This document shows positions 1 to 62,916 of a DNA stretch of 62,916 bases, piece by piece. The stretch comes from Bacteroidales bacterium (GTDB lineage: Bacteria > Bacteroidota > Bacteroidia > Bacteroidales > P3). Each line of letters opens with the position of its first letter. Position 1 is the first letter of the stretch. The DNA is taken from NCBI GenBank assembly GCA_017962665.1, contig JAGCUU010000040.1, positions 1 through 62,916 of the forward strand, in the 5' to 3' direction. The position numbers and the translations under genes are program-made. Below the pieces are notes generated by a model, which saw nothing but the letters and a program-made list of their open reading frames with translations, had not been told where the DNA came from and made no database searches.

Positions 1-496
1 CCTTTTCAATGTCCTTGCGCCAACACCGGCCCCCTCACTTCTCAACACCCCTCTTTTCCGGCAAAAGCGAGTGCAAAAATACAACCATTTTCATTTCTAC
101 CAAAATTTTTTTTCGCTTTTTTCTATATCACCACGTCAAATCACTGTACACCACTTATTTATATATCAAAATATTTTTCAAAAATTCTTTTTCACCCCGC
201 ATACAGGTCCGAAAACAACATGCGTCATGGCTCGAAAAACACAAAAAAAACGATACAATCAAAAAAAAGAGCAAAAAACGTTTTACAAAACTACAAAACA
301 ATATCTTATATATAAAATCAAGCATAATTTACCGAAAGTTATCAACAACTTTGCTGACCCCGGCAACACTGCAAAAAAATGCGAAATGGCAAAAACAGGC
401 AAAAGAATATCTTGCACCTTATTGCTTTATGCAATAATTATGGTTTACGAATTAATGCGGATGCTCAATTCTATAATATTATATAAATATTATATA
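1..496. other. gene-free AT-rich left edge
   Basis: No credible gene is seen here. Two overlapping open frames on plus (9-437 and 71-619) translate to low-complexity, Lys/Asn/Phe-rich sequence expected of AT-rich DNA, have no family features, and the second runs into folA on the other strand. The stretch holds the leftward promoter at 74-104 and a short inverted repeat (TTATTGC 419-425 with GCAATAA 431-437) downstream of folA, which lacks a convincing T-tract. Confidence 0.5.
74..104 (-). promoter_or_regulatory. Bacteroidota-type promoter of a gene beyond the left edge
   Basis: On the minus strand TTTG (104-101) is followed after 19 nt by TATTTTTG (81-74). This fits the TTTG-N19/21-TAnnTTTG promoter of Bacteroidota exactly. 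Transcription would start near position 67 and run off the left edge, so bases 1-67 are probably the leader of a gene outside the window. Confidence 0.6.
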
Positions 497-1039
497 TTAT
501 TCCATTATATTTGGGAAAACAAGAGACTGTGGCCTCCTTTGATATTCGGCATAACTATAAGGCAGACCGGATTCAGCATCGACAAAATGCTCAGTCTCAG
601 AGACCTTGTAAAAGACTGACATGTCTATAGTTGGGAAAAAGACATCCGCCTCGAAATCGCGCCACACCCATGTAACATAAAGGCTGCGAGCAAAAGGGAG
701 AAACTGGCTATAGACATTGGCACCGCCCATAACGAATGACACCTCCTCATCTTTGACCATCTCCAATACCTGGGCAACAGAGTAGGCAACCTCGGCACCA
801 TCGTCTGAAAAACAGGCATCATGAGTAAGCACAATATTTCGACGGCGCGGAAGAGGACGTCGAGGAAGAGAGTTCCACGTGTTGCGACCCATAATAACAG
901 CATGGCCAGAGGTTAATGCCTTAAACCGCTTCAAATCTTCAGAGATATGCCAGATAAGATCGTTGTCTCTGCCTATGGCATTGTTTTGAGCTATTGCAAC
1001 AATAATTGACAGATTCGGTATAGGTGATTGATTTGTCAT
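497..1039 (-). CDS. folA: dihydrofolate reductase
   Basis: Reduces dihydrofolate to tetrahydrofolate with NADPH, for thymidylate, purine and formyl-Met synthesis in the cytoplasm. The 180-residue protein is of usual length. Visible family features are the N-terminal strand SIIVAIAQNNAIG (11-23), the W-H-I-S-E-D-L-K-R-F-K helix whose Asp35 aligns with the catalytic acid Asp27 of E. coli DHFR, GRNTW (51-55) for the NADPH phosphates, and GGANVY (105-110). It lies 49 nt downstream of hydF on the same strand and could share its transcript. Its leader carries 7-bp tandem repeats (1054-1074) that end 14 nt before the ATG, with no Shine-Dalgarno site. Identification is firm. Confidence 0.96.
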   Translation of the reverse strand: MTNQSPIPNLSIIVAIAQNNAIGRDNDLIWHISEDLKRFKALTSGHAVIMGRNTWNSLPRRPLPRRRNIVLTHDACFSDDGAEVAYSVAQVLEMVKDEEVSFVMGGANVYSQFLPFARSLYVTWVWRDFEADVFFPTIDMSVFYKVSETEHFVDAESGLPYSYAEYQRRPQSLVFPNIME

Positions 1040-1053
1040 AATTCTTTAGTAAA

Positions 1054-1074
1054 GGTTATAGTTTAAAGGTTAAA
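1054..1074. repeat. GGTTAAN heptamer tandem repeat, folA leader
   Basis: Three tandem 7-mers, GGTTATA, GTTTAAA and GGTTAAA, lie between hydF and folA, 14 nt upstream of the folA start codon. In the mRNA they read as TTTAACC-type units. Related arrays are at 5819, 12917, 37639, 37702, 45967 and 49519. Confidence 0.6.
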
Positions 1075-1088
1075 GACATCTTACATCA

Positions 1089-2291
1089 TTATTTATTACT
1101 AAAAACCCGCATGGAGCGTTCAAAAATACCGTTAAGGAAAGCGAGGGCAAGTCCGTAATTGGAGACTGGCACGCCTGCCTCTATGGCCGGAGCCAAGCGT
1201 GACGCCAACTGCTTAGGTGTCACCACGCATCCTCCACACTGAATCACGATAGAGTAGTCGGACAACGGCCGTTCAATAGCGGAGAGACCGGCAACGACAT
1301 CAAAGGATAGCTTTTTGCCGGTATATGCCGAAATAAGTTTCGGCAGTTTCACCCGACCTATATCCTCGCACGTCACATTGTGTGTACATGACTCAAGGAG
1401 CAGCACTCGGTCACCATCATGAAGTTTTTCGATAGCAGGGGTGCCTTTCACGTAGTCGGAAAATAGTCCTTTGGCACGGGCAAGAACCACGCTGAAAGAT
1501 GTCAAAGGTATCTCGTCAGGCACAATTTTTGAAACCATGCCATACACCTGACTGTCAGTAATCACAAGACGTGGTGCCTCAGGCATACCTTCAAGAGTCT
1601 GGGACAGCTCCGTCTCCTTGCAAACAATGGCAACAGCGTTATTGTCAAGAATATCACGAAGCACCTGTACCTGTGGCAGGATCATACGTCCCTCGGGGGC
1701 TGATGAGTCGATAGGTGTCACCATGACCACCCTGTCTCCGTCACCAATAACGTCGCCAAGCAGGGAGACGGTACGGTATGCCGACTCGGGCAATGCCTGC
1801 AGGATAATGGAAAGCAGCGCGTCGCGACTGGACTGGTCATTCACCGAGAGGACAAAAGGAACCTTGCCCGACTCCTGCTCCAAGGAATGCAGGAACTCAT
1901 CAGTTGGCGGAAAAATATCCGCCCGAGAACAGACAATGACAAAAGGAATATTACCCTTGCGACACGATTCGAGTAGCATCCTTTCAGCCTCCTCGAACCG
2001 GTTTTCGGAAACCAAAACGATTGCCAGATCCACCTGTCGCAGCTCTGCAAGAGACCTCTCCACACGCAAGGAGCCAAGACCTCCCTCGTCGTCGATTCCA
2101 GCAGTATCAATCCATACCACAGGACCCACGCCACCAAGTTCCATGGTTTTACGGACAGGGTCTGTTGTGGCGCCAGGAGTGTCAGAAACTATTGCAATAT
2201 TCTGGCCAGTCAAGTAATTAACCAGGGAGCTTTTGCCATAGTTGCGACGGCCAAAAATGCCAATACGAGGTTTAAGTTCGTTGCCTTTCAT
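1089..2291 (-). CDS. hydF: [FeFe]-hydrogenase maturation GTPase HydF
   Basis: HydF is the scaffold that receives the 2Fe subcluster built by HydE and HydG and passes it to apo-HydA. At 400 residues it has family length. The N-terminal TrmE/Era-like GTPase shows the P-loop GRRNYGKS (14-21) and a DTAG motif near 61-64; the G4 position reads SRAD rather than NKxD. The C-terminal cluster domain has C302-x-H304 and C352-G-G-C355, the known HydF iron-sulfur ligands, but the residue before CGGC is Gln351 where the best-studied HydF proteins have His. No hydE, hydG or hydA lies in the window. A complete promoter lies just upstream, and folA follows. Confidence 0.93.
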   Translation of the reverse strand: MKGNELKPRIGIFGRRNYGKSSLVNYLTGQNIAIVSDTPGATTDPVRKTMELGGVGPVVWIDTAGIDDEGGLGSLRVERSLAELRQVDLAIVLVSENRFEEAERMLLESCRKGNIPFVIVCSRADIFPPTDEFLHSLEQESGKVPFVLSVNDQSSRDALLSIILQALPESAYRTVSLLGDVIGDGDRVVMVTPIDSSAPEGRMILPQVQVLRDILDNNAVAIVCKETELSQTLEGMPEAPRLVITDSQVYGMVSKIVPDEIPLTSFSVVLARAKGLFSDYVKGTPAIEKLHDGDRVLLLESCTHNVTCEDIGRVKLPKLISAYTGKKLSFDVVAGLSAIERPLSDYSIVIQCGGCVVTPKQLASRLAPAIEAGVPVSNYGLALAFLNGIFERSMRVFSNK

Positions 2292-2317
2292 ATAGATATC
2301 TTGACATAAAAGAAATG

Positions 2318-2348
2318 CAAAAGTAGTATTTTTTTTTCAGATAACAAA
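2318..2348 (-). promoter_or_regulatory. hydF promoter
   Basis: TTTG (2348-2345), 19-nt spacer, TACTTTTG (2325-2318) on the minus strand. This is a perfect match to the Bacteroidota consensus and sits 27 nt upstream of the hydF ATG, in the 87-nt gap shared with the divergent GNAT-HD gene. Confidence 0.75.
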
Positions 2349-2378
2349 ATAAAAACAACGTGGAATGGTTTTTACGAC

Positions 2379-3539
2379 ATGGGACAGATAAAAATAAGAA
2401 AAAGTGTAGCGGATGACATCAACACTCTGATGGAGATGTTTGAGAATTCACGCCACATAATGCGACAGAGCGGAAACAGCAGGCAATGGGTTGGAGGCTA
2501 TCCGTCCATCTCCCTTGTTGAGAAAGATATTCAACGTGGCATCAGCCATATCATTATGGAAGATGGCGTGCCTATAGGGACTTTCGTTTTCATAATAGGA
2601 CGTGATCCCACATACGAGGAGATCGAAGGAGGGGTTTGGTACGACGACATGCAACCATACGGGACAATACATCGTATAGCAAAAACAAGCGCTGCACACG
2701 GCATTTTCGAAGCATGCATTGAATGGTGCAAATGTCAGGCCACCTCCCTACGCATCAACACCCACGAAGACAACAGCATAATGATGAAACTTATCGAACA
2801 GCAAGGTTTCTGTTATCGTGGAATCATATACGTAAACGACGGTACCCCCAGGAAAGCCTATCAAATGACACCTACAGGAACACTCTGCGAACCATTGCGG
2901 CAATACACAGAACAAAACATACTCCCCAAATACGATCAATTCGACAGTGCACACCGCCGCGACCATGCCGAGACGGTAATAGAAAAAAGCTTGGAGTTGG
3001 CGAAAAACAATAACGCCGACATCAACATGGCTTACACCGTTGCCGCATACCATGACATAGGTCTATGCGAAGGCAGGGAGCGCCACCATATTGTTTCAGG
3101 ACAGATGATGATGGAGGATACCACACTTAACCGATGGTTCAGTCCCTCACAACTACAGCTGATGCGTGACGCCATTGAAGACCACCGCGCGTCAAGTGGA
3201 AACGCACCTCGCAGCATATACGGCATGATTGTTGCCGAAGCCGACAGAGACATAGAACCACTGAAAATCATACGCCGCACAATACAATATGGACTGAGCA
3301 ACTATCCCGAATTAGACAAAGAGGATCAGTGGCGCCGAGCATTGGAACACCTGCACGAGAAATACGCCGAAGGCGGGTATTTGAGGCTATGGCTTCCTCA
3401 GGGAAAAAATGCCGAGAACCTGGAAAAGCTGAGGGAGATAATCAGGAACAAGACCGAACTCAGAAAAATATTCGACAGGATTCACCACGAGGAAATGACA
3501 AAAATTGAAATGCAAAAAAGAGGAAATAGCCTATCATAA
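2379..3539 (+). CDS. GNAT acetyltransferase-HD domain fusion protein
   Basis: A 386-residue, two-domain cytoplasmic protein. Residues 1 to about 165 look like a GCN5-type N-acetyltransferase: IKIRKSVADDINTLMEMF at the start, a central GTIHRIA strand, then an N-[ST]-x-M-x-K-L-IEQQGF signature typical of the acetyl-CoA binding end. Residues about 180-385 are an HD-type phosphohydrolase: H-x3-H-A at the start, YHDIG with H225-D226, EDHRAS, and a later EAD, giving a plausible metal site. The substrate of either domain is not evident. It is transcribed alone, divergent from hydF, and followed by tRNA-Val. Domain calls are firm; the combined role is unknown. Confidence 0.82.
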   Translation: MGQIKIRKSVADDINTLMEMFENSRHIMRQSGNSRQWVGGYPSISLVEKDIQRGISHIIMEDGVPIGTFVFIIGRDPTYEEIEGGVWYDDMQPYGTIHRIAKTSAAHGIFEACIEWCKCQATSLRINTHEDNSIMMKLIEQQGFCYRGIIYVNDGTPRKAYQMTPTGTLCEPLRQYTEQNILPKYDQFDSAHRRDHAETVIEKSLELAKNNNADINMAYTVAAYHDIGLCEGRERHHIVSGQMMMEDTTLNRWFSPSQLQLMRDAIEDHRASSGNAPRSIYGMIVAEADRDIEPLKIIRRTIQYGLSNYPELDKEDQWRRALEHLHEKYAEGGYLRLWLPQGKNAENLEKLREIIRNKTELRKIFDRIHHEEMTKIEMQKRGNSLS

Positions 3540-3671
3540 CCATAAAAAAAAGCGATAACAAGAAGAGAGAAAAAGTTTCGCAAAACTAAAACATAAAACT
3601 GATAGACAAAACATTGAACAAGTTTGTTTGTTTTTTTTATCAAAAACCGACACGCATTGAGAAAAAAGTTG

Positions 3672-3679
3672 TACTTTTG
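3672..3679 (+). promoter_or_regulatory. -7 element of tRNA-Val(CAC) promoter
   Basis: TACTTTTG fits TAnnTTTG and lies 21 nt before the mature tRNA. No good TTTG is found 19-21 nt upstream, so the -33 element is degenerate. The same octamer, followed by a similar GCAC-CGCTTT stretch, precedes the second tRNA-Val. Confidence 0.5.
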
Positions 3680-3700
3680 CACCCGCTTTTGCAAGAAATA

Positions 3701-3775
3701 GGTCTGTTAGCTCAGTTGGTTCAGAGCGCTTCCTTCACACGGAAGAGGTCTACAGTTCGAATCTGTAACAGACCA
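3701..3775 (+). tRNA. tRNA-Val (anticodon CAC)
   Basis: A full cloverleaf can be drawn: acceptor stem GGTCTGT (3701-3707) pairs perfectly with ACAGACC (3768-3774), discriminator A at 3775, D-stem GCTC/GAGC, anticodon stem CTTCC/GGAAG with loop TTCACAC giving anticodon CAC (Val, GUG), and the T-arm with GTTCGAATC. CCA is not encoded. It is followed at once by a terminator, so it is a single-gene unit. Confidence 0.96.
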
Positions 3776-3780
3776 CACCA

Positions 3781-3805
3781 AGCCACCCAAAAGGTGGCTT
3801 TTTTA
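3781..3805 (+). terminator. terminator of tRNA-Val(CAC)
   Basis: Stem AGCCACC (3781-3787) and GGTGGCT (3793-3799) with a 5-nt loop, followed by a run of T. Confidence 0.88.
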
Positions 3806-3816
3806 TTTTATAATAA

Positions 3817-3925
3817 TTTGCGATGTTACCTTTTTTTTACCTATATTTGCATTATTGGAACAATATAGTCCCTCTTGACTAAACCACTCTGCACTGAAAG
3901 TGCAGGGTTTTAACCACTTTTTAGA
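3817..3925 (+). ncRNA. candidate small RNA with own promoter
   Basis: A perfect promoter (TTTG 3817-3820, 21-nt spacer, TATATTTG 3842-3849) is followed by no open frame but by a strong hairpin about 35 nt later: CTGCACT (3889-3895), loop GAA, AGTGCAG (3899-3905), extended by AAACC (3881-3885) with GGTTT (3906-3910) across a 3-nt bulge, then a T-rich stretch to about 3923. This predicts a transcript of roughly 65-70 nt starting near 3855. I do not recognise the RNA. The T-tract is imperfect, so the 3' end is uncertain. Confidence 0.42.
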
Positions 3926-4138
3926 TAATAAAAAATTCAAACAAGTAAAAAAAGCAAAAAACAAGATTCATTTTCGTTGTTTAGACCGTAATTTCGGCTA
4001 ATCTTTTTCGCCAAAAACTGTAAAAAAAGAAATATCCAAGCCTATATTGCGTCAAACACTTCTCTATTTAACCAATTATTGTACAAACAATTAATATAAG
4101 CACCGGAGCATAAAGGCAAATTATCAAAAAACTTTTTT
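3926..4138. other. AT-rich spacer between the tRNA-Val units
   Basis: No gene, repeat or convincing signal is seen in this part; it is A/T-rich with scattered A runs up to the -33 element of the second tRNA-Val. Confidence 0.5.
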
Positions 4139-4169
4139 TTTGCCAATTCAAAAATACTTTGTACTTTTG
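4139..4169 (+). promoter_or_regulatory. tRNA-Val(GAC) promoter
   Basis: TTTG (4139-4142), 19-nt spacer, TACTTTTG (4162-4169): an exact match to the Bacteroidota housekeeping promoter, 22 nt upstream of the tRNA. Confidence 0.78.
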
Positions 4170-4191
4170 CACTCGCTTTCGACAAAAAAAT

Positions 4192-4266
4192 GATCTGCTA
4201 GCTCAGTTGGTTTAGAGCGCTTGCTTGACAGGCAAGAGGTCACAAGTTCAAATCTTGTGCAGATCA
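4192..4266 (+). tRNA. tRNA-Val (anticodon GAC)
   Basis: Acceptor GATCTGC (4192-4198) pairs with GCAGATC (4259-4265), discriminator A 4266; D-stem GCTC/GAGC; anticodon stem CTTGC/GCAAG with loop TTGACAG, anticodon GAC (Val, GUC/GUU); T-arm with GTTCAAATC. CCA is not encoded. D-arm and core closely resemble the tRNA-Val(CAC) 490 nt upstream, so the two are probably an old duplication that diverged in anticodon. Confidence 0.96.
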
Positions 4267-4271
4267 CACAG

Positions 4272-4296
4272 ACCGCCTCACAAAGGCGGTTTTTTT
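4272..4296 (+). terminator. terminator of tRNA-Val(GAC)
   Basis: Stem ACCGCCT (4272-4278) and AGGCGGT (4284-4290), 5-nt loop, then T6. It ends 10 nt from the stop codon of the convergent polyferredoxin gene, so it may serve both directions. Confidence 0.88.
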
Positions 4297-4305
4297 GTTT
4301 TGAAA

Positions 4306-5808
4306 CTACCGATGCCGAGAATATCCGTTGACGAAAATAGCGCTGAACGGACGTGCCGGACATAGGTATTCGCAGGCACCGCAGCCTATACAACGGTCGG
4401 GAAGAACTGTGGGAACAAGCAGCGCCGACTCCGAATCACCATCTTTTGGAACCATCAAGATAGCCTCTGATGGACAATGTCTGGCACAATTGCCGCACAT
4501 CACTCCGTCGCGCCAAGCCACACAGTTATCATTTACTATTACAGCATAGCCGATATGGGTATCGCTTTTCTGACCAGGTGTCACTGGACGTATTGCACCG
4601 GTGGGGCACACATGACTGCAACGCGTGCATTCTGGACGGCAGTAGCCACGCTCAAACGACATCTCGGGTTGCATAAGTGTCCGGAGGTCTTCCGAAGGAT
4701 GCAGCACATGGTTAGGACATTCCGCAACGCAGAGCTGACATGCAGTGCAGTGTTTACTGAAATTATCAAGACTTACAGAACCTGCAGGTTTCAGAGGAAC
4801 CTCCCTGACAGGTATCTGTTTCTGCTCCACAACGGCAAGGCCACCGTCAACTCTCTTGCCTTGTGCCTTAAGCGTGGCAGCGCCGGCGACCATTGCCGAA
4901 GAAACGATAAAATTACGACGGCTTTCATCAACAGATTCAGACGACGAATTCCCATGAGAAGCAACAACAACAGCGGAAGGATTCAAGCGAAAGCGTGTTC
5001 CAGAGAAATGTATGGCATCAAAACCGCACTCTGAAAGGCAATCCATGCATGCCACACAGCGAGAATAGTCGATGCGGTGATTTTCAATATCGATACATGA
5101 AGACTTGCAGCCATGTTCACATTTGTGGCAATTCTTGCATTTCGACTCATCAATGACAGGGCGAAACAGCGAAAATCGCGAAAACAGGCCCAACACCGTT
5201 CCGACAGGACATACGGTATTGCACCATGTACGTCCTCGACGAATGGAAAGAGAAGCCACAAGTACAAGAGTGGCTATGGCAACAACAAGAGAGACGCTAC
5301 TCTTAACCCAAACATCTACGTGATAAAAGCTATAACTGTCATTGTGTTCCGCAATAGAGGCAAAAAGATTATTAATCCAAAAATAAAGTGGCTGCAGCAG
5401 ATTAGAAGCTATACGACCATAGGCGCTATACGGAGCAATCAGTATCGCGACAGAATTCAGACCGATAATCATCAATACAACAAACAGTGCCAAAAAAAAG
5501 TAACGCAACCATGCTCTTTCACGAATATAATGAAACCGATTTTTTTTCACCTTGCGTGCCACAAAATTGAATCCGTCCTGCATCACTCCAAGAGGGCATA
5601 TCACAGAGCAATATACACGTCCGAAGAGAAGTGTCAGCAGCAACAGCACCGCCACTATGACAAAACTCGAAGCCAATACAGCAGGGAGAAACTGGATTTT
5701 TGCCATCCAACCGAACCAATGGTAAAGTACTCCGGAAAAATCAAGGAATAATGCTGTTATTCCCAAAAAGAAAACAAGAGCCAGAATAGTGCGGATTTTA
5801 CGTAGCAT
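4306..5808 (-). CDS. membrane-bound polyferredoxin (NapH/NapG-like fusion)
   Basis: A 500-residue protein. The N-terminal half has about five membrane segments and two CxxxCP motifs (CSVICP, CNTVCP), as in NapH/CcoG-type quinol-linked electron carriers. Then come several 4Fe-4S motifs: CKNCHKC, CVACMDC, CTACQLC, CRPECTRC, a spaced CVAW...CGNC, and CIGCGAC, enough for about six clusters. In the middle SRRNFIVSSAMVAGAATL resembles the start of a Tat-exported NapG-like ferredoxin, so the gene looks like a fusion of NapH- and NapG-type proteins. It likely moves electrons between the quinone pool and an unknown partner. It is monocistronic; heptamer repeats (5819-5839) precede the ATG. Confidence 0.82.
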   Translation of the reverse strand: MLRKIRTILALVFFLGITALFLDFSGVLYHWFGWMAKIQFLPAVLASSFVIVAVLLLLTLLFGRVYCSVICPLGVMQDGFNFVARKVKKNRFHYIRERAWLRYFFLALFVVLMIIGLNSVAILIAPYSAYGRIASNLLQPLYFWINNLFASIAEHNDSYSFYHVDVWVKSSVSLVVAIATLVLVASLSIRRGRTWCNTVCPVGTVLGLFSRFSLFRPVIDESKCKNCHKCEHGCKSSCIDIENHRIDYSRCVACMDCLSECGFDAIHFSGTRFRLNPSAVVVASHGNSSSESVDESRRNFIVSSAMVAGAATLKAQGKRVDGGLAVVEQKQIPVREVPLKPAGSVSLDNFSKHCTACQLCVAECPNHVLHPSEDLRTLMQPEMSFERGYCRPECTRCSHVCPTGAIRPVTPGQKSDTHIGYAVIVNDNCVAWRDGVMCGNCARHCPSEAILMVPKDGDSESALLVPTVLPDRCIGCGACEYLCPARPFSAIFVNGYSRHR

Positions 5809-5818
5809 AATAGGTAAA

Positions 5819-5839
5819 GGTTATAGTTTATTGTTTAAA
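5819..5839. repeat. GGTTAAN heptamer tandem repeat, polyferredoxin leader
   Basis: Three tandem 7-mers, GGTTATA, GTTTATT and GTTTAAA, 10 nt upstream of the polyferredoxin ATG. It is nearly identical in place and sequence to the folA array. Confidence 0.55.
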
Positions 5840-5948
5840 GATTTTTTACAACTCACAATCAAAATAATAATCCCTCGCATCGTTAATGCTTGTTTTTGAA
5901 TCGTTCCTTAATTATTTTGCAAAATTACACAAAAACAAACAAAAATAT

Positions 5949-5956
5949 TAATTTTG
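5949..5956 (+). promoter_or_regulatory. possible -7 element for the SulP gene
   Basis: TAATTTTG fits TAnnTTTG on plus; the nearest TTTG (5916-5919) is 29 nt away, too far. A mirror-image -7 match on minus (5927-5920) could serve the divergent polyferredoxin gene. Both lack a proper -33 element. Confidence 0.35.
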
Positions 5957-6065
5957 CAACGTCAAATAAACGCACAAAACACAATAATAGATTAGCGTTT
6001 AATATCTTAAAGACACTTTATTATTATTAAAACAACTAATATTAGTATAAAATAACAAGTAAAAA

Positions 6066-7820
6066 ATGGCATTCATAAGCACAAAAAACATCAAGGGTGA
6101 CATATTCGGCGGAATCACTGCCGGCATTGTAGCCCTTCCTCTTGCTTTGGCATTCGGCATTCAGGCATTTGGCGGTGTCGATTCGCCCGAAGCGTCGTCC
6201 ATGGGAGCATACGCCGGACTGGTTGGAGCGACCCTGTTGGGCTTTTTTGCCGCACTTTTTGGTGGCACACACTCACAGATCAGCGGTCCTACGGGACCCA
6301 TGACAGTCATCACTGCCACCCTTGTGGCAGGAGCTTGGTCGTCGACCATGGCGCTCAGTGGAGCCACTGCCGAGTTAGCCATTTCCTCCGTCTTGGTCAG
6401 CATGGCATTGGCAGCCATTTTCTGCGGATTGTTCCAGATTCTTTTCGGAATCATAAAGATTGGTAAATATGTTCGATATATCCCCTACCCTGTCCTTTCG
6501 GGATTCATGAGCGGTATCGGTGTAATCATCATACTTCAGCAAATATACCCACTGATAGGGCAAAGTGGAAGCGGTTCGATGATAGACCTACTTGTCGGCA
6601 TACCCAATGCCTTAGGTTCCATGTCACTCACAGCCCTGTTGCTTGGCATTGGCACCGTAGCCATCATCTACCTTCTTCCTCTGCTCACCAAGAAAGTGCC
6701 ATCCACGTTAGTGGCATTGATAGTGATGACCGTTGTGTCGCTTTTCACAGCAGAGGTGCCCACCATTGGCGAGATTCCCTCAGGACTTCCCATGCCGTTT
6801 TTTGCCAACAGCAAGGTGACATTGGCCGGACTTGACTGGGGAACAATATTGATGGCTGCCATTATTCCCGGCCTCACACTTGCCGGTCTGGGCTCCATTG
6901 ACACACTGCTGACCTCTGTTGTAGCCGACAATATCACAAAAACCAAGCACAACAGCAACCGCGAGCTTATAGGGCAAGGCATAGGCAACGCCATTGCCGG
7001 TCTTTTCTGCGGACTACCAGGTGCAGGTGCCACCATGCGTACCGTAGTCAATGTAAAGAGCGGTGGACGCACCCAGCTCAGCGGCATGTTCCACGCACTG
7101 CTTTTGCTAGCCATCATGCTTGGCCTTGGCAGTTTAGTGAAATATGTACCTCTCTCAGTCCTTGCAGGAATCCTTATCACCGTAGGCTGGGGAATTATTG
7201 ATTTCAAAGGCTTTAAAGACCTTGTAAAGATACCGCGCGCCGACGCTGTAGTTCTTATCGTTGTCTTCCTCGTCACCGTTTTTGTCGACCTCCTCACAGC
7301 CGTTGGTATCGGAATGGTTATCGCCTGTGTACTCTTCATGAAACGTGCAAGCGACCTTGTCGAGGGTGGTTACAGTTCATCAGCGATGACCGACAGCGAC
7401 CTACATCGCGGGTTGCCCGCACCGCCACAGGCCAACTTCGACAAAAACATCCCTTGGCATGACGAGGGCGGCATTACCGACGAGATGCTGAAGCACATCT
7501 ACATCCAACGTCTCAACGGTCCCATCTTCTTTGGCTCGATTACAAAGTTCAAGGAGGTCATGACCGATGTTCCCGACGATGCCAAAATTGTGATTCTCCG
7601 TATGAAACTGGTTAGCTTCATGGACCAAAGCGGACTTTATGCCATGGAGGAGACCATCAAAGACCTCCAAAATCGCGGAATGACAGTCCTCATGACCATC
7701 ATCCAACCCCAACCAATGTACATGCTGACCAAAATGAAGGTCATCCCTGAAGTGGTTCCAGACGAACACACTTTCAAGACATTCGAAGAATGCACCGAAT
7801 ATTTGAAAAAGATTCTTTAG
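6066..7820 (+). CDS. SulP-family anion transporter with STAS domain
   Basis: A 584-residue inner-membrane protein of the SulP/SLC26 family, which moves sulfate, bicarbonate or other anions, often with Na+ or H+. The start GDIFGGITAGIVALPLALAFG is the typical first helix; GGTHSQISGPTGPMTV is the conserved anion-site region; ten or more hydrophobic helices follow up to about residue 420. Residues about 470-584 form the cytoplasmic STAS domain, with MDQSGLYAMEE at the conserved loop. The substrate cannot be told; bicarbonate or sulfate are both plausible. A short hairpin (AGATTCT 7810-7816, AGAATCT 7819-7825) spans its stop codon and that of the convergent regulator, which lies only 4 nt away. 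Confidence 0.93.
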   Translation: MAFISTKNIKGDIFGGITAGIVALPLALAFGIQAFGGVDSPEASSMGAYAGLVGATLLGFFAALFGGTHSQISGPTGPMTVITATLVAGAWSSTMALSGATAELAISSVLVSMALAAIFCGLFQILFGIIKIGKYVRYIPYPVLSGFMSGIGVIIILQQIYPLIGQSGSGSMIDLLVGIPNALGSMSLTALLLGIGTVAIIYLLPLLTKKVPSTLVALIVMTVVSLFTAEVPTIGEIPSGLPMPFFANSKVTLAGLDWGTILMAAIIPGLTLAGLGSIDTLLTSVVADNITKTKHNSNRELIGQGIGNAIAGLFCGLPGAGATMRTVVNVKSGGRTQLSGMFHALLLLAIMLGLGSLVKYVPLSVLAGILITVGWGIIDFKGFKDLVKIPRADAVVLIVVFLVTVFVDLLTAVGIGMVIACVLFMKRASDLVEGGYSSSAMTDSDLHRGLPAPPQANFDKNIPWHDEGGITDEMLKHIYIQRLNGPIFFGSITKFKEVMTDVPDDAKIVILRMKLVSFMDQSGLYAMEETIKDLQNRGMTVLMTIIQPQPMYMLTKMKVIPEVVPDEHTFKTFEECTEYLKKIL

Positions 7821-7824
7821 AATC

Positions 7825-8418
7825 TCATTCCATAAGATTGTGGATCATAGCATAGACTGCAAGACCGGCAACAGACTTGATGCCGGTCTTGTGTGTTATG
7901 TTCTTACGATGGGAGTTTACAGTGTGGATTGAAATATTCAGTTTGTCGGCAATAGCTTTGCTACTCAACCCTCTGGCAACAAGAACCAGCACATCTGTCT
8001 CTCGTTCGCTAAGTTCATAGTTATCCGTCGATTCAGGTTCTTCATTGACGCAGGATATGGTATTGACCGCGTTTTTCAGCATAGTCATCATAGCACCGCG
8101 ACTGGCACGGATATCCAGTTTGAAACGGAAGTTTTCAAGCAACGAGGACTCCACATACTGATACAACAATGCCACCACAGGCATAGATGGACGCAGTCGG
8201 GCTATTGTCGCCATTTGCTGACGAGGAGTGGAAGAGAGCAGTGTCGGATTGACAAGCAGAATATCGGGACGCATGACCGGCAACCGTTCCTCGAGCAAGG
8301 AAGTGTCGTGCATAGGAGCCAGAATATTAAAACCGCCGTCTTGCTCCAGCAGAGAGCGTAAGCCCTCACAGACAATGTCGGACGGTTCAACAATCAAGAT
8401 TGATATAAGCGACCTCAT
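7825..8418 (-). CDS. LuxR-family regulator with degenerate receiver
   Basis: A response-regulator-shaped protein of 197 residues. The C-terminal LuxR HTH (about 130-190; ELSERETDVLVLVARGLSSKAIA, then IHTVNSHRKNI) is complete. The N-terminal receiver is degenerate: the acidic pair is Glu11-Pro12 and the phosphoacceptor position is Asn57 in LLVNPT, so classical phosphorylation is unlikely. I choose ATG 8418 over ATG 8439 because it gives an ATGA overlap with the upstream hemerythrin gene and a GGAG lies 6 nt before it. The pair is surely co-translated, which suggests that the hemerythrin protein feeds this regulator. Confidence 0.88.
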   Translation of the reverse strand: MRSLISILIVEPSDIVCEGLRSLLEQDGGFNILAPMHDTSLLEERLPVMRPDILLVNPTLLSSTPRQQMATIARLRPSMPVVALLYQYVESSLLENFRFKLDIRASRGAMMTMLKNAVNTISCVNEEPESTDNYELSERETDVLVLVARGLSSKAIADKLNISIHTVNSHRKNITHKTGIKSVAGLAVYAMIHNLME

Positions 8419-9095
8419 TTCATACTCCTTTCCAACCACTTGACATAAGGAATAAGAATCTTTTCCTCGATAAGCGCATGTTTCTTAATATCGGTAGACA
8501 GTTGGAGTATGTCGAAAACAAGTTCCATAGTCTCCTCTGACATGACATTGCCCGGAAGGTACTTATACACGATTTGTGTCAGGTCGTCAAGTTTGTCAAC
8601 CAATGCGGCATGAGATTTCCCTGAGTTGGACTTCGATGTTCCGCGAGGCCGTTTGCCCTGTTGGAGAGAGAGCAGATGCGGGAACTCGTTTTTCTCTTCT
8701 GAAAGGAAATGCTCGGTTATTTCATTTCTGAAATCGATGAAGAATTTTTTGAAAATATCGCCGCAACGCCCCCCGATGCAATCGGTTATATGGTTGACAT
8801 GGGTTCCTATATGGGGGAGTCGTTCCTCGGTATAGTAGCGGTGCGATGCCGTAAGATATGGCACAAGCGGGCTCATGTCGACAGAAGCCAAATCTTCTAT
8901 TTGCGGCAGATAGTCATCGAAGGTGTATAGATTACATATTAAGAGAATGAAATCGACCGGAACATTGGCGGTAGCACATACCTCACGCACCGACTTCTCG
9001 CCAAATCCAAGAGGGATGTCGAAGCGTGGCAAAAGGAGGATAATGTTGTAGTTGGCGGCTATGAGGTCGGCCAATTTCATACGTGAAGAGAACAT
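8415..9095 (-). CDS. hemerythrin-domain protein
   Basis: A 226-residue protein. Residues about 80-225 have hemerythrin-type di-iron ligand patterns: H in SHRYYTEERLPHIGTHV, E-H in EITEHFLSEEKNEFPHLL, and KKHALIEEKILIP near the end, so a four-helix O2, NO or redox-binding fold is likely, as in RIC/YtfE-type iron repair proteins. The first 75 residues (FGEKSVREVCATANV) look like a small helix-turn-helix-like lead domain. It shares an ATGA stop-start with the LuxR-type gene downstream, pointing to a two-protein sensing unit for oxygen, NO or iron. That role is inferred. Confidence 0.8.
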   Translation of the reverse strand: MFSSRMKLADLIAANYNIILLLPRFDIPLGFGEKSVREVCATANVPVDFILLICNLYTFDDYLPQIEDLASVDMSPLVPYLTASHRYYTEERLPHIGTHVNHITDCIGGRCGDIFKKFFIDFRNEITEHFLSEEKNEFPHLLSLQQGKRPRGTSKSNSGKSHAALVDKLDDLTQIVYKYLPGNVMSEETMELVFDILQLSTDIKKHALIEEKILIPYVKWLERSMK

Positions 9096-9107
9096 AAGCC
9101 TTGTCGT

Positions 9108-11630
9108 TTATTGTGATATATAAATACGTTTCACGCGGGGCGATACCGAGGTAAGGATTTCATAGGGAATAGTACCTGCTGCACTTGCCATGCGACAGAG
9201 TGACTCCGGAGAGCCGAAAATGACTACATCGTCACCTTCGGAACATTCAATGTCGGTGACATCGACAAAACACATATCCATGCAGATGCTGCCTACAATC
9301 ATAGCATCATGGCCTGCAATCGACATGACTCCGTTGCCATTGCCAAGCTGACGTGACAAGCCATCGGCATAGCCTATTGGAATAATTGCAATACGCGAAT
9401 CGCGTTCTGCACGCCAACGACGGTTGTAGCCCACAGTGTCACCTTCGGGTATGTCTTTGATTTGTGAAATCCGAGTCTTCAGGGTGCTTACCGGCATGAG
9501 TTTTTTCTGGATTTCCTCCTCTGGAGCAATGCCATACAGGCCTATGCCGAGTCGCACCATGTCAAACTGAGCCTCCGGGAAACGAGTAATACCCGACGAA
9601 TTAAGAATATGACATAAAATATCGTCGCGACCCAACAGACTCTTCAGGCGTGAAGAGCCTTTACTAAAATCATCTATCTGGCCACGTGTAAATTCGTCCA
9701 TGGCAGGATCCTCGCTGCAAGCCAGGTGTGAAAAAACAGATTTAACACAGAGTTGCGGGGCACAATCATGCAGTTGCGAGACCAAATCGTCCATGTCAGA
9801 AGAGCGGAATCCAAGGCGATGCATACCGGTATCCAATTCTATATGTATCGGCACAGACTGTTTCTGTTTTGCCACCAGTCTGACAGCGTCAGAGAAGAGT
9901 TTAAGAATACGGAAGCTGTAGATGTCTGGTTCCAGACCATAACGGATAATATTGTCGAAACTCTCCTCTTCAGGATTCATCACCATGATAGGGAGCTTTA
10001 TCCCGTTGCGACGCAGGTCGACACCTTCGTCGGCATAAGCGACAGTAAGATAGTCAACATGATTGAACTGAAGGGTATTGGCTATCTCTACCTTGCCTGC
10101 TCCATACGAAGAAGCTTTGACCATGGCCATGAGGCGTGTAGACGGCTTGATACGTGAACGATAGAAGTTCACGTTGTGCACCAGTGCATCAAGGTCGACC
10201 TCCATGACCGTCTCGTGACGTTTGCGTTGCAGTACCTTGGCTATGTTTTCGAATGAGAACATGCGTGCACCCTTCAAAAGAATCGTCTCGTTGTCGAAAT
10301 CAGAAAAAGGATGGCTCAGCAGGAAATCCCTAGTGGTTAGATAGAAGAAAGTGGTTATATCCTTGAAAAGCTCCTTGTTGCGTGAGAGAGCATCGCCTAT
10401 ACCCACCAGTTTGGTAATACCGCGACGGACTATCAGCGAGGCCACCTGGGAGTATAGTTCCTGTTCCGGAAGACCCGTCTGGACAAAGTCGCTCAAGATA
10501 AGAGTCTTGTTGAAATGCTGTTGTTCATGCTGCACGAAATCCAATGCGATAGAGAGAGAATTGAGGTCAAGGCTATAGCTGTCGTTTATAAGCAGACAGT
10601 TGTTGATACCCTCATCCATTTCAAGACGCATAGCCACGGGTAGCAGCTGATGGCAACGGGATGCTACGACTTCACTGTCATAACCAAGGAACAGCATGAG
10701 TGTGATGCAGTGCATGGCGTTTTCGACCGAGGCACGATCCACGAACGGTATTTCCACAGAAAAAGAGCCTTCGGACAATGGACAGAGATTTGAGCCATTA
10801 AGTTTGACAGACAACGTGGTGCTATGAGTATTCACGTGTGTTTCCAACAGTTGCACCGGATTTTCAGACGAGGTACCCCATGTGAAGCGGTTGAGTTTCT
10901 TGAGACCGTCTATACTTGAGATGGAAGAATGGATATCTTTGTGGTCGAGGCAATAGATAAGTACTTCGCAATGAGTGAAGAGCTGAAGTTTCTCAGCTAT
11001 TTTCTGGCTTCTTGTAAGGAAATTCTCGTCATGAGCCTGGCCAATATTGGTAAAGATACCTATAGAAGGTTGTATGACATTGCGCAAGGCATCCATTTCG
11101 CCTGTCTCCGATATGCCTGCCTCAAATACGGCGAAGTCATGTTCGGCGGAGAGCTGCCATACAGACAGAGGTACGCCTATTTGCGAGTTGTAGCTCTTTG
11201 GGTTTGCCACGACATGGTGATCGGGTGACAGGAGTTGCACTATCCAGTCCTTGACAATAGTCTTGCCATTGCTCCCAGTGACACCCACTACAGGAAGATT
11301 GAATTGTGAGCGGCGGTAGGCGGCAAGGTGCTGTAGTGAAGCCACCACATCGGAGACGAACCAAAAATTGGCATCTTGCAGAGCGAGCAGTTTTGCTCGA
11401 AGACTCTCGTCAACCATGGAGCTGACAACAAAATTGCGAACGCCCTTAGCATACAATTCAGGTATATAGCGGGCTCCGTTGTTACGTTTCGTAGGTATGG
11501 CGAAGAAGAACGTGCACTGCGGGTCTGACAACTGACGGCTGTCGGTAAGCAAGCGCAGGCATTCAGCCTCCGCGGCTACGATACGGGTATCGGAGGATTT
11601 GATGATAGCGGATATGTCGGAGACAGTCAT
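9108..11630 (-). CDS. murF-alr: MurF-alanine racemase fusion
   Basis: A bifunctional peptidoglycan enzyme of 840 residues. The N-terminal half is UDP-MurNAc-tripeptide:D-Ala-D-Ala ligase, with ATP motif TGSNGKT (118-124) and NDSYSLD. The C-terminal half is PLP-dependent alanine racemase: Lys505 in MVKASSYGAG forms the Schiff base and Tyr735 in TVGYNRRWRA is the second catalytic base. D-Ala is thus made on the same chain that uses D-Ala-D-Ala. This fusion is known in Bacteroidota. I choose ATG 11630, not 11675, because its ATG overlaps the TGA of the upstream DUF2851 gene (ATGA). Confidence 0.95.
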   Translation of the reverse strand: MTVSDISAIIKSSDTRIVAAEAECLRLLTDSRQLSDPQCTFFFAIPTKRNNGARYIPELYAKGVRNFVVSSMVDESLRAKLLALQDANFWFVSDVVASLQHLAAYRRSQFNLPVVGVTGSNGKTIVKDWIVQLLSPDHHVVANPKSYNSQIGVPLSVWQLSAEHDFAVFEAGISETGEMDALRNVIQPSIGIFTNIGQAHDENFLTRSQKIAEKLQLFTHCEVLIYCLDHKDIHSSISSIDGLKKLNRFTWGTSSENPVQLLETHVNTHSTTLSVKLNGSNLCPLSEGSFSVEIPFVDRASVENAMHCITLMLFLGYDSEVVASRCHQLLPVAMRLEMDEGINNCLLINDSYSLDLNSLSIALDFVQHEQQHFNKTLILSDFVQTGLPEQELYSQVASLIVRRGITKLVGIGDALSRNKELFKDITTFFYLTTRDFLLSHPFSDFDNETILLKGARMFSFENIAKVLQRKRHETVMEVDLDALVHNVNFYRSRIKPSTRLMAMVKASSYGAGKVEIANTLQFNHVDYLTVAYADEGVDLRRNGIKLPIMVMNPEEESFDNIIRYGLEPDIYSFRILKLFSDAVRLVAKQKQSVPIHIELDTGMHRLGFRSSDMDDLVSQLHDCAPQLCVKSVFSHLACSEDPAMDEFTRGQIDDFSKGSSRLKSLLGRDDILCHILNSSGITRFPEAQFDMVRLGIGLYGIAPEEEIQKKLMPVSTLKTRISQIKDIPEGDTVGYNRRWRAERDSRIAIIPIGYADGLSRQLGNGNGVMSIAGHDAMIVGSICMDMCFVDVTDIECSEGDDVVIFGSPESLCRMASAAGTIPYEILTSVSPRVKRIYISQ

Positions 11631-12901
11631 TTTTTTGTTTTTATTAATCGGAATGCAAACTGACAGTCGAGACATCCTTGTCTGCTGCAGTATTCGTTAT
11701 AGCGTTGAATCAGTGCCTGAGATTCGGCAGCATTAGAGGGTCGTATGTTTTCATCCTTCCACAGTCTCACAATGCGGTTAGACTCTGGAGGAAGCTGCTG
11801 AAGCAGAGAGAAAGCCCTATCTTTGTATTTTTGGTTGTCATGAGCCATGCCATAGTAGCAGAGCAGAGGAACCCAGGCATTAATAAGTATATTGTTAACA
11901 AGACTCTTGCCGAAGTTTTTGGGAGAGCATTCGACAGGTTTGTCGAAATTATAATGAGTATCCCAATAGTCGGACGCACGGACATCGAAGAGACCATACA
12001 GTTCCTTGACGTCGTCAGTCTCCAGCAAGTGGGAGAACAGGTTTGATGAGCGAGTCACAAGATTTGCGAACTGACTTATTCGCAACGTTGGGAAGCTTGG
12101 CGGACGTATGCGGAAGAATTTCCACAGATGTCCCGGCATTGGATTGAGTTTGTGAGCTATGCGGACAAGGTCGTATTTTTCTTTCAGCTCCCTCGGAAAA
12201 TCGTCAGCGAACTCCTGTTCCAACAAGCCCGCCTGTCCGAAATAGAGAGCTTCCACACGTAAAGGGCTGTCTTTAATTTTAGCCGCCAACTTCATTGGGG
12301 TTATTTTTGCCAGGAGTTCGAAAGGAAAAGCATTGGTCTTTCCGCCGAAATAGCGGGCAGTGAGGATGTAGCATGTCTCTTCCCAGCTGCCGTGAGTTTC
12401 CTTCAGTATACGTTGCACGTCGTCGGTTTTACGCTGCATACGTTCCACTATCATGCGATCCTGGCTTAGATGGAACAGGAAATCTGGAATATCCTTCAAT
12501 CGGTTGGAGCAAAGGATAGGCTGACGGGATGAAATAAGTTCGTCGTAGTTGTCCCACACATATTCAGGAATAGCGTCGGCAATCTTTAGCGTCGGCATCC
12601 GTTTGCCATTCTGCAGTACTATATCCGTGTCATTTACATAGACCACATGGAGGATGACATTGTTATATGCCTCGTCCGACGAGTGGTGATGTGCATTCCA
12701 ATCGGAAGCCTTGACATGTACCTCCACATTGCCAGCCCAATGTATGCCTCCGATGACGAGACGTGCATCGAAAAAATCGGGACCGGCATCGCGATTCAGT
12801 TCACCGGCACGTTCCACAACGATAGGCTGGCCATCAACGGTGGTCAGCGGACCATCGAGAAGGCGGTGTTGCCATACATATTGCAGAAACGCTTCCGTCA
12901 T
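11627..12901 (-). CDS. DUF2851 family protein
   Basis: A 424-residue cytoplasmic protein of the DUF2851 family, function unknown. Family marks are an N-terminal FLQYVWQHRLLDG, DAGPDFFDARL (about 40-50), and WAGNVEVHVKASDW followed by an HHHS stretch and NNVILHVVY, a charged-residue pattern reminiscent of nuclease folds but not proven. It is translationally coupled (ATGA) to murF-alr, a pairing that suggests joint expression rather than joint function. Heptamer repeats (12917-12944) end 15 nt upstream of its ATG. Confidence 0.85.
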   Translation of the reverse strand: MTEAFLQYVWQHRLLDGPLTTVDGQPIVVERAGELNRDAGPDFFDARLVIGGIHWAGNVEVHVKASDWNAHHHSSDEAYNNVILHVVYVNDTDIVLQNGKRMPTLKIADAIPEYVWDNYDELISSRQPILCSNRLKDIPDFLFHLSQDRMIVERMQRKTDDVQRILKETHGSWEETCYILTARYFGGKTNAFPFELLAKITPMKLAAKIKDSPLRVEALYFGQAGLLEQEFADDFPRELKEKYDLVRIAHKLNPMPGHLWKFFRIRPPSFPTLRISQFANLVTRSSNLFSHLLETDDVKELYGLFDVRASDYWDTHYNFDKPVECSPKNFGKSLVNNILINAWVPLLCYYGMAHDNQKYKDRAFSLLQQLPPESNRIVRLWKDENIRPSNAAESQALIQRYNEYCSRQGCLDCQFAFRLIKTKK

Positions 12902-12916
12902 AGGGCACCGAAATTT

Positions 12917-12944
12917 GGTTATTGGTTAACGGTTATTGGTTAAT
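12917..12944. repeat. GGTTAAN heptamer tandem repeat, DUF2851 leader
   Basis: Four tandem 7-mers: GGTTATT, GGTTAAC, GGTTATT, GGTTAAT. They alternate strictly, so a 14-bp unit is also present twice. They sit 15 nt upstream of the DUF2851 ATG. Confidence 0.7.
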
Positions 12945-13018
12945 GACAATTATACACTTATAGTCAATAAGATAAAAAGACACAGGACCATTAATGGAAT
13001 TCCCCTTTACAATATGGG

Positions 13019-14179
13019 CTAACTAAAAAGGTCTTTCATTTTGTCAAAGAACCCGCGTTCCTGACGAGAAGGATTAGGCTGGAAGTCCGGCAGTTTGTTT
13101 ATTTGTTCAAGCAGAGCCCGTTCCTCTTTTGTAAGAGACTTCGGGACCCATACATTGATGCTTACCAAAAGGTCACCACGCGAATAGCCGTTAATATCGG
13201 GAAGGCCCTTGCCTTTCAGACGTATAACCTTGCCTGAAGGAGTACCTTGCTCGATTTTTACGCGCACCTTGCCACCCAGCGTCGGTATTTCAATAGAGGC
13301 ACCCAGAGCGGCATCGGCATAGGTGACAAAAGCATTATAGAAGAGGTTGTTCTCCTGACGTTCGAATAACTCGTGAGGAATCTCTTCGACCTGAATAATA
13401 AGGTCACCGTTGACACCCCCGTGAGGCGCCGCGTTTCCTTGGCCTCGCATCGAGAGGTTCATTCCGTCACTGACGCCGGCAGGGATATGGATAGTAATGA
13501 TGTCCTCTGCTTTGACAATACCCTCTCCGTTGCAATCGTGGCACTTGTCTTTAATAATGCGTCCCTGGCCACCACAGTAGGGGCATACCGACTGTGTCTG
13601 CATCTGTCCGAAGAGCGAGCGACGCATCTCGGTGACAACACCGGAGCCATGACAGTGCGAGCAAGTCTCATAGCTGTTGTTACGGGCTCCTGTGCCGCCG
13701 CAGTTCTTGCATGGCACATATTTGTTGACCTTGATTTTTTTCTCTACTCCCTGATTAATCTCCTCAAGAGTAAGTTTCACCTTGATGCGAAGATTAGAGC
13801 CGTGTGACACAGGTCTACCACCTCGAGATCGGGTGTCACCAAAACCGCCAAAGCTAAAACCTCCACCGCCACCAAAAAAGTCGCCGAAGATGCTTCCGAA
13901 GGAGGAGAATATGTCATCCATCGACATACCCTGGCCTCCGAAACCGCCAGCGCCGTCAAGACCTGCATGGCCAAACTGGTCGTAGCGAGCCTTTTTGTCG
14001 GGGTTGCTAAGCACATCGTATGCTTCGGCAGCCTCCTTGAATTTCTCCTCAGCCTCCTTATCGCCCGGGTTACGGTCGGGGTGATATTTCAAAGCCAACT
14101 TACGGTAAGCCTTCTTCAGGTCGTCTGGAGAAACATTCTTGTCGACACCAAGCACCTCATAATAATCTCTTTTTGCCAT
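13019..14179 (-). CDS. dnaJ: chaperone DnaJ
   Basis: Type I Hsp40 co-chaperone, 386 residues. The J-domain with the HPD motif (YHPDRNPGD) opens the protein and would stimulate DnaK's ATPase; a Gly/Phe-rich linker with [14 protein letters not shown] follows; four zinc-binding repeats [32 protein letters not shown] are intact; the C-terminal substrate domains are full length. It lies 26 nt downstream of grpE and is surely co-transcribed. No CIRCE-type element is seen upstream of grpE. Confidence 0.97.
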
Positions 14180-14205
14180 AATATTAGCGCTCTAAATAAT
14201 TCAAA

Positions 14206-14823
14206 TTAATTTGCAACAACGACCTGCGCAAAGCGTATTACTTCGTCATTGAGGAAATAGCCTTTTTTCACCACGTCAATCACCGTACCTTTAGCTTCTG
14301 GAGTAGGGGCAGGAATTTGTGTTATAGCCTCATGGAAGTTCTCGTCGAATTTTTCGCCCTTAGCCTCCATTGGTTTCAGTCCCTTTTGTTGGAGAGCGTT
14401 AAGCATGTTTTTAAGGATAAGCTGCATACCCTCTTTGGCTGTGTCATCGTCTGCCAAATTGGCAAGAGCACGTTCCATATCGTCAATAACAGGCAGCATA
14501 AGTTTGATGACATCCTTACCTCCATTGAGAATCAGGTTCGTTTTCTCCAATGCTGTACGTTTACGGTAGTTCTCGTATTCCGAGTAGATACGCATATACT
14601 TGTCATTCATTTCGGCAAGTTTCATACCCATCTGCTCAACTTTCTCGTTCAATGCCTCTGCACGCTGTTCTGCACGACGTTTGCGGGCACGACGATTATT
14701 GACCTCCTTGTTTTCCGTGGAAGTTTTCTCCTGCTCCACTTTTGGCTCCGACTGCTGAGTTTGGGTCTCTGCAGTTTCATTCTGAGAATCTTTTTCGGGT
14801 TCTATATGTTCATTTTTCTCCAT
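14206..14823 (-). CDS. grpE: nucleotide exchange factor GrpE
   Basis: Releases ADP from DnaK. It has 205 residues: an acidic, Gln/Glu/Thr-rich disordered start (1-50), a long coiled-coil helix (about 50-115, with RRARKRRAEQRAEAL and MRIYSEYENYRKRTALEK), then the four-helix and beta-wing part with VIDDMERAL and the terminal GYFLNDEVIRFAQVVVAN. It is the first gene of the grpE-dnaJ pair; dnaK is not in the window. Confidence 0.95.
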   Translation of the reverse strand: MEKNEHIEPEKDSQNETAETQTQQSEPKVEQEKTSTENKEVNNRRARKRRAEQRAEALNEKVEQMGMKLAEMNDKYMRIYSEYENYRKRTALEKTNLILNGGKDVIKLMLPVIDDMERALANLADDDTAKEGMQLILKNMLNALQQKGLKPMEAKGEKFDENFHEAITQIPAPTPEAKGTVIDVVKKGYFLNDEVIRFAQVVVAN

Positions 14824-14908
14824 ATCTAATAAATATATTTATACTTATATTATAAAAGCAAGAAACAAGCCATTGGGCGACGAATGACAATTTGTCATTA
14901 TGGCAGGA

Positions 14909-16471
14909 CTAATCTCTTGGCAGGTTTAGAAATACAGCCGATGGAGAGTCAGGTCTTATTGTGTCGAGCCACCTGAATCCAGAAAGCCTGCGTTCCCCTT
15001 CAGGCAATTTATCCGGAGGATACATCTTCATGTCGGGCGAACCGAAAGTAGAGAATCGTCGTGGGCGTCTATTCTTAAAATATATACGCATGTCGGAACC
15101 GACACCGGCATTTATGCCAAGCAATGATCGATGTATTACTTTAGTCGTATCGTCAGCCCGGTATATTGTCTCCTGTTCTTCGTCCAACACATAGTACACC
15201 ATGTGTGCCGAGCCCAATATATCAGCATATAAAGGTTCGCTTCTAAGACAATGCACCACTGCATTAGCGCCCTTGACTTGATTGTATTTCAGTGAGTCGA
15301 CCTTTTCAATAGCGAAAACATTGCCTCGTAGGTGTATCAGGTTTACACCTGCAGAGTCAAAAAAGCAATGTATTGTGTCGGACAGACACTGATAATCGTT
15401 GTACCAAACCACGGGTTTATGGTAAAGTGACACTGTGGAGTCGGGGGCCGAATAGTACAGCGAGTCACATACAGCCTGTGCATCGTTGCGGAAAAGACGT
15501 ACGTTGCGATAAGCCTTTGCAGAAGAAAAGTGGCGGTTTTCGTCATTGACAGCCCAAATGGTGTCAGCATGCATGAAAAGGGAGTCCCCCTTGTCGACGA
15601 AAACGATGAGAGCCGAATCGGTGACAAACGACGAGCGTGAGTTTTGATCCGTCACCCCAACCTGTCCAGAACAGGTGACATCATTTAGTGTGTCGACAAT
15701 GACCACATTGCCGAATGCCCTTCCATACTCAGTACGGTCGTTAAAAAATAGAGTATCGGCAGTAAGAATCTTCTCACGGTTGGTGAGACGGGTCGCCTTG
15801 AACGAGGAGGCATCGTGTGATTTTGTGTTATAAGTACCGTCTTCACTATATACTGTTGACGAGTCGGACACTATGGATGAAGGAGAAATGAAAACAGCCA
15901 AACCCGATGCAGTATTATAGAGCAGTGTATCAGTATAGAGCCAGGAGTTGGAGTCATGCAGCACCACATTGTTGAAAAGGTATATATCGCGACTGTCGGA
16001 ATGGTAAAAGCCTTTTTCGCTGTCAAGAGTAGCGCTATCGTGCACCGTATGTCCCCAATGGAAGTAAGAGGCCGTAAATGTATTACGGTCGTAAGACAGG
16101 ATATCTGTTTTCAGCAAGGTCTTGCCATCCTTCAGACGGACAGTGTCGCCCCAAATATCGGCGATACGAGTTGTGCCGTCGTATATAGCCATTGTGCCGA
16201 AAATAACCGTAGTGTCAGTAATGTCAATCCTCACATTGCCATAGGCGTTGAAAATGTTGTTCTTTGTATCAAAAGTCGCCGAGTCCGTAACCAGAGTCAT
16301 ACCATCGTGCTTGGCTATGACATTCCTGTAAAGAATCCAAATATCAGAATTATCCGGATCACGCGATCCCATATCTGCCACATATTCGATCACCCGCTGA
16401 GCCCGGAGTGTCAAGGGGCAAGGAGATAACAGCAACACAAATAATATGATTCTCAACAATCTTTCAAACAT
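14909..16471 (-). CDS. OstA-like (LptA/LptD N-terminal-type) protein
   Basis: An exported protein of 520 residues with a signal peptide (ILFVLLLSPCPLTLRAQ). The rest is a long run of repeated beta strands with the OstA pattern: D-S-A-T-F/L-x-x... , AYGNVRI, ADTLFFND, AFGNVVIVD, CDSLYYS. It resembles the beta-jellyroll of LptA extended along the chain, so a role in carrying LPS to the outer membrane is likely; there is no LptD barrel. I start it at ATG 16471 (MFERLL), since the 11 residues from ATG 16504 precede a normal signal peptide and a -7 promoter match (CAAAAATA, 16494-16501) overlaps them. Confidence 0.85.
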   Translation of the reverse strand: MFERLLRIILFVLLLSPCPLTLRAQRVIEYVADMGSRDPDNSDIWILYRNVIAKHDGMTLVTDSATFDTKNNIFNAYGNVRIDITDTTVIFGTMAIYDGTTRIADIWGDTVRLKDGKTLLKTDILSYDRNTFTASYFHWGHTVHDSATLDSEKGFYHSDSRDIYLFNNVVLHDSNSWLYTDTLLYNTASGLAVFISPSSIVSDSSTVYSEDGTYNTKSHDASSFKATRLTNREKILTADTLFFNDRTEYGRAFGNVVIVDTLNDVTCSGQVGVTDQNSRSSFVTDSALIVFVDKGDSLFMHADTIWAVNDENRHFSSAKAYRNVRLFRNDAQAVCDSLYYSAPDSTVSLYHKPVVWYNDYQCLSDTIHCFFDSAGVNLIHLRGNVFAIEKVDSLKYNQVKGANAVVHCLRSEPLYADILGSAHMVYYVLDEEQETIYRADDTTKVIHRSLLGINAGVGSDMRIYFKNRRPRRFSTFGSPDMKMYPPDKLPEGERRLSGFRWLDTIRPDSPSAVFLNLPRD

Positions 16472-16530
16472 ATAACAAGATAGAATGAAGTTGCAAAAAT
16501 ACAAAAAAAAGGCGAGAAAACTACATGGTA

Positions 16531-16564
16531 TAAAAAAAAGAAGATTCCCAAGACAGGAATCTTC
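16531..16564 (-). terminator. terminator of the porP-gldJ unit
   Basis: On minus, stem GAAGATTCC/GGAATCTTC (arms 16564-16556 and 16548-16540, 7-nt loop) is followed by a T8 run (16539-16532). It lies 27 nt after the gldJ stop and separates it from the ostA-like gene. Confidence 0.88.
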
Positions 16565-16590
16565 CTTTTATATCATAACTAATTCAGTGA

Positions 16591-18144
16591 CTATTTACCA
16601 GCGCGGGGTCCGAGGCGATCCATTGCGCAGCGGAATCCGATCCAAGATGTGGAGCGATCCTGGTCATAGAAACGACGTGTACCGGCTTGCATCCAATAGG
16701 CGCGATCATTCCAGGAGCCACCTTTCACAACACGCACCTTATTGTTGAGTAGCGAAGTGACTTCAGTCGGTTTTGTATTGCGACGGTACATCATATTGGT
16801 AACACTGTCGGGGTTGTTAAGATTGTTGTTTTCCTCATTGACTGTACCGCGATCATCCTCAGGTTCATCGTTATTGGTCCACGCAGTGATGGCACCCTTG
16901 TTAGTATAGTCGTAGATATTTGAGGCGTAGTCGCCGTCGAGGTAGTTGATATTGTCAGCCTGACGGTAGTTGCGACGATTCAAGTCGTCGTCGACATTTT
17001 TATAGATAATACTACCCGTGGTGTCGTTGATAGCAATTTCCTCATCGATGAAGGTGGGTGTACGATAGACATTGCCACGGAACGGGTTCTGGTCCTCACC
17101 GCCAACTGGGTTCTGGTCTTTACGATAGACATCCATGCACCATTCACTGACATTGCCTGCCATGTTGTAGAGGCCGTAGTCGTTGGGGAAGTACCACTTG
17201 ACGGGGCATGTATAGTCCCAGCCGTCGTTAAGGTTGCCAGCAACACCCATAGCGTCGCCGCGAGAGCGTTTGAAGTTGGCGAGGAATTGGCCGTAGTATT
17301 TTTTGTTGGCTGAGCGGACACTGGAGCCTGCCCAAGGATAGGTTTTATGCTCAACGATACGCTCGTCGTATGTATTGCCAATCATGCCGAGTGCTGCAAA
17401 TTCCCATTCAGCCTCGGTGGGAAGACGGTAGTGTGGCACAAGAATACCATCCTCGCGACGCACCTGACGCGGTTCGCCACCGGCAGCGGGATCGAGATTA
17501 TCGAGTTCACGCTTGACTTCGCCACGATACTGGCCAGCAAGATAAACATCAGTCTGGAAGGCGTTCTCACCACGCAGGTCGGTAAGGTCGAGAGCGATAA
17601 CGCCCATGTCAACGAGAATCTTTTCATTTACGCGGTCTGTACGCCAGATGCAATATTTTGAAGCCTGCTCCCAGGTCACACCGACAACGGGATACTGATC
17701 ATAGATAGGACTCTGGAAATAGTAGTCCACAAAGCCCTCACGCCAAGCGAGCTTGTCGCGCCAGCAGTTAGTGTCAGGATAGATGGCACGTACGCGCTCG
17801 GGATATTCCTCACCGTAGGCGCGGCGCATCCAGTACACATATTCACGATAAGACTGGTTTGTAACCTCCGTCTCGTCGAGATAGAAAGAGGAAACAGTGA
17901 CATTGTGAGCCACATTGTTCCACTGGAAACGGGAGTCATCAGAGACGCGTCCCATAGTGAAAGAGCCACCCTCGATGAAGACGAGGCCTGGAGCCGTAAT
18001 CTGTTCGTTGTAATCGGACACTTCGAATCCGCCCCAGTCCGGGTCGTTATAGTTCCAACCCGTAGTAGCAGATTTCTGTTTGCTGCAGCCCGTCATAACA
18101 ACAGCTGCGACCAACAAAAGAGATGCGATTGAGAGTTTTTTCAT
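16591..18144 (-). CDS. gldJ: gliding motility/type IX secretion lipoprotein GldJ
   Basis: A 517-residue outer-membrane lipoprotein: signal LLLVAAVVMTGC with the lipobox Cys at 20, then GWNYNDPDWGGFEV and a formylglycine-enzyme-like (SUMF1) domain: PGLVFIEGGSFTMG, VSSFYLDETEVTN, YRLPTEAEWEFAALG, YNMAGNVSEW, VVKGGSWNDRAYW, and GFRCAMD. In GldJ and GldK this fold is structural, not enzymatic, and forms part of the type IX secretion ring. GldJ is preferred over GldK because of the GWNYND...EQ start and because gldJ sits by porU-porV in other Bacteroidota; gldL, gldM and gldN are absent here. It is downstream of porP. Confidence 0.87.
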   Translation of the reverse strand: MKKLSIASLLLVAAVVMTGCSKQKSATTGWNYNDPDWGGFEVSDYNEQITAPGLVFIEGGSFTMGRVSDDSRFQWNNVAHNVTVSSFYLDETEVTNQSYREYVYWMRRAYGEEYPERVRAIYPDTNCWRDKLAWREGFVDYYFQSPIYDQYPVVGVTWEQASKYCIWRTDRVNEKILVDMGVIALDLTDLRGENAFQTDVYLAGQYRGEVKRELDNLDPAAGGEPRQVRREDGILVPHYRLPTEAEWEFAALGMIGNTYDERIVEHKTYPWAGSSVRSANKKYYGQFLANFKRSRGDAMGVAGNLNDGWDYTCPVKWYFPNDYGLYNMAGNVSEWCMDVYRKDQNPVGGEDQNPFRGNVYRTPTFIDEEIAINDTTGSIIYKNVDDDLNRRNYRQADNINYLDGDYASNIYDYTNKGAITAWTNNDEPEDDRGTVNEENNNLNNPDSVTNMMYRRNTKPTEVTSLLNNKVRVVKGGSWNDRAYWMQAGTRRFYDQDRSTSWIGFRCAMDRLGPRAGK

Positions 18145-18221
18145 GATATAAATAGATTTTTATTCTTCTTATACGGAGATTAGAAAATAATGTTTCGTTT
18201 TTTCAATATTACCCTGACATG

Positions 18222-19223
18222 TTAGAATGACGGGCAACGTATTGCTTTGACTTTATGTTTCTTCTCGGGGCAAGGCAGGAGTATGCCAAGCGATAATTCA
18301 TGAGCACCGGAGGTGTTGTTGGCAAGTTTGGAAACAGTCACATCATAACTGTATCCGATTTTGAAGTAGTCTTGCTGGAATCCGACCTGGAAAATGAAAG
18401 CGTCAGCATTCTCAATACCATTGCGGAACCATACACCCACCAGGAACGGCATCCAATCAAGATAGAGTCCGTAGTTGAAATAGTGGAAGCCAGCCTGATA
18501 CTGATAGATGATGTTGGGCGAAAGCACCGGCGTGCCAAGACCGAGAGAGGATGTACGACGAGCCTCCTCTGCAATATTGAAAAGAGCGCCAACATTGCCG
18601 ACAAACTTGATGGGAAGCTTGGTTACACCATAGAAACCATTGGAAGGTTGGGTAAGATGCGAGGCAGAAAAGCCGGCATACCATGAAGATCCGTAAATTA
18701 AAGCGCCGGCGTCAAAATCAAGATACCAAACATTAGTATGCTCAGGCATCTGTGCCGAGGTCATACCGGTAAAGCCGCTCACGCGGTCAATCATGTCGGG
18801 GAAACGAAGATCATTCCAGTTGAGACTGGTATTGACAATGCCAGCCTTTAGACCAGCATTGATCCACACTTCGCGACCAAGTTGGAAGCGGAAAGCATAC
18901 ATGACAGCAAGAGAGCTCGTGGACAGAGCGCCATGGTCGCCTTGACGGTCGGTCATAAGTATTGCACCGACACCACCATGAAGGGCATCAAAATACTGGT
19001 CGTAAGAAGCCGACACCGTAGTGAATGCACTGACAAGGGCAGGCCATTGGCTGCGATAGTTGATGGAGAGTCTGGGGCAGACTTTAGAACCAGCAAAAGC
19101 AGGGTTCAAGTAGAGAGGGTTAGCGTAGAATTGTGAGAAAATGACATCCTGAGCGCGAACACCCTGAACAGCTCCAAATAATAGAGCCGAAAGTAAGGCG
19201 ATTTTTGTAATTTTCTTCATCAT
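18222..19223 (-). CDS. porP: PorP/SprF family type IX secretion membrane protein
   Basis: A 333-residue outer-membrane beta-barrel. Signal peptide ending GVRAQ, then the family signature DVIFSQFYANPLYLNPAFAGSKVCPR, followed by NYRSQWPAL and alternating strands; it ends close to GILLPCP. PorP/SprF proteins anchor cargo or type IX machinery at the cell surface. It heads the porP-gldJ pair on minus and is divergent from porU. A second family member lies at 48478-49506. Confidence 0.88.
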   Translation of the reverse strand: MMKKITKIALLSALLFGAVQGVRAQDVIFSQFYANPLYLNPAFAGSKVCPRLSINYRSQWPALVSAFTTVSASYDQYFDALHGGVGAILMTDRQGDHGALSTSSLAVMYAFRFQLGREVWINAGLKAGIVNTSLNWNDLRFPDMIDRVSGFTGMTSAQMPEHTNVWYLDFDAGALIYGSSWYAGFSASHLTQPSNGFYGVTKLPIKFVGNVGALFNIAEEARRTSSLGLGTPVLSPNIIYQYQAGFHYFNYGLYLDWMPFLVGVWFRNGIENADAFIFQVGFQQDYFKIGYSYDVTVSKLANNTSGAHELSLGILLPCPEKKHKVKAIRCPSF

Positions 19224-19531
19224 ATAATGCTTATAAAATGAGCCTATAATTAAGATGCAATAATAAGAATTTTCTTACAAATATATAAACAATTATTAAA
19301 ATATTTTTAAAGTATACTATTATTCAATAATTTACACTCGCAACAAACCTGTAAAAAACAGAAAAAAAGTCTCAACTTTATCCTTGAAAAAATAGAAATC
19401 AAGGCAATTTCAACAATCAAAAACAGTCACATCCGATACTAAAAAAATGGTTTCAGAGACAAAAATACAATAATTACCAAGAAACGCAGTTATTTGAAAA
19501 ACTCCATGGAGTTTTCGAACAAAATCATTTT
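19224..19531. other. divergent control region of porP and porU
   Basis: 308 nt of AT-rich DNA between two type IX secretion units. I find no clean TTTG-N19/21-TAnnTTTG promoter in either direction, only near matches such as CAATAATA on minus at 19258-19265. The notable element is an 18-bp perfect palindrome at 19498-19515. Confidence 0.5.
19498..19515. promoter_or_regulatory. 18-bp perfect palindrome just upstream of porU
   Basis: AAAACTCCATGGAGTTTT is its own reverse complement over 18 bp. It ends 16 nt before the porU ATG, so it could be a dimeric regulator's operator or fold in the leader. Its function is not known. Confidence 0.55.
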
Positions 19532-22500
19532 ATGAAACCAGTAAAGGCAGCCGTACTTGCGGCATTTATGATATTTTTTTGCGGAGAGATTGCAGCACAG
19601 CATGTTGCGCAGTCTGTCCTTGCCTGCGGCGATTGGTGGAAGATTCGTATCGCAGAGTCTGGAGTATACAGAATCCAAGGCTCCGAAATAAGCGGCCTTA
19701 CCGGCAACGCCATTAACGATATAGGCTTATATGGAGACCACGGCGGGATGCTTGACAGCCAAAATGGCAACGCGAGAACCGACGACCTTCCGGAATTGGC
19801 CATTAAGGTTTATGACATCAACGGAAACGGCACTTTTGACAACGAAGACTATGTGCTGTTCTATGCCACTGGTCCGGACAGATGGTATTATGACAGCGAC
19901 TACAGCCGTTACCAAAGGTCATCTCACCCATACTCCAAATACAACTACATATATATCACAGCGAATGCTGGTGTCCATAAAAGAATTGCCACCACAACAA
20001 AACCAACAGCTACCGCATCGGCGATAACGACAGGAAGGTATCGTACCTATCACGACAACGACAACACCAACACCCATCGTTCCGGACAGATATGGGTTGG
20101 CGAGCGCTTCGGAAGCGGGAACAGTCAACAATCCTTCACCCTACCTCTTGCAGCACCCCCAGCTGGAATTGTCAACGTGCGTTATGCATTGGCCTCAGTG
20201 TCAACGGCACCAAGCAGTTTCACCGTAAGTGTAAACGGCCAGAACGCCAGCCATTCCTTTGTAAGTTCCAATCCATACGGCACCTTCCGCAAGACCCTGA
20301 ATTCTATCAGCAATCAGACAATTACAGTCAGCATTAACTACAACTATTCAGAAAGCATGGCTGCCGGATATCTCGACTATATTGAAGTCGACGCCATTGT
20401 ACCATTAACCCTGAGCGGAAAGATGACACAATATGCGACAACAGTGATGGACAACGCCGTGCACCCCATTATTGTCAACGGAACCGGAAATCAAACCAGA
20501 GTATGGGATGTCACAAACTACGCCGACGTGGCCGAGATGGATGTGGAACATAACGGAAGCACACTGACTTATAACACGCTGACAGAAAGCCTAAAAGAAT
20601 TCATCGTCTTTAACAGCTACAAACAGGTGCAATCGATAGAGAAGATTGCAAACCAAAACATACACGGAGCGACTAATCCAGACATGGTGATAGTATGTCA
20701 TAAAACACTTCTTGAGCAGGCACAACGATTGGCGGCATTGCACAGCATCAACGACAATTTGGAGGTACTCACCGTGCCGCAAGAAGAGGTCTTTAACGAA
20801 TTCAGCTCCGGGAAATGCGATCCCATTGCCATCAGGGAGATGCTGCGCATGATGAAAAAAAGACACGACGCTGACAGTACCAAGCGCCGTCCTCGCTATC
20901 TATTGCTTTTCGGCAAGGCGACATACGACAACCGGGACATTCTCGGGAACGGGTTGCCCAATGTTGTGACATTCCAGACATATACCTCGTTTGACGACGA
21001 TGGAATATCTCTATCCACAGACGATATCTTCACCTATCTCGATGACGGGGAAGCACTGTCGAGCAGTGCAAGCATGGATGTTGCCGTCGGAAGGTTACCC
21101 GCAAAAAGCGTTGCCGAAGCCAAACATATAGTAGACAAGATAGAGCGCTACATGATGAAGAGTGACCTTGGTGAAGACGGGATACGCGGCGACTGGCGCA
21201 ATGTCGTCGCACTTTTAGCCGACGACGCAGATCCAAGCTGCCCTGGCGACACGGTATTTACCAACTCTTCAGAGATTACAGCAAAACAAATCACCGAAAA
21301 ATATCCATACATTACCATTGACAAAATATACGCGGATGCATTTGTACAGCAGTCCGGTGCCGACGGTTCCTTCTATCCTGACGTCAACAACGCCCTCAAG
21401 AAACGAATGGACTACGGATGTCTGATACTCAACTACATAGGACACGGCTCATCACAATATATTGGCACAGAGAGGTACATGATGAAATCGCATATCAGTA
21501 ATTACCAAAATATAGACAGACTTCCGTTTTTCATAACCAGCACATGCACTTTCGGACGCTACGACGACCCTGCCGAGACCTGTGGAGGAGAAGAATTCCT
21601 GCTCGCAGACGGTGCCGGCATAGCCTGTCTTGCCGCCACAAGACCCATCTCGCACGTACAGGCAGTGAACACCGAAATGGTGATGCAGTCGCTTGACCCT
21701 AAAAACAGCATCGGCGACGCAATACGAATAACTAAAAACAGTCGCTATACCACACAGGCTCTTACTCTTTTGGGCGACCCTGCACTCAAATTGAGTCATC
21801 CTACGCACCGCATCGTTGTAACCTCCATCAACGGCACTCCTGTAGACAGCACCGTTGCCGACACCGCCTTGGTTCTGTCAACGGTTACAATAGAAGGTGA
21901 GATAAGAAACACCGCAGGAGAGGTAGTCGCTGATTTTGACGGCGACATCTACCCCGAGGTGTATGACCGTACAAAAAGCGCACAGACACTTGCCAATGAC
22001 AACGACGGCTGCGAAGTGACTTTTTTGCAACAAAACAGTTTGTTATACAGAGGACATACAAGTGTCAACGGAGGTCATTTCAGCTATCGATTCATCGTCC
22101 CACGCGATGTAGCTTACAAATTCGACCGTGCAAGACTGAGCCACTATGCAAAAAACATTTCAGAAGATGCGACAGGAGCATATACAAACCTGTTTCTTGG
22201 CGGTTTCGACGAAAGCGCAGACCTTCATGAAGTGCATCCCAATCTTCGGATATTCCTTAATGACACCAACTTCCGCAACGGTGGTATCACCGACAACTCC
22301 CCCACCCTGCTGGCTATCGTGTTTGACAGTATCGGAATCAACGCAGTAGGCAGCGGTTTGGGGCACGAGATGACTGCGATACTCGACAACAACCCAAACA
22401 ACATCATTATCCTCAACGATTTCTACGAGACAGATATAAATGACGAAAGGCTCGGGAGAGTCAGCTACGATTTCAGCAACCTCACGAGAGGAAAACATAC

Positions 22501-22879
22501 ACTCGACGTAAAAGTGTGGAACATTTTCAACTATTCCAGCAGTTCGAGTCTGGTCTTTTACGTCCACGGCGCCGACACAGTGACCACTCAGTTCAATGCA
22601 TCTCCAAACCCAGCGACAGAGAGAGCCATTCTGCGCATGGAACACAATAGCAAAGACAATATCGCCAATGCACGTTTGGCCGTTTTCGACATGCAGGGAA
22701 GACAAGTTCGTGTTTTTGATGCAGTTTCCTGCAACGGCTATGTGGTGGGACCCGTAGAGTGGAACCTTCACGATGAAAGCGGCACCAGGGTTACACCGGG
22801 GATATATATGGCCCGTTTTGAAGCCACAACCATCGACGGCGATAAAATAACCGAGACTGGCAAGATTGTGGTGAAATGA
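19532..22879 (+). CDS. porU: type IX secretion sortase PorU
   Basis: The surface enzyme that removes C-terminal signals from type IX cargo and attaches it to lipopolysaccharide. The 1115-residue protein has a signal peptide (AAFMIFFCGEIAAQ), a long N-terminal beta region, and a gingipain-like C25 peptidase domain with His638 in YIGHGSS and Cys672 in TSTCTFGR as the catalytic dyad. The C-terminus (from about 1020, ASPNPATERAIL to the final ETGKIVVK) is itself a type IX sorting domain. It starts the unit porU-porV-ispF; this order also occurs in Porphyromonas. It differs from gingipains in lacking a long haemagglutinin part. Confidence 0.94.
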   Translation: MKPVKAAVLAAFMIFFCGEIAAQHVAQSVLACGDWWKIRIAESGVYRIQGSEISGLTGNAINDIGLYGDHGGMLDSQNGNARTDDLPELAIKVYDINGNGTFDNEDYVLFYATGPDRWYYDSDYSRYQRSSHPYSKYNYIYITANAGVHKRIATTTKPTATASAITTGRYRTYHDNDNTNTHRSGQIWVGERFGSGNSQQSFTLPLAAPPAGIVNVRYALASVSTAPSSFTVSVNGQNASHSFVSSNPYGTFRKTLNSISNQTITVSINYNYSESMAAGYLDYIEVDAIVPLTLSGKMTQYATTVMDNAVHPIIVNGTGNQTRVWDVTNYADVAEMDVEHNGSTLTYNTLTESLKEFIVFNSYKQVQSIEKIANQNIHGATNPDMVIVCHKTLLEQAQRLAALHSINDNLEVLTVPQEEVFNEFSSGKCDPIAIREMLRMMKKRHDADSTKRRPRYLLLFGKATYDNRDILGNGLPNVVTFQTYTSFDDDGISLSTDDIFTYLDDGEALSSSASMDVAVGRLPAKSVAEAKHIVDKIERYMMKSDLGEDGIRGDWRNVVALLADDADPSCPGDTVFTNSSEITAKQITEKYPYITIDKIYADAFVQQSGADGSFYPDVNNALKKRMDYGCLILNYIGHGSSQYIGTERYMMKSHISNYQNIDRLPFFITSTCTFGRYDDPAETCGGEEFLLADGAGIACLAATRPISHVQAVNTEMVMQSLDPKNSIGDAIRITKNSRYTTQALTLLGDPALKLSHPTHRIVVTSINGTPVDSTVADTALVLSTVTIEGEIRNTAGEVVADFDGDIYPEVYDRTKSAQTLANDNDGCEVTFLQQNSLLYRGHTSVNGGHFSYRFIVPRDVAYKFDRARLSHYAKNISEDATGAYTNLFLGGFDESADLHEVHPNLRIFLNDTNFRNGGITDNSPTLLAIVFDSIGINAVGSGLGHEMTAILDNNPNNIIILNDFYETDINDERLGRVSYDFSNLTRGKHTLDVKVWNIFNYSSSSSLVFYVHGADTVTTQFNASPNPATERAILRMEHNSKDNIANARLAVFDMQGRQVRVFDAVSCNGYVVGPVEWNLHDESGTRVTPGIYMARFEATTIDGDKITETGKIVVK

Positions 22880-22947
22880 AAATAAATAATGTAGACACAA
22901 TTTTTTTTTGAAACAAACGTTTTGATTGAAGTACTATATATAAACTC

Positions 22948-24129
22948 ATGGACAAGAACTTTTTAAGGAGTATACTTTTTTTGATTGCAGCGACAGTCCT
23001 TGCAGGGGCTGTAAATGCTCAGTATAGCCACTATACAGGACAGTCTAACAACTATATTCATACCGGTATTCCTATTCTGCAGATTGCACCTGACGCAATC
23101 TCTGGAGCACTCGGTGATGCAGGTGCGGCTTATGAGCCAAACGCCTACTCATCGCATTGGAACAATGCAAAAATCGCATTTGCTCCATTAGACATGAGCA
23201 TTAGCACAACCTACACACCATGGCTGAGGAAACTTGATGCGGAGATGAATTTCCTATACCTCGGAGGCTACAAGCGCATCAACAAACGTAGCGCCATTGC
23301 TGCCTCACTAACCTATTTTACACTTGGTAAGATAGAACACACCGACGACCAAGGACACAGTCTTGGCGAATTCAGACCTAACGAGTTTGTAGTCGACGCC
23401 ACATATTCCATGAAACTATCAGACTATCTGGCATTGGGTGCCACAGTCCGCTACATACACGACGACCTCACACAGGGACTTGATGTCCAGGACCAAACGA
23501 CAAAAGCCGCAAATGGACTGGCAGCAGATGTAGGTCTCTATTTACAGACCGACATCGACAAACAACAGCAACTTGCAGCTGCATTGACAATCAGCAATCT
23601 CGGCTCAAAGCTCTCCTACTCAGACGATGATACCGAAAACGAATTCCTGCCGGCAAACTTAAGACTGGGTGGACGCTACAGCTATGAAATAGACGACTAC
23701 AACAAAGTCAGCGTTCTGCTTGACCTCAACAAACTACTTGTTCCGACACCGCCTATCTGGAATGACGAAGACAGTATCTGGACAGGACTATACTCCGATA
23801 TGACCGACTACCGTCAGACCAGTTCAGTGCTCGGAGCCCTTCAGTCGTTCTACGACGCTCCAGGCGGCATAGGTGAGGAACTGCGCGAAGTTAGCCTGTC
23901 ACTTGGCGCCGAATACTGGTATAGGGAAGTTTTTGCCGCGAGAATGGGTTATTTCTACGAGCATAAGACTAAGGGTGCACGACAGTATCTGACGCTTGGT
24001 ATCGGTATAAAATACAACAAGATGGCTTTCGACCTGTCATATCTTGTACCGACATCAAGTTTCAGCACCAACCCGTTGGCAAACACCGTAAGGGTATCGC
24101 TAACCCTAAACCTTGACAAAAAGAAATAG
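22948..24129 (+). CDS. porV: type IX secretion outer-membrane protein PorV
   Basis: PorV (PG27/LptO) is a FadL-like outer-membrane barrel that picks up cargo from the type IX translocon and brings it to PorU. It has 393 residues, a signal peptide ending GAVNAQ, and the family opening [43 protein letters not shown] near the end is also typical. It lies 68 nt after porU. ispF begins 2 nt after its stop. Confidence 0.94.
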
Positions 24130-24131
24130 TC

Positions 24132-24611
24132 ATGAAAATACGCACCGGAATAGGATATGACGTACACCGCCTTGAGGAAGGGCTGCCACTGTGGTTGGGG
24201 GGCATTGAAGTTCCACACACAAAGGGGCTGCTTGGTCATTCCGATGCCGACGTGCTGATTCACGCCATTTGCGATGCCCTGTTGGGAGCAGCCGCACTGG
24301 GCGACATAGGAAAACATTTCCCCGACAACGACCCCGCATACAAAGGGATAGACAGCAAAATACTGCTTAAAGAGGTTTGCACCTTACTGAAAAAAAACAA
24401 TTACAGCATCTGTAACGTCGATGCAATACTCTGCATGCAGAAACCTAAAGTGGCACCTTATATTCAAAAGATGCGCGAATGCTTATCTCAGGTTATGGAG
24501 ATAGCGGTTGGCGACATCTCAATAAAAGCCACCACCACTGAACGACTCGGCTTTGAAGGACGCGAAGAAGGCATATCCGCCATCGCGAACGTACTAATAA
24601 CCAGCAATTAG
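24132..24611 (+). CDS. ispF: 2-C-methyl-D-erythritol 2,4-cyclodiphosphate synthase
   Basis: Fifth step of the MEP isoprenoid route: turns CDP-ME-2-phosphate into MEcPP and CMP in a trimer with Zn at the active site. It has 159 residues with the family motifs [14 protein letters not shown] (Asp and His metal ligands), [30 protein letters not shown], and [17 protein letters not shown] at the end. It is complete. Co-transcription with porUV looks conserved in the order rather than linked in function. Confidence 0.97.
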
Positions 24612-24653
24612 GCTTAAAGGTCGAGATTTTTGGATTTTTTAACCTAAAAAACA

Positions 24654-24938
24654 GTGAAAGAGGACCATAAATACAAAGAGCAAGAAGAACAAGATGTCGA
24701 ACTGCTTGACGACAGCGGTTGCAATTTGATAGTCCATAACGATGACTACCACACATTCGACTATGTCATCAAATCGCTCGTCGACATCTGTCGACACACC
24801 TACGAGCAGGCGGAGCAATGTACAATCACAATCCACTATACAGGAAAATGCATCGTAAAGACCGGAGGATATGAAGAGTTGCTGCCGATGCATACCGCAT
24901 TATTGAACAAACAATTGACATCCGAAATCATACAATAA
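24654..24938 (+). CDS. clpS: ClpS-type adaptor of Clp protease
   Basis: A 94-residue protein with the ClpS fold marks: L-I-V-H-N-D-D-Y-H-T-F-D-Y-V-I, where the NDD..T segment binds N-degron residues, then a helix (VDICRHTYEQAEQCT), the IHYTGKCIVKTGGYEEL strand and a last helix. ClpS delivers substrates with bulky N-terminal residues to ClpA-type unfoldases. The only possible start in frame is GTG 24654, giving a short charged N-terminal arm; no ATG is present before the core. Confidence 0.85.
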   Translation: MKEDHKYKEQEEQDVELLDDSGCNLIVHNDDYHTFDYVIKSLVDICRHTYEQAEQCTITIHYTGKCIVKTGGYEELLPMHTALLNKQLTSEIIQ

Positions 24939-24950
24939 AACATTATTATT

Positions 24951-25415
24951 ATGAGCTGGCCATTAATAATTATAATACTCCTTGTGGGACTAGCGCTTAT
25001 AGCGCTTGAGATTGTAGCACTTCCCGGAGCTATCAGCGGCATCTGCGGAGGTATTCTCGTCGTTATCGGAATATGGCAGACCTATTCCAGCCACGGGAAC
25101 ACGGCTGGAAACATAACCCTCATTGTAAGCGTCGTCATAGGCATCTCCATGCTTGCCTTCCTAATGAAAAGCGGAACATGGAAAAAATTCAGTCTCAACA
25201 CGGAAAGCGACAGCAGGGTAAACCAAGTGGACACAAAAAACATCACCGTAGGTGTACAGGGTACCACCATATCCCGTCTTGCACCTGCAGGCAAAGCCCG
25301 TTTTGGCAACGAAATCGTGGAAGTGCACAGCAACGGTGAGTTTATTGACGAAAACAAGCCCGTCGAGGTTGTAGGAATTGAAGGCTACTTGATTATTGTA
25401 AAACAAATCAATTAA
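24951..25415 (+). CDS. NfeD-like membrane protein
   Basis: A 154-residue member of the short NfeD family: two or three N-terminal membrane helices ([50 protein letters not shown]), then a C-terminal OB-like domain (about 95-154; [34 protein letters not shown]). NfeD proteins partner flotillins, and floA follows 25 nt downstream, so the two likely build membrane microdomains. Confidence 0.92.
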
Positions 25416-25440
25416 TTATCAACATAAAACACTAACAAAC

Positions 25441-26409
25441 ATGGATCCACTAACATTAGTAATTATTTTTGGATGTATCATTTTCTTGATACTCTTCCTC
25501 TGGTTAGTGCCTATCGGAATTTGGTTCCAGGCACTTATCTCGGGCGTGCACACATCGCTTATACAGCTGATATTCATGCGCTTCCGTAAAGTACCTCCCG
25601 CAGTGATAGTCAACAACATGATCTCTGCGACAAAAGCAGGTCTCAAGTTGTCACAAAACGAACTCGAAGCCCACTATCTTGCCGGTGGTAGAGTGAACAG
25701 CGTCGTCAACGCACTTATCTCGGCAGACAAAGCGAACATGAACCTTGATTTCAAGACATGTACAGCTATTGACCTTGCAGGTCGCGATGTATTGAAAGCC
25801 GTTCAGACCTCCGTCAACCCCAAGGTTATCGACACACCTCCCGTTGCAGCTGTCGCCAAAGACGGTATCCAGCTTATTGCCAAAGCCCGTGTCACCGTGC
25901 GTACCAACATCAAGCAGCTCGTCGGCGGTGCCGGTGAAGAGACCATCCTGGCACGTGTCGGTGAAGGTATTGTCACCTCTATTGGCTCGGCCATGAGCCA
26001 CAAGCAGGTTCTCGAAAACCCTGACAGCATCTCCAAGCTCGTGCTCACCAAAGGTCTTGACAGCGGAACAGCATTTGAAATTCTTTCCATAGATATCGCA
26101 GACATCGACGTAGGAAAGAATATCGGTGCCCAGCTCCAAATGGACCAGGCTCATGCCGACAAAAACATTGCCCAGGCAAAAGCTGAGGAACGCCGTGCCA
26201 TGGCTGTGGCTCAAGAGCAGGAAATGAAAGCCAAGGCACAAGAGGCTCGTGCAAAGGTTATCGAAGCCGAGGCCGAAGTGCCATTGGCAATGGCCGAAGC
26301 ATTCCGCAATGGAAACCTTGGCATCATGGACTATTATCGCATGAAAAACATCCAAGCCGACACCGAGATGAGAGAATCCATCTCCAAGCCGCCGGCAATC
26401 AAGAAATAA
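25441..26409 (+). CDS. floA: flotillin-like protein FloA
   Basis: A 322-residue membrane-microdomain scaffold. One N-terminal membrane segment ([21 protein letters not shown]) is followed by an SPFH/PHB domain ([21 protein letters not shown] through [30 protein letters not shown]) and an Ala/Glu-rich coiled-coil end (about 235-285). Length and wording match the FloA family across Bacteria. It closes the core cluster; a strong terminator lies 19 nt after the stop, and the accessory island begins beyond. Confidence 0.96.
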
Positions 26410-26427
26410 TCAACATTACAATCCATT

Positions 26428-26460
26428 AAGTCCGAAAGTTCACTTTCGGACTTTTTTTTA
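26428..26460 (+). terminator. terminator after floA
   Basis: 11-bp stem AAGTCCGAAAG (26428-26438) and CTTTCGGACTT (26443-26453), loop TTCA, then T-run. It marks the end of the core cluster on the left flank of the accessory island. Confidence 0.93.
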
Positions 26461-26484
26461 TTCCTATTTCGAGCAAAAAAAATC

Positions 26485-26527
26485 AGGGACAGGCTATTTG
26501 ATTCAACGTATCATTTGTCCTGTCCCT
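26485..26527. repeat. inverted repeat at the left edge of the accessory island
   Basis: AGGGACAGG (26485-26493) and CCTGTCCCT (26519-26527), 9-bp arms 25 nt apart. There is no T-tract. It lies in the gap 26461-26734, in which I see no gene. It could be a stem-loop at the 3' end of the FRG transcript or a boundary mark of the island. Confidence 0.45.
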
Positions 26528-26734
26528 ATGATTCTTGTTCCACCCGGTCGCTTTCCAAGTCATTGAGCAATGCCCGTATTTCGTCTATTGTTATCATAAT
26601 TCTTATAACGTCATTATTCTTCGCTTTGGTATCGCATCAGCCGTCATACATCAGCTCTCAGCCTTCAATAATATAGTATGGCTTTTTCGAAAATGTTACA
26701 ATCAAAAACTTTCTTTTCTTATCTTCCACTTCAG
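26528..26734. other. gene-free 3' flank of the FRG gene
   Basis: No gene is supported. A short minus-strand frame (26658-26843) overlaps the end of the FRG gene in another frame; it is not used because the FRG reading frame keeps family-like sequence to its stop. Confidence 0.45.
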
Positions 26735-27676
26735 TCACATCTGATATCGTTGCCTGTTCATTGACCTTGCCAAGCCTTCTAATCCTGGATACATTGTTTC
26801 CGAAGTAATATTCATTTGCTCCAATGACATGAATATATCCCACCTATATTCTTTCGGGATTACAATCTTTATTAATGCAATGTCACTTGGTCTTGCCCAG
26901 TTATATGAGCTACTATTGTTTATCATCTCGCGAAAGGGTAAAAATACCGCTTCGTTGTTGTTAGCAATGGAGAAAAAGTTGTCCTCAAAAGTCGAATTAG
27001 GGTCAGATTGTATGGCAAAAAGTCCTTGTTGATGGACAAGCCGTTCGTTAACCTTACGCGGCTTAACCAAATAAATACCCTTTGTGTATTCTCTTTCTGA
27101 ACCACGCATGATATCTAACAAAACAGAGTTTGCCTCTTCGTAGATACAGCAGTCCATTTCATCTTTGTCCTTGCACTTCTTCTCTAGCTCCATTTTATCT
27201 TGAAAGAAAATATCCCTACATATTAGTTGGTTAAGACCCCAAATAGCGCTATCCTCGTCCTCCACCAAGGAATCCATCGCCATAAACAATGCCACATATA
27301 AAGAATAAGTGAAATCCACTAATCTCGTTGGAGCCCCATAATGCTGCATGATAGAGAGCCATTCAATCACATCTTTATCTGCGGGAATAATGGTTTTCTC
27401 ATAACCTTGGTATTTCCATTTAAACTCTTTCAAATTATCTTCTTCATAACCTTTAACAGCATATACATAATGATTGGGATGAAAACGTTTTGCCATCCTC
27501 TCCAACGATGAAGACATTGACCAATCAGCACAACCATGACCTCTGAACACAAATGCCATCAGAAACCTGTTATAGAGTTTGAAGATATCGTCCCAATTCT
27601 CAAGACGGGTTTCTACATACAAACGTTTCCCCTTACACTTTTCTTTAACTTCCTCTATGTTTATTTTTTGCGACAT
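26735..27676 (-). CDS. FRG-domain protein
   Basis: A 313-residue soluble protein with the FRG domain. Marks: FVFRGHGCADWSMSSSLER (about 43-61, the F-R-G triad that names the family), WLSIMQHYGAPTRLVDFTYSLYVALFMAMDS (about 105-135), a VHQQGLFAIQ segment, and a C-terminal ITSETMYPGLEGLAR helix. FRG proteins occur singly or fused to other domains in accessory and phage-linked loci; the biochemical activity is not settled. It is the last gene of the helicase-HNH-unknown-FRG series, 68 nt after its neighbour. Its DNA is AT-rich compared with the core genes. Confidence 0.86.
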   Translation of the reverse strand: MSQKINIEEVKEKCKGKRLYVETRLENWDDIFKLYNRFLMAFVFRGHGCADWSMSSSLERMAKRFHPNHYVYAVKGYEEDNLKEFKWKYQGYEKTIIPADKDVIEWLSIMQHYGAPTRLVDFTYSLYVALFMAMDSLVEDEDSAIWGLNQLICRDIFFQDKMELEKKCKDKDEMDCCIYEEANSVLLDIMRGSEREYTKGIYLVKPRKVNERLVHQQGLFAIQSDPNSTFEDNFFSIANNNEAVFLPFREMINNSSSYNWARPSDIALIKIVIPKEYRWDIFMSLEQMNITSETMYPGLEGLARSMNRQRYQM

Positions 27677-27744
27677 ATATTGTTGATTTCGGCTTCCATT
27701 AATTATTTATTTGGTGCAGTTTTATCTTGGGGTAGAATAGATTA

Positions 27745-29082
27745 TTATCTCCCCTTTTTTGTCCAATACTCAGGAAGGTATTTTGCGGCCAGCATATCCG
27801 TCAATTCATATAGAGGTCTCCTTATTCCTAAGAATAGCCATACATCTTTGAATAATTCGGTGGGGTCAAGCTGAATGATCAAGCCAAACTTTTCAAGTAC
27901 TTTGTCTTTTCCTTTGTCTCTATTTTTTGTGGTAACATTTCTGTAATATTCATATTTCTCAGCACTTGCCGCAATCGTTTTTAATGCAAAATTGACTTCG
28001 GCTTCTTTGATTAATATGGAGTTGTCTGCATTTTCGCAGTAATCATGGAGAATTTGCATTAGTGATGGTTGCTCTTTCTTGTCAGAAAACCCATATAGTT
28101 TCTTGAACCCTTCATAATAAGCCATTACAATCCTGTAAAGATTAAACTGCTTCATCAAATTATCCGAACTCTCCTTATACGCCTTTATTGCGTAACAGAT
28201 ACTCAACTCCACATATCGGATATGGGATACCGGGGTAAATAACTCTTTCATCATCCTTGTCTCCAGATATAGTTTTCCTTTGGGGGTGGCTCGTAAGGCA
28301 TCTTCTTTACAAATAACGTCAGCTCTTTCGCAATCAAACATCATTTTGTCCAAATATGCCATGAACTGTTCGTCATTGTCAATAATTGTCTGTATCTTGT
28401 CGAAATCTCCGAAATGCTGGATAACAGTTCCCTTTAGCTCTTTTGGGGTGAGAGCTTTACTGGTGTCTGCAATTATTACTACATTATTGTCCTCAATATA
28501 TCTTGCGATAAGGTCTTTTAATTCAATCAGCAACCTTAGATAAGTGTTAACCCGTTTCTTGTTTACTTCGGAGCCAACATGCTGCAGGTGTTGAATCACC
28601 CTGATATAGTCGGTATCATAATGCTTTGAAATATTGGAGTCGTCCTCCAGCTTTAGTAATAAGTTGTTTCCCTTGCAGAATTGGATAAACTCATTGCTTT
28701 TTTCAATGATTTCTTTCTTCCATTTCTTGTTAGGCAAAACCGAATTTAATTTCCCTATTTTTGTTTGCTGGCTTTGCCCAATAATATCCCATCCACACAG
28801 ATGGCTTATCCCATGTCTTACAGCAATCTCACAAAAACTATAGCAAATATTATTTTCGTATTGGGTTCTGCTATGGTTTGAGGCCTCATCATAAGACAGA
28901 ATCTCTGCAATGGAAACATCAGTAAAGAAAGCCGTTTCAATTAGTGGAATCAAATATTCACAATCCTTATACAATCCTCCATTATCTCGCAATTGATACA
29001 GCATTTCCAATTGGCTAGCAGTATCTAAAAGCAAGTCAGAAAGGGGTTTGCTTGGATGGATATTTGTTTCTTTTATACTCAT
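27745..29082 (-). CDS. unrecognised 445-residue protein
   Basis: I recognise no family. The protein is soluble, with no signal peptide or membrane segment, rich in Lys, Glu, Leu and Tyr, and looks almost wholly alpha-helical. Possible landmarks are DCEYLIPLIETAFFTDVSIAEIL (about 40-63), CSFCEIAVRHGISH-like Cys/His positions near 82-95, and an ordered end with FKDVWLFLGIRRPLYELTDML. Its ATG follows the HNH gene's stop codon with no gap, so the two are co-translated; the FRG gene is 68 nt downstream. This tight packing suggests it acts with the HNH or the FRG protein, for instance as sensor, cofactor or antitoxin. That is inference only. Confidence 0.72.
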   Translation of the reverse strand: MSIKETNIHPSKPLSDLLLDTASQLEMLYQLRDNGGLYKDCEYLIPLIETAFFTDVSIAEILSYDEASNHSRTQYENNICYSFCEIAVRHGISHLCGWDIIGQSQQTKIGKLNSVLPNKKWKKEIIEKSNEFIQFCKGNNLLLKLEDDSNISKHYDTDYIRVIQHLQHVGSEVNKKRVNTYLRLLIELKDLIARYIEDNNVVIIADTSKALTPKELKGTVIQHFGDFDKIQTIIDNDEQFMAYLDKMMFDCERADVICKEDALRATPKGKLYLETRMMKELFTPVSHIRYVELSICYAIKAYKESSDNLMKQFNLYRIVMAYYEGFKKLYGFSDKKEQPSLMQILHDYCENADNSILIKEAEVNFALKTIAASAEKYEYYRNVTTKNRDKGKDKVLEKFGLIIQLDPTELFKDVWLFLGIRRPLYELTDMLAAKYLPEYWTKKGR

Positions 29083-29856
29083 TTATTCGGAACCCTTTAA
29101 CTCGGTTTGTATTACAAGTTGTATCAACTCCAATTTGTCGGGAACTAATTCAAAGGCTTGTTCGATTAATGCTGTAGCTTCTTTTATCTTCCTCATTTTT
29201 TCCCTGCCTTTTCGTAAATTCTCACGAGTCTGTTCATTCCTCATATTCTCTTCTTGGGTTACCCAACGAAGATTAGTTACGTCATTGTTTGTCTTGTCTG
29301 TATCAATGTGGTCAACATAGGGTTTATTGTCGGGATTAGGGATAAATACTTCGGCAACTAACCTATGTATGGGTATAGAATTAAACACAGGGTAACCAGT
29401 TGCACTAAAACTTCCTTTGTAAACTTTGGTTGATTCATCATCTCTAACACGGCCTTTATTACTAACTTGATACCCTTTAAAGGTTAATGACTCTCTCCAT
29501 TCTTCACCAGGAAGTTCAATAATTGGTACGCAGCCAAACTCCTTAATAATCCTTCTTTTAATTGCGTCTTTCCCTTTAATTGCATCATTATCTCTCGTGA
29601 AGATATCTGCAATTTCAGATATGTTATAGCCCTGTTCTACAAGGTATTTTAGTTTTTTCGTTTGTTCTATTGTCCATCTATCTCTAAGGTGGTCACGTGC
29701 TAATCCTTCTTGAACAAGTTCGGCATACAAGATTTTGGATTCCACGAAGCTAATCCCATACCGCCTATGTAATGGAGGTGCTGCCTTTTTTGTTGAATTT
29801 GTCTCAAAAATATTGATGATATCCTCCAACTGTTCTTGTGTGAATTTCTCTATCAT
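29083..29856 (-). CDS. NUMOD4/HNH endonuclease with N-terminal HTH region
   Basis: A 257-residue protein in three parts. Residues 1-100 hold two helical DNA-binding-like segments, the second (WTIEQTKKLKYLVEQGYNISEIADIF) resembling a SANT/GcrA-type helix-turn-helix. Residues about 115-150 are NUMOD4 (EEWRESLTFKGYQVSNKGRVR). Residues about 160-205 are an HNH nuclease: IPIHRLVAEVF, then VDHIDTDKTNNDVTNLRWVT with the conserved H and N residues. NUMOD4-HNH proteins are mostly homing endonucleases of phages and mobile elements, but the extra N-terminal part and its operon position suggest a domesticated role. The next gene starts directly after its stop. Confidence 0.85.
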   Translation of the reverse strand: MIEKFTQEQLEDIINIFETNSTKKAAPPLHRRYGISFVESKILYAELVQEGLARDHLRDRWTIEQTKKLKYLVEQGYNISEIADIFTRDNDAIKGKDAIKRRIIKEFGCVPIIELPGEEWRESLTFKGYQVSNKGRVRDDESTKVYKGSFSATGYPVFNSIPIHRLVAEVFIPNPDNKPYVDHIDTDKTNNDVTNLRWVTQEENMRNEQTRENLRKGREKMRKIKEATALIEQAFELVPDKLELIQLVIQTELKGSE

Positions 29857-29946
29857 ATTTATACTATGTCGATTTAAACTCGCTTATGATTTCGATTTAT
29901 CTCGGTCACCTTTGCCATATCTTTGCACTCTAAATGGTTGTCAACC

Positions 29947-32742
29947 TTATTTCTTCCCAAACAGCCTTTGCATGACAGACTTATTATTCACTCGTTCCAA
30001 CTCTGCTTTTAGTTGCCCGATTTCGTCCTGTAGGTGCTTTATTTGCACGTCCTTTTCTCCAATGCCATGCGTCAGTTCTCCTTGCTTAATGGTCAAGTCG
30101 TGTATGGTGCGTTTGTCCTCTTCTTGACGCTTCTCGTGCTCGGATTTAAGGCTGCGAAGTAAATCTATCTCACGTTCATAAGCCTCAACCATTACATCCT
30201 TCTCATCCTTGTTTTGAGACAAAGATTTGATTTTGGCATCTTGGCTCTCAATGGTCTTTCGGAGTTCTTCGATTTCCTTCTTTAACTTTCGATTCTCTTC
30301 TTGTAGCTTGGTATTCTCGGTATCTACCGCAGACGGTGCTGGAATCTGTGCCGCAGCGGGTTTATCGGTAGTCGGTTTCTGTTTGTCCTTGATTTGTGAT
30401 TTGGTACGTTTAGGGACAAGTATCTCTTCTTTCTCTTTCGCCACAAGTTCAGAATCTTTCACACACAGCTCACGACCATTGACGCTAATCACAAGAGAAT
30501 CATCGTCAACTCGTTTCATCACTTCGGCTTCATTTTTCCTAAAGAGAACTTTTGCCCCTGGGGTGAAATATCGACCAAACCGGTAACCCGCACGGATATT
30601 CCTGACGTTACCGTTGAAATCCACCACATAATAGTCGTTGTTTTTACCCACCTCGACTATCGTGCCTATTCCCAAAGCGTGGTGTTTCACTTGGTCGCCA
30701 ACCTTGAACTTCATCGGGTCGTCGCGATGGTTGATGAAACCAATGTGACTCCTGTCTATTGAATGAATAATGTTGTCGGTGCCGTTAAAGAGGGATTCGT
30801 CAAACTCGCCCTCAATGACAAAGAGGCTCTTCTTTATCTCCCGCAAGAAGCGAGATGGATACTTGTCCCCACCCACGCTATGATTGAACCCTTCCGAATC
30901 CGACAAGAATAGGCCCTTTTCGGCTCGAGTGACGGCCACATACATCAACCTGCGCTCTTCTTCCAACCCCGCCTCTTTGCTCTCGCGGATGGTTCTTGCG
31001 CTTGGGAACAACCCCTCGGAAAGCCCACACACAAACACATACGGGAACTCCAAACCTTTGGCTTGGTGGATTGTCATCAGTTTGACGGACGATTCCTCTT
31101 TCTTGAAGTCCATATTTGTGTATAGGGCAATATCCTGCAGGTAGGCCTCAACATCCTTTGTATTCTCCTCGTGAGTTTCTTGATAGTACTTCACGGAGAG
31201 CAACAGCTCGTTGAGGTTGTCGATTCTATCTTGGTCTTCGTCTTTTCGGAGCAGGTCGATATATCCGCTCTGTTTCAACACATAATCCAGTATGTCAAGA
31301 ACCGGTTTCTGCCCGATGAATGATTTACACTCTTCTATCAAACGGATAAACTCAGACATTTCGTCACGTTTGATGATAAACGAAGCGTCCTGATGATTTT
31401 TCAATGCGGCAAACAGAGTGGTGTTCTCTTCCGCTGCAAGTTGTTCAAGTTTCTCAATGGAAGCAGGACCGAATGAACGGCCAGGAGTGTTGACGACACG
31501 TTTGAAGGAGAGGTCGTCTTGATTGGCAATCAACCTAAGGTAACACAAAGCATCTTTGACTTCCCTGCGCTCAAAGAAGCGTATTCCTCCCCATACTTCG
31601 TACTTGATGTTCTTACGCATTAAAGCCTGTTCCACTCCTCTGGAAATGTGCGAGGCACGGTATAGTATTGCAATATCATTCCCTTTGCAACCATGCTCCT
31701 TCAGCTTGCTTATCTGTTCGGCAATCCAGTCATATTCCTCCACCTCGGTCTTACCGTGGAAATGTATTGCTTGTGTAGTACCTTCTTTGCGCGTTAGCAA
31801 GTCTTTCTTTATGCGCCGTTTGTTGTGGGAGATAATGGAATTGGCAACATCAAGAATGTTGGGAATAGATCTGTAATTCTCATTGAGGATTATATCTGTT
31901 TCAGCAGGGAAGTGTAGGAAATTATCGATTTTAACACCTCTCCACTCATAGATGCATTGGTCGGGGTCGCCAACAATAAAGATGTTTTTATGTTTCTCTC
32001 CGAGCAACCTGACAATTGACCAATCATAGCCGCTGCAATCTTGTGCTTCGTCAAGCATGATGTAGTTCATCTGCTTCTGCCAGTACTCTTTGGCTTCCTC
32101 AAAATGGTTTAGTATGTAGAGAGCAAACATTATCAAATCCTCAAAGTCAAGAAGAAATGATTTCCGCTGCTTCTTGATATATGCAATTTCGGGTGTGACA
32201 CTCTCAGTTGGGACATTGGCGTTAGGAAGAATTATCGATTCGATGTAATTCTCATAGCCGGTTTTCTCTTTCGTTCCATCGTTTTTTAGACAAAAAATGC
32301 CTTCTAGGAATTGTTTGGTAGTTATCTCGGTATTGTCAAGAGAAAACTCTTTAAACACCTCTTTGGCCAATGATTTCTGGTCTTCCTCGTCAATTATCGT
32401 AAAATTCTTCGGGTAACCGATGCGGTGAATCTCTTGGCGAAGAATCCTTACGCACAAGCTATGTATTGTGCATACGAAGTCATTGACATTACCGGCTGAA
32501 ACGAGCTTGGCAATCCTATTCCGCATTTCCTGCGCCGCCTTGTTGGTGAAAGTGGCGCAAAGTATGTTGGCGGGGTCAATACCCATGTTGTTGACCAGGT
32601 AGGCGTAGCGATGCGCCAACACACGAGTTTTACCCGAACCGGCACCAGCCACAACCCGCACCATACCCTCGGTCGCTTTAACCGCCGCAACCTGGTTTTC
32701 ATTCAAGTCCTTAAACAGGTCTATTTCAGTCGGTGCTTGCAT
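29947..32742 (-). CDS. UvrD/PcrA-like SF1 helicase with Tudor-like and coiled-coil tail
   Basis: A 931-residue SF1A helicase. Q-motif NENQVAAVKA (14-23), Walker A GAGSGKT (33-39), FTNKAAQEM, motif II DEAQD (231-235), GDPDQCIYEWRG, NYRS, a motif V-like LMTIHQAKGLEFPYVF and motif VI VAVTRAEKG are all intact, so it should be active 3'-5'. About 675-740 (FKVGDQVKHHALGIGTIVEVG) is a PcrA-type Tudor-like module. About 800-920 is a long coiled coil (heptads rich in Leu, Glu, Lys) absent from housekeeping PcrA. DEAQDCS in place of the housekeeping DEYQDTN also sets it apart. It has its own promoter and leads the HNH-unknown-FRG series, 90 nt upstream of the HNH gene. Confidence 0.92.
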   Translation of the reverse strand: MQAPTEIDLFKDLNENQVAAVKATEGMVRVVAGAGSGKTRVLAHRYAYLVNNMGIDPANILCATFTNKAAQEMRNRIAKLVSAGNVNDFVCTIHSLCVRILRQEIHRIGYPKNFTIIDEEDQKSLAKEVFKEFSLDNTEITTKQFLEGIFCLKNDGTKEKTGYENYIESIILPNANVPTESVTPEIAYIKKQRKSFLLDFEDLIMFALYILNHFEEAKEYWQKQMNYIMLDEAQDCSGYDWSIVRLLGEKHKNIFIVGDPDQCIYEWRGVKIDNFLHFPAETDIILNENYRSIPNILDVANSIISHNKRRIKKDLLTRKEGTTQAIHFHGKTEVEEYDWIAEQISKLKEHGCKGNDIAILYRASHISRGVEQALMRKNIKYEVWGGIRFFERREVKDALCYLRLIANQDDLSFKRVVNTPGRSFGPASIEKLEQLAAEENTTLFAALKNHQDASFIIKRDEMSEFIRLIEECKSFIGQKPVLDILDYVLKQSGYIDLLRKDEDQDRIDNLNELLLSVKYYQETHEENTKDVEAYLQDIALYTNMDFKKEESSVKLMTIHQAKGLEFPYVFVCGLSEGLFPSARTIRESKEAGLEEERRLMYVAVTRAEKGLFLSDSEGFNHSVGGDKYPSRFLREIKKSLFVIEGEFDESLFNGTDNIIHSIDRSHIGFINHRDDPMKFKVGDQVKHHALGIGTIVEVGKNNDYYVVDFNGNVRNIRAGYRFGRYFTPGAKVLFRKNEAEVMKRVDDDSLVISVNGRELCVKDSELVAKEKEEILVPKRTKSQIKDKQKPTTDKPAAAQIPAPSAVDTENTKLQEENRKLKKEIEELRKTIESQDAKIKSLSQNKDEKDVMVEAYEREIDLLRSLKSEHEKRQEEDKRTIHDLTIKQGELTHGIGEKDVQIKHLQDEIGQLKAELERVNNKSVMQRLFGKK

Positions 32743-32767
32743 TTTCTTATTGTTTATTTGGTGGGTG

Positions 32768-32797
32768 CAAAGGTACGAATTCTTTTTTGGTTACAAA
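32768..32797 (-). promoter_or_regulatory. promoter of the helicase-HNH-unknown-FRG series
   Basis: TTTG (32797-32794), 18-nt spacer, TACCTTTG (32775-32768) on minus, 26 nt upstream of the helicase ATG and inside the 74-nt gap after the DUF4062-TPR gene. No later promoter is seen before the HNH, 445-residue or FRG genes, which fits a four-gene transcript. Confidence 0.65.
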
Positions 32798-32816
32798 CTA
32801 GAAAAGATTGTCGGGA

Positions 32817-34388
32817 TCACAGATGACCATTCTTAATAAGTTTTTGAATGGCATCTATTTTTTCTTTTACAATAATCGTATTAGTATGTTGAGGTCCAAG
32901 TTTTTCTAGGAAAATAACATATGCTTTATCCATATAATCCAATGCTTTTCCATAGCTTTTTTGGTTGAAAAAGATACTGCCAATATTATGATAAATGGTC
33001 GCAGTATCTGGATGATCAAAACCGAGCTCTTTCTCCCGAATTGATAGAGCCTTGAAATAATAATCCATTGCAAATTCAAATTTGCCCATGTCACTATATA
33101 CAGTTGCAATGTTGTTATAAGTAGTGGCAATATCTAAACGGTTTTTGCTTGGATCTTTCTCTTGTTTTTCTTTCGCATTGAAATAATACTCTAAGGCTTT
33201 TGTATAATTCCTTTGTTTCCAATATACAGACCCAATATTATTGCAAAATTTAGCATACATAGGATGATCGGAGCCATACTCTTTATTGTGTACTTCAATA
33301 GCCTTCAGATAGTATTCTAAGGCCTTAGAAAAGACTCCTTGATAGTAGTAGGTTAATCCGATGTTGTTATATATTATTGCATAATTTGGATTGTACCGAC
33401 CTTGGCTTTCATCAAAGATATTCAAAACTTTATGATAGTACTCTCTAGCATTATGGTATTCTCCTATTACCCGATAAATCTCTCCTAAATTGTTATATGA
33501 ACTAATGGCTTCTTTATGCTCGCCTCCGTATATTTCCTCCAAAAGATGTATTTGGCGAAGATAAATCTCCTTGGAATCGTAATAAAAACCATATTCTTCT
33601 AAGAATTGTGCATAATCAAATAGTAATCTAGCATAGCTCTTCTTTTCGTATTCGGAGGCTTCTGCCCACAAGTCTGCTTTCATATAAAGTTTTTTCGCTT
33701 TAAAAATCTTTTCAGCAGTCGTGAACCCATTCTCACCCATAACTTTATCAACCTCCTTGAGAAGGTTTCCAATATCTTGGTGTAACTTCTTTTTTAGAAA
33801 TAATTGGTTTCTTTTGCTGTCTTCATACTGGGCAAAACGTGCATCGGCCTCTCTTTCGAGTGTGTTTTCTTTGGTGTCAGATTCATTTAAATCAAGTAGA
33901 CGCCTTTCATAAAGAATCAAATCATGTTCTATTTTCCCTCTTAAGTCTTCTCTGTTTTTGCAGTTAGTCCAATAGAGTCCAATGTTATTGTTGTTTAAAA
34001 GTCCTTGAAATTTCAATAACTCCTTGCTCTTTTCCTCTTCAGGAAGATCAAAAAAGTAAATACGAATTGTGGGAATTGTTTGCAATTTTTTTGTTTGTAC
34101 CTCACGTGCAACTTCAAATTCGTGGAGAGTGGCTTCCCCGGCACCTACTTTAAAGAGAAAGAGAAATATGTTACATTCTCTGATGTTATCATCAATAATT
34201 TCTTGCGACGGTCTTCCTGTATATCCTAAATCTATATCCTCACATTTAACAAGTTCGACATCAATCTTATCATATTTGAATATTGGGCGAATGGAGTTCA
34301 TAATATAATCTCCTAACATCCTACGTTCATCTTCCAATTCAATGATAGATGATGCGAGAAAGATTCTAATTGTTTTATCTTGTTGCAC
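32817..34388 (-). CDS. DUF4062-like domain with TPR array
   Basis: A 523-residue soluble protein. Residues about 7-160 resemble DUF4062, a TIR-like fold: IRIFLASSIIELEDERRMLGDYI, then SQEIIDDNIRECNIFLFLFK and EFEVAREVQ. A linker follows, then from about 255 to 510 at least six tetratricopeptide repeats of kinesin-light-chain type (YNNIG, YYLKAIEVHNKEYG, HPDTATIYHNIGSI and similar). DUF4062 paired with repeat arrays occurs in proteins thought to sense intruders, as in bacterial NLR-like designs, but it has no NTPase here. It has its own -7 promoter match, is AT-rich, and precedes the helicase unit on the same strand. Confidence 0.78.
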   Translation of the reverse strand: MQQDKTIRIFLASSIIELEDERRMLGDYIMNSIRPIFKYDKIDVELVKCEDIDLGYTGRPSQEIIDDNIRECNIFLFLFKVGAGEATLHEFEVAREVQTKKLQTIPTIRIYFFDLPEEEKSKELLKFQGLLNNNNIGLYWTNCKNREDLRGKIEHDLILYERRLLDLNESDTKENTLEREADARFAQYEDSKRNQLFLKKKLHQDIGNLLKEVDKVMGENGFTTAEKIFKAKKLYMKADLWAEASEYEKKSYARLLFDYAQFLEEYGFYYDSKEIYLRQIHLLEEIYGGEHKEAISSYNNLGEIYRVIGEYHNAREYYHKVLNIFDESQGRYNPNYAIIYNNIGLTYYYQGVFSKALEYYLKAIEVHNKEYGSDHPMYAKFCNNIGSVYWKQRNYTKALEYYFNAKEKQEKDPSKNRLDIATTYNNIATVYSDMGKFEFAMDYYFKALSIREKELGFDHPDTATIYHNIGSIFFNQKSYGKALDYMDKAYVIFLEKLGPQHTNTIIVKEKIDAIQKLIKNGHL

Positions 34389-34420
34389 GAGTTGTAATAT
34401 ATGTAATTATTTCAAGGTGC

Positions 34421-34428
34421 AAAGGTAC
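34421..34428 (-). promoter_or_regulatory. -7 element of the DUF4062-TPR gene
   Basis: TACCTTTG (34428-34421) on minus, 32 nt upstream of the ATG, identical to the -7 octamer of the helicase promoter. A proper TTTG is not found at the right distance. Confidence 0.5.
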
Positions 34429-34547
34429 GAAATATTTCTCATTTTTCACTACATTTTTTTTCAGCGGTGTTGTCTCACTTCATTTAATTGTTTCTATCGG
34501 TGTTCGCAGGCATACCACAAGGCCATTCCCTTCGGTCAGGCAGCAGC

Positions 34548-34586
34548 CAAAAATAAATAAGCGGAGCCCGTAGTGGTGCTCCGCTT
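34548..34586 (-). terminator. terminator of the DUF1016 gene
   Basis: 9-bp stem AAGCGGAGC/GCTCCGCTT (34586-34578 and 34567-34559 on minus, 10-nt loop) followed on minus by a T-rich run. It lies 26 nt after the DUF1016 stop and isolates that gene from the DUF4062-TPR gene. Confidence 0.8.
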
Positions 34587-34612
34587 GTGGGGAGAGAGAA
34601 GCTCGGAAATAT

Positions 34613-35806
34613 TTACTTTTCTTTGGCAGCCTCCTGCTCTTTCCGGTATTCTTCCCAGTCGGCTGTGGTAGCGCTTTCTATAAGGTACTGCCGCATTTCT
34701 TCCTCGGAGGGCAGCTGGAGGCGGTACTTGCTGACGAACATATTTTGCGAGAGACCTTCCGTAGCGTACTGCACAGTGGTTTCGCCATAGTCGGTGCAGA
34801 GCAGCAACCCGATGGGCGGGTTATCATCTGCCTGCATCACCTCATGCTTGTAGTAGTTCATGTAGAGGTTTAGCTGCGAGGCGTATTCGTGGCGGAAGCG
34901 GTCGATCTTGAGGTCGATGATAACGTGGCACTTCAGGATACGATGGTAGAAGATGAGGTCGGCCTTGAAATAGTCGCGGTCGATGAGTATGCGCTTCTGG
35001 CGTGCCTCAAAGCAGAAGCCGCGCCCCATCTCCATCAGCACCATCTGGAGGTGGTTGAGGATGGTGGTCTCCAACTTGGTTTCGGTGACGACATCCTGCG
35101 AAGGGAGGCCGAGGAATTCGAGCGAGACGGGATTATGGATAATGTCGCGCGGCGTGAGCTGCTGAGCGTTTTGGGCAGTCAGACGCTGTAGGGCTTTCTT
35201 GTCCTTCGAAAGGCCCATGCGCTCGTAGTATTGCGAAGAGACCTGTCGGTCGAGTTCGGTGACCGTCCAGCATCCACGGATGGTCTCCTGTTCATAGAAG
35301 GCTCGTTTCAAAGGATCACTTATACTTGAAAGAGCAGAAAGGCTTGTGTAATTGATTCGATTGAACAACCTTTCGGGCGGTGTTGCCCATTCTTCCAATT
35401 TGGCGGTTGCTGACCGCCAAATTTCAACCTCTTTGTTTTCAGTATTTTGCAATTTGGCGGTTGATAACCGCCAAATTGTAGGAGCGCCTGAAGATAACAA
35501 TTGGGTACTAATGCTTTCAAGATATTTGCCCACTTCAATTCCTATCACAGGATATACTAAGTAGAATTGCCGGTACTCTCGAAGTCTTCTTGGGTTAAAT
35601 CCCTTTTTATTGATGCTTTGCGCTAACCGATTGATAAGGTTTTCGCCGTACTTTGCACGGTCTTCACCATGCTGCTCATACTCCACTATATAATACCCCA
35701 CCAGCCAGTTGCGAGCTGTGAGCGAGAGGTTGATGGCATGTGCCGCCTGTGCTTGCAGCACATCCTGCACCTGATTGATTTGTCCAACTAACGATTCAAA
35801 GTTCAT
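34613..35806 (-). CDS. DUF1016 (YhcG-type) PDDEXK nuclease domain protein
   Basis: A 397-residue protein. The N-terminal half is the DUF1016 helical domain (ARNWLVGYYIVEYEQHGEDRAKYGENLI and FNPRRLREYRQFYLVYP); the C-terminal half is a YhcG-type PD-(D/E)XK nuclease with FKADLIFYHRILKCHVIIDLKIDRF (D...DLK) and LCTDYGE. Homologues are linked to restriction, retron and defence loci. I start it at ATG 35806 (MNFESL) because a promoter -7 octamer at 35842-35835 would put the transcript start at about the earlier ATG 35830. Between the two halves lie two in-frame copies of a palindrome-coded peptide (IWR..TAKL). The gene is more GC-rich than the FRG and DUF4062 genes and ends in a terminator. Confidence 0.87.
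   Translation of the reverse strand: MNFESLVGQINQVQDVLQAQAAHAINLSLTARNWLVGYYIVEYEQHGEDRAKYGENLINRLAQSINKKGFNPRRLREYRQFYLVYPVIGIEVGKYLESISTQLLSSGAPTIWRLSTAKLQNTENKEVEIWRSATAKLEEWATPPERLFNRINYTSLSALSSISDPLKRAFYEQETIRGCWTVTELDRQVSSQYYERMGLSKDKKALQRLTAQNAQQLTPRDIIHNPVSLEFLGLPSQDVVTETKLETTILNHLQMVLMEMGRGFCFEARQKRILIDRDYFKADLIFYHRILKCHVIIDLKIDRFRHEYASQLNLYMNYYKHEVMQADDNPPIGLLLCTDYGETTVQYATEGLSQNMFVSKYRLQLPSEEEMRQYLIESATTADWEEYRKEQEAAKEK
35397..35477. repeat. pair of in-frame palindromic repeats inside the DUF1016 gene
   Basis: Two near-identical palindromes: AATTTGGCGGT/ACCGCCAAATT (35397-35407 and 35413-35423) and AATTTGGCGGTT/AACCGCCAAATT (35451-35462 and 35466-35477). Their starts are 54 bp (18 codons) apart, so the frame is kept, and both encode IWR-x2-TAKL. 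They resemble palindromic elements that insert within protein genes. Confidence 0.75.
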
Positions 35807-35834
35807 CGCTATACTCCATAGTATTTTCAATCTG

Positions 35835-35867
35835 CAAATATACGAAAATTATCTGATACTGTGCAAG
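35835..35867 (-). promoter_or_regulatory. probable DUF1016 promoter
   Basis: On minus, CTTG (35867-35864), 21-nt spacer, TATATTTG (35842-35835). The -7 is perfect and the -33 has one mismatch. It supports translation from 35806. Confidence 0.55.
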
Positions 35868-36154
35868 TTTAGGATAAGATTCTTTTGTAAATATAAATAA
35901 ATCAGTAATATATAGAGCAAGTTTGTCAAATGTGAAATGTCAAATGCAGAAGAAAAGAAGGGAATGAAAGAGGGAAATGATGGAGGGTGGGTAATAACGA
36001 AAACGAAAACGAAGACGAAAACTGAAGAGGGATGAGGGCAGATGTGAGAGAGAGAATGGGGAATTCAAGATGCCAAAATGGCACCATAAAAACAAAAAGG
36101 AAAGGGAATGTCTGTTAAAATTGACTAGTTTTACTCCAACTATCAAAAAAATAT
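35868..36154. other. divergent spacer between DUF1016 and AAA/DUF4143 genes
   Basis: A gene-free stretch with strong strand bias: the plus strand is purine-rich (AAAG, GGAAATGATGGAGGG) over about 35945-36060. It includes four copies of the hexamer ACGAAA/ACGAAG (35997-36020) and a small TGCCA-AAA-TGGCA inverted repeat near 36073-36085. A 68-codon minus frame through it is low-complexity and I do not accept it. Confidence 0.5.
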
Positions 36155-36185
36155 TTTGTTAGTTCGAAAATTGTCTGTATCTTTG
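36155..36185 (+). promoter_or_regulatory. promoter of the AAA/DUF4143 gene
   Basis: TTTG (36155-36158), 19-nt spacer, TATCTTTG (36178-36185), an exact consensus match 63 nt upstream of the ATG. Confidence 0.75.
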
Positions 36186-36186
36186 C

Positions 36187-36225
36187 ACTGCAAAAAAGGT
36201 CGAACAATGCGACTGTTTTTGCAGT
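36187..36225 (+). promoter_or_regulatory. leader stem-loop of the AAA/DUF4143 gene
   Basis: ACTGCAAAAA (36187-36196) pairs with TTTTTGCAGT (36216-36225), a 10-bp stem with a 19-nt loop. It begins right after the -7 element and so would lie at the very 5' end of the mRNA, 23 nt before the ATG. It may stabilise the mRNA or control it. Confidence 0.5.
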
Positions 36226-36248
36226 AGAAACAGATAACACATAAAACA

Positions 36249-37568
36249 ATGACAATACAAAGAGAGCAATATATCAGTGAGTTGCTAAACAAAAGGTGGA
36301 ACAGAAAAGTGAAGATTGTCACCGGCATCCGTCGCTGCGGAAAGTCGTTCCTGCTTTTCAACCTCTACAAGGATTACCTGCTGAACGAGGGGGTGGCGAA
36401 GGACTGCTTCGTGGAGCTGGCGCTGGACAAGAAGGCGCACGCAAAGTACCGGAATCCCAACGAGCTGTACGACTATGTGCTCCGCAAGACGAAGGACGAC
36501 GAGAAGCACTATTATGTGTTCATCGACGAAATCCAGCTGTCGTACAAGGTGAAGAATGAGGATGTGGACGAACGGCTGGTGCCAGAAGAGGACCGCGAGC
36601 TGCTCTACACCACTTTCTACGACATACTGAACGACCTGATGGGACGCAAAAACCTCGACATCTACGTCACCGGCTCGAACAGCAAGATGCTCTCGAAAGA
36701 TATCGTAACGAACTTCCGCGACCGCGGGTCGGAGATAAAGGTATTTCCGCTGTCGTTCAAGGAGTTCTACCCTGTGTCGGGAATGGAGAAGGCGGATGCG
36801 CTGGAGGTATACCTGACCTACGGCGGGATGCCGCTGGCGGTGCTGGAGAAGGACGAGACGGAGAAACGCAAATACCTGAAAGGACTCCACAAACGGGTTT
36901 ATATCAAGGACATCGTGGAATGCTACAAGCTGAAGAACGACGAGGTGCTGGAGGCGCTGATCGCCGCGCTGTCGTCGGCTGTGGGTTCGCTGACCAATCC
37001 GCACAACCTGGCAAATGCGGCGGGAACGCTGATGAAGCGCAGCACTTCGGACAACACCATCAAGAACTACCTGGATTACCTTGAGGAGTCCTACCTCTTT
37101 GTGAGTGCACAACGTTACGACATCAAGGGGAAGCGCTATTTCGAGAACACGCTGAAATACTATTCGATGGACACCGGGCTGCGCAACGCCAAGCTGAACT
37201 TCCGCCAGCAGGAGAAGTCGCACCTGATGGAGAACATGATCTTCATCGAGCTCATCCGCAGAGGATACAGCGTGGATGTGGGCGTGGTGGAACTGACCCT
37301 CGTGAAGGACGGCAAGAAGCAGCAGTCGCAATACGAGATCGACTTCATCGTCAACACGGGGCGCGAGAAGGTGTACATCCAGTCGGCGCTGAACGTGGAT
37401 ACCGAGACGAAGCGGAATCAAGAGACCTTCTCGTTGAGGAACTCGGGCGACTTCTTCCGCAAGATTGTCATCGTGGACGGCAACGCAAAACCCTGGACAG
37501 ACGAGGACGGCATCATGTACATGGGTGTCATTCCATTTCTGCTGGAGGAGGCGGGGAAGATAATCTGA
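36249..37568 (+). CDS. AAA (AAA_14) ATPase with DUF4143
   Basis: A 439-residue ATPase. N-terminal AAA_14: KIVTGIRRCGKS Walker A (about 22-33), Walker B VFIDEIQ (about 88-94), and a sensor-like YVTGSNSKML. The C-terminal DUF4143 part holds a PD-(D/E)XK-like end: GLRNAKLNFRQQEKSHLMENMIF, EIDFIV and YIQSALNV. Such ATPases are common, often laterally acquired in Bacteroidota and archaea, with unknown role. The codon use differs sharply from its neighbours: most third positions are G or C (CTG, AAG, GAG, GTG), against the A/T-rich genes just to the left. It has its own promoter and leader hairpin and is a single gene. Confidence 0.9.
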   Translation: MTIQREQYISELLNKRWNRKVKIVTGIRRCGKSFLLFNLYKDYLLNEGVAKDCFVELALDKKAHAKYRNPNELYDYVLRKTKDDEKHYYVFIDEIQLSYKVKNEDVDERLVPEEDRELLYTTFYDILNDLMGRKNLDIYVTGSNSKMLSKDIVTNFRDRGSEIKVFPLSFKEFYPVSGMEKADALEVYLTYGGMPLAVLEKDETEKRKYLKGLHKRVYIKDIVECYKLKNDEVLEALIAALSSAVGSLTNPHNLANAAGTLMKRSTSDNTIKNYLDYLEESYLFVSAQRYDIKGKRYFENTLKYYSMDTGLRNAKLNFRQQEKSHLMENMIFIELIRRGYSVDVGVVELTLVKDGKKQQSQYEIDFIVNTGREKVYIQSALNVDTETKRNQETFSLRNSGDFFRKIVIVDGNAKPWTDEDGIMYMGVIPFLLEEAGKII

Positions 37569-37638
37569 AAAAATATTTAATATTAAAATATACTAAGTGT
37601 AATACAATTATTATTCAAGTATAATCCAGTTAAGTAAA

Positions 37639-37715
37639 GGTTAAAAATTAACGGTTAACGGTTTGCTCATCGGGTTCGCAGGCCTGCAATGCAGGCAGAA
37701 AGGTTAATGGGTAAA
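37639..37715. repeat. GGTTAAN heptamer repeats and palindrome upstream of the thioesterase gene
   Basis: GGTTAAA, AATTAAC, GGTTAAC and GGTTTGC run in tandem from 37639, and GGTTAAT plus GGGTAAA follow at 37702-37715. Between the two groups lies the palindrome GCCTGCA-A-TGCAGGC (37682-37696). The gap 37569-37797 holds no gene. Confidence 0.55.
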
Positions 37716-37797
37716 GAAAAAATTTTGCTAAAATTCAACAACATTAATTGTTGTATCGTTACACAAAATAAATTGCAATCTCTTGCGTTAATCAGAC

Positions 37798-38184
37798 ATG
37801 ATTGCAATTGGAACAAAGGGGCATCTGGAGCAAGTTGTGACAGATGATGTTTGCGCTGACAAGATTGGAAGCGGACTGGTTAAAGTGTTTGCCACACCCA
37901 TGATGATAGCACTTATTGAACGCACTTGCAACGAAAGTGTATTGGCTCAATTAGAAGCCGGCCAAGGTACAGTGGGAACCATGGTCAACGTGACCCACTG
38001 TGCGGCAACACCCGTAGGGATGAAGGTGTGGTGCGACAGCGAACTGGTCGAGGTAGACCGCAGAAGGCTCTTGTTCAAAGTAGCTGCATATGACGAGTGC
38101 GGTCTTATCGGTGAAGGAACGCACGAGAGATTCGTAATTGACAGCGAAAAGTTTCAACAAAAAGCATACAATAAAAAGTCATGA
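37798..38184 (+). CDS. thioesterase family protein (hot-dog fold, FlK-like)
   Basis: A 128-residue protein of the single-domain hot-dog thioesterase type. VFATPMMIALIERTCNESV gives Thr33 and Glu residues typical of the fluoroacetyl-CoA thioesterase-like group, and MVNVTHCAATPVGMKV supplies the conserved His, followed by FKVAAYDECGLIGEGTHERFVI. It probably hydrolyses short acyl-CoAs; fluoroacetate resistance should not be inferred. Its stop overlaps the ATG of the nuclease gene (ATGA), so the two are coupled, although no functional link is obvious. Confidence 0.85.
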   Translation: MIAIGTKGHLEQVVTDDVCADKIGSGLVKVFATPMMIALIERTCNESVLAQLEAGQGTVGTMVNVTHCAATPVGMKVWCDSELVEVDRRRLLFKVAAYDECGLIGEGTHERFVIDSEKFQQKAYNKKS

Positions 38185-38963
38185 AATTGTTTAGACGAAA
38201 CATATTCCCTCTTATTTTTGCATGCCTGTTGCTTGCTGTGCCATCGTGCCGGCACGCAAGTTCACAGACAGCCCGAATCGAACAAAATGATGGCAGGGAA
38301 TGGACCAGAGACATCGACCTTCCCGTCACTCCTGCAGACCGTTCAGAGCAGATTCTATACAGAAAAGCCTACGTGGTATCGTACAACAAAGAAACCCGAC
38401 AGCCAAACTGGGTGGCATGGAAACTGACGGCTGAGCATACCCAAGGGGATGTTCAAAGACCTGCAACGGCATGGCATGAAGACTATGAGGTTCCTGAACC
38501 TCGCATCTACTATAGCGACTACAAACATACCAACTGGGACAGGGGGCATATGTGCCCTGCAGGAGACAACAAATGGGACAAAACAGCAATGTACGAAAGT
38601 TTCCTGCTAAGCAATGCCTGTCCTCAGAACAAGACACTTAACAGCGGCATTTGGAACCAAATCGAGATGAAATGCCGTGAATGGGCTCGGAAATACGGCG
38701 AGGTACAAATTGTTTGCGGTCCCATCTTCATGAACTGCGAACATGACACCATTGGAGAAAACAGACTACCTGTACCAGAGGCATTTTTCAAAGTAGTGCT
38801 GATACCTGTCAACGGGGAGCTTTATGGCACTGGCTTTATCTGCCGAAACAACGAAGGCAACAAGAAAAAAGACCTATACCATAACAGCATCCCTGAGGTA
38901 GAGCGTATAACAGGAATAAAGTTCTTCCCTAACAGCGTAGACATCAAGGATTTTGATTATTAA
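38181..38963 (+). CDS. secreted DNA/RNA non-specific endonuclease (lipoprotein)
   Basis: A 260-residue NUC1-type beta-beta-alpha-metal nuclease. It has a lipoprotein signal (IFACLLLAVPSC, Cys 23) and the hallmark D120-R-G-H-M124 motif, with His123 as the general base, then SNACPQNKTLNSGIWNQIE with the Asn ligand for Mg. It should sit in the periplasm or on the outer membrane and degrade nucleic acids for food or defence. It is translated from an ATG that overlaps the thioesterase stop. The convergent GH3 gene ends 42 nt away, without a clear terminator between. Confidence 0.92.
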   Translation: MKLFRRNIFPLIFACLLLAVPSCRHASSQTARIEQNDGREWTRDIDLPVTPADRSEQILYRKAYVVSYNKETRQPNWVAWKLTAEHTQGDVQRPATAWHEDYEVPEPRIYYSDYKHTNWDRGHMCPAGDNKWDKTAMYESFLLSNACPQNKTLNSGIWNQIEMKCREWARKYGEVQIVCGPIFMNCEHDTIGENRLPVPEAFFKVVLIPVNGELYGTGFICRNNEGNKKKDLYHNSIPEVERITGIKFFPNSVDIKDFDY

Positions 38964-39005
38964 GACCTGTACAGAAACAATCTCTATTGCCTTGCAGCGA
39001 CTTCC

Positions 39006-41261
39006 CTACCATTTAAACTGAATCCGCGGACCATTCTTGACAGAAAGCAACATCGTAGTTCCGGCTGCAGGCAATTCCATAGTATCAGTCTGTTCGTTGT
39101 AATGTCGCAACCAGAAAGGATCGATAGCTATTTCAAAACGGCATCGGTCACGACCATGCATCTGCAAATTAAGGTATACCTTCTCTATTGCTACAAGTTG
39201 GCATCTCGGACCATTCGGGTTATCAGGTTCAGAGATGTATATTTGTATTGTCTCACTACTAGATTGCATTGAACCGTCGACACTGTCGAGAACAAGTGTC
39301 CCACGCACCACCAGACTGTCGCGATTGAAAGACACGCTGTCGTAGTGGAAATGTCCATAGTCAAGACCGAATCCAAATGGAAAGAGAGGTTCTTCTTTCA
39401 TATAGCGATAGGTGCGACCTTCCATATTGTAGTCTTCAAATGCCGGCAGCTGTTTCGTAGACTTGTAGAATGTTATAGGAAGCCGTCCAAAGCCGTCGGT
39501 ATATCCGAACAGGGCATTGCTCACAGCAGTACCCATATCCTGTCCCCCGTACCAAGCCACGATGATTGCGTCGACATCGTCGACCACCTCCTCGAGACCT
39601 ATGGCACTCCCTGTGCAAAGAACCAACACAACAGGTTTATTTGTACGACGCTTTATTTCCTTGATAATATCACGTTGTGGTGCAGGAAGTTCTATAGATG
39701 TCCTGTCACCCTTGTAGAATCCAGGAAGGTTTACCTGCAATTCTTCACCCTCCAATGCTGGCGAGAGGCCGCCACAGAAGATAACGACATCGCTTTTTTC
39801 AATCTGTTTCCAAAACTTGCGCGGCAGTTTGTAATCGTTGTCGGCCAAATGGCAGGCTGTGTCGAAATAGATGTCCGCAATGTTGAAAGAAGGATTGTCC
39901 AGCATTTCGTTGCGACTGCCGACGTCGTTACGGAAAGCGTCAATGATAGTGGTCATATAGGGTGGCTCGCCATTATAGTTTCCCAATGCCATAGCAGAAT
40001 CGGCGGCATTAGGGCCAATGACAGCTATCTGTCTCATCTCACTGAGGTCTTTTAGAGGCAGAATACCGTTATTTTTGAGCATCACAAGCGAATGGAGTGC
40101 AACTCTGGCAGGATTCTTGTAGAGTCCTCCCTTGCCGTGGTTGTACTTTGAGAACCAATCTGGACTGAGGCGGAAACGTGTACGGAGAACACGACGGAGG
40201 TGATTGTCTATTACAGACTCGCTTATATAGCCGCTATCGACGGCGGTTCTTAGGGCTGCAAGTCCAGAGCCACATTCCAGGTCCACCTCGGAGCCAAAAG
40301 CCGCCGCCGCTGTCCGTGCCGCAGAAGAGTGGGTACGATGGCGAGGAATGACAGTATCAGGCTCCCAGCAGTCGTTTAGAGCCCAGCAGTCGGTGACAAG
40401 TATGCCGTCGTAGTGCCAACGGTTGCGGAGTATGTCTACCAAAAGGTGATGGTTGGTACAGCATGGCTCGCCGTTGAGACGGTTGTAGGCACACATCACT
40501 TGCTGTACATCACTGTTTTTTATTATGTATTCAAAAGCAGGCAAATATGTTGTCCATAGGTCACGGTTCGACACCTGTGCATCGAATTGGTGACGCAGTC
40601 CTTCCGGGCCACTGTGAACCGCCAAATGTTTTAGGCATGCAGCAGAGACCAGATATGGAGTATTAAGCGTGGAATTGTCAGGGATTTTCCAAATGGAGCC
40701 TGCTTTTGTACGTAGCATAGAGCCCGGACCCTGCAGGCCTCGAACGGCAGCAAGTCCCATTTGGGCTGTCAAGTATGGGTCTTCTCCGAATGTCTCCATT
40801 CCCCTACCCCAGCGCGGATCACGGAAGATATTGATGTTCGGCGTAAAGAATGTGATACCTGTATTGTCGCCGTATTCGCCGTTCTTCCGCGACTTGCGGC
40901 ATTTTTCAACACCTTCGTCGGCTATGTATCCATATACATCGGTAACAAGTTCCGGCTCGAAGGTAGCGGCGAGTGCTATAGGCATTGGGTAAACAGTTGC
41001 AACACCGTTACGGGCTATACCGTGCAGAGCCTCGTTCCACCAGCTATAGGGTAATAGTCCCAGACGTTCCACCGCAGGGTTTTGATGCTGGAGGAACGCC
41101 GTCTTTTCCTCAAGAGTAAGACGAGAAATTAAATCCTTGACACGCAACTCTATTGTCAGCGACGTGTCCTGAAAGGGAAATTGCTGAGCGTGAATAGATG
41201 GTGCCGCAAACAATGCAAGCAGGCACCATAGTACTTTAATACTATTTTGCCTCCTGGGCAT
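39006..41261 (-). CDS. glycoside hydrolase family 3 (beta-glucosidase/xylosidase type)
   Basis: A 751-residue exported enzyme with signal peptide LALFAAPSIHAQQ. The GH3 barrel has RVKDLISRLTLEEK, PYSWWNEALHGIARNG, KHLAVHSGPEG (the Lys-His motif), and ILVTDCWA with nucleophile Asp291. The alpha/beta sandwich domain follows (NGILPLKD, VAVIGPNA-like IAVIGPNAADS), then a fibronectin-like end. The Trp-rich start resembles xylosidases of the family; cleavage of beta-xylosides or beta-glucosides cannot be told apart. It is translated from an ATG lying 20 nt inside the 3' end of the TPR gene, so the two form a unit. Confidence 0.93.
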   Translation of the reverse strand: MPRRQNSIKVLWCLLALFAAPSIHAQQFPFQDTSLTIELRVKDLISRLTLEEKTAFLQHQNPAVERLGLLPYSWWNEALHGIARNGVATVYPMPIALAATFEPELVTDVYGYIADEGVEKCRKSRKNGEYGDNTGITFFTPNINIFRDPRWGRGMETFGEDPYLTAQMGLAAVRGLQGPGSMLRTKAGSIWKIPDNSTLNTPYLVSAACLKHLAVHSGPEGLRHQFDAQVSNRDLWTTYLPAFEYIIKNSDVQQVMCAYNRLNGEPCCTNHHLLVDILRNRWHYDGILVTDCWALNDCWEPDTVIPRHRTHSSAARTAAAAFGSEVDLECGSGLAALRTAVDSGYISESVIDNHLRRVLRTRFRLSPDWFSKYNHGKGGLYKNPARVALHSLVMLKNNGILPLKDLSEMRQIAVIGPNAADSAMALGNYNGEPPYMTTIIDAFRNDVGSRNEMLDNPSFNIADIYFDTACHLADNDYKLPRKFWKQIEKSDVVIFCGGLSPALEGEELQVNLPGFYKGDRTSIELPAPQRDIIKEIKRRTNKPVVLVLCTGSAIGLEEVVDDVDAIIVAWYGGQDMGTAVSNALFGYTDGFGRLPITFYKSTKQLPAFEDYNMEGRTYRYMKEEPLFPFGFGLDYGHFHYDSVSFNRDSLVVRGTLVLDSVDGSMQSSSETIQIYISEPDNPNGPRCQLVAIEKVYLNLQMHGRDRCRFEIAIDPFWLRHYNEQTDTMELPAAGTTMLLSVKNGPRIQFKW

Positions 41262-41931
41262 AGGTTATGAAGCCGTCCATCTCAGAAAACAGCGACGATT
41301 CCGGGTACTGTTCCTTGACAGCCTTGAAGCACTCCAGTGCCTTTTCGTTGTTGTTGACAATCAAATTAGCGACACCAGCCTTGAATAAAGCAAATGGAGC
41401 TGTAATCGGGTTATCGTCCATCTTGGCGGCTTTGTTATAATGCTTTATAGCAGCTTCCATGTTTCCAAGTTCGGCTTCTGAATCGCCCTTGACCATCTCG
41501 TTGATTACCGGGGTCAACTGATCCTTGCCATTGTATTTACCTGCATATTTCAAAGCCTCTTGATAGTTACCGATGCGCAAGAAGCACACTGCGGCCTCAT
41601 ATTTTGCACGCTTGCCGGCTTTTGTCGACGAATATTTGTCGATAACCTTAAGCAGACCCACACTGTATTTGTCGGTTGCCGTGGTGTCACCGTAAAGGGC
41701 GGAATAGAAATCACCTTGAGTAATAAATTGCTCGGCCACAAAAAGAGCTTCATTGGCTTTCTGCTGACGGGGTTCTGTGACAAATTTCCTTATTCCGAAG
41801 ATGGCGAAAATTATCACCACAATCCCTATTACAACAGCAAGTATCGCCTTCTGATTCTTCTCGATAAATTGCTCACTTTTAGAAACAAAACTAATGTTCT
41901 CGGTGTTTTTTTCTTCGATATTGTTTTCCAT
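41242..41931 (-). CDS. membrane-anchored TPR protein
   Basis: A 229-residue protein with one membrane helix (AILAVVIGIVVIIFAIFGI, about 30-48), and a periplasmic part with tetratricopeptide repeats (AKYEAAVCFLRIGNYQEALKY; EAAIKHYNKAAKMD; NEKALECFKAVKEQYPESS). It resembles the YfgM type of periplasmic TPR proteins. A -7 promoter match (CAAAAATA, 41977-41984 read on minus) lies 46 nt upstream. It overlaps the GH3 start downstream by 20 nt. Confidence 0.85.
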   Translation of the reverse strand: MENNIEEKNTENISFVSKSEQFIEKNQKAILAVVIGIVVIIFAIFGIRKFVTEPRQQKANEALFVAEQFITQGDFYSALYGDTTATDKYSVGLLKVIDKYSSTKAGKRAKYEAAVCFLRIGNYQEALKYAGKYNGKDQLTPVINEMVKGDSEAELGNMEAAIKHYNKAAKMDDNPITAPFALFKAGVANLIVNNNEKALECFKAVKEQYPESSLFSEMDGFITYAQEAK

Positions 41932-41976
41932 TTTTTATGTATATTTTTCTGTTTTTTTCTTACTTTTTTGAGTTTG

Positions 41977-41984
41977 CAAAAATA
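41977..41984 (-). promoter_or_regulatory. -7 element of the TPR-GH3 unit
   Basis: TATTTTTG on minus fits TAnnTTTG. No TTTG is found at the expected -33 distance. Confidence 0.45.
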
Positions 41985-42180
41985 GTTATTTTTTTTCATT
42001 AACGTGAAAATATTTTTGGTTTCACATTATATAATGAAATCTATAGAAAAAATAACAAGAGATATTACAATGATAGACAATAATATACATTGCAATAAAA
42101 AAAATAATTGCCAAAAATATTTTTCATTAACAAAAAAATGTATAATTTTGCAATTCATAATCATTGATATTACACTAATT

Positions 42181-43161
42181 ATGGATACTAAAGCCAAATT
42201 TTTGGGACTGGAGATCAAAAGTCCCATTATCGCCGGAAGCTGCGGTCTTACCAACAATATAGAAAATCTGGAAAAGCTTGAGGAAGCTGGTGCCGGTGCC
42301 GTCATCCTCAAATCGGTCTTCGAGGAGCAAATCATTTACGACATCAAGCGCAATCTAAGCATGATGGCTCCAGTGGACAGTTACGGTATGAGTTATGAAT
42401 ACATCGCATCGCACGTTGCTGACGACTCGCTGAGTGTTCATTTCGACTTAATAAAAGAAGCCAAGAAACGTCTACATATACCCGTTATCGGCAGCATCAA
42501 CTGCTACTCGTTTGAAAACTGGATGACCTACACAAAACGATTCCAGGATGCAGGATGCGATGCCATTGAGCTCAACATGGCAATACTGCCATACGAGACC
42601 AACCTCTCCTGCGAGGATGTCGACAGACTCTTCTCCGACGTAATCAACACTCTTCGCAAATCTGTCTCCATCCCTATAAGCATCAAGGTGGGACAGAATT
42701 TTACCGATATGGCCAACTTCATGCAACGGCTCTCATGGATGGGTATCAATGGTATCACCATGTTCAACAAGGCTCTCAACGTGGACATCGACACAGAAAA
42801 ATTTGAAATAACTCATGCTCCATCGCTTTCCTCTCCTGAAGAGGTTTACAACACCTTGCGTTGGGTTGCCATCTTGAGCAAAAAACTGCGCTGCAACATT
42901 TCCGCCTCCACCGGAGTACATACAGCCGACGATGTTGTCAAGATGCTGCTTGCCGGTGCCAGTACAGTACAAGTGGTCTCCTGCCTTTACAAAAATGGAG
43001 TCGAATATATGCGTACTCTTAACGATGGCCTCAACAAGTGGATGAGCGACAAGGGCTACGAGAACATAGAACAGTTTCGCGGAAAACTCGCTGTCAAGAA
43101 CAACGACCAAGCATCTCTCTTCTTCCGCACACAGTTTATGAAGCATTTCGCACAAATTTGA
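42181..43161 (+). CDS. dihydroorotate dehydrogenase-like protein
   Basis: A 326-residue flavoprotein of the DHO_dh family. It shows KFLGLEIKSPIIAGSCGLTNN at the start, VILKSVFEEQI, GSINCY, IELNMAI, SIKVGQNF, and the FMN-phosphate site SASTGVHTADDVVKMLLAGASTVQVVS. The family as a whole oxidises dihydroorotate or reduces dihydropyrimidines; this Bacteroidota branch is annotated only as 'like', since it lacks the usual catalytic Cys/Ser surround in an obvious place. I start at ATG 42181, because a -7 element TAATTTTG (42143-42150) lies just before it and residues from the earlier ATG 42004 are low-complexity. Confidence 0.88.
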   Translation: MDTKAKFLGLEIKSPIIAGSCGLTNNIENLEKLEEAGAGAVILKSVFEEQIIYDIKRNLSMMAPVDSYGMSYEYIASHVADDSLSVHFDLIKEAKKRLHIPVIGSINCYSFENWMTYTKRFQDAGCDAIELNMAILPYETNLSCEDVDRLFSDVINTLRKSVSIPISIKVGQNFTDMANFMQRLSWMGINGITMFNKALNVDIDTEKFEITHAPSLSSPEEVYNTLRWVAILSKKLRCNISASTGVHTADDVVKMLLAGASTVQVVSCLYKNGVEYMRTLNDGLNKWMSDKGYENIEQFRGKLAVKNNDQASLFFRTQFMKHFAQI

Positions 43162-43192
43162 TTTTTATTCTATAATCTAAAAATTGTCAACT

Positions 43193-43624
43193 ATGGAAGA
43201 CAAAGTACCCAGTTTTTTCCGTTTTGAGGATCTCCGCATCTATGCAAAAGCAGTAGACTACAGCAAGTGGATTATCTCAACGCTACATGAACCCCACACA
43301 GAAAGCGAGCGTCGACTATGCCAGGCTTTTACCAATTCGGCCCTCGACATCGCCGTAAATATCGCTGAAGGTTCTTCACGCAACAAATCCCAATTCGACC
43401 ACTATCTGAAGATTTCCAAATCAGCTATACGCGAGTGCATAGTATTCACTGCTGTGGCAAAAGAGCTTGGTCTCCTCGGCGAACAGGAAAGCGAACAGTC
43501 AAGGGAGTTGCTCATGGAACAGACCCGAATGATTGGGGCACTTATCATCTCTCTGCAACGCGGAAGCAACAAAAAAACAGAGTCTGATTTTCCGGAATAT
43601 GACGAATCTTGTGAGATATCCTAA
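43193..43624 (+). CDS. four-helix bundle protein (S23 / rRNA intervening-sequence family)
   Basis: A 143-residue member of the S23 family: FEDLRIYAKAVDYSKWI at the start, LCQAFTNSALDIAVNIAEGSSRNKSQFDHYLKISKSAIRE in the centre, which is the family signature. S23 proteins were first found inside rRNA intervening sequences but most, like this one, lie elsewhere; function unknown. The real start is ATG 43193 rather than the upstream TTG. It overlaps kdsA by 26 nt. Confidence 0.9.
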   Translation: MEDKVPSFFRFEDLRIYAKAVDYSKWIISTLHEPHTESERRLCQAFTNSALDIAVNIAEGSSRNKSQFDHYLKISKSAIRECIVFTAVAKELGLLGEQESEQSRELLMEQTRMIGALIISLQRGSNKKTESDFPEYDESCEIS

Positions 43625-44435
43625 ACTACCCCGCCTGCGCAATACAGAAAGTGGCACATTCTTTCTTATTGCAGGCCCTTGTGTCATCGAGGATGAGAAA
43701 TCCCCTTTCGAAATAGCAGAACGGCTTCTCGCCATTTCAGAACGGCTCAAAATCCCTTTCGCTTTCAAAGCCTCATACCGCAAAGCGAACCGCTCTCGCG
43801 TAGACTCTTTTACCGGCATTGGAGATTGGGAAGGGCTGGAAATCCTCGGCAAAATAAGGGAAAAATTCAATATACCCGTCGTCACCGACATACACAACGA
43901 AACTGAGGCAGTCACTGCCGCCCAATTCGTCGATGTATTGCAAATACCCGCTTTTCTCTGCCGACAGACATCCCTGCTTGCAGCCGCAGCAGAAACAGGC
44001 CGTGTTGTAAATGTCAAAAAGGGACAATTTCTCTCACCTGAAGCCATGGTTCACGCAGTAAATAAAATACGTTACTACGGAGGGAACGAGATCATGCTTA
44101 CAGAACGAGGGACAACATTCGGATACCAAGACCTCGTTGTCGACTTTCGCAGCGTTCCAATAATGAAACGCAACGATGTCCCCGTCGTTGTTGACATCAC
44201 CCATTCGCTCCAAAAGCCAAACCAACCAAGCGGAATAAGCGGTGGAGATCCCGAAATGATTGAAACCATCGGTAGAGCTGCCGTGGCCAACTGCTGCGAC
44301 GGCATCTTCCTCGAGACCCATCCCGACCCGCGCAACGCCAAATCCGACGGCGCAAACATGCTTCCTTTAGACCTCGCAGAAGACCTTCTCCGCCGCCTTG
44401 TGCAAATAAATAAAATAGCAAGAGAATGCAACTGA
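43599..44435 (+). CDS. kdsA: 2-dehydro-3-deoxyphosphooctonate aldolase
   Basis: Makes Kdo-8-phosphate from arabinose-5-phosphate and PEP, for the inner core of LPS. It has 278 residues with IAGPCVIEDE, FKASYRKANRSR (PEP site), TDIHNE, LCRQTSLL, VNVKKGQFLSP, RGTTFGYQDLVVDFRS, DITHS and ETHPDP. I use ATG 43599 (MTNLVRYPKL), the first that gives a normal N-terminus; ATG 43533 would lie deep inside the S23 gene. The start overlaps the S23 gene by 26 nt and the end overlaps the exonuclease gene by 10 nt, so all three are one unit. Confidence 0.95.
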   Translation: MTNLVRYPKLPRLRNTESGTFFLIAGPCVIEDEKSPFEIAERLLAISERLKIPFAFKASYRKANRSRVDSFTGIGDWEGLEILGKIREKFNIPVVTDIHNETEAVTAAQFVDVLQIPAFLCRQTSLLAAAAETGRVVNVKKGQFLSPEAMVHAVNKIRYYGGNEIMLTERGTTFGYQDLVVDFRSVPIMKRNDVPVVVDITHSLQKPNQPSGISGGDPEMIETIGRAAVANCCDGIFLETHPDPRNAKSDGANMLPLDLAEDLLRRLVQINKIARECN

Positions 44436-45304
44436 ATCTCAATAAACCCATTGTCTTCTTCGACCTCGAAACAACAGGAGTCCAGGTAGGCTCCGACCGC
44501 ATAGTACAAATTTGCCTACTAAAAATCAATACCGACAACACCGAAATCGAGAAAACCTATCTGGTTCGCCCTGTCGACGACAGAGGAATCACCATGCATA
44601 TCCCCGAGGAATCAACTGCCATACACCACATCACAGATGCTATGGTAAAAAATGAGCGCAGTTTCCCCGAGTTGGCTAACGAAATCGCAGATTTTATCGG
44701 TGATGCCGACCTCGCAGGCTACAATTCAAACAAGTTTGACATCCCACTCCTCGTGGAAGAATTTCTGCGCGCCAAAGTCAACTTCTCCGTAAAAAACCGC
44801 TATATGGTCGATGTACAGAACATCTTCCACCGGATGGAACCGCGTACCCTTGTTGCCGCCTATCGTTTCTATTGCGACAAACAACTTGACGGAGCCCATA
44901 GCGCCGACGCCGACACAAAAGCCACATACGAAGTACTTAAAGCTCAGCTCGACAAATACGACGGAGTCTCTTTCACAGATCATGACGGCAAAATCTCTTG
45001 CCCCATTGTCAACAACATCGCCCAACTCTCTGCTTTCTCTGGAAACCCCCAATGGGCAGATCTCGTTGGACATATCGGTTACGACAAAGCCCATCGCGAA
45101 GTATTCAATTTTGGCAAACACAAAGGCATAACCCTCGAACGTATCTTCCAACAGGAGCCAGCCTACTTCGACTGGATCATGAAAGCCGACTTTCCTCTCT
45201 CCACCAAGCAAGTGGTTCAAGAGGTGCAACAGCGAATGACAGAGGAAAAACGCCGTAAAGACCAAGAAAAGCTACAAGCACTGAAGCTAAAGTTCGAAGG
45301 CTGA
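44426..45304 (+). CDS. DnaQ-like 3'-5' exonuclease with ExoX-like C-terminal domain
   Basis: A 292-residue DEDDh exonuclease: F-D13-L-E15 motif I, AGYNSNKFDIPLL (motif II Asp), and GAHSADADTKAT (motif III His-Asp). After about residue 215 comes a small domain (VFNFGKHKGITLERIFQQEPAYFDWIM) found at the end of ExoX-type proteins. It is not the Pol III epsilon subunit proper, as no polymerase or clamp tail is seen, and may serve DNA repair or RNA ends. It overlaps kdsA by 10 nt. Confidence 0.9.
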   Translation: MQLNLNKPIVFFDLETTGVQVGSDRIVQICLLKINTDNTEIEKTYLVRPVDDRGITMHIPEESTAIHHITDAMVKNERSFPELANEIADFIGDADLAGYNSNKFDIPLLVEEFLRAKVNFSVKNRYMVDVQNIFHRMEPRTLVAAYRFYCDKQLDGAHSADADTKATYEVLKAQLDKYDGVSFTDHDGKISCPIVNNIAQLSAFSGNPQWADLVGHIGYDKAHREVFNFGKHKGITLERIFQQEPAYFDWIMKADFPLSTKQVVQEVQQRMTEEKRRKDQEKLQALKLKFEG

Positions 45305-45340
45305 AAAATGCAAGCAATTTCACGATAGCTACTACGACTA

Positions 45341-45979
45341 TTGAAAATAATCTGCATAGCACGAAACTACAGTGACCACGCCACCGAAATGGGGGCACCG
45401 CGATTTGAGCGCGGTTCCCAAGAAGCCCTGTCCCCTGCTTTTTTTCTAAAGCCAGACAGTGCCATTTTACTTAAACACCAACCTTTTATCTATCCAAACT
45501 TCAGCCATCAGGTTGAGCATGAGGTTGAAGTCGTGGTTCGTATCGACAAGGATGGGAAGAACATAGACGAACGTCTCGCACACGAGTACTATAGCTCCGT
45601 TGCACTTGGCATAGACTTCACGGCGCGGGACATGCAACGCGAAGCCAAAGCAAAAGGGCTTCCATGGACACTCTCCAAAGGCTTTGACGGCTCTGCAGCG
45701 CTCAGCGATTTCATTCCACTCGCCGAGCTGGGGGACGATATCCAGAACCTCAGTTTCTCGTTGTCGCGTAATGGCACTGTGCTTCAACGAGGCAACACGA
45801 GTGATATGCTCTGTAGCGTTGACAGGATGATTTCATATATTTCCGATTTCATTTCCCTCCGTAGCGGCGACATTATCTATACCGGCACCCCTTCCGGTGT
45901 CGGACCAGTTGCTGTTGGCGATACCCTGGAGGGTACTCTCCAAGACCGCAACATACTCGGAGTAACGGTTCACGATTAA
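45341..45979 (+). CDS. fumarylacetoacetate hydrolase (FAH) family protein
   Basis: A 212-residue protein of the FAH fold. IICIARNYSDHATEMG, HEVEVVVRI (metal-binding Glu), LGIDFTARDMQ, and SGDIIYTGTPSGVGPV are family motifs. Such short forms act as acylpyruvate or oxaloacetate decarboxylases. The start is TTG 45341: the M-K-I-I-C opening matches the family exactly and there is no ATG nearby in frame. The first copy of a 14-bp tandem repeat overlaps its stop codon. Confidence 0.9.
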   Translation: MKIICIARNYSDHATEMGAPRFERGSQEALSPAFFLKPDSAILLKHQPFIYPNFSHQVEHEVEVVVRIDKDGKNIDERLAHEYYSSVALGIDFTARDMQREAKAKGLPWTLSKGFDGSAALSDFIPLAELGDDIQNLSFSLSRNGTVLQRGNTSDMLCSVDRMISYISDFISLRSGDIIYTGTPSGVGPVAVGDTLEGTLQDRNILGVTVHD

Positions 45980-46030
45980 TGGTTCACGATTAATGGTTCA
46001 CGGTTAATGGTTCACGGTTAATGGTTAAAG
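45967..46030. repeat. 14-bp tandem repeats (paired GGTTAAN-type heptamers)
   Basis: Four 14-bp units, GGTTCACGATTAAT twice then GGTTCACGGTTAAT twice, then a partial GGTTAAAG. The first unit includes the FAH stop codon (45977-45979). Each unit is two 7-mers, which ties the array to the GGTTAAN family. Confidence 0.82.
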
Positions 46031-46045
46031 ATGTTTGATGTATCC

Positions 46046-46070
46046 AATCACTAATCACTAATCACCAATC
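46046..46070. repeat. AATCACT heptamer tandem repeat
   Basis: AATCACT, AATCACT, AATCACC and AATC in tandem. It is a second 7-bp family, 16 nt from the GGTTAAN array, in the gap between the convergent FAH and OmpA/PD40 genes. Confidence 0.7.
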
Positions 46071-46153
46071 TGTTCGGATTGTATTGTCCCTTTAACTTCC
46101 AGCGCAGAGCGCGATAACTTCCCTTAACTTCTCTGACTTCCAGCACGAAACGG

Positions 46154-48427
46154 CTATTTTTCCAACGTATATTCAACAAACATAGTCTGGGTAACCTGCT
46201 CGCCGGCGACACGTAACGTTATGGGCAGGAATGAACTGAATGTAGGTTCTGCTCGTCTGTTATCCATACGCAGATAGATAATAAGCTCCCGACCAGGCGT
46301 CAGCTTGCTATAACCAACGACTTTCACATCAGGAGAACCGACACTTATGAAATCAAGCGCTGTCTCTGTAAGTGCGGTATGCTGCAATCGAATTTGAATG
46401 TCGGCATACTCCCCAGTAAAATAAGTACCTATATGCATAGCCCTCGACGGAAGATGCAGGCAGCTTATCATGCTGCTGTCATCCTCCAGATACTGATAGT
46501 CCAGTATCTCTATTCGCCGCTCCTTGGCCGCCTCTACGCTGTATACCGACCTATTTGTCTGGCTTGGGTCGCCTGAGACGCCCTTCTTTGCGTGACTGCT
46601 TCCGTATGCCACTTCCCGTATCTGCAACGAGCCTCCACCGGTACCCATGAAACGTGTCAGAACACCTTTCTTATATTCCATTATCTGGTTGACAATCGAT
46701 GCAATACGACGCTTGGAGATAAGTTCGTTATACTGGCTGGTATGTATTGGACTCGCATATCCCTCCACCGTCATACTGATACGATGTCCTGCCTTCAAAT
46801 CCTCCAGCAAAAGGTTTAGAAACTGTTCGAAACGTTCGCAGTTGTACTGCACATCATAATCGAAGAAATAGTCAATGGCATCACAGATAGAATCGAATAC
46901 AACGTTACCGTTGGCAAGTGTGTGCGCTTTCTTGTACTCACCACGCATGAACATATACCTGTTATATGTCTGGAAATAGTTGGTGGTAGTTGTGGCAAGC
47001 TTTGATTTTGGATCTGGCTCATCGTTATGGAAATACAGCTTGATTGGTAAAAGATGATGGACAGCTCCCTTCAGCGCAACAGTTTCTTCCTGACGCTCTG
47101 CAGTACGGCGGCGTGGGCGGTTCTTTTTCTCAAGGCTCCAGCTGTAGATGTCGTTGCAGCAGGTGTTGTCGCCAATAAAAAACGAGCCGCGGCGATTCGA
47201 GGATAAATAGCCTGAAGTAATGTCTCCAGGATTGACTGTGAAATAGATGTCATTCGCAGGGCTATTCAATGTGCGGCCAATGTTAGAAGGATACTGCCAG
47301 CTGTCGCGCATACCCTCCGAGCAGAAAACATCATATCCGCCATAACCCAGATGCCAGTCGGATGAGAAATACAGCCTGCCGGACATGTTGTCATAGAACG
47401 GCGTAATCTCATTGCCAACCGTATTGACCGGCGTGCCCAAATTCACACACTGCGATGGAGCCTTACCTTCCGCCAGGATAGTGTACCAAATGTCCAAACC
47501 ACCCAATCCTCCCGGACGGTCAGACGAGAAGAACAATATTGTTGTGCTGTCCTCCAGATAGCCCACTGTTGGATGTGTCGATGTGTATCCGTCAAGATTT
47601 ACATCTCCTCCGAGTTTCTTCGCCTTTTGCCACCTTCCCCTTGCATAATGCGACACATAGATATCACATGGGATATTGGCAAAATCGTCAGTGCCGCATA
47701 AAGTGAAGTAAATATTCTTGTGTACAGGGTCAAAAGCCACATTGCATGAATGCTTTTCCTTGTTGTTTAGTCCCCACTCGTTAGGTATTGCCTTGCCCGG
47801 GGTGTCGCCATTCATTTCAGCCTGAAAAATCTGCATTAACACCAGGTCCGAATTTACTGCATTTTTGGCTCCTGGTTTGGACAGTTCACGCATTGATGAG
47901 AAGAAAAGCAACGAGTCACCCATCATGACAGCCCCCGACTCACTGTATTCGGTGTTGACATTCTTGCTCAAATGTTGAACAGAGTAACGGTTGGTGTCCG
48001 GGATGCTGTCGAGTACCCACTGACATGACTTGCTCTCCTGACGTGCACGTTCTGCAAGTTCGTCATTGATAGTGCTTCTAAGATATCGCTGATAGAAAAA
48101 CAACGCTGAATCCGCCTGCCCGTTGTTCCGGTACATCGACGCGAGAAAATACTCACAATGAGGATGTATTGCCGACGATGACGAGTTGTTGACGATACTG
48201 TAAAAGCGGATTGCGCGACTGTAATCGTTCGAGAGCCTGTAAGATTCAGCCAACTTGTAGGCCAAGTCAGGATCTTGGTTTTTCTTGTAGTCTGCCAGAT
48301 AATAGTCTATGGCAGTCTTGTAGTAGCCATAGCCAAACGCCTCGTCGCCCTTTTCTATATTGCTCTGGGCAAAGGCATACTGCAAAGTCGCTGCAGTAAT
48401 CAACGTCAAGAAAACGATTCTTTTCAT
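46154..48427 (-). CDS. exported OmpA-family protein with TPR and PD40 propeller
   Basis: A 757-residue protein. A signal peptide (FLTLITAATLQYAFAQ) is followed by tetratricopeptide helices (about 25-150), a PD40-type beta-propeller (LFFSSMRE, ILFFSSDRPGG, LYFSSDWHLGYGGYD, YLSSNRRG) and an OmpA C-terminal-like region (about 530-680; MTVEGYASP, SKRRIASIVNQI, RRIEI) that would hold peptidoglycan. The plan resembles PorE/SprE-class helpers of type IX secretion, but it has no lipobox. I start at ATG 48427. It lies 50 nt downstream of a porP-like gene; such pairs are common in Bacteroidota. Confidence 0.86.
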   Translation of the reverse strand: MKRIVFLTLITAATLQYAFAQSNIEKGDEAFGYGYYKTAIDYYLADYKKNQDPDLAYKLAESYRLSNDYSRAIRFYSIVNNSSSSAIHPHCEYFLASMYRNNGQADSALFFYQRYLRSTINDELAERARQESKSCQWVLDSIPDTNRYSVQHLSKNVNTEYSESGAVMMGDSLLFFSSMRELSKPGAKNAVNSDLVLMQIFQAEMNGDTPGKAIPNEWGLNNKEKHSCNVAFDPVHKNIYFTLCGTDDFANIPCDIYVSHYARGRWQKAKKLGGDVNLDGYTSTHPTVGYLEDSTTILFFSSDRPGGLGGLDIWYTILAEGKAPSQCVNLGTPVNTVGNEITPFYDNMSGRLYFSSDWHLGYGGYDVFCSEGMRDSWQYPSNIGRTLNSPANDIYFTVNPGDITSGYLSSNRRGSFFIGDNTCCNDIYSWSLEKKNRPRRRTAERQEETVALKGAVHHLLPIKLYFHNDEPDPKSKLATTTTNYFQTYNRYMFMRGEYKKAHTLANGNVVFDSICDAIDYFFDYDVQYNCERFEQFLNLLLEDLKAGHRISMTVEGYASPIHTSQYNELISKRRIASIVNQIMEYKKGVLTRFMGTGGGSLQIREVAYGSSHAKKGVSGDPSQTNRSVYSVEAAKERRIEILDYQYLEDDSSMISCLHLPSRAMHIGTYFTGEYADIQIRLQHTALTETALDFISVGSPDVKVVGYSKLTPGRELIIYLRMDNRRAEPTFSSFLPITLRVAGEQVTQTMFVEYTLEK

Positions 48428-48477
48428 ATTATATAAAACTCTTTGTTTCATTTTAGTCACTTATTTCAGACAACAAT

Positions 48478-49506
48478 TCAAATAATAGGACATGGCATTG
48501 CTTTGCGGTTAACCCGTTTGTTATGCACCATTCGATATACTATCCCTATTTCAAAAGAGCCCACAGAATGTGACGCAGGCGTCAGCTTGGAGATATTGGC
48601 GTCGTATGTCAACGTGAACAGAAATGCGTTGTATTCCACCGCCAATTCCAGCAGTGCTGCATCCAACCACCTATAGCGCAATCCACCGATAATGGACAGC
48701 CTGTGTCCCGACGATTCAGAGAGGTACCATTTGACGTCGCAGCCAAACATTATTTCCTTATAGTTCCTCTGTACCAGGGCTGCAGCCAACGGAAGGACGG
48801 CAACATCGCCGAAAGCACGGTATTCCGCCCTTGCATACGCACTGAACTTGCGCTCAATAAAGGCATCACCTTGGTCGAGGTACGTCACATTTGGTCTGTT
48901 AAGGTTACGACCAGAAAGGCCAATCTTCAAATACAAATCATCGTTGGGCTCATAAAACCATGCCACTCCAGCACCAAAAGAAAGAAAGTTGACTGAAGTT
49001 TCGGAGATATCATCTGTAGGATCCTCAAGCTCTATATCCGAAGTGTTAAAGCCCGCCTGTCCCATTCCGGCCTCTGCCGCGACAGAGATAAAACTACTAT
49101 TTCCCGCATCCAACGCCTTGTAATAGGAAAGAATAACATTGCCAGATGTAGTGCCATAACTCAGTGTGCCCGCCCGGTCACTGTAGAGGATAAAACCAAG
49201 GCTCAGGCCGTCACGGTAGTAGCGTCGTCTCAAGAGCGACACCTCTGCTGTTGCAGCGATGGTTTGGAAAGCCCGGCTTACAGATGCCCATTGGTTGCGG
49301 TAAATCACACCAAAACGCCCTGTGCCGTCAAAAAAACCGGAATATGCAGGATTGAAAAGAATAGGATTGGCGTCAATCTGCGAGAAATGAATATCCTGGG
49401 CACGGAGCAGCGAAGTGTTAGCCGAGAAAGAAAAAAAGACAAAAAGCAACAACAGCGCCCGAGGCGTGCACGATGAAGTCGACGATATGTATTGGGCGGA
49501 GTACAA
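48478..49506 (-). CDS. second PorP/SprF family membrane protein
   Basis: A 342-residue outer-membrane barrel. After a signal peptide (FFSFSANTSLLRAQ), DIHFSQIDANPILFNPAYSGFFDGTGRFGVIYRNQWAS is the family start; IYRMV closes the barrel. It is a paralogue of porP at 18222-19223, with different partners: here an OmpA/PD40 protein, there gldJ. It may present a particular cargo class. Heptamer repeats (49519-49546) lie 12 nt before its ATG. Confidence 0.88.
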   Translation of the reverse strand: MYSAQYISSTSSCTPRALLLLFVFFSFSANTSLLRAQDIHFSQIDANPILFNPAYSGFFDGTGRFGVIYRNQWASVSRAFQTIAATAEVSLLRRRYYRDGLSLGFILYSDRAGTLSYGTTSGNVILSYYKALDAGNSSFISVAAEAGMGQAGFNTSDIELEDPTDDISETSVNFLSFGAGVAWFYEPNDDLYLKIGLSGRNLNRPNVTYLDQGDAFIERKFSAYARAEYRAFGDVAVLPLAAALVQRNYKEIMFGCDVKWYLSESSGHRLSIIGGLRYRWLDAALLELAVEYNAFLFTLTYDANISKLTPASHSVGSFEIGIVYRMVHNKRVNRKAMPCPII

Positions 49507-49518
49507 CTTTTATTTAAA

Positions 49519-49546
49519 GGTTCAGGGTTAAAGGTTCAAGGTTAAA
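49519..49546. repeat. GGTTAAN heptamer tandem repeat, second porP leader
   Basis: GGTTCAG, GGTTAAA, GGTTCAA, GGTTAAA: four alternating 7-mers 12 nt upstream of the ATG. They closely resemble the folA and DUF2851 arrays. Confidence 0.7.
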
Positions 49547-49633
49547 GATTATTTATCGCTAATTATCAGTAAATTAATAATAATTATTACTACTTTGGCT
49601 GGCGAGCCTGATGAGCCAACTTTTTTCCATTGC

Positions 49634-50635
49634 TTAATTTGTATATGGTGTCAGCGATATGTCGGCAAATTCACCCAGAAGATATTTGTGGTAAGCCGCT
49701 ATACCCACCATAGCGGCATTGTCAGTACAGAACTGTAGCGTAGGAACAAACGCTCTCCAGTGGTGTTTCTCGGCAAGCCTGAGAATACCGTTCCTCAAAT
49801 ACGAGTTTGCAGACACACCTCCAGCAATGGCTATCTGCCTCGTTTTCGTGGCAAGTGCAGCCTTTTCGAACTTCTTCAACAGGAACTCCATGATGCATTT
49901 CTGAATGGAGGCACAGAGATCTGACTTGTTCTTCTCGATAAAGTCGGAATCCTCCGCAAGACGGTCACGCAAAAAATACAGGAAAGAGGTCTTGATTCCA
50001 CTGAAGCTATAGTCATATCCCGCAATATTGGGAGTGGCGAAACGAAAAGCGTCAGGATTTCCCTCTTTAGACAGCCTGTCAATGATTGGTCCTCCAGGGT
50101 AGCCGAGATCCATTATCTTCGCTGCCTTGTCAATAGCCTCGCCGGCGGCATCGTCAATGGTCTGTCCCAGCACTTCCATTTCAAAATGACTGCGCAGCAA
50201 CAAAATCTGCGTATGACCACCACTTACCAGAAGACATAGAAAAGGAAACTCTGGCGTAGGATTTCCAGGCGTTTTGATAAAGTGCGAAAGAACGTGCGCC
50301 TGCAGGTGGTTGACTTCTATGAGAGGTATTCCGAGTCCCTGCGCGAAACTCTTAGCAAAAGAAACGCCCACCAGCAATGACCCCAGCAATCCAGGGCCAC
50401 GAGTAAAAGCCACTGCATCAAGTTCAGACTTGTCGATTCCCGCTTCACGAAGCGCGGCATCGACGACAGGCACGATATTCTGTTGATGGGCACGCGATGC
50501 CAATTCAGGCACCACTCCACCATACTGTTCATGGACTTTCTGCGACGCAATCACATTGGACAGAAGAGTGTCGTCACGCAAAACAGCCGCTGACGTATCG
50601 TCACATGATGATTCTATTGCAAGTATATTACTCAA
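49634..50635 (-). CDS. tsaD: tRNA N6-adenosine threonylcarbamoyltransferase
   Basis: Transfers threonylcarbamoyl to A37 of tRNAs reading ANN codons. The 333-residue protein has ILAIESSCDDTS at the start, VPELASRAH (H50), and the metal pair H110-x3-H114 in EVNHLQAHVLSHF, then LLVSGGHTQI, PGGP and AGGVSANSYLR. It is of family length and complete. TAnnTTTG-type CAAAAATA (50689-50696, read on minus) lies 53 nt upstream. It is divergent from the TamB-like gene. Confidence 0.97.
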   Translation of the reverse strand: MSNILAIESSCDDTSAAVLRDDTLLSNVIASQKVHEQYGGVVPELASRAHQQNIVPVVDAALREAGIDKSELDAVAFTRGPGLLGSLLVGVSFAKSFAQGLGIPLIEVNHLQAHVLSHFIKTPGNPTPEFPFLCLLVSGGHTQILLLRSHFEMEVLGQTIDDAAGEAIDKAAKIMDLGYPGGPIIDRLSKEGNPDAFRFATPNIAGYDYSFSGIKTSFLYFLRDRLAEDSDFIEKNKSDLCASIQKCIMEFLLKKFEKAALATKTRQIAIAGGVSANSYLRNGILRLAEKHHWRAFVPTLQFCTDNAAMVGIAAYHKYLLGEFADISLTPYTN

Positions 50636-50688
50636 CTTTTCAAAAAATATTATTGTTTTTCCTCTCTCAATTCCCTTATTTCATTTTG

Positions 50689-50696
50689 CAAAAATA
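50689..50696 (-). promoter_or_regulatory. -7 element of tsaD
   Basis: TATTTTTG on minus fits TAnnTTTG. No clear TTTG at -33. Confidence 0.4.
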
Positions 50697-50765
50697 CACA
50701 TTTTTTTTCAGTTTTTATACTAAAATCTTTGTATTTTAGTTATTATGCAATAAAACTTATAGACT

Positions 50766-53700
50766 ATCAAAAAGTTTGGCAAAATATTTCGGCGCATTCT
50801 CCTGACCCTCTTCATTGTGGTCTATGTGGTCATTGCGTTGCTTAACCACACATTGGTGCAGTCTATGGCAGGCTCTGTGGCGAGCAACCATTTCAGCAGC
50901 GAATGGGGTGGCAAGGTCAAGATTGGCTCTATTGGTTGCAATCCTTTCAATCATTTGGTACTACGCAACGTGGAGTTAATAGCTCCTGACAACGACACCG
51001 TATGTCAGGCCGGAACCGTAGCCCTCCGTTTTGACAAGTTTCCATACGACAGCCACGGTCTCTCCTTCTCTCGCGCCAAAGTCAAAGACACCTACTATCA
51101 CCTAAAAATCGACACTACCGGCATCAACCTTCAATTCATTATCAGTCACTACGTAAAAAAAGAAAAAAAGAAGACTAAAAGCCCTACGGAATTCAAGGTC
51201 ATCGTAGACGACCTGATTCTTCAAAACGTTCACTACAAGCAAGACCTCAAAGAACGCCTCAGCACCAAAAAAAGAACCGATATCAAAGGTGTCGATGTGG
51301 TACACATGGACTACAACCATATCAATGGAAGGTTTCGCAATGTCAGAGTCGACAAAGACCGTGTCACATGCCGTATAGACAAACTGTCTACCGTAGAACG
51401 CTCGGGACTCGAGGTAATAGATATGCACTCCAATATTTACGTCTCTCCCTCTGGTATCAGCGCGACCAACCTCCACCTCGAAACTGCCGATTCCAAGCTC
51501 ATGGGCGATGTTCTGCTTGACTACACTAATTGGAAGAGCATGTCACATTTCCTCGACAGCGTTGTCCTGACATGTCACTTCCTCGAAGGCTCATACGGCA
51601 ATATGCGCGACGCCGCTTTTTGGACCAATGCCCTATGGGGCATGGACGAAAAAATATTTATCGATGGATGGTTCAGCGGTCCCATTAGCGATTTCCACGC
51701 CGACAGCGTACATCTCGCCTTTGGCAGTGAAACCACATTGGATTTGGACGCTTCCATCTATGGACTCCCTCATATCGACACCACAGTCATCAACGCCAAC
51801 ATACACAAGCTCCACACCACCTATAACGACCTCGCAGCCATTCGCCACCCCAAAGGCGATGTCATGAAAGCCGCCAAACTGATGAAAAAATTAGAAACCT
51901 TCGATTTGGAGGCCACCTTTGCCGGAACCATCTATGACTTTTATGCAACACTGGACATGAACACCTCCAGCGGTGATGTTAAAGGCGACGTAGTGCTGGC
52001 AATGGATCCCAAAAAGAGAGATTACCGCTACGTGGGAGAGCTGTCGTCCAACGGATTCCTCATCGGTCGGATTGCCCCCAACGAATGGATTTCAAGAAGC
52101 GGCTTCGACCTCCAGTTCGAAGGTGAAGGATTTGACCCCCGCAAAATGAACGCCTCCGCGGAAGGACAACTGCACCATACAGTGGTCAAAGGCCAGCGGC
52201 TTACATCCGAGGCGGCATTCTCCGCTGAAGCGTCTGACGGCGTCGTGTCCGCCGACATCAGCATGGACGACGAACTGGCGGCTCTATCGGCTCACGGCGA
52301 GATTGAATGGCGGGAAGACTACCCTCGCTACAGAGCCAATCTGGATGCAAGCCACGTCGACCTCAAAAGGTTCGGTCTCTGGAACGATACCTGCGACAAG
52401 GAGGCCTCCCTGGATGCAAGAATCGACGCCCGCTACTGGGCTTCAGACGAAACAAACAACTTCGCCCGCGTTGCAGTGGATGGTTTTTCACTGAACACAA
52501 CAACAAGAAAATGCAAACTAAAAAATGCCGTCCTTGCCATAAGAGAACAAAACCGGTGGAAAAATGTGACACTCCGAAGCGACATCCTCAACGCCCAAGT
52601 TAGAGGATATTTCCACTACGACGCTCTGGGGCAGATGGCAACGAAGATGCTCAACGACTACTGGATCGGGGCAAAACATGACGACAATAATCAGAATTAC
52701 GACAAAATAGCCGACGCCAGATTCGAGCTGAACGCCGTATGGAACGACACCGCCGAAATACTCAAAGCGTTTCTCCCTCAGCTTACCATAGCCACAGGCA
52801 CCACACTACAAGCTAACTATAATTTTGTTGAAGCCCTCAAACCGATTCTTAGGTCGGACTCCATTGGTTGGGGCAACATACGGCTATATAACGTCGGACT
52901 GAATGGCGAAGCAATAGCCGAACAATACAATAGCAGGCTCACCACCGACGAGATAAAGATCGGCAAAATGGTCATCGCGGAAAGGTCTGACATAACCTTG
53001 GAATGTTCCCAAAGAGAGGCTTCCAGCCGCATATACTGGGAGAATAGCAGCGATGCCATCGGCAACGGCGACCTTAACCTGAGACTGACAGCCACCGACG
53101 AGACAGAAGGGATGAAGCTGATTGTCGGAAAAACAGCTCTCGAATTAGGCGGAAGGGAATGGCAGATAATCGAGAAAGGCGATGTAATCTTTACTCCCGA
53201 CGGATACAAAATTGACGGTCTCTCGATGAAAAGCGGTGAAAGTTACCTTACCGTTGAAGCCGACGCCATGAACTCCACAGAGAGCTTGCTGACCATTAAT
53301 TTAGAAAAATTCCGATTAGAGGTACTCAACCCCGTCATCAACGGCATCATTGACGGCGCTTCGATTAATGGCGCAGCTGACGGTACAATAGTCTTCAACT
53401 CCGGCAACGACAACAGCGGAAGGATGACCGCAGACCTGAAAGCCAACAACCTTGTCATCGATGGAGAACAGCTTGGCGACGCCACAATTATAACAACCTG
53501 GAACGATGAACTGGAAAGAATAGAGCTGACTGTCAACACTGAAAGAAAACATTCCGAAGGAAAAGCTCAAAAGCCCCTACGTATTAACGGAATTATCGAA
53601 ACCCGTAGTTCCGCTCTTGACATCACTGCAGAAATTGACGACCTGGCCCTCGACATTATAGCTCCTATGGTTAACTCTTTCGCCTCCGACGTCAAGGGCA

Positions 53701-55253
53701 ACATCAAGGGCAACATCAAGATTGGCGGCACACTACAAGAACCGGAAATCACCGGGATCGCCATGGTCGACAAGGGCTTGATTCACATCGACATGCTTAA
53801 TACCGCATTCGGATTCTCCGACACATTATTCCTTGACCGGAATGCCATCCAGCTCGGCGAATTTATCATCAACGACGAACGCGGCAATAAGGCAACTGCA
53901 TCAGGTTCTATCAAACACAAAAACCTCAAAGATTTCGACTTGGACATCGGCCTGAAGAGCGACAAACTGCTATGCCTGAACACTACAGCACGCCACAACG
54001 AAACCTACTACGGCACTGTTATTGCCGCCGTGGACGGCATTGTAAAAGGCAAAATCGAAAATATCGACATCGTCCTTAACGCACATACACTTCAAGGTTC
54101 CACCATAAACGTGCCAATCAACGACAAACGAGAAGCAGCGCAAGCCGACTATATCCGTTTCATCTCTCCCGAAGATGACGAGGATGAGATTGGCGGCATT
54201 GGTATCAGCGGCACATTAGGCAAGAGTGTGAACGACCCTGATGAGGCTTCCTCCAGCAATGCAAACGTCTTCAATCTGACTATCAACGCAGAGGTCAACA
54301 GGGATATGACTGTTCGCCTGCCTATGGATTTCTCCTCGGTTGGGGCCGACGTCAAAGCACGCGGCGACGGCGACCTCCAAATCAGAGTAGGCACAGGGAT
54401 GCCGTTCTCCCTTATTGGAGACTACGAGATGTCGGACGGAACAGTAAGCTTGGATATACTAAGCATTATCAGCAAGGTGTTCGCCATCGACGAAGGCAGC
54501 TCCATAACATTCCCGGGAGCCGTATCAGATGCCCTCTTCGACATCAGGGCAGTCTTCTCTCAAAGGGTCAACATGTCCTCACTTACCGGCTCTCTCTCAA
54601 GCACCGACTCGCAAAAGCCTGTACTCGTGGAAAACATCATCGCTCTTAGCGGAACCATCCAATCCCCTGACATCAACTTCGATATCCGTCTTCCCAATGC
54701 CGACCAAAGCACACAGGAGGAAGTCTTCGCCTATATCGACAGAAACAACGAGCGCGATATGTTGAACCAGACTGTATCTCTTCTGGTGTCAAAGAAATTC
54801 TATAATTCCTCTGCATCCAACAACAGCGACCAATCAACCAATACAGGCGACGAAGCCTATGGATTTGTGGCCAACACGTTAGGCAGCATGGTGAGCGACA
54901 TGGTACAAGTCGTGGATGTCAATTTCGCCTATCAAGCCGGCAACTCGCTAACCACAGAACAATATGCTGTAGACATCAGCAAGGAATGGAACAAACTCTA
55001 TTTCGAGACAACCTTCGGCTTCGGCGGCGAATCACGTGAAATGTCGGAAAACAGCGGCAACAACAATATGACTGGAGATATGTTGGTGGGTTACAAAATA
55101 AACCCGCGCCTGCACCTCTTTGTGTTCAACCGCAGCAACACCAACGACTATACACGTTCAGACCTTCCCTATAAACAAGGTGTTGGACTTAAATACACAA
55201 GGGATTTCGACAAGGTAAGAGATCTCTTCGTAAGACGTAGAAACAAAAAATAA
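50766..55253 (+). CDS. TamB-like translocation/assembly protein
   Basis: A very large exported protein of about 1495 residues: one N-terminal membrane anchor, a long beta-helix of repeated strands (a lipid groove as in AsmA/TamB), and a C-terminal TamB (DUF490) domain, from about 1220 on, ending LGLKYTRDFDKVRDLFVRRRNKK. It probably carries phospholipid or helps build outer-membrane proteins. The start is odd. The frame opens at 50763 after a TAG stop and reads, from ATC 50766, I-K-K-F-G-K-I-F-R-R-I-L-L-T-L, a typical positive N-in anchor. The first GTG (50817) would cut into this anchor. So an ATC start, or a base error of ATG, is likely. The GT9 gene follows by 1 nt. Confidence 0.85.
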   Translation: MKKFGKIFRRILLTLFIVVYVVIALLNHTLVQSMAGSVASNHFSSEWGGKVKIGSIGCNPFNHLVLRNVELIAPDNDTVCQAGTVALRFDKFPYDSHGLSFSRAKVKDTYYHLKIDTTGINLQFIISHYVKKEKKKTKSPTEFKVIVDDLILQNVHYKQDLKERLSTKKRTDIKGVDVVHMDYNHINGRFRNVRVDKDRVTCRIDKLSTVERSGLEVIDMHSNIYVSPSGISATNLHLETADSKLMGDVLLDYTNWKSMSHFLDSVVLTCHFLEGSYGNMRDAAFWTNALWGMDEKIFIDGWFSGPISDFHADSVHLAFGSETTLDLDASIYGLPHIDTTVINANIHKLHTTYNDLAAIRHPKGDVMKAAKLMKKLETFDLEATFAGTIYDFYATLDMNTSSGDVKGDVVLAMDPKKRDYRYVGELSSNGFLIGRIAPNEWISRSGFDLQFEGEGFDPRKMNASAEGQLHHTVVKGQRLTSEAAFSAEASDGVVSADISMDDELAALSAHGEIEWREDYPRYRANLDASHVDLKRFGLWNDTCDKEASLDARIDARYWASDETNNFARVAVDGFSLNTTTRKCKLKNAVLAIREQNRWKNVTLRSDILNAQVRGYFHYDALGQMATKMLNDYWIGAKHDDNNQNYDKIADARFELNAVWNDTAEILKAFLPQLTIATGTTLQANYNFVEALKPILRSDSIGWGNIRLYNVGLNGEAIAEQYNSRLTTDEIKIGKMVIAERSDITLECSQREASSRIYWENSSDAIGNGDLNLRLTATDETEGMKLIVGKTALELGGREWQIIEKGDVIFTPDGYKIDGLSMKSGESYLTVEADAMNSTESLLTINLEKFRLEVLNPVINGIIDGASINGAADGTIVFNSGNDNSGRMTADLKANNLVIDGEQLGDATIITTWNDELERIELTVNTERKHSEGKAQKPLRINGIIETRSSALDITAEIDDLALDIIAPMVNSFASDVKGNIKGNIKIGGTLQEPEITGIAMVDKGLIHIDMLNTAFGFSDTLFLDRNAIQLGEFIINDERGNKATASGSIKHKNLKDFDLDIGLKSDKLLCLNTTARHNETYYGTVIAAVDGIVKGKIENIDIVLNAHTLQGSTINVPINDKREAAQADYIRFISPEDDEDEIGGIGISGTLGKSVNDPDEASSSNANVFNLTINAEVNRDMTVRLPMDFSSVGADVKARGDGDLQIRVGTGMPFSLIGDYEMSDGTVSLDILSIISKVFAIDEGSSITFPGAVSDALFDIRAVFSQRVNMSSLTGSLSSTDSQKPVLVENIIALSGTIQSPDINFDIRLPNADQSTQEEVFAYIDRNNERDMLNQTVSLLVSKKFYNSSASNNSDQSTNTGDEAYGFVANTLGSMVSDMVQVVDVNFAYQAGNSLTTEQYAVDISKEWNKLYFETTFGFGGESREMSENSGNNNMTGDMLVGYKINPRLHLFVFNRSNTNDYTRSDLPYKQGVGLKYTRDFDKVRDLFVRRRNKK

Positions 55254-55254
55254 A

Positions 55255-56238
55255 ATGAGGATTCTTGTTATTAGGCTGAGTTCTCTGGGAGATGTGCTGC
55301 TGACCACTCCTGTACTACGGTGTCTGAAAAAACAGCTGCCGCATGTTGAGTTGCATCTCGCAACAAGACCTCAATGCGCACAACTGATAGCAAACAACCC
55401 CTATATTGATAAAATAATCGAGGTTGACAAAGATTTTTCCGACTACGGCATTTTCAAAGGCCGTTATGACTGGATTGTCGACCTACACAACAACCGTCGC
55501 TCTAAACGTATCCGCAAGTCAGCAGGAGAAAAGACAAAATCGGTGATATACCGGAAAGAGAACCTACACAAATTTATTTATATCTGGACCAAAATAAACG
55601 TAATGTCAGGCATGCATGTCGTCGACAGATATATGCATGCCGTCTCCACTCTGGGAGTGAAAGCCGATAACGAAGGTCTGGACCTCTTTCTCGACAATGT
55701 GGACAGAACTAATATCAAAGGTTTATGCGACACCATTGCCAAAGAGGAGCAATATGTGGTTTTTGCCTGCGGTGCACAGCATTCCACCAAACGCATCCCG
55801 CCTGAAAAGCTCCTGCAGTTAGCCGAAATGATAGACTCCAAAGTATTGCTGCTCGGCGACAAAAACGACAGAAATCGCATAGACCAATGCTCGGCGGTAA
55901 AGCCCGACAATGTATTGAATTTGTGTGGGGAGACCACCCTGATGCAGTCTGCGGCAATAGTTGAAAAAGCTTCCGCCGTAGTAACCCCAGACTCTGTGAT
56001 GATGCATATCTCCGCAGCGTTACGCAGGCCTGTTTTCGCCATTTGGGGAGCCACCGCTCCCTCGTTTGGATTCACTGCTTTCCGCACCGACAGACGCGAT
56101 TTCGTCGCAGAAAGGCTCTGGTGCCACCCATGCAGCAGGATGGGGAGCGAACGATGTCCTCTCGGACACTTCAAATGCATGGAAAACCACGACTGGGCCA
56201 TGCTTGTAAAAATGATTAACTCCAAGATAAAAAAATAA
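55255..56238 (+). CDS. glycosyltransferase family 9 (heptosyltransferase-like)
   Basis: A 327-residue cytoplasmic enzyme of GT9, which adds heptose or a related sugar to LPS core. RILVIRLSSLGDVLLTTPVLRCLKKQ (1-28) is the acceptor-site start, VDLHNNRRS lies in the first domain, and the C-terminal donor site has PPEKLLQLAE, LLGDKNDR, LCGETTLMQSA and TPDSVMMHISAAL. It starts 1 nt after the TamB-like stop and 5 nt before the next gene, so the three are one unit for cell-envelope work. Confidence 0.92.
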   Translation: MRILVIRLSSLGDVLLTTPVLRCLKKQLPHVELHLATRPQCAQLIANNPYIDKIIEVDKDFSDYGIFKGRYDWIVDLHNNRRSKRIRKSAGEKTKSVIYRKENLHKFIYIWTKINVMSGMHVVDRYMHAVSTLGVKADNEGLDLFLDNVDRTNIKGLCDTIAKEEQYVVFACGAQHSTKRIPPEKLLQLAEMIDSKVLLLGDKNDRNRIDQCSAVKPDNVLNLCGETTLMQSAAIVEKASAVVTPDSVMMHISAALRRPVFAIWGATAPSFGFTAFRTDRRDFVAERLWCHPCSRMGSERCPLGHFKCMENHDWAMLVKMINSKIKK

Positions 56239-56243
56239 AAATT

Positions 56244-57164
56244 ATGCTTGCCAAAGGTATTTTACTATTGTCCGCCTGTTTTGCATTTGTGTTCTGTAGT
56301 CCAAGGCATACGGTTTGCCCAAACGACACCACTTACATTGATACAACCCAAGAAACCAACAATGCCAACATAGATTCACTACTCATTGTAAATGGAGAAT
56401 GGCTGATAGACAGTCTGGACGGCTTTGTCCTGAAAAGAGTACAATTTGATAATAAAGAATGCCTTGGCTCTAACCAGTATGTTTGCATCCTCGAAATAGC
56501 GCCGGAATCTCCTCGCCGTTTAGCATTCACCTACGAGCCACGTCGCACTCCGACTTCGACTCACGCCAAACGCAATAACGCAATAGCCGCCATCAACGGC
56601 TCATTCTTCGACATGAAATACCACAACCCTATCTGCTATCTCCGTATTGACGGCAAGGAGAAAGGCATCAACACCCCTCAAAAGAGCGACAGTATCAACC
56701 GAAAATACTATCAGTACGGCTCAATGAAACTTGAAAAAGGCCGTCCAGTGTTCTTCATTCCCGACAGCGGACGTTTCGCCGAACGGCTCTTGGCCGACAG
56801 TAACATCATGACCGCAGGTCCGTTACTGATATATCACGGCAAGCTCATCCCCATGCGCGACGACAAGGAGTTCGTCACCAACCGCCACAACAGAACTGCC
56901 ATTGGAACAAAAAAAGACGGCACCGTTCTCCTTGTGACAATAGACGGACGCATGAAGCTCTCTGAAGGGATGTCCCTCATGGATTTCCAAAAATTATTGT
57001 ATTATCTCGGTTGCGAAGATGCCCTCAACCTGGACGGTGGAGGCTCAACAACCATGTATGTCAAAGGATTTGAACACAGTGGTATTGTCAATCACCCTAC
57101 CGACAACGGAAAATATGATTTCAAGGGCGAACGGGATGTATCCAACTGTGTCATAATTAAATAG
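56244..57164 (+). CDS. exported phosphodiester glycosidase (NAGPA-domain) protein
   Basis: A 306-residue protein with an N-terminal signal (LLLSACFAFVFC, possibly a lipobox Cys 18) and an NAGPA domain: INGSFFDM, the R-T-A-I-G strand, and the catalytic-site hallmark ALNLDGGGSTTMYV. The family includes the enzyme that removes GlcNAc from phosphodiesters in lysosomes; bacterial members act on glycan phosphodiesters, substrate unknown. It follows the GT9 gene by 5 nt and precedes the helicase-nuclease by 32 nt. Confidence 0.85.
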   Translation: MLAKGILLLSACFAFVFCSPRHTVCPNDTTYIDTTQETNNANIDSLLIVNGEWLIDSLDGFVLKRVQFDNKECLGSNQYVCILEIAPESPRRLAFTYEPRRTPTSTHAKRNNAIAAINGSFFDMKYHNPICYLRIDGKEKGINTPQKSDSINRKYYQYGSMKLEKGRPVFFIPDSGRFAERLLADSNIMTAGPLLIYHGKLIPMRDDKEFVTNRHNRTAIGTKKDGTVLLVTIDGRMKLSEGMSLMDFQKLLYYLGCEDALNLDGGGSTTMYVKGFEHSGIVNHPTDNGKYDFKGERDVSNCVIIK

Positions 57165-57196
57165 CATCAGGCTTAATATCTATACAGACTCATCAA

Positions 57197-60100
57197 ATGG
57201 AAAGATTTATCATCTGCCGTGCTTCCGCCGGATCTGGAAAAACATATACGCTGGTGCGACAATACATTGAGACCGCCATCGCCTCTCCCTCTCAGACAGA
57301 GAGCCGCTTCAAGCATATTCTTGCCATCACTTTTACAAACAAAGCGGCAAACGGCATGAAAGAGCGCGTGATGTCACAGCTTCACAAAATTGCCACAGAC
57401 AATCCTGATGCCGATAATCTGGTCGCTGAAATCAGTAGCCACCTATCCATTGACAATGATGAGACCCGTCGGAGATGCAGCATCCTCCTCTCATCCATTC
57501 TCCACAACTACTCCGATTTCGCAATATGCACCATAGACAGTTTTGTCCATAGGCTTGTAAGGACTTTTGCGCTCGACCTACAAATGCCGATGAATTTCAG
57601 TCTCTCTATCGACAATAAAAAAATCATCAGCACCGCAGTGAGCGACCTGCTCTCCAAAGCGGGCACCACAGACTACGACGATCTCACGAAAGTACTCTGC
57701 TCCTTTATGGAAAGTCGTATGGCCGACAATAAAAATTTCAAAATTGAGGACAAAATAGAAAACCTGGCAAAAGAAATATTCGAAGAGGATGCACCCGCAT
57801 ATCTTGCAGAACTGAACAAAATTGACATCAAGAAATATTTGGAAATACAAAGTCAACTCTATGGAGAAAACAAGAAATTCGAAAAAACCATCTCCGGTGC
57901 TGCCAAAGAATTTGTTGATGACTGCAGCAAGACAGGTCTGACCATTGATGATTTCCCGAACAAGAAAAGTGGAATCCTACCCTTCTTTATAAGGTTGGCC
58001 AACAACGATTTCTCCAAAATCAACGATCCCCACGCAAGAGTCCGCGAAGCATTCAGCAAAAAAGACATTGCATGCAAGTCTACACCTGATGATATCAAAG
58101 TCAAACTTGACGCCGTATTGCCATCTTTTATGAAAGCCTACGATATTATAGGCTCCCTTATAGAAAAAGAACTAACGGAATACAACACCCGCAAACTTTT
58201 GCTTGCCAACATATACGGATTAGCTTTGTTAGGTCACGTAAACCAGCTGAAAGAGCTCTACTATAAGGAAAACGACATAGTCCACATCTCGGAATTCAAT
58301 AAACGTATCTCTAACGAGGTGATGAACGAGCCGGCACCATTCATCTATGAACGTATCGGCAACCGCTACTACAACTACCTTATAGACGAGTTCCAGGACA
58401 CCAGCAAGATGCAGTGGCTTAACTTCCTCCCCCTTATTGACGAAGCCATGTCACGCCAGTACAACGACGACACCTCCGAATGCGGTATGCAGTCTCTCGT
58501 CGTGGGCGACGGCAAACAGGCCATATATCGCTTCCGGCAAGGAGATGTGAGACAGTTCATGAGGCTGCCAAAAGTGGAAAGCGACCTACATGGGAAAACA
58601 CTGGCCTACAACTCCAAAGTCAATGAATTAAAATACAACTACCGCACACGCTCAAACATCGTCGAGTTCAACAACAGATTCTTTGAAAAAACAATAAGCA
58701 AGTATTTCAACAATAATCCTGAACTGACCGAGCTCTATCTTGGTGAAAAGGAAGAATACGAATCCTATGGGCCACGTCTCCAACAGAAATGGAAAAAAGA
58801 AGGCGGATACGTACAAGCATCTTTCACTGAAAAGGAGACACTCTACGATGATGTCGTCAATGCAATACGACATCAAAAAGAAGATTGCAACTACAACTAT
58901 AGCGACATCATGGTACTGGCACGGCGGAACAACATCCTCGTATCCATTGCCGAGAAGCTGACAGCGGCTGGAATACCCATTGTGTCATCCGAGTCATTTA
59001 TCCTCTCAAACAGTAAAGTGATACTGCTGATGAAATCTATCATGGAGTATCTTGTCGACCCCCAAGACAGGGTGGCATCACTTCAAGTGTTGCAGTTATC
59101 TGTTGGTTGCGGATGTATCGCACCCGACGACAGCCTTTTGTGGCAGTTGCGTGAAAAAAAATTCAAAGTCGAAGAGATTCTCAATAGACAAGGGATAGAT
59201 TTCAATTTCGACTATATGCGATCTCTTCCCCTTTACGACTGCTGCGAGCACATACTCCGTGTATTCCGTCTTGAGGGCAAAGAGTCAGGATATGTGGCCA
59301 CACTGCTTGACGTAGCCAATAAATTCCAACGGAACAATCTTGCCGAGCTGAGCGAATTCACGAACTATCTGAACGAGAATATTGACAAAATGTCAAGTTC
59401 CACATCTTCTGATATGGATGCCGTGAACCTGATGACCATTCACAAAGCCAAAGGCCTTGAATCCAAAATAGTAATCTACGTTTTACCCTATATTATATCG
59501 AGAGGGGACCAGATGTGGGTCAGAGTGGACGACAACGAACAATTAGGTCTGCCTGTCGCTTATGTAAGCAAGATAAAGTCTCCGACGTTATTCAACAATA
59601 TTTTCATGGAAGAGGATAGGCTCTTGGAAATGGATCAAATCAACGTACTTTATGTGGCAATGACGCGAGCCGAAGAGAAACTGCTTGTTTTCTGTGAAAA
59701 CAACGAATCCGAAAAAAACAAGAACAAAAACAAAGACAATAAAAAGGACAACATCACACTGCTTCACGACTTTGTGAAAACAGACAGTCTCACGCAAAAA
59801 TACAACAATGGAGAGAGCAATAAAGAGATTTATATTATAGGCGAAGATTCTATCAAACACAGTAGTCCCGAAGTAAAAGAAAACACCCATTCTATTATAG
59901 AGGTTGACGACCTTGTATTCCCAAAATGGGAAGGCAGGGTTATCGTTGCAGCCAACAACGCCGTACTTCTCTCGCCTCTCGAGTCAGACAGTCGCCGCTA
60001 CGGCATTCTCATCCACGATCTTCTTTCTCAAATCAGGACAATGGACGATGTCGACAGCGTAGTAAACAATTATTGCTTAGAGCACCATCTGCAGGACTCA

Positions 60101-60394
60101 GTCCGCGACAGCATCTTAAAACGCATTAAAAATATGATTAACAGCGATGACAATCGCCGTTATTTCGACCCAAGTTACGAGGTGGCCTGCGAAGAATCCA
60201 TTGTCATCAACGGAGAAATACGACGACCCGACCGCATCGTCTTCGGCACAGACTCCACCTGGGTTGTAGACTTCAAAACAGGTGCACGCGACGACGAAAC
60301 TCACAAACATTATGAAAGACAGGTAGGAGAATACGCCGCCGCGCTTACAGCCATGGGTTATCACAATGTGAAACCCGTTATCATCTACTTATAG
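57197..60394 (+). CDS. AddA/RecB-like helicase-nuclease
   Basis: A 1065-residue ATP-dependent exonuclease. Walker A A9-S-A-G-S-G-K-T16, FTNKAANGMKERV, motif II DEFQD (397-401), GDGKQAIYRFRQGD, YRTRSN, LMTIHKAKGLESKIV and VAMTRAEEK make it a UvrD-type helicase; a C-terminal PD-(D/E)XK nuclease has RRPDRIVF, D1025-F-K1027 and the QVGEYAAAL helix. It likely processes double-strand breaks before recombination. AddB, normally its partner, does not flank it here. The final gene ends 6 nt from the convergent small lipoprotein gene. Confidence 0.92.
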   Translation: MERFIICRASAGSGKTYTLVRQYIETAIASPSQTESRFKHILAITFTNKAANGMKERVMSQLHKIATDNPDADNLVAEISSHLSIDNDETRRRCSILLSSILHNYSDFAICTIDSFVHRLVRTFALDLQMPMNFSLSIDNKKIISTAVSDLLSKAGTTDYDDLTKVLCSFMESRMADNKNFKIEDKIENLAKEIFEEDAPAYLAELNKIDIKKYLEIQSQLYGENKKFEKTISGAAKEFVDDCSKTGLTIDDFPNKKSGILPFFIRLANNDFSKINDPHARVREAFSKKDIACKSTPDDIKVKLDAVLPSFMKAYDIIGSLIEKELTEYNTRKLLLANIYGLALLGHVNQLKELYYKENDIVHISEFNKRISNEVMNEPAPFIYERIGNRYYNYLIDEFQDTSKMQWLNFLPLIDEAMSRQYNDDTSECGMQSLVVGDGKQAIYRFRQGDVRQFMRLPKVESDLHGKTLAYNSKVNELKYNYRTRSNIVEFNNRFFEKTISKYFNNNPELTELYLGEKEEYESYGPRLQQKWKKEGGYVQASFTEKETLYDDVVNAIRHQKEDCNYNYSDIMVLARRNNILVSIAEKLTAAGIPIVSSESFILSNSKVILLMKSIMEYLVDPQDRVASLQVLQLSVGCGCIAPDDSLLWQLREKKFKVEEILNRQGIDFNFDYMRSLPLYDCCEHILRVFRLEGKESGYVATLLDVANKFQRNNLAELSEFTNYLNENIDKMSSSTSSDMDAVNLMTIHKAKGLESKIVIYVLPYIISRGDQMWVRVDDNEQLGLPVAYVSKIKSPTLFNNIFMEEDRLLEMDQINVLYVAMTRAEEKLLVFCENNESEKNKNKNKDNKKDNITLLHDFVKTDSLTQKYNNGESNKEIYIIGEDSIKHSSPEVKENTHSIIEVDDLVFPKWEGRVIVAANNAVLLSPLESDSRRYGILIHDLLSQIRTMDDVDSVVNNYCLEHHLQDSVRDSILKRIKNMINSDDNRRYFDPSYEVACEESIVINGEIRRPDRIVFGTDSTWVVDFKTGARDDETHKHYERQVGEYAAALTAMGYHNVKPVIIYL

Positions 60395-60399
60395 AAAAA

Positions 60400-60645
60400 C
60401 TACTTTTTATACGGACGGGCTATGTCGTCCGGATCAATATCGGGTTCATTGTATTCCGTGCAGAAACGGTATGCATTGCCACGTGTAAAGTCAAGTGACG
60501 AGCACGATTGATCCTGCGACACGTATTCTATTTCTTTGATAGTGCTGTTTCCATTATAAACATAACATTTGCAGCTTTTGGTATCACAGGAAACCATTGC
60601 CAAAAAAGCTGACATAATTGCAACAAAAAGAAATATTTTTTTCAT
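60400..60645 (-). CDS. small lipoprotein, Cys-rich
   Basis: An 81-residue lipoprotein starting at ATG 60645 (MKKIFLFVAIMSAFLAMVSC). After the lipobox Cys come K-C-K-C-Y-V-Y, a central CSSLDF and RFCTEYNEPDIDPDD. It is a paralogue of the gene just upstream: both share x-C-x-C-Y, a second Cys before L, a Y/F-C-T-E-Y/W motif and an acidic EPDID-type end. Family and function unknown. The outer-membrane face is the likely location. Confidence 0.75.
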   Translation of the reverse strand: MKKIFLFVAIMSAFLAMVSCDTKSCKCYVYNGNSTIKEIEYVSQDQSCSSLDFTRGNAYRFCTEYNEPDIDPDDIARPYKK

Positions 60646-60662
60646 ATCAAATAATTTTTTTT

Positions 60663-60944
60663 TCATTTCTTACCCCAAAACATCCTGACGACATCCATTG
60701 TATCGATTTCCGGGTCATCCCATTCGGTACAATATCGGTAGCTGGAATCGTCGGGGTTAATATTACTGTATCCCAATTCACCACATGGAGTAGAAGGATC
60801 GATATATGTTTCGCTAACCCTTACACTACCCCATTTTTCAAGCAGATAACATCGGCAGGGCTTGGTACTGCAGGAGGACAGCAGCAACAGCCCTGCAATT
60901 GCTGCTGTAATTATGAATTTTGAATTTTGAATTTTGAATTTCAT
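60663..60944 (-). CDS. small lipoprotein, Cys-rich (paralogue)
   Basis: A 93-residue lipoprotein, signal FIITAAIAGLLLLSSC, then K-P-C-R-C-Y-L, CGELGY, YRYCTEWDDPEID. It is a tandem paralogue of the downstream gene. Its first codons (M-K-F-K-I-Q-N-S-K-F) are encoded by a 7-bp repeat, so the N-terminal region before the signal is prone to copy-number change. It lies 13 nt after the GH92 stop and is probably co-transcribed with it. Confidence 0.75.
   Translation of the reverse strand: MKFKIQNSKFIITAAIAGLLLLSSCSTKPCRCYLLEKWGSVRVSETYIDPSTPCGELGYSNINPDDSSYRYCTEWDDPEIDTMDVVRMFWGKK
60915..60941. repeat. GAATTTT heptamer repeat at the lipoprotein start
   Basis: Four nearly complete 7-mers GAATTTT run from 60915 to 60941, directly next to the ATG at 60942-60944 (minus). 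Adding or losing a copy would change the reading frame of the signal peptide. Confidence 0.85.
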
Positions 60945-60957
60945 TCAGCGGATAACA

Positions 60958-62916
60958 TTATATATCTTCATCGTTGCGATTGGGTGTTTTGCTTGTATTG
61001 ACTTCTATCTCATCGACAAAGAGCCAAGCCTGCTCGCCGGCGCTGACGTGCCATTTGGGTAGTTTGCCGTAGTTCACTGCTTTTATCTTAACGTAGCGGG
61101 CGGGCACAGCGGTGAGGTAGAAGTTGTAGAAGTTATGTACCACGCTCTCGTCAGCCCTCTCAAGCTTGTCTGGGAAATCCTTTTTTCTGTCGCAGTTAAT
61201 GACGAAGAAGGGAGAGTATTTCTCACCATCAACAGAGGTGCTTACCTCGACCTGTTTCGGGAAGAAAATCCAGCTCTTCATATTCTCCAGACATTCTACA
61301 CCTACACTCCACACTGACTTCACTTCCAACAGGTCGACGACAACCTCCATATCTCCCTGCCAACCCTGCCATCCGCCAATACGGTAGTTCTCGGTGCCGT
61401 GAAGACGGTCGATGAGGCCTGTTTCTCCATTCTCACTATACTGAGGGTTGGGTTTTGTGATATAGGTTAGCTTGCGGTCAGTCTGGGTACATGTGAGCTT
61501 ATGCTGAACAACAGCGCTATGACCTGTTTCTGTATTGTATGCCACCGCTTTGACAACGACATCACTGTTGATGGTGAAGGGCTTTTCGTAAAGTGTTGAG
61601 AACCGTGTCGGCGTTGAACCGTCGAGGGTGTAGAAGATGCTGTCCTGCTCGTCGACTATATTCCAATGAGCAGGGCGTATCTTTACCTCGGCCTCTCCGT
61701 CGAAACTCTGCTGCCAGTCGTCGAAGAAAGGAGCGGAGGTTATGAGGTTTCTATCTTCTATGTCTCCGCTGTGAGGACGTGCCTCGTCGCCGTAGGCCCA
61801 TTCTTTGTCGGGTGTGGTGCCCATTTCAAAGTCGAGCGTGCATCCGTCTTTCAGCTGCTCAAAGGTGATGAACGCTTTGTCGTAAGGTGCCCCGTTGAGG
61901 CGCAGCGAGCGGACGTAGCAGCTTCTGTGGCTCTGCCCTTTGGCGTTGATGACAATGTTCTTGCCGTTCTGGAGATGAATTGTGACCTTGTCGAAAAGTG
62001 GTGAGCCGATAACGTATTGCCCACTTCCCGGACAGACGGGATAGAAGCCCATAGCGCTCAACACATACCAAGCGCTCATCTGTCCGCAGTCCTCATTGCC
62101 GCAGAGGCCGTCGGGAGTGTCGTGGTAGAGTTCGGTGCAGATACGGCGCACCAACTCAGCAGTCTTCCACTGGCGGCCAAGATAGGCGTAGAGGTAGGCG
62201 GCATGGTGCGACGGCTCGTTGCCGTGGGCGTATTGACCTATGATGCCGGTGATGTCGCTCTGGTCGCGGCCTGTCATCTTGGAGTCACCATAGAAGAGTG
62301 AATCTAGGAAGTCCTCGGCGTATTCTTTGCTGCCAAACATACCTATCCAATCGTTGACACCATGGGGAACGTAGGAGGAATATTGCCAGCAGTTGGCTTC
62401 AGTGAAATGATTGTTGACTTCGGTGGGATCGAAAGGTGTTATGAAGGCTCCGTTACGGCGTGGATGCATAAAGCACCTGTCGTCCATCAGGTTCTTCCAC
62501 GACTGGCAGCGGCGTATGTATTCGTCGTATATCGACGCCCAATAGTTGACACAGACACCCGGGTGGTTCTTTTCTGCAAGTTCCTCCAAATGCTTGGCGA
62601 ACAAAGCTATGCACCAGTCGTCGTAGGCGTATTCAAGGGTCTTGCTGACTGACTCGTTCTCATATTCGCTGCTGAGGTGGTTGTCGCGGGCGTACTCGGT
62701 GCGGCCCAACATCGGCAGGTTGCTGGTTGCAACCATCGCCTCAAGCAGTTCGTTCAGTGTCTCTTCGTCAAGATCATCAAGAACTCCGGTGCAGTATGCG
62801 TCGAGGATGACAGACGCGGAGTGGTAGCCTATCATGCAGTGGGTCTCGTGGCTTGCAAGTTCCCACATCGTCAGCTCGCCGCTGTGGCGGAAGTGGTCAA
62901 GCATGGTGAGCACGAA
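60958..62916 (-). CDS. glycoside hydrolase family 92 (alpha-mannosidase type), partial
   Basis: The C-terminal about 653 residues of an exported GH92 enzyme; the start lies beyond the right window edge. The (alpha/alpha)6 barrel part shows MIGYHSASVILDAY, YAYDDWCIALFAKHL, QYSSYVPHG, GNEPSHHAAYLY, and NEDCGQMSAWYVLSAMGFYPVCPGSG, hallmarks of Ca-dependent exo-alpha-mannosidases that trim host or yeast mannans. After the catalytic part there is a chitobiase-type segment (YTLDGSTPT) and a discoidin-like domain to the end (GWQGDMEVVVDLLEV, ARYVKIKAVNYG), likely carbohydrate-binding. There is no type IX sorting domain. Confidence 0.93.
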   Translation of the reverse strand, partial: FVLTMLDHFRHSGELTMWELASHETHCMIGYHSASVILDAYCTGVLDDLDEETLNELLEAMVATSNLPMLGRTEYARDNHLSSEYENESVSKTLEYAYDDWCIALFAKHLEELAEKNHPGVCVNYWASIYDEYIRRCQSWKNLMDDRCFMHPRRNGAFITPFDPTEVNNHFTEANCWQYSSYVPHGVNDWIGMFGSKEYAEDFLDSLFYGDSKMTGRDQSDITGIIGQYAHGNEPSHHAAYLYAYLGRQWKTAELVRRICTELYHDTPDGLCGNEDCGQMSAWYVLSAMGFYPVCPGSGQYVIGSPLFDKVTIHLQNGKNIVINAKGQSHRSCYVRSLRLNGAPYDKAFITFEQLKDGCTLDFEMGTTPDKEWAYGDEARPHSGDIEDRNLITSAPFFDDWQQSFDGEAEVKIRPAHWNIVDEQDSIFYTLDGSTPTRFSTLYEKPFTINSDVVVKAVAYNTETGHSAVVQHKLTCTQTDRKLTYITKPNPQYSENGETGLIDRLHGTENYRIGGWQGWQGDMEVVVDLLEVKSVWSVGVECLENMKSWIFFPKQVEVSTSVDGEKYSPFFVINCDRKKDFPDKLERADESVVHNFYNFYLTAVPARYVKIKAVNYGKLPKWHVSAGEQAWLFVDEIEVNTSKTPNRNDEDI

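Follow-up and report, generated by a model that had tools for sequence, protein, structure and literature searches.

In the Gabija system the OLD/TOPRIM nuclease GajA is paired with a UvrD-like helicase, GajB, and PMC10952713 describes the UvrD-type GajB as assisting the nuclease GajA. PADLOC also holds models for a DRT-associated helicase (RTasHel) and for the candidate family PDC-S15. Swarozyc is a single-gene system consisting of a DUF4062 TIR-like NADase, and a 2026 preprint (PMC13174449) shows DUF4062 proteins to act as antiphage NADases. FRG is given an ART-superfamily fold and suggested to be an NADase in PMC9503650; no experimental test of this family turned up in the open literature searched. 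A helicase-HNH-FRG set is not named in the open-licence literature searched.

The window, i.e., the whole stretch of 62,916 nucleotides analyzed, contains four minus-strand genes that the original prediction had read as a dedicated defense system behind one promoter. All four open frames are present, and their domain calls (a UvrD-type SF1 helicase, NUMOD4 plus HNH_3, and FRG) were borne out by Pfam. In order of reading they encode an accessory UvrD/PcrA-type SF1 helicase (931 aa, 29947–32742), an HTH-NUMOD4-HNH nuclease of the homing-endonuclease kind (257 aa, 29083–29856), an orphan protein of 445 aa without a family match (27745–29082), and an FRG-domain protein (313 aa, 26735–27676). The helicase and HNH genes are separated by 90 bp and the 445-aa and FRG genes by 68 bp, and between the HNH stop and the 445-aa start the gap is 0 bp, as had been claimed. 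The proposed promoter ahead of the helicase (32768–32797, minus strand) is an exact match to the Bacteroidota-type pattern searched, TTTG-N18-TACCTTTG. The pattern occurs nine times in the window vs. 1.41 expected, a count reached in 0/100 shuffles, and this is its sole occurrence in 26.4–36.1 kb. Minus-strand terminator-like sites inside the four genes amount to a single weak stem (28804–28789) within the 445-aa frame, and in the region such sites are rarer than in its own shuffles (4 vs. a mean of 7.4). The four genes may be read as one transcript. The block had also been called AT-rich, which holds for the HNH (GC 0.370), 445-aa (0.371), and FRG (0.383) genes but had to be rejected for the helicase, whose GC of 0.452 is close to the window average of 0.459.

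The helicase matches the UvrD N-terminal and C-terminal domains (Pfam, 6e-71 and 2.3e-71), has the motifs GAGSGKT, DEAQD, and GDPDQ, and carries a fast-evolving, coiled-coil-like tail that ends in RLFGKK. It scores below the curated equivalog cut-offs (620.2 vs. 911.2 bits for pcrA, 527.1 vs. 1144.45 for uvrD), a comparison made with the cut-offs and not with scores of Bacteroidota core UvrD genes. Orthologs were found in four other genomes among 190 of the family, and one sister genome (G307) has a second UvrD in addition, at 40% identity. This helicase is an accessory paralog of UvrD/PcrA type with a patchy distribution. It could instead be the organism's only UvrD, a housekeeping replacement behind which mobile genes landed, and its near-average GC fits this, as does the genome itself, where a second full UvrD was not found and the search gave two short matches (E ~1e-7; one long frame). 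That genome is only 76.6% complete, however, and the presence of both UvrD genes in G307, the score far under the PcrA cut-off, and surroundings that differ from genome to genome all count against the idea, as do the helicases of L079 and L077, which are GC-poorer (0.407 and 0.366) than nearby core genes (0.564 and 0.576). We consider it improbable, the least likely of the readings discussed here.

The ortholog loci differ in what follows the helicase. In L077 a SIR2-like gene lies 23 bp behind it, and in L078 and L079, which are near-identical, a HEPN-like gene (RNKLLH) lies 56–58 bp behind it. DNA similarity between the window and these loci stops at the helicase stop codon (29948–29947) in 3/3 cases; on the other side it spans the whole promoter in L078 and L079 and most of it in L086, the fourth ortholog locus, which was left out of the partner count since its contig ends inside the helicase. 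The HNH, 445-aa, and FRG genes are absent from all three loci with a readable downstream gene, so the co-occurrence check proposed with the original prediction found the four genes together at none of them. Because the same helicase precedes other defense-type genes in sister species, the four genes are not a fixed set. Orientation, spacing, and the single promoter speak for a dedicated four-gene defense system, and every family but the orphan has defense or candidate-defense relatives. Set against the ortholog loci, the difference in composition between the helicase and the other three genes, and the one clear relative of the orphan, which stands apart from the other three genes, a system of this kind is quite unlikely.

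The SIR2-like match falls under the Pfam cut-off (5.3e-4, 20.5 vs. 24.5 bits), and no Pfam HEPN model matches the HEPN-like protein. Motifs are kept in these partners and their relatives, RN(K/M)(L/I)LHN in 4/4 and GAG(A/S)S and WNYD in 6/6. Relatives of the partners adjoin defense-type genes in four of the seven genomes inspected: one has a type IIG restriction enzyme before the SIR2-like gene, one an IIG/PglX-like methylase and a helicase gene before the HEPN-like gene, and two a trypsin-like gene before the SIR2-like gene. The remaining three have no evident defense neighbor, and a UvrD helicase was beside none of the seven. As a control, devised after the data had been seen, the next genes behind other UvrD genes of the family were inspected at 25 of 27 loci (at L025 and L026 the script did not find the helicase frame), and the partner motifs occurred in 0/25. 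A close codirectional gene is common there (16/25), so we rejected such a neighbor as notable in itself.

On these grounds we tentatively favor, at somewhat below even confidence, a defense island where a mobile helicase is combined with an exchangeable effector cassette and works in a Gabija-like manner. The anchor would be the accessory helicase with its own promoter and long tail, and the slot right behind it would hold a HEPN-like gene, a SIR2-like gene, or the HNH/445-aa/FRG cassette, depending on the genome. When a phage invades, the helicase would engage its DNA ends or replication intermediates, and the helicase tail, through physical coupling, or ATP turnover would turn on whichever effector adjoins, as is reported of GajB for GajA. 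In the cassette of the window, DNA cleavage would fall to the HNH protein and NAD+ consumption, or modification of a target, to the FRG protein, and the 445-aa protein might serve as adaptor or regulator. Against a pairing of helicase and effector, only three distinct arrangements were seen, two of them single loci. Defense genes cluster anyway, and therefore effector-type neighbors are expected in an island.

The tail was compared among the paired loci. The window tail diverges less from those of the HEPN-paired loci than either does from that of the SIR2-paired locus; because it is nearer the HEPN-paired ones, the tail does not clearly track the partner, and we rejected that proposal. Helicases at 50–51% identity (L080, L072/L099) have neither the tail nor an effector-type gene behind them, and one at 43% (G330) has an LRR_5 tail and no close codirectional gene behind. 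The nearest helicase in a phage record (MT835914, 40.8%) has neighbors that look like ordinary bacterial genes, and judging from its reading frames the record may be bacterial DNA. The nearest helicase in a plasmid record is that of the Selenomonas plasmid pSRC1 (38.2%), where an annotated NAD-dependent deacylase starts 5 bp behind the helicase frame; we left it out of the partners because the annotation is that of a sirtuin of ordinary type. A search of viral contigs for helicase relatives gave no result.

The 445-aa protein was unrecognized in the original prediction and, at the limits used, gave no match in Pfam, PADLOC, NCBIfam, or PHROGs. Among 395 genomes of the class and 296 of the phylum it was found in its own genome only; 295 genomes of the order yielded one clear relative, in G257, and one match in G233 that was weak and interrupted, and plasmids, phages, genome contigs, and viral contigs none. 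It is nearly an orphan. Within the 17 kb that surround the relative in G257, no helicase, HNH, or FRG gene was found. This relative (L005, 23% identity) is internally duplicated, its halves matching at 29.7% over 101 aa (E 1.2e-9), with an Rx4H motif in each half, at 161 (RNLSIH) and 391 (RECSVH). The aligned residues of the 445-aa protein are SNISKH and RNVTTK; an Rx4-6H string is absent from the expected place, and its two such strings (89 and 161) lie elsewhere. It matched no HEPN protein in Pfam or among PDB sequences. The PDB sequence searches returned a single match (E 0.86), taken as chance. From the alignment, the protein is probably a tandem HEPN-like fold with degraded active-site motifs.

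The HNH protein matches NUMOD4 (7.6e-07, 29.7 vs. a cut-off of 23.4 bits) and HNH_3 (7.2e-11, 42 vs. 24.8) in Pfam and a homing endonuclease in PADLOC (1.6e-17); phage HNH families also match. It has partial matches in 1672 phage records, none reaching 80% coverage, and one locus in viral contigs matches its HNH part only. The FRG protein (Pfam FRG 1.3e-20, 74.5 bits vs. a cut-off of 25) has FRG at residue 44 and RLVDFT at 118. FRG relatives were searched for in viral contigs without result. Of 15 plasmid FRG loci, three were inspected: neither a helicase nor an HNH gene is annotated within 6 kb of any of them, and one adjoins a MazE-MazF pair.

Two genes missing from the original prediction lie on the same strand. 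A DUF4062-TPR protein (523 aa, 32817–34388; GC 0.339) is encoded directly upstream of the helicase, at a distance of 74 bp; it has TPR_12 repeats (3.2e-51) and a glutamate within TLHEFEVA (residue 87). A YhcG/DUF1016 protein of PDDEXK-nuclease type (34613–35830) matches YhcG_C (2.5e-47) and the PADLOC candidate PDC-S02 (1.3e-118). A defense-type setting, which the prediction had assumed, is thus upheld by the DUF4062-like gene adjoining and by the PDC-S02 and PDC-S15 matches of the YhcG and FRG proteins.

Such a setting would also result if separate defense-type and mobile genes, each acting alone, had gathered in an insertion hotspot flanked by FloA and a nuclease gene, and we hold this to be nearly as likely as the exchangeable-cassette explanation. 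The sister genome G739 has FloA and the nuclease gene adjacent, and therefore the whole 26.4–38 kb stretch is extra relative to G739; nine further FloA loci were fetched, and the nuclease gene was found within ~14 kb at none of them. The departure of the three AT-rich genes from the helicase in GC, their absence from the readable ortholog loci, and the wide occurrence of FRG and HNH without each other agree with unrelated neighbors. The abutting HNH and 445-aa frames, the codirectional row with small gaps, the single promoter in the block, and the effector-type genes right behind the orthologous helicases do not.

The exchangeable-cassette explanation can be taken further, to a modular family that has not been described, with a mobile UvrD-type helicase and its partner-contacting tail as the common sensor and effectors swapped exactly at the stop codon: a SIR2-like NADase, a HEPN-like RNase, or the cassette of HNH, tandem-HEPN-like, and FRG proteins. 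This extension is on the doubtful side. If it were true, a UvrD helicase would join the defense modules known to take exchangeable effectors, and comparing the sister loci would amount to a swap experiment made by nature, suited to asking how a single DNA motor sets off killing enzymes of different chemistry. Otherwise the locus remains a well-delimited defense island, with a nearly orphan protein that is probably tandem-HEPN-like and an FRG gene of a predicted NADase family.

Compared with described systems, the locus resembles Gabija in that an effector gene adjoins a UvrD-like helicase, and GajB models match the window helicase (best 5.7e-96), as they would any UvrD. It is unlike Gabija in that no GajA-type ATPase-TOPRIM nuclease is among the eight proteins scanned (25.4–37.6 kb), the helicase has a coiled-coil-like tail and a greater length, and its partners vary between genomes. 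The best PADLOC match of the helicase is the DRT-associated helicase (4.4e-102), but the proteins scanned here contain no reverse transcriptase domain. The gene upstream of the helicase has a DUF4062-like N-terminus and in this may resemble Swarozyc, but its C-terminus is TPR and the DUF4062 match (7.8e-4, 20.0 bits) is below the Pfam cut-off of 24.7. The FRG protein matches PDC-S15 over its full length (3.9e-44) but differs in setting, as it ends a gene row with an HNH and an orphan protein.

The four minus-strand genes of the original prediction are present as described: an FRG gene (26735-27676), a gene for a 445-aa protein (27745-29082), an HNH gene (29083-29856), and a helicase gene (29947-32742), with intergenic gaps of 68, 0, and 90 bp. 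Domain searches identified FRG, NUMOD4-HNH, and UvrD helicase domains in three of them, and the 445-aa protein did not match any family (Pfam, PADLOC, NCBIfam, PHROGs). The Bacteroidota-type promoter (32797-32768) is real and is the sole one of its pattern within 26.4-36.1 kb. The AT-richness ascribed to the cassette holds for the HNH, 445-aa, and FRG genes (GC 0.37-0.38), but not for the helicase, whose GC of 0.452 is near the window figure of 0.459. The observation stands in the main. A dedicated four-gene system was not borne out, because its parts are found apart in relatives; the reading with the best support is that of an accessory helicase whose effectors are exchangeable, located within a defence island.

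The helicase is UvrD/PcrA-like and scores far below housekeeping level (620 bits with the PcrA model vs. a curated cut-off of 911). In a survey of 190 family genomes, four others carry a match better than 1e-130; identity is 81-83% in three, which belong to the same genus, and 43% in the fourth, from another genus. In most genomes of the family the only UvrD is about 36-42% identical to the window helicase. The same three close loci (L077, L078, and L079) came back from a scan of species genomes, along with a fourth, L086, with 92% identity over helicase residues 1-178, where the contig stops. The genome of L078 possesses both the orthologue and a UvrD of the 36-42% type. A second full UvrD was not found in the window's own genome, which is 76.6% complete, so the helicase may instead be this organism's sole UvrD.

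The genes flanking the helicase are not constant. Directly downstream of the helicase, on the same strand, are the HNH, 445-aa, and FRG genes in the window, a SIR2-like gene in L077 (23 bp), and a HEPN-like gene in L078 and L079 (56-58 bp). The window's other island genes are absent from these loci, except for a distant DUF4143-type ATPase in L086. Upstream are a DUF4062-TPR gene in the window, two small genes in L077, and in L078 and L079 a 252-aa protein with the string FIDILGFSN, which strikes us as reminiscent of nucleotide cyclases. This protein is conserved in two sister genomes (L079 871-1629; L040 10293-11099), in both immediately ahead of the helicase, and the L079 copy has no Pfam or PADLOC match. 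DNA similarity to the window covers the helicase and promoter in L078 and L079 and most of the promoter in L086, begins 16 bp ahead of the start codon in L077, and stops at the helicase stop codon (29948-29947) wherever the gene is complete. Two further short matches fall in the intergenic stretch that precedes DUF4062-TPR (34402-34517), 67 bp to L077 1158-1224 and 50 bp to L079 5742-5788; the former sits just ahead of the first small gene in L077. They may reflect a promoter or insertion site in common, or chance.

The HEPN-like label comes from an RN(K/M)(L/I)LHN motif, which we take to be the HEPN catalytic motif, kept in 4/4 relatives; Pfam gave no HEPN match. The SIR2-like label comes from a sub-threshold Pfam match (5.3e-4) together with GAG(A/S)S and WNYD, both present in 6/6 relatives. 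Elsewhere, relatives were found in five (SIR2-like) and two (HEPN-like) of 137 order genomes each. None of these seven adjoins a UvrD helicase and four have defence-type neighbours. The SIR2-like gene follows a type IIG restriction enzyme by 12 bp in G098 (locus L111) and a trypsin-like gene in G131 and, with a sub-threshold match, in G095. The HEPN-like gene lies 163 bp behind an IIG/PglX-like methylase and a helicase gene with a DrmD-type match in G003 (L113, 2-6325), from another family of the order. The remaining three lack such a neighbour, one of them at a contig start. Relatives behind trypsin-like (two) or type IIG (one) genes at L108, L110, and L111 make the SIR2-like gene look like a shared effector. 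In L111, residues 612-665 of the 825-aa restriction-enzyme frame (3160-5637) match a Y1 transposase domain as well (9.8e-12), which suggests an interrupted or fused gene. As a control, designed after the motifs had been seen, the gene following each of the family's other UvrD genes was inspected in the 25 cases where it could be read; it is close and codirectional in 16 and carries the partner motifs in none. The locus may be a cluster of neighbouring genes instead of a modular system, and three distinct arrangements are too few for a firm choice.

Among 395 class genomes the 445-aa protein was found in its own genome only, and a two-row profile gave the same outcome for 296 phylum genomes. 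The 295 order genomes yielded a single clear relative (G257; 496 aa, 23% identity, E 6.7e-13) and one weak match containing stops. The G257 relative is internally duplicated (two-sequence comparison of its halves: 29.7% identity across 101 residues, E 1.2e-9), with one Rx4H motif per half, RNLSIH and RECSVH. In the window protein the residues aligned to these read SNISKH and RNVTTK, and its own halves have no such internal match (best E 1.5). We infer a putative tandem HEPN-like fold in which one arginine and one histidine would be lost; a role as pseudo-enzyme or adaptor is a guess. The C-terminal part of the HNH protein is similar to phage homing-type endonucleases; 1672 phage records match the protein, none over 80% of its length. 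FRG domains are placed in the ART superfamily and proposed as NADases in prokaryotic immunity (PMC9503650). FRG relatives occur at 15 plasmid loci, three of which were inspected; in the incomplete plasmid gene tables none of the three has a helicase or HNH gene annotated within 6 kb, and one adjoins MazE-MazF.

The island also includes a YhcG gene (domain and PADLOC searches) and an AAA_14/DUF4143 ATPase (36249-37568; PADLOC candidate PDC-S01, 5.1e-105), the latter with a Bacteroidota-type promoter of its own (36155-36185). The DUF4062-TPR gene (32817-34388), which precedes the helicase by 74 bp and shares its strand, has the lowest GC in the island (0.339). It may be a separate NADase-type defence gene, since a 2026 preprint (PMC13174449) reports the DUF4062 family as a demonstrated antiphage NADase. 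At 26428-26453 a near-perfect stem of 11 bp leads into a T run; this is likely the terminator of the FloA gene and an edge of the island. In one of ten sister genomes fetched, G739, the nuclease gene found at 38.2 kb in the window directly follows FloA, so all sequence between them in the window is extra relative to G739; the adjacency was not seen in the other nine.

By analogy with Gabija, in which GajB reportedly binds DNA termini and promotes GajA (PMC10952713), the helicase would sense DNA and then activate the product of the neighbouring gene. The window locus is not Gabija, because GajA is missing from it in domain searches; it would be like Gabija at most in its mode of working.
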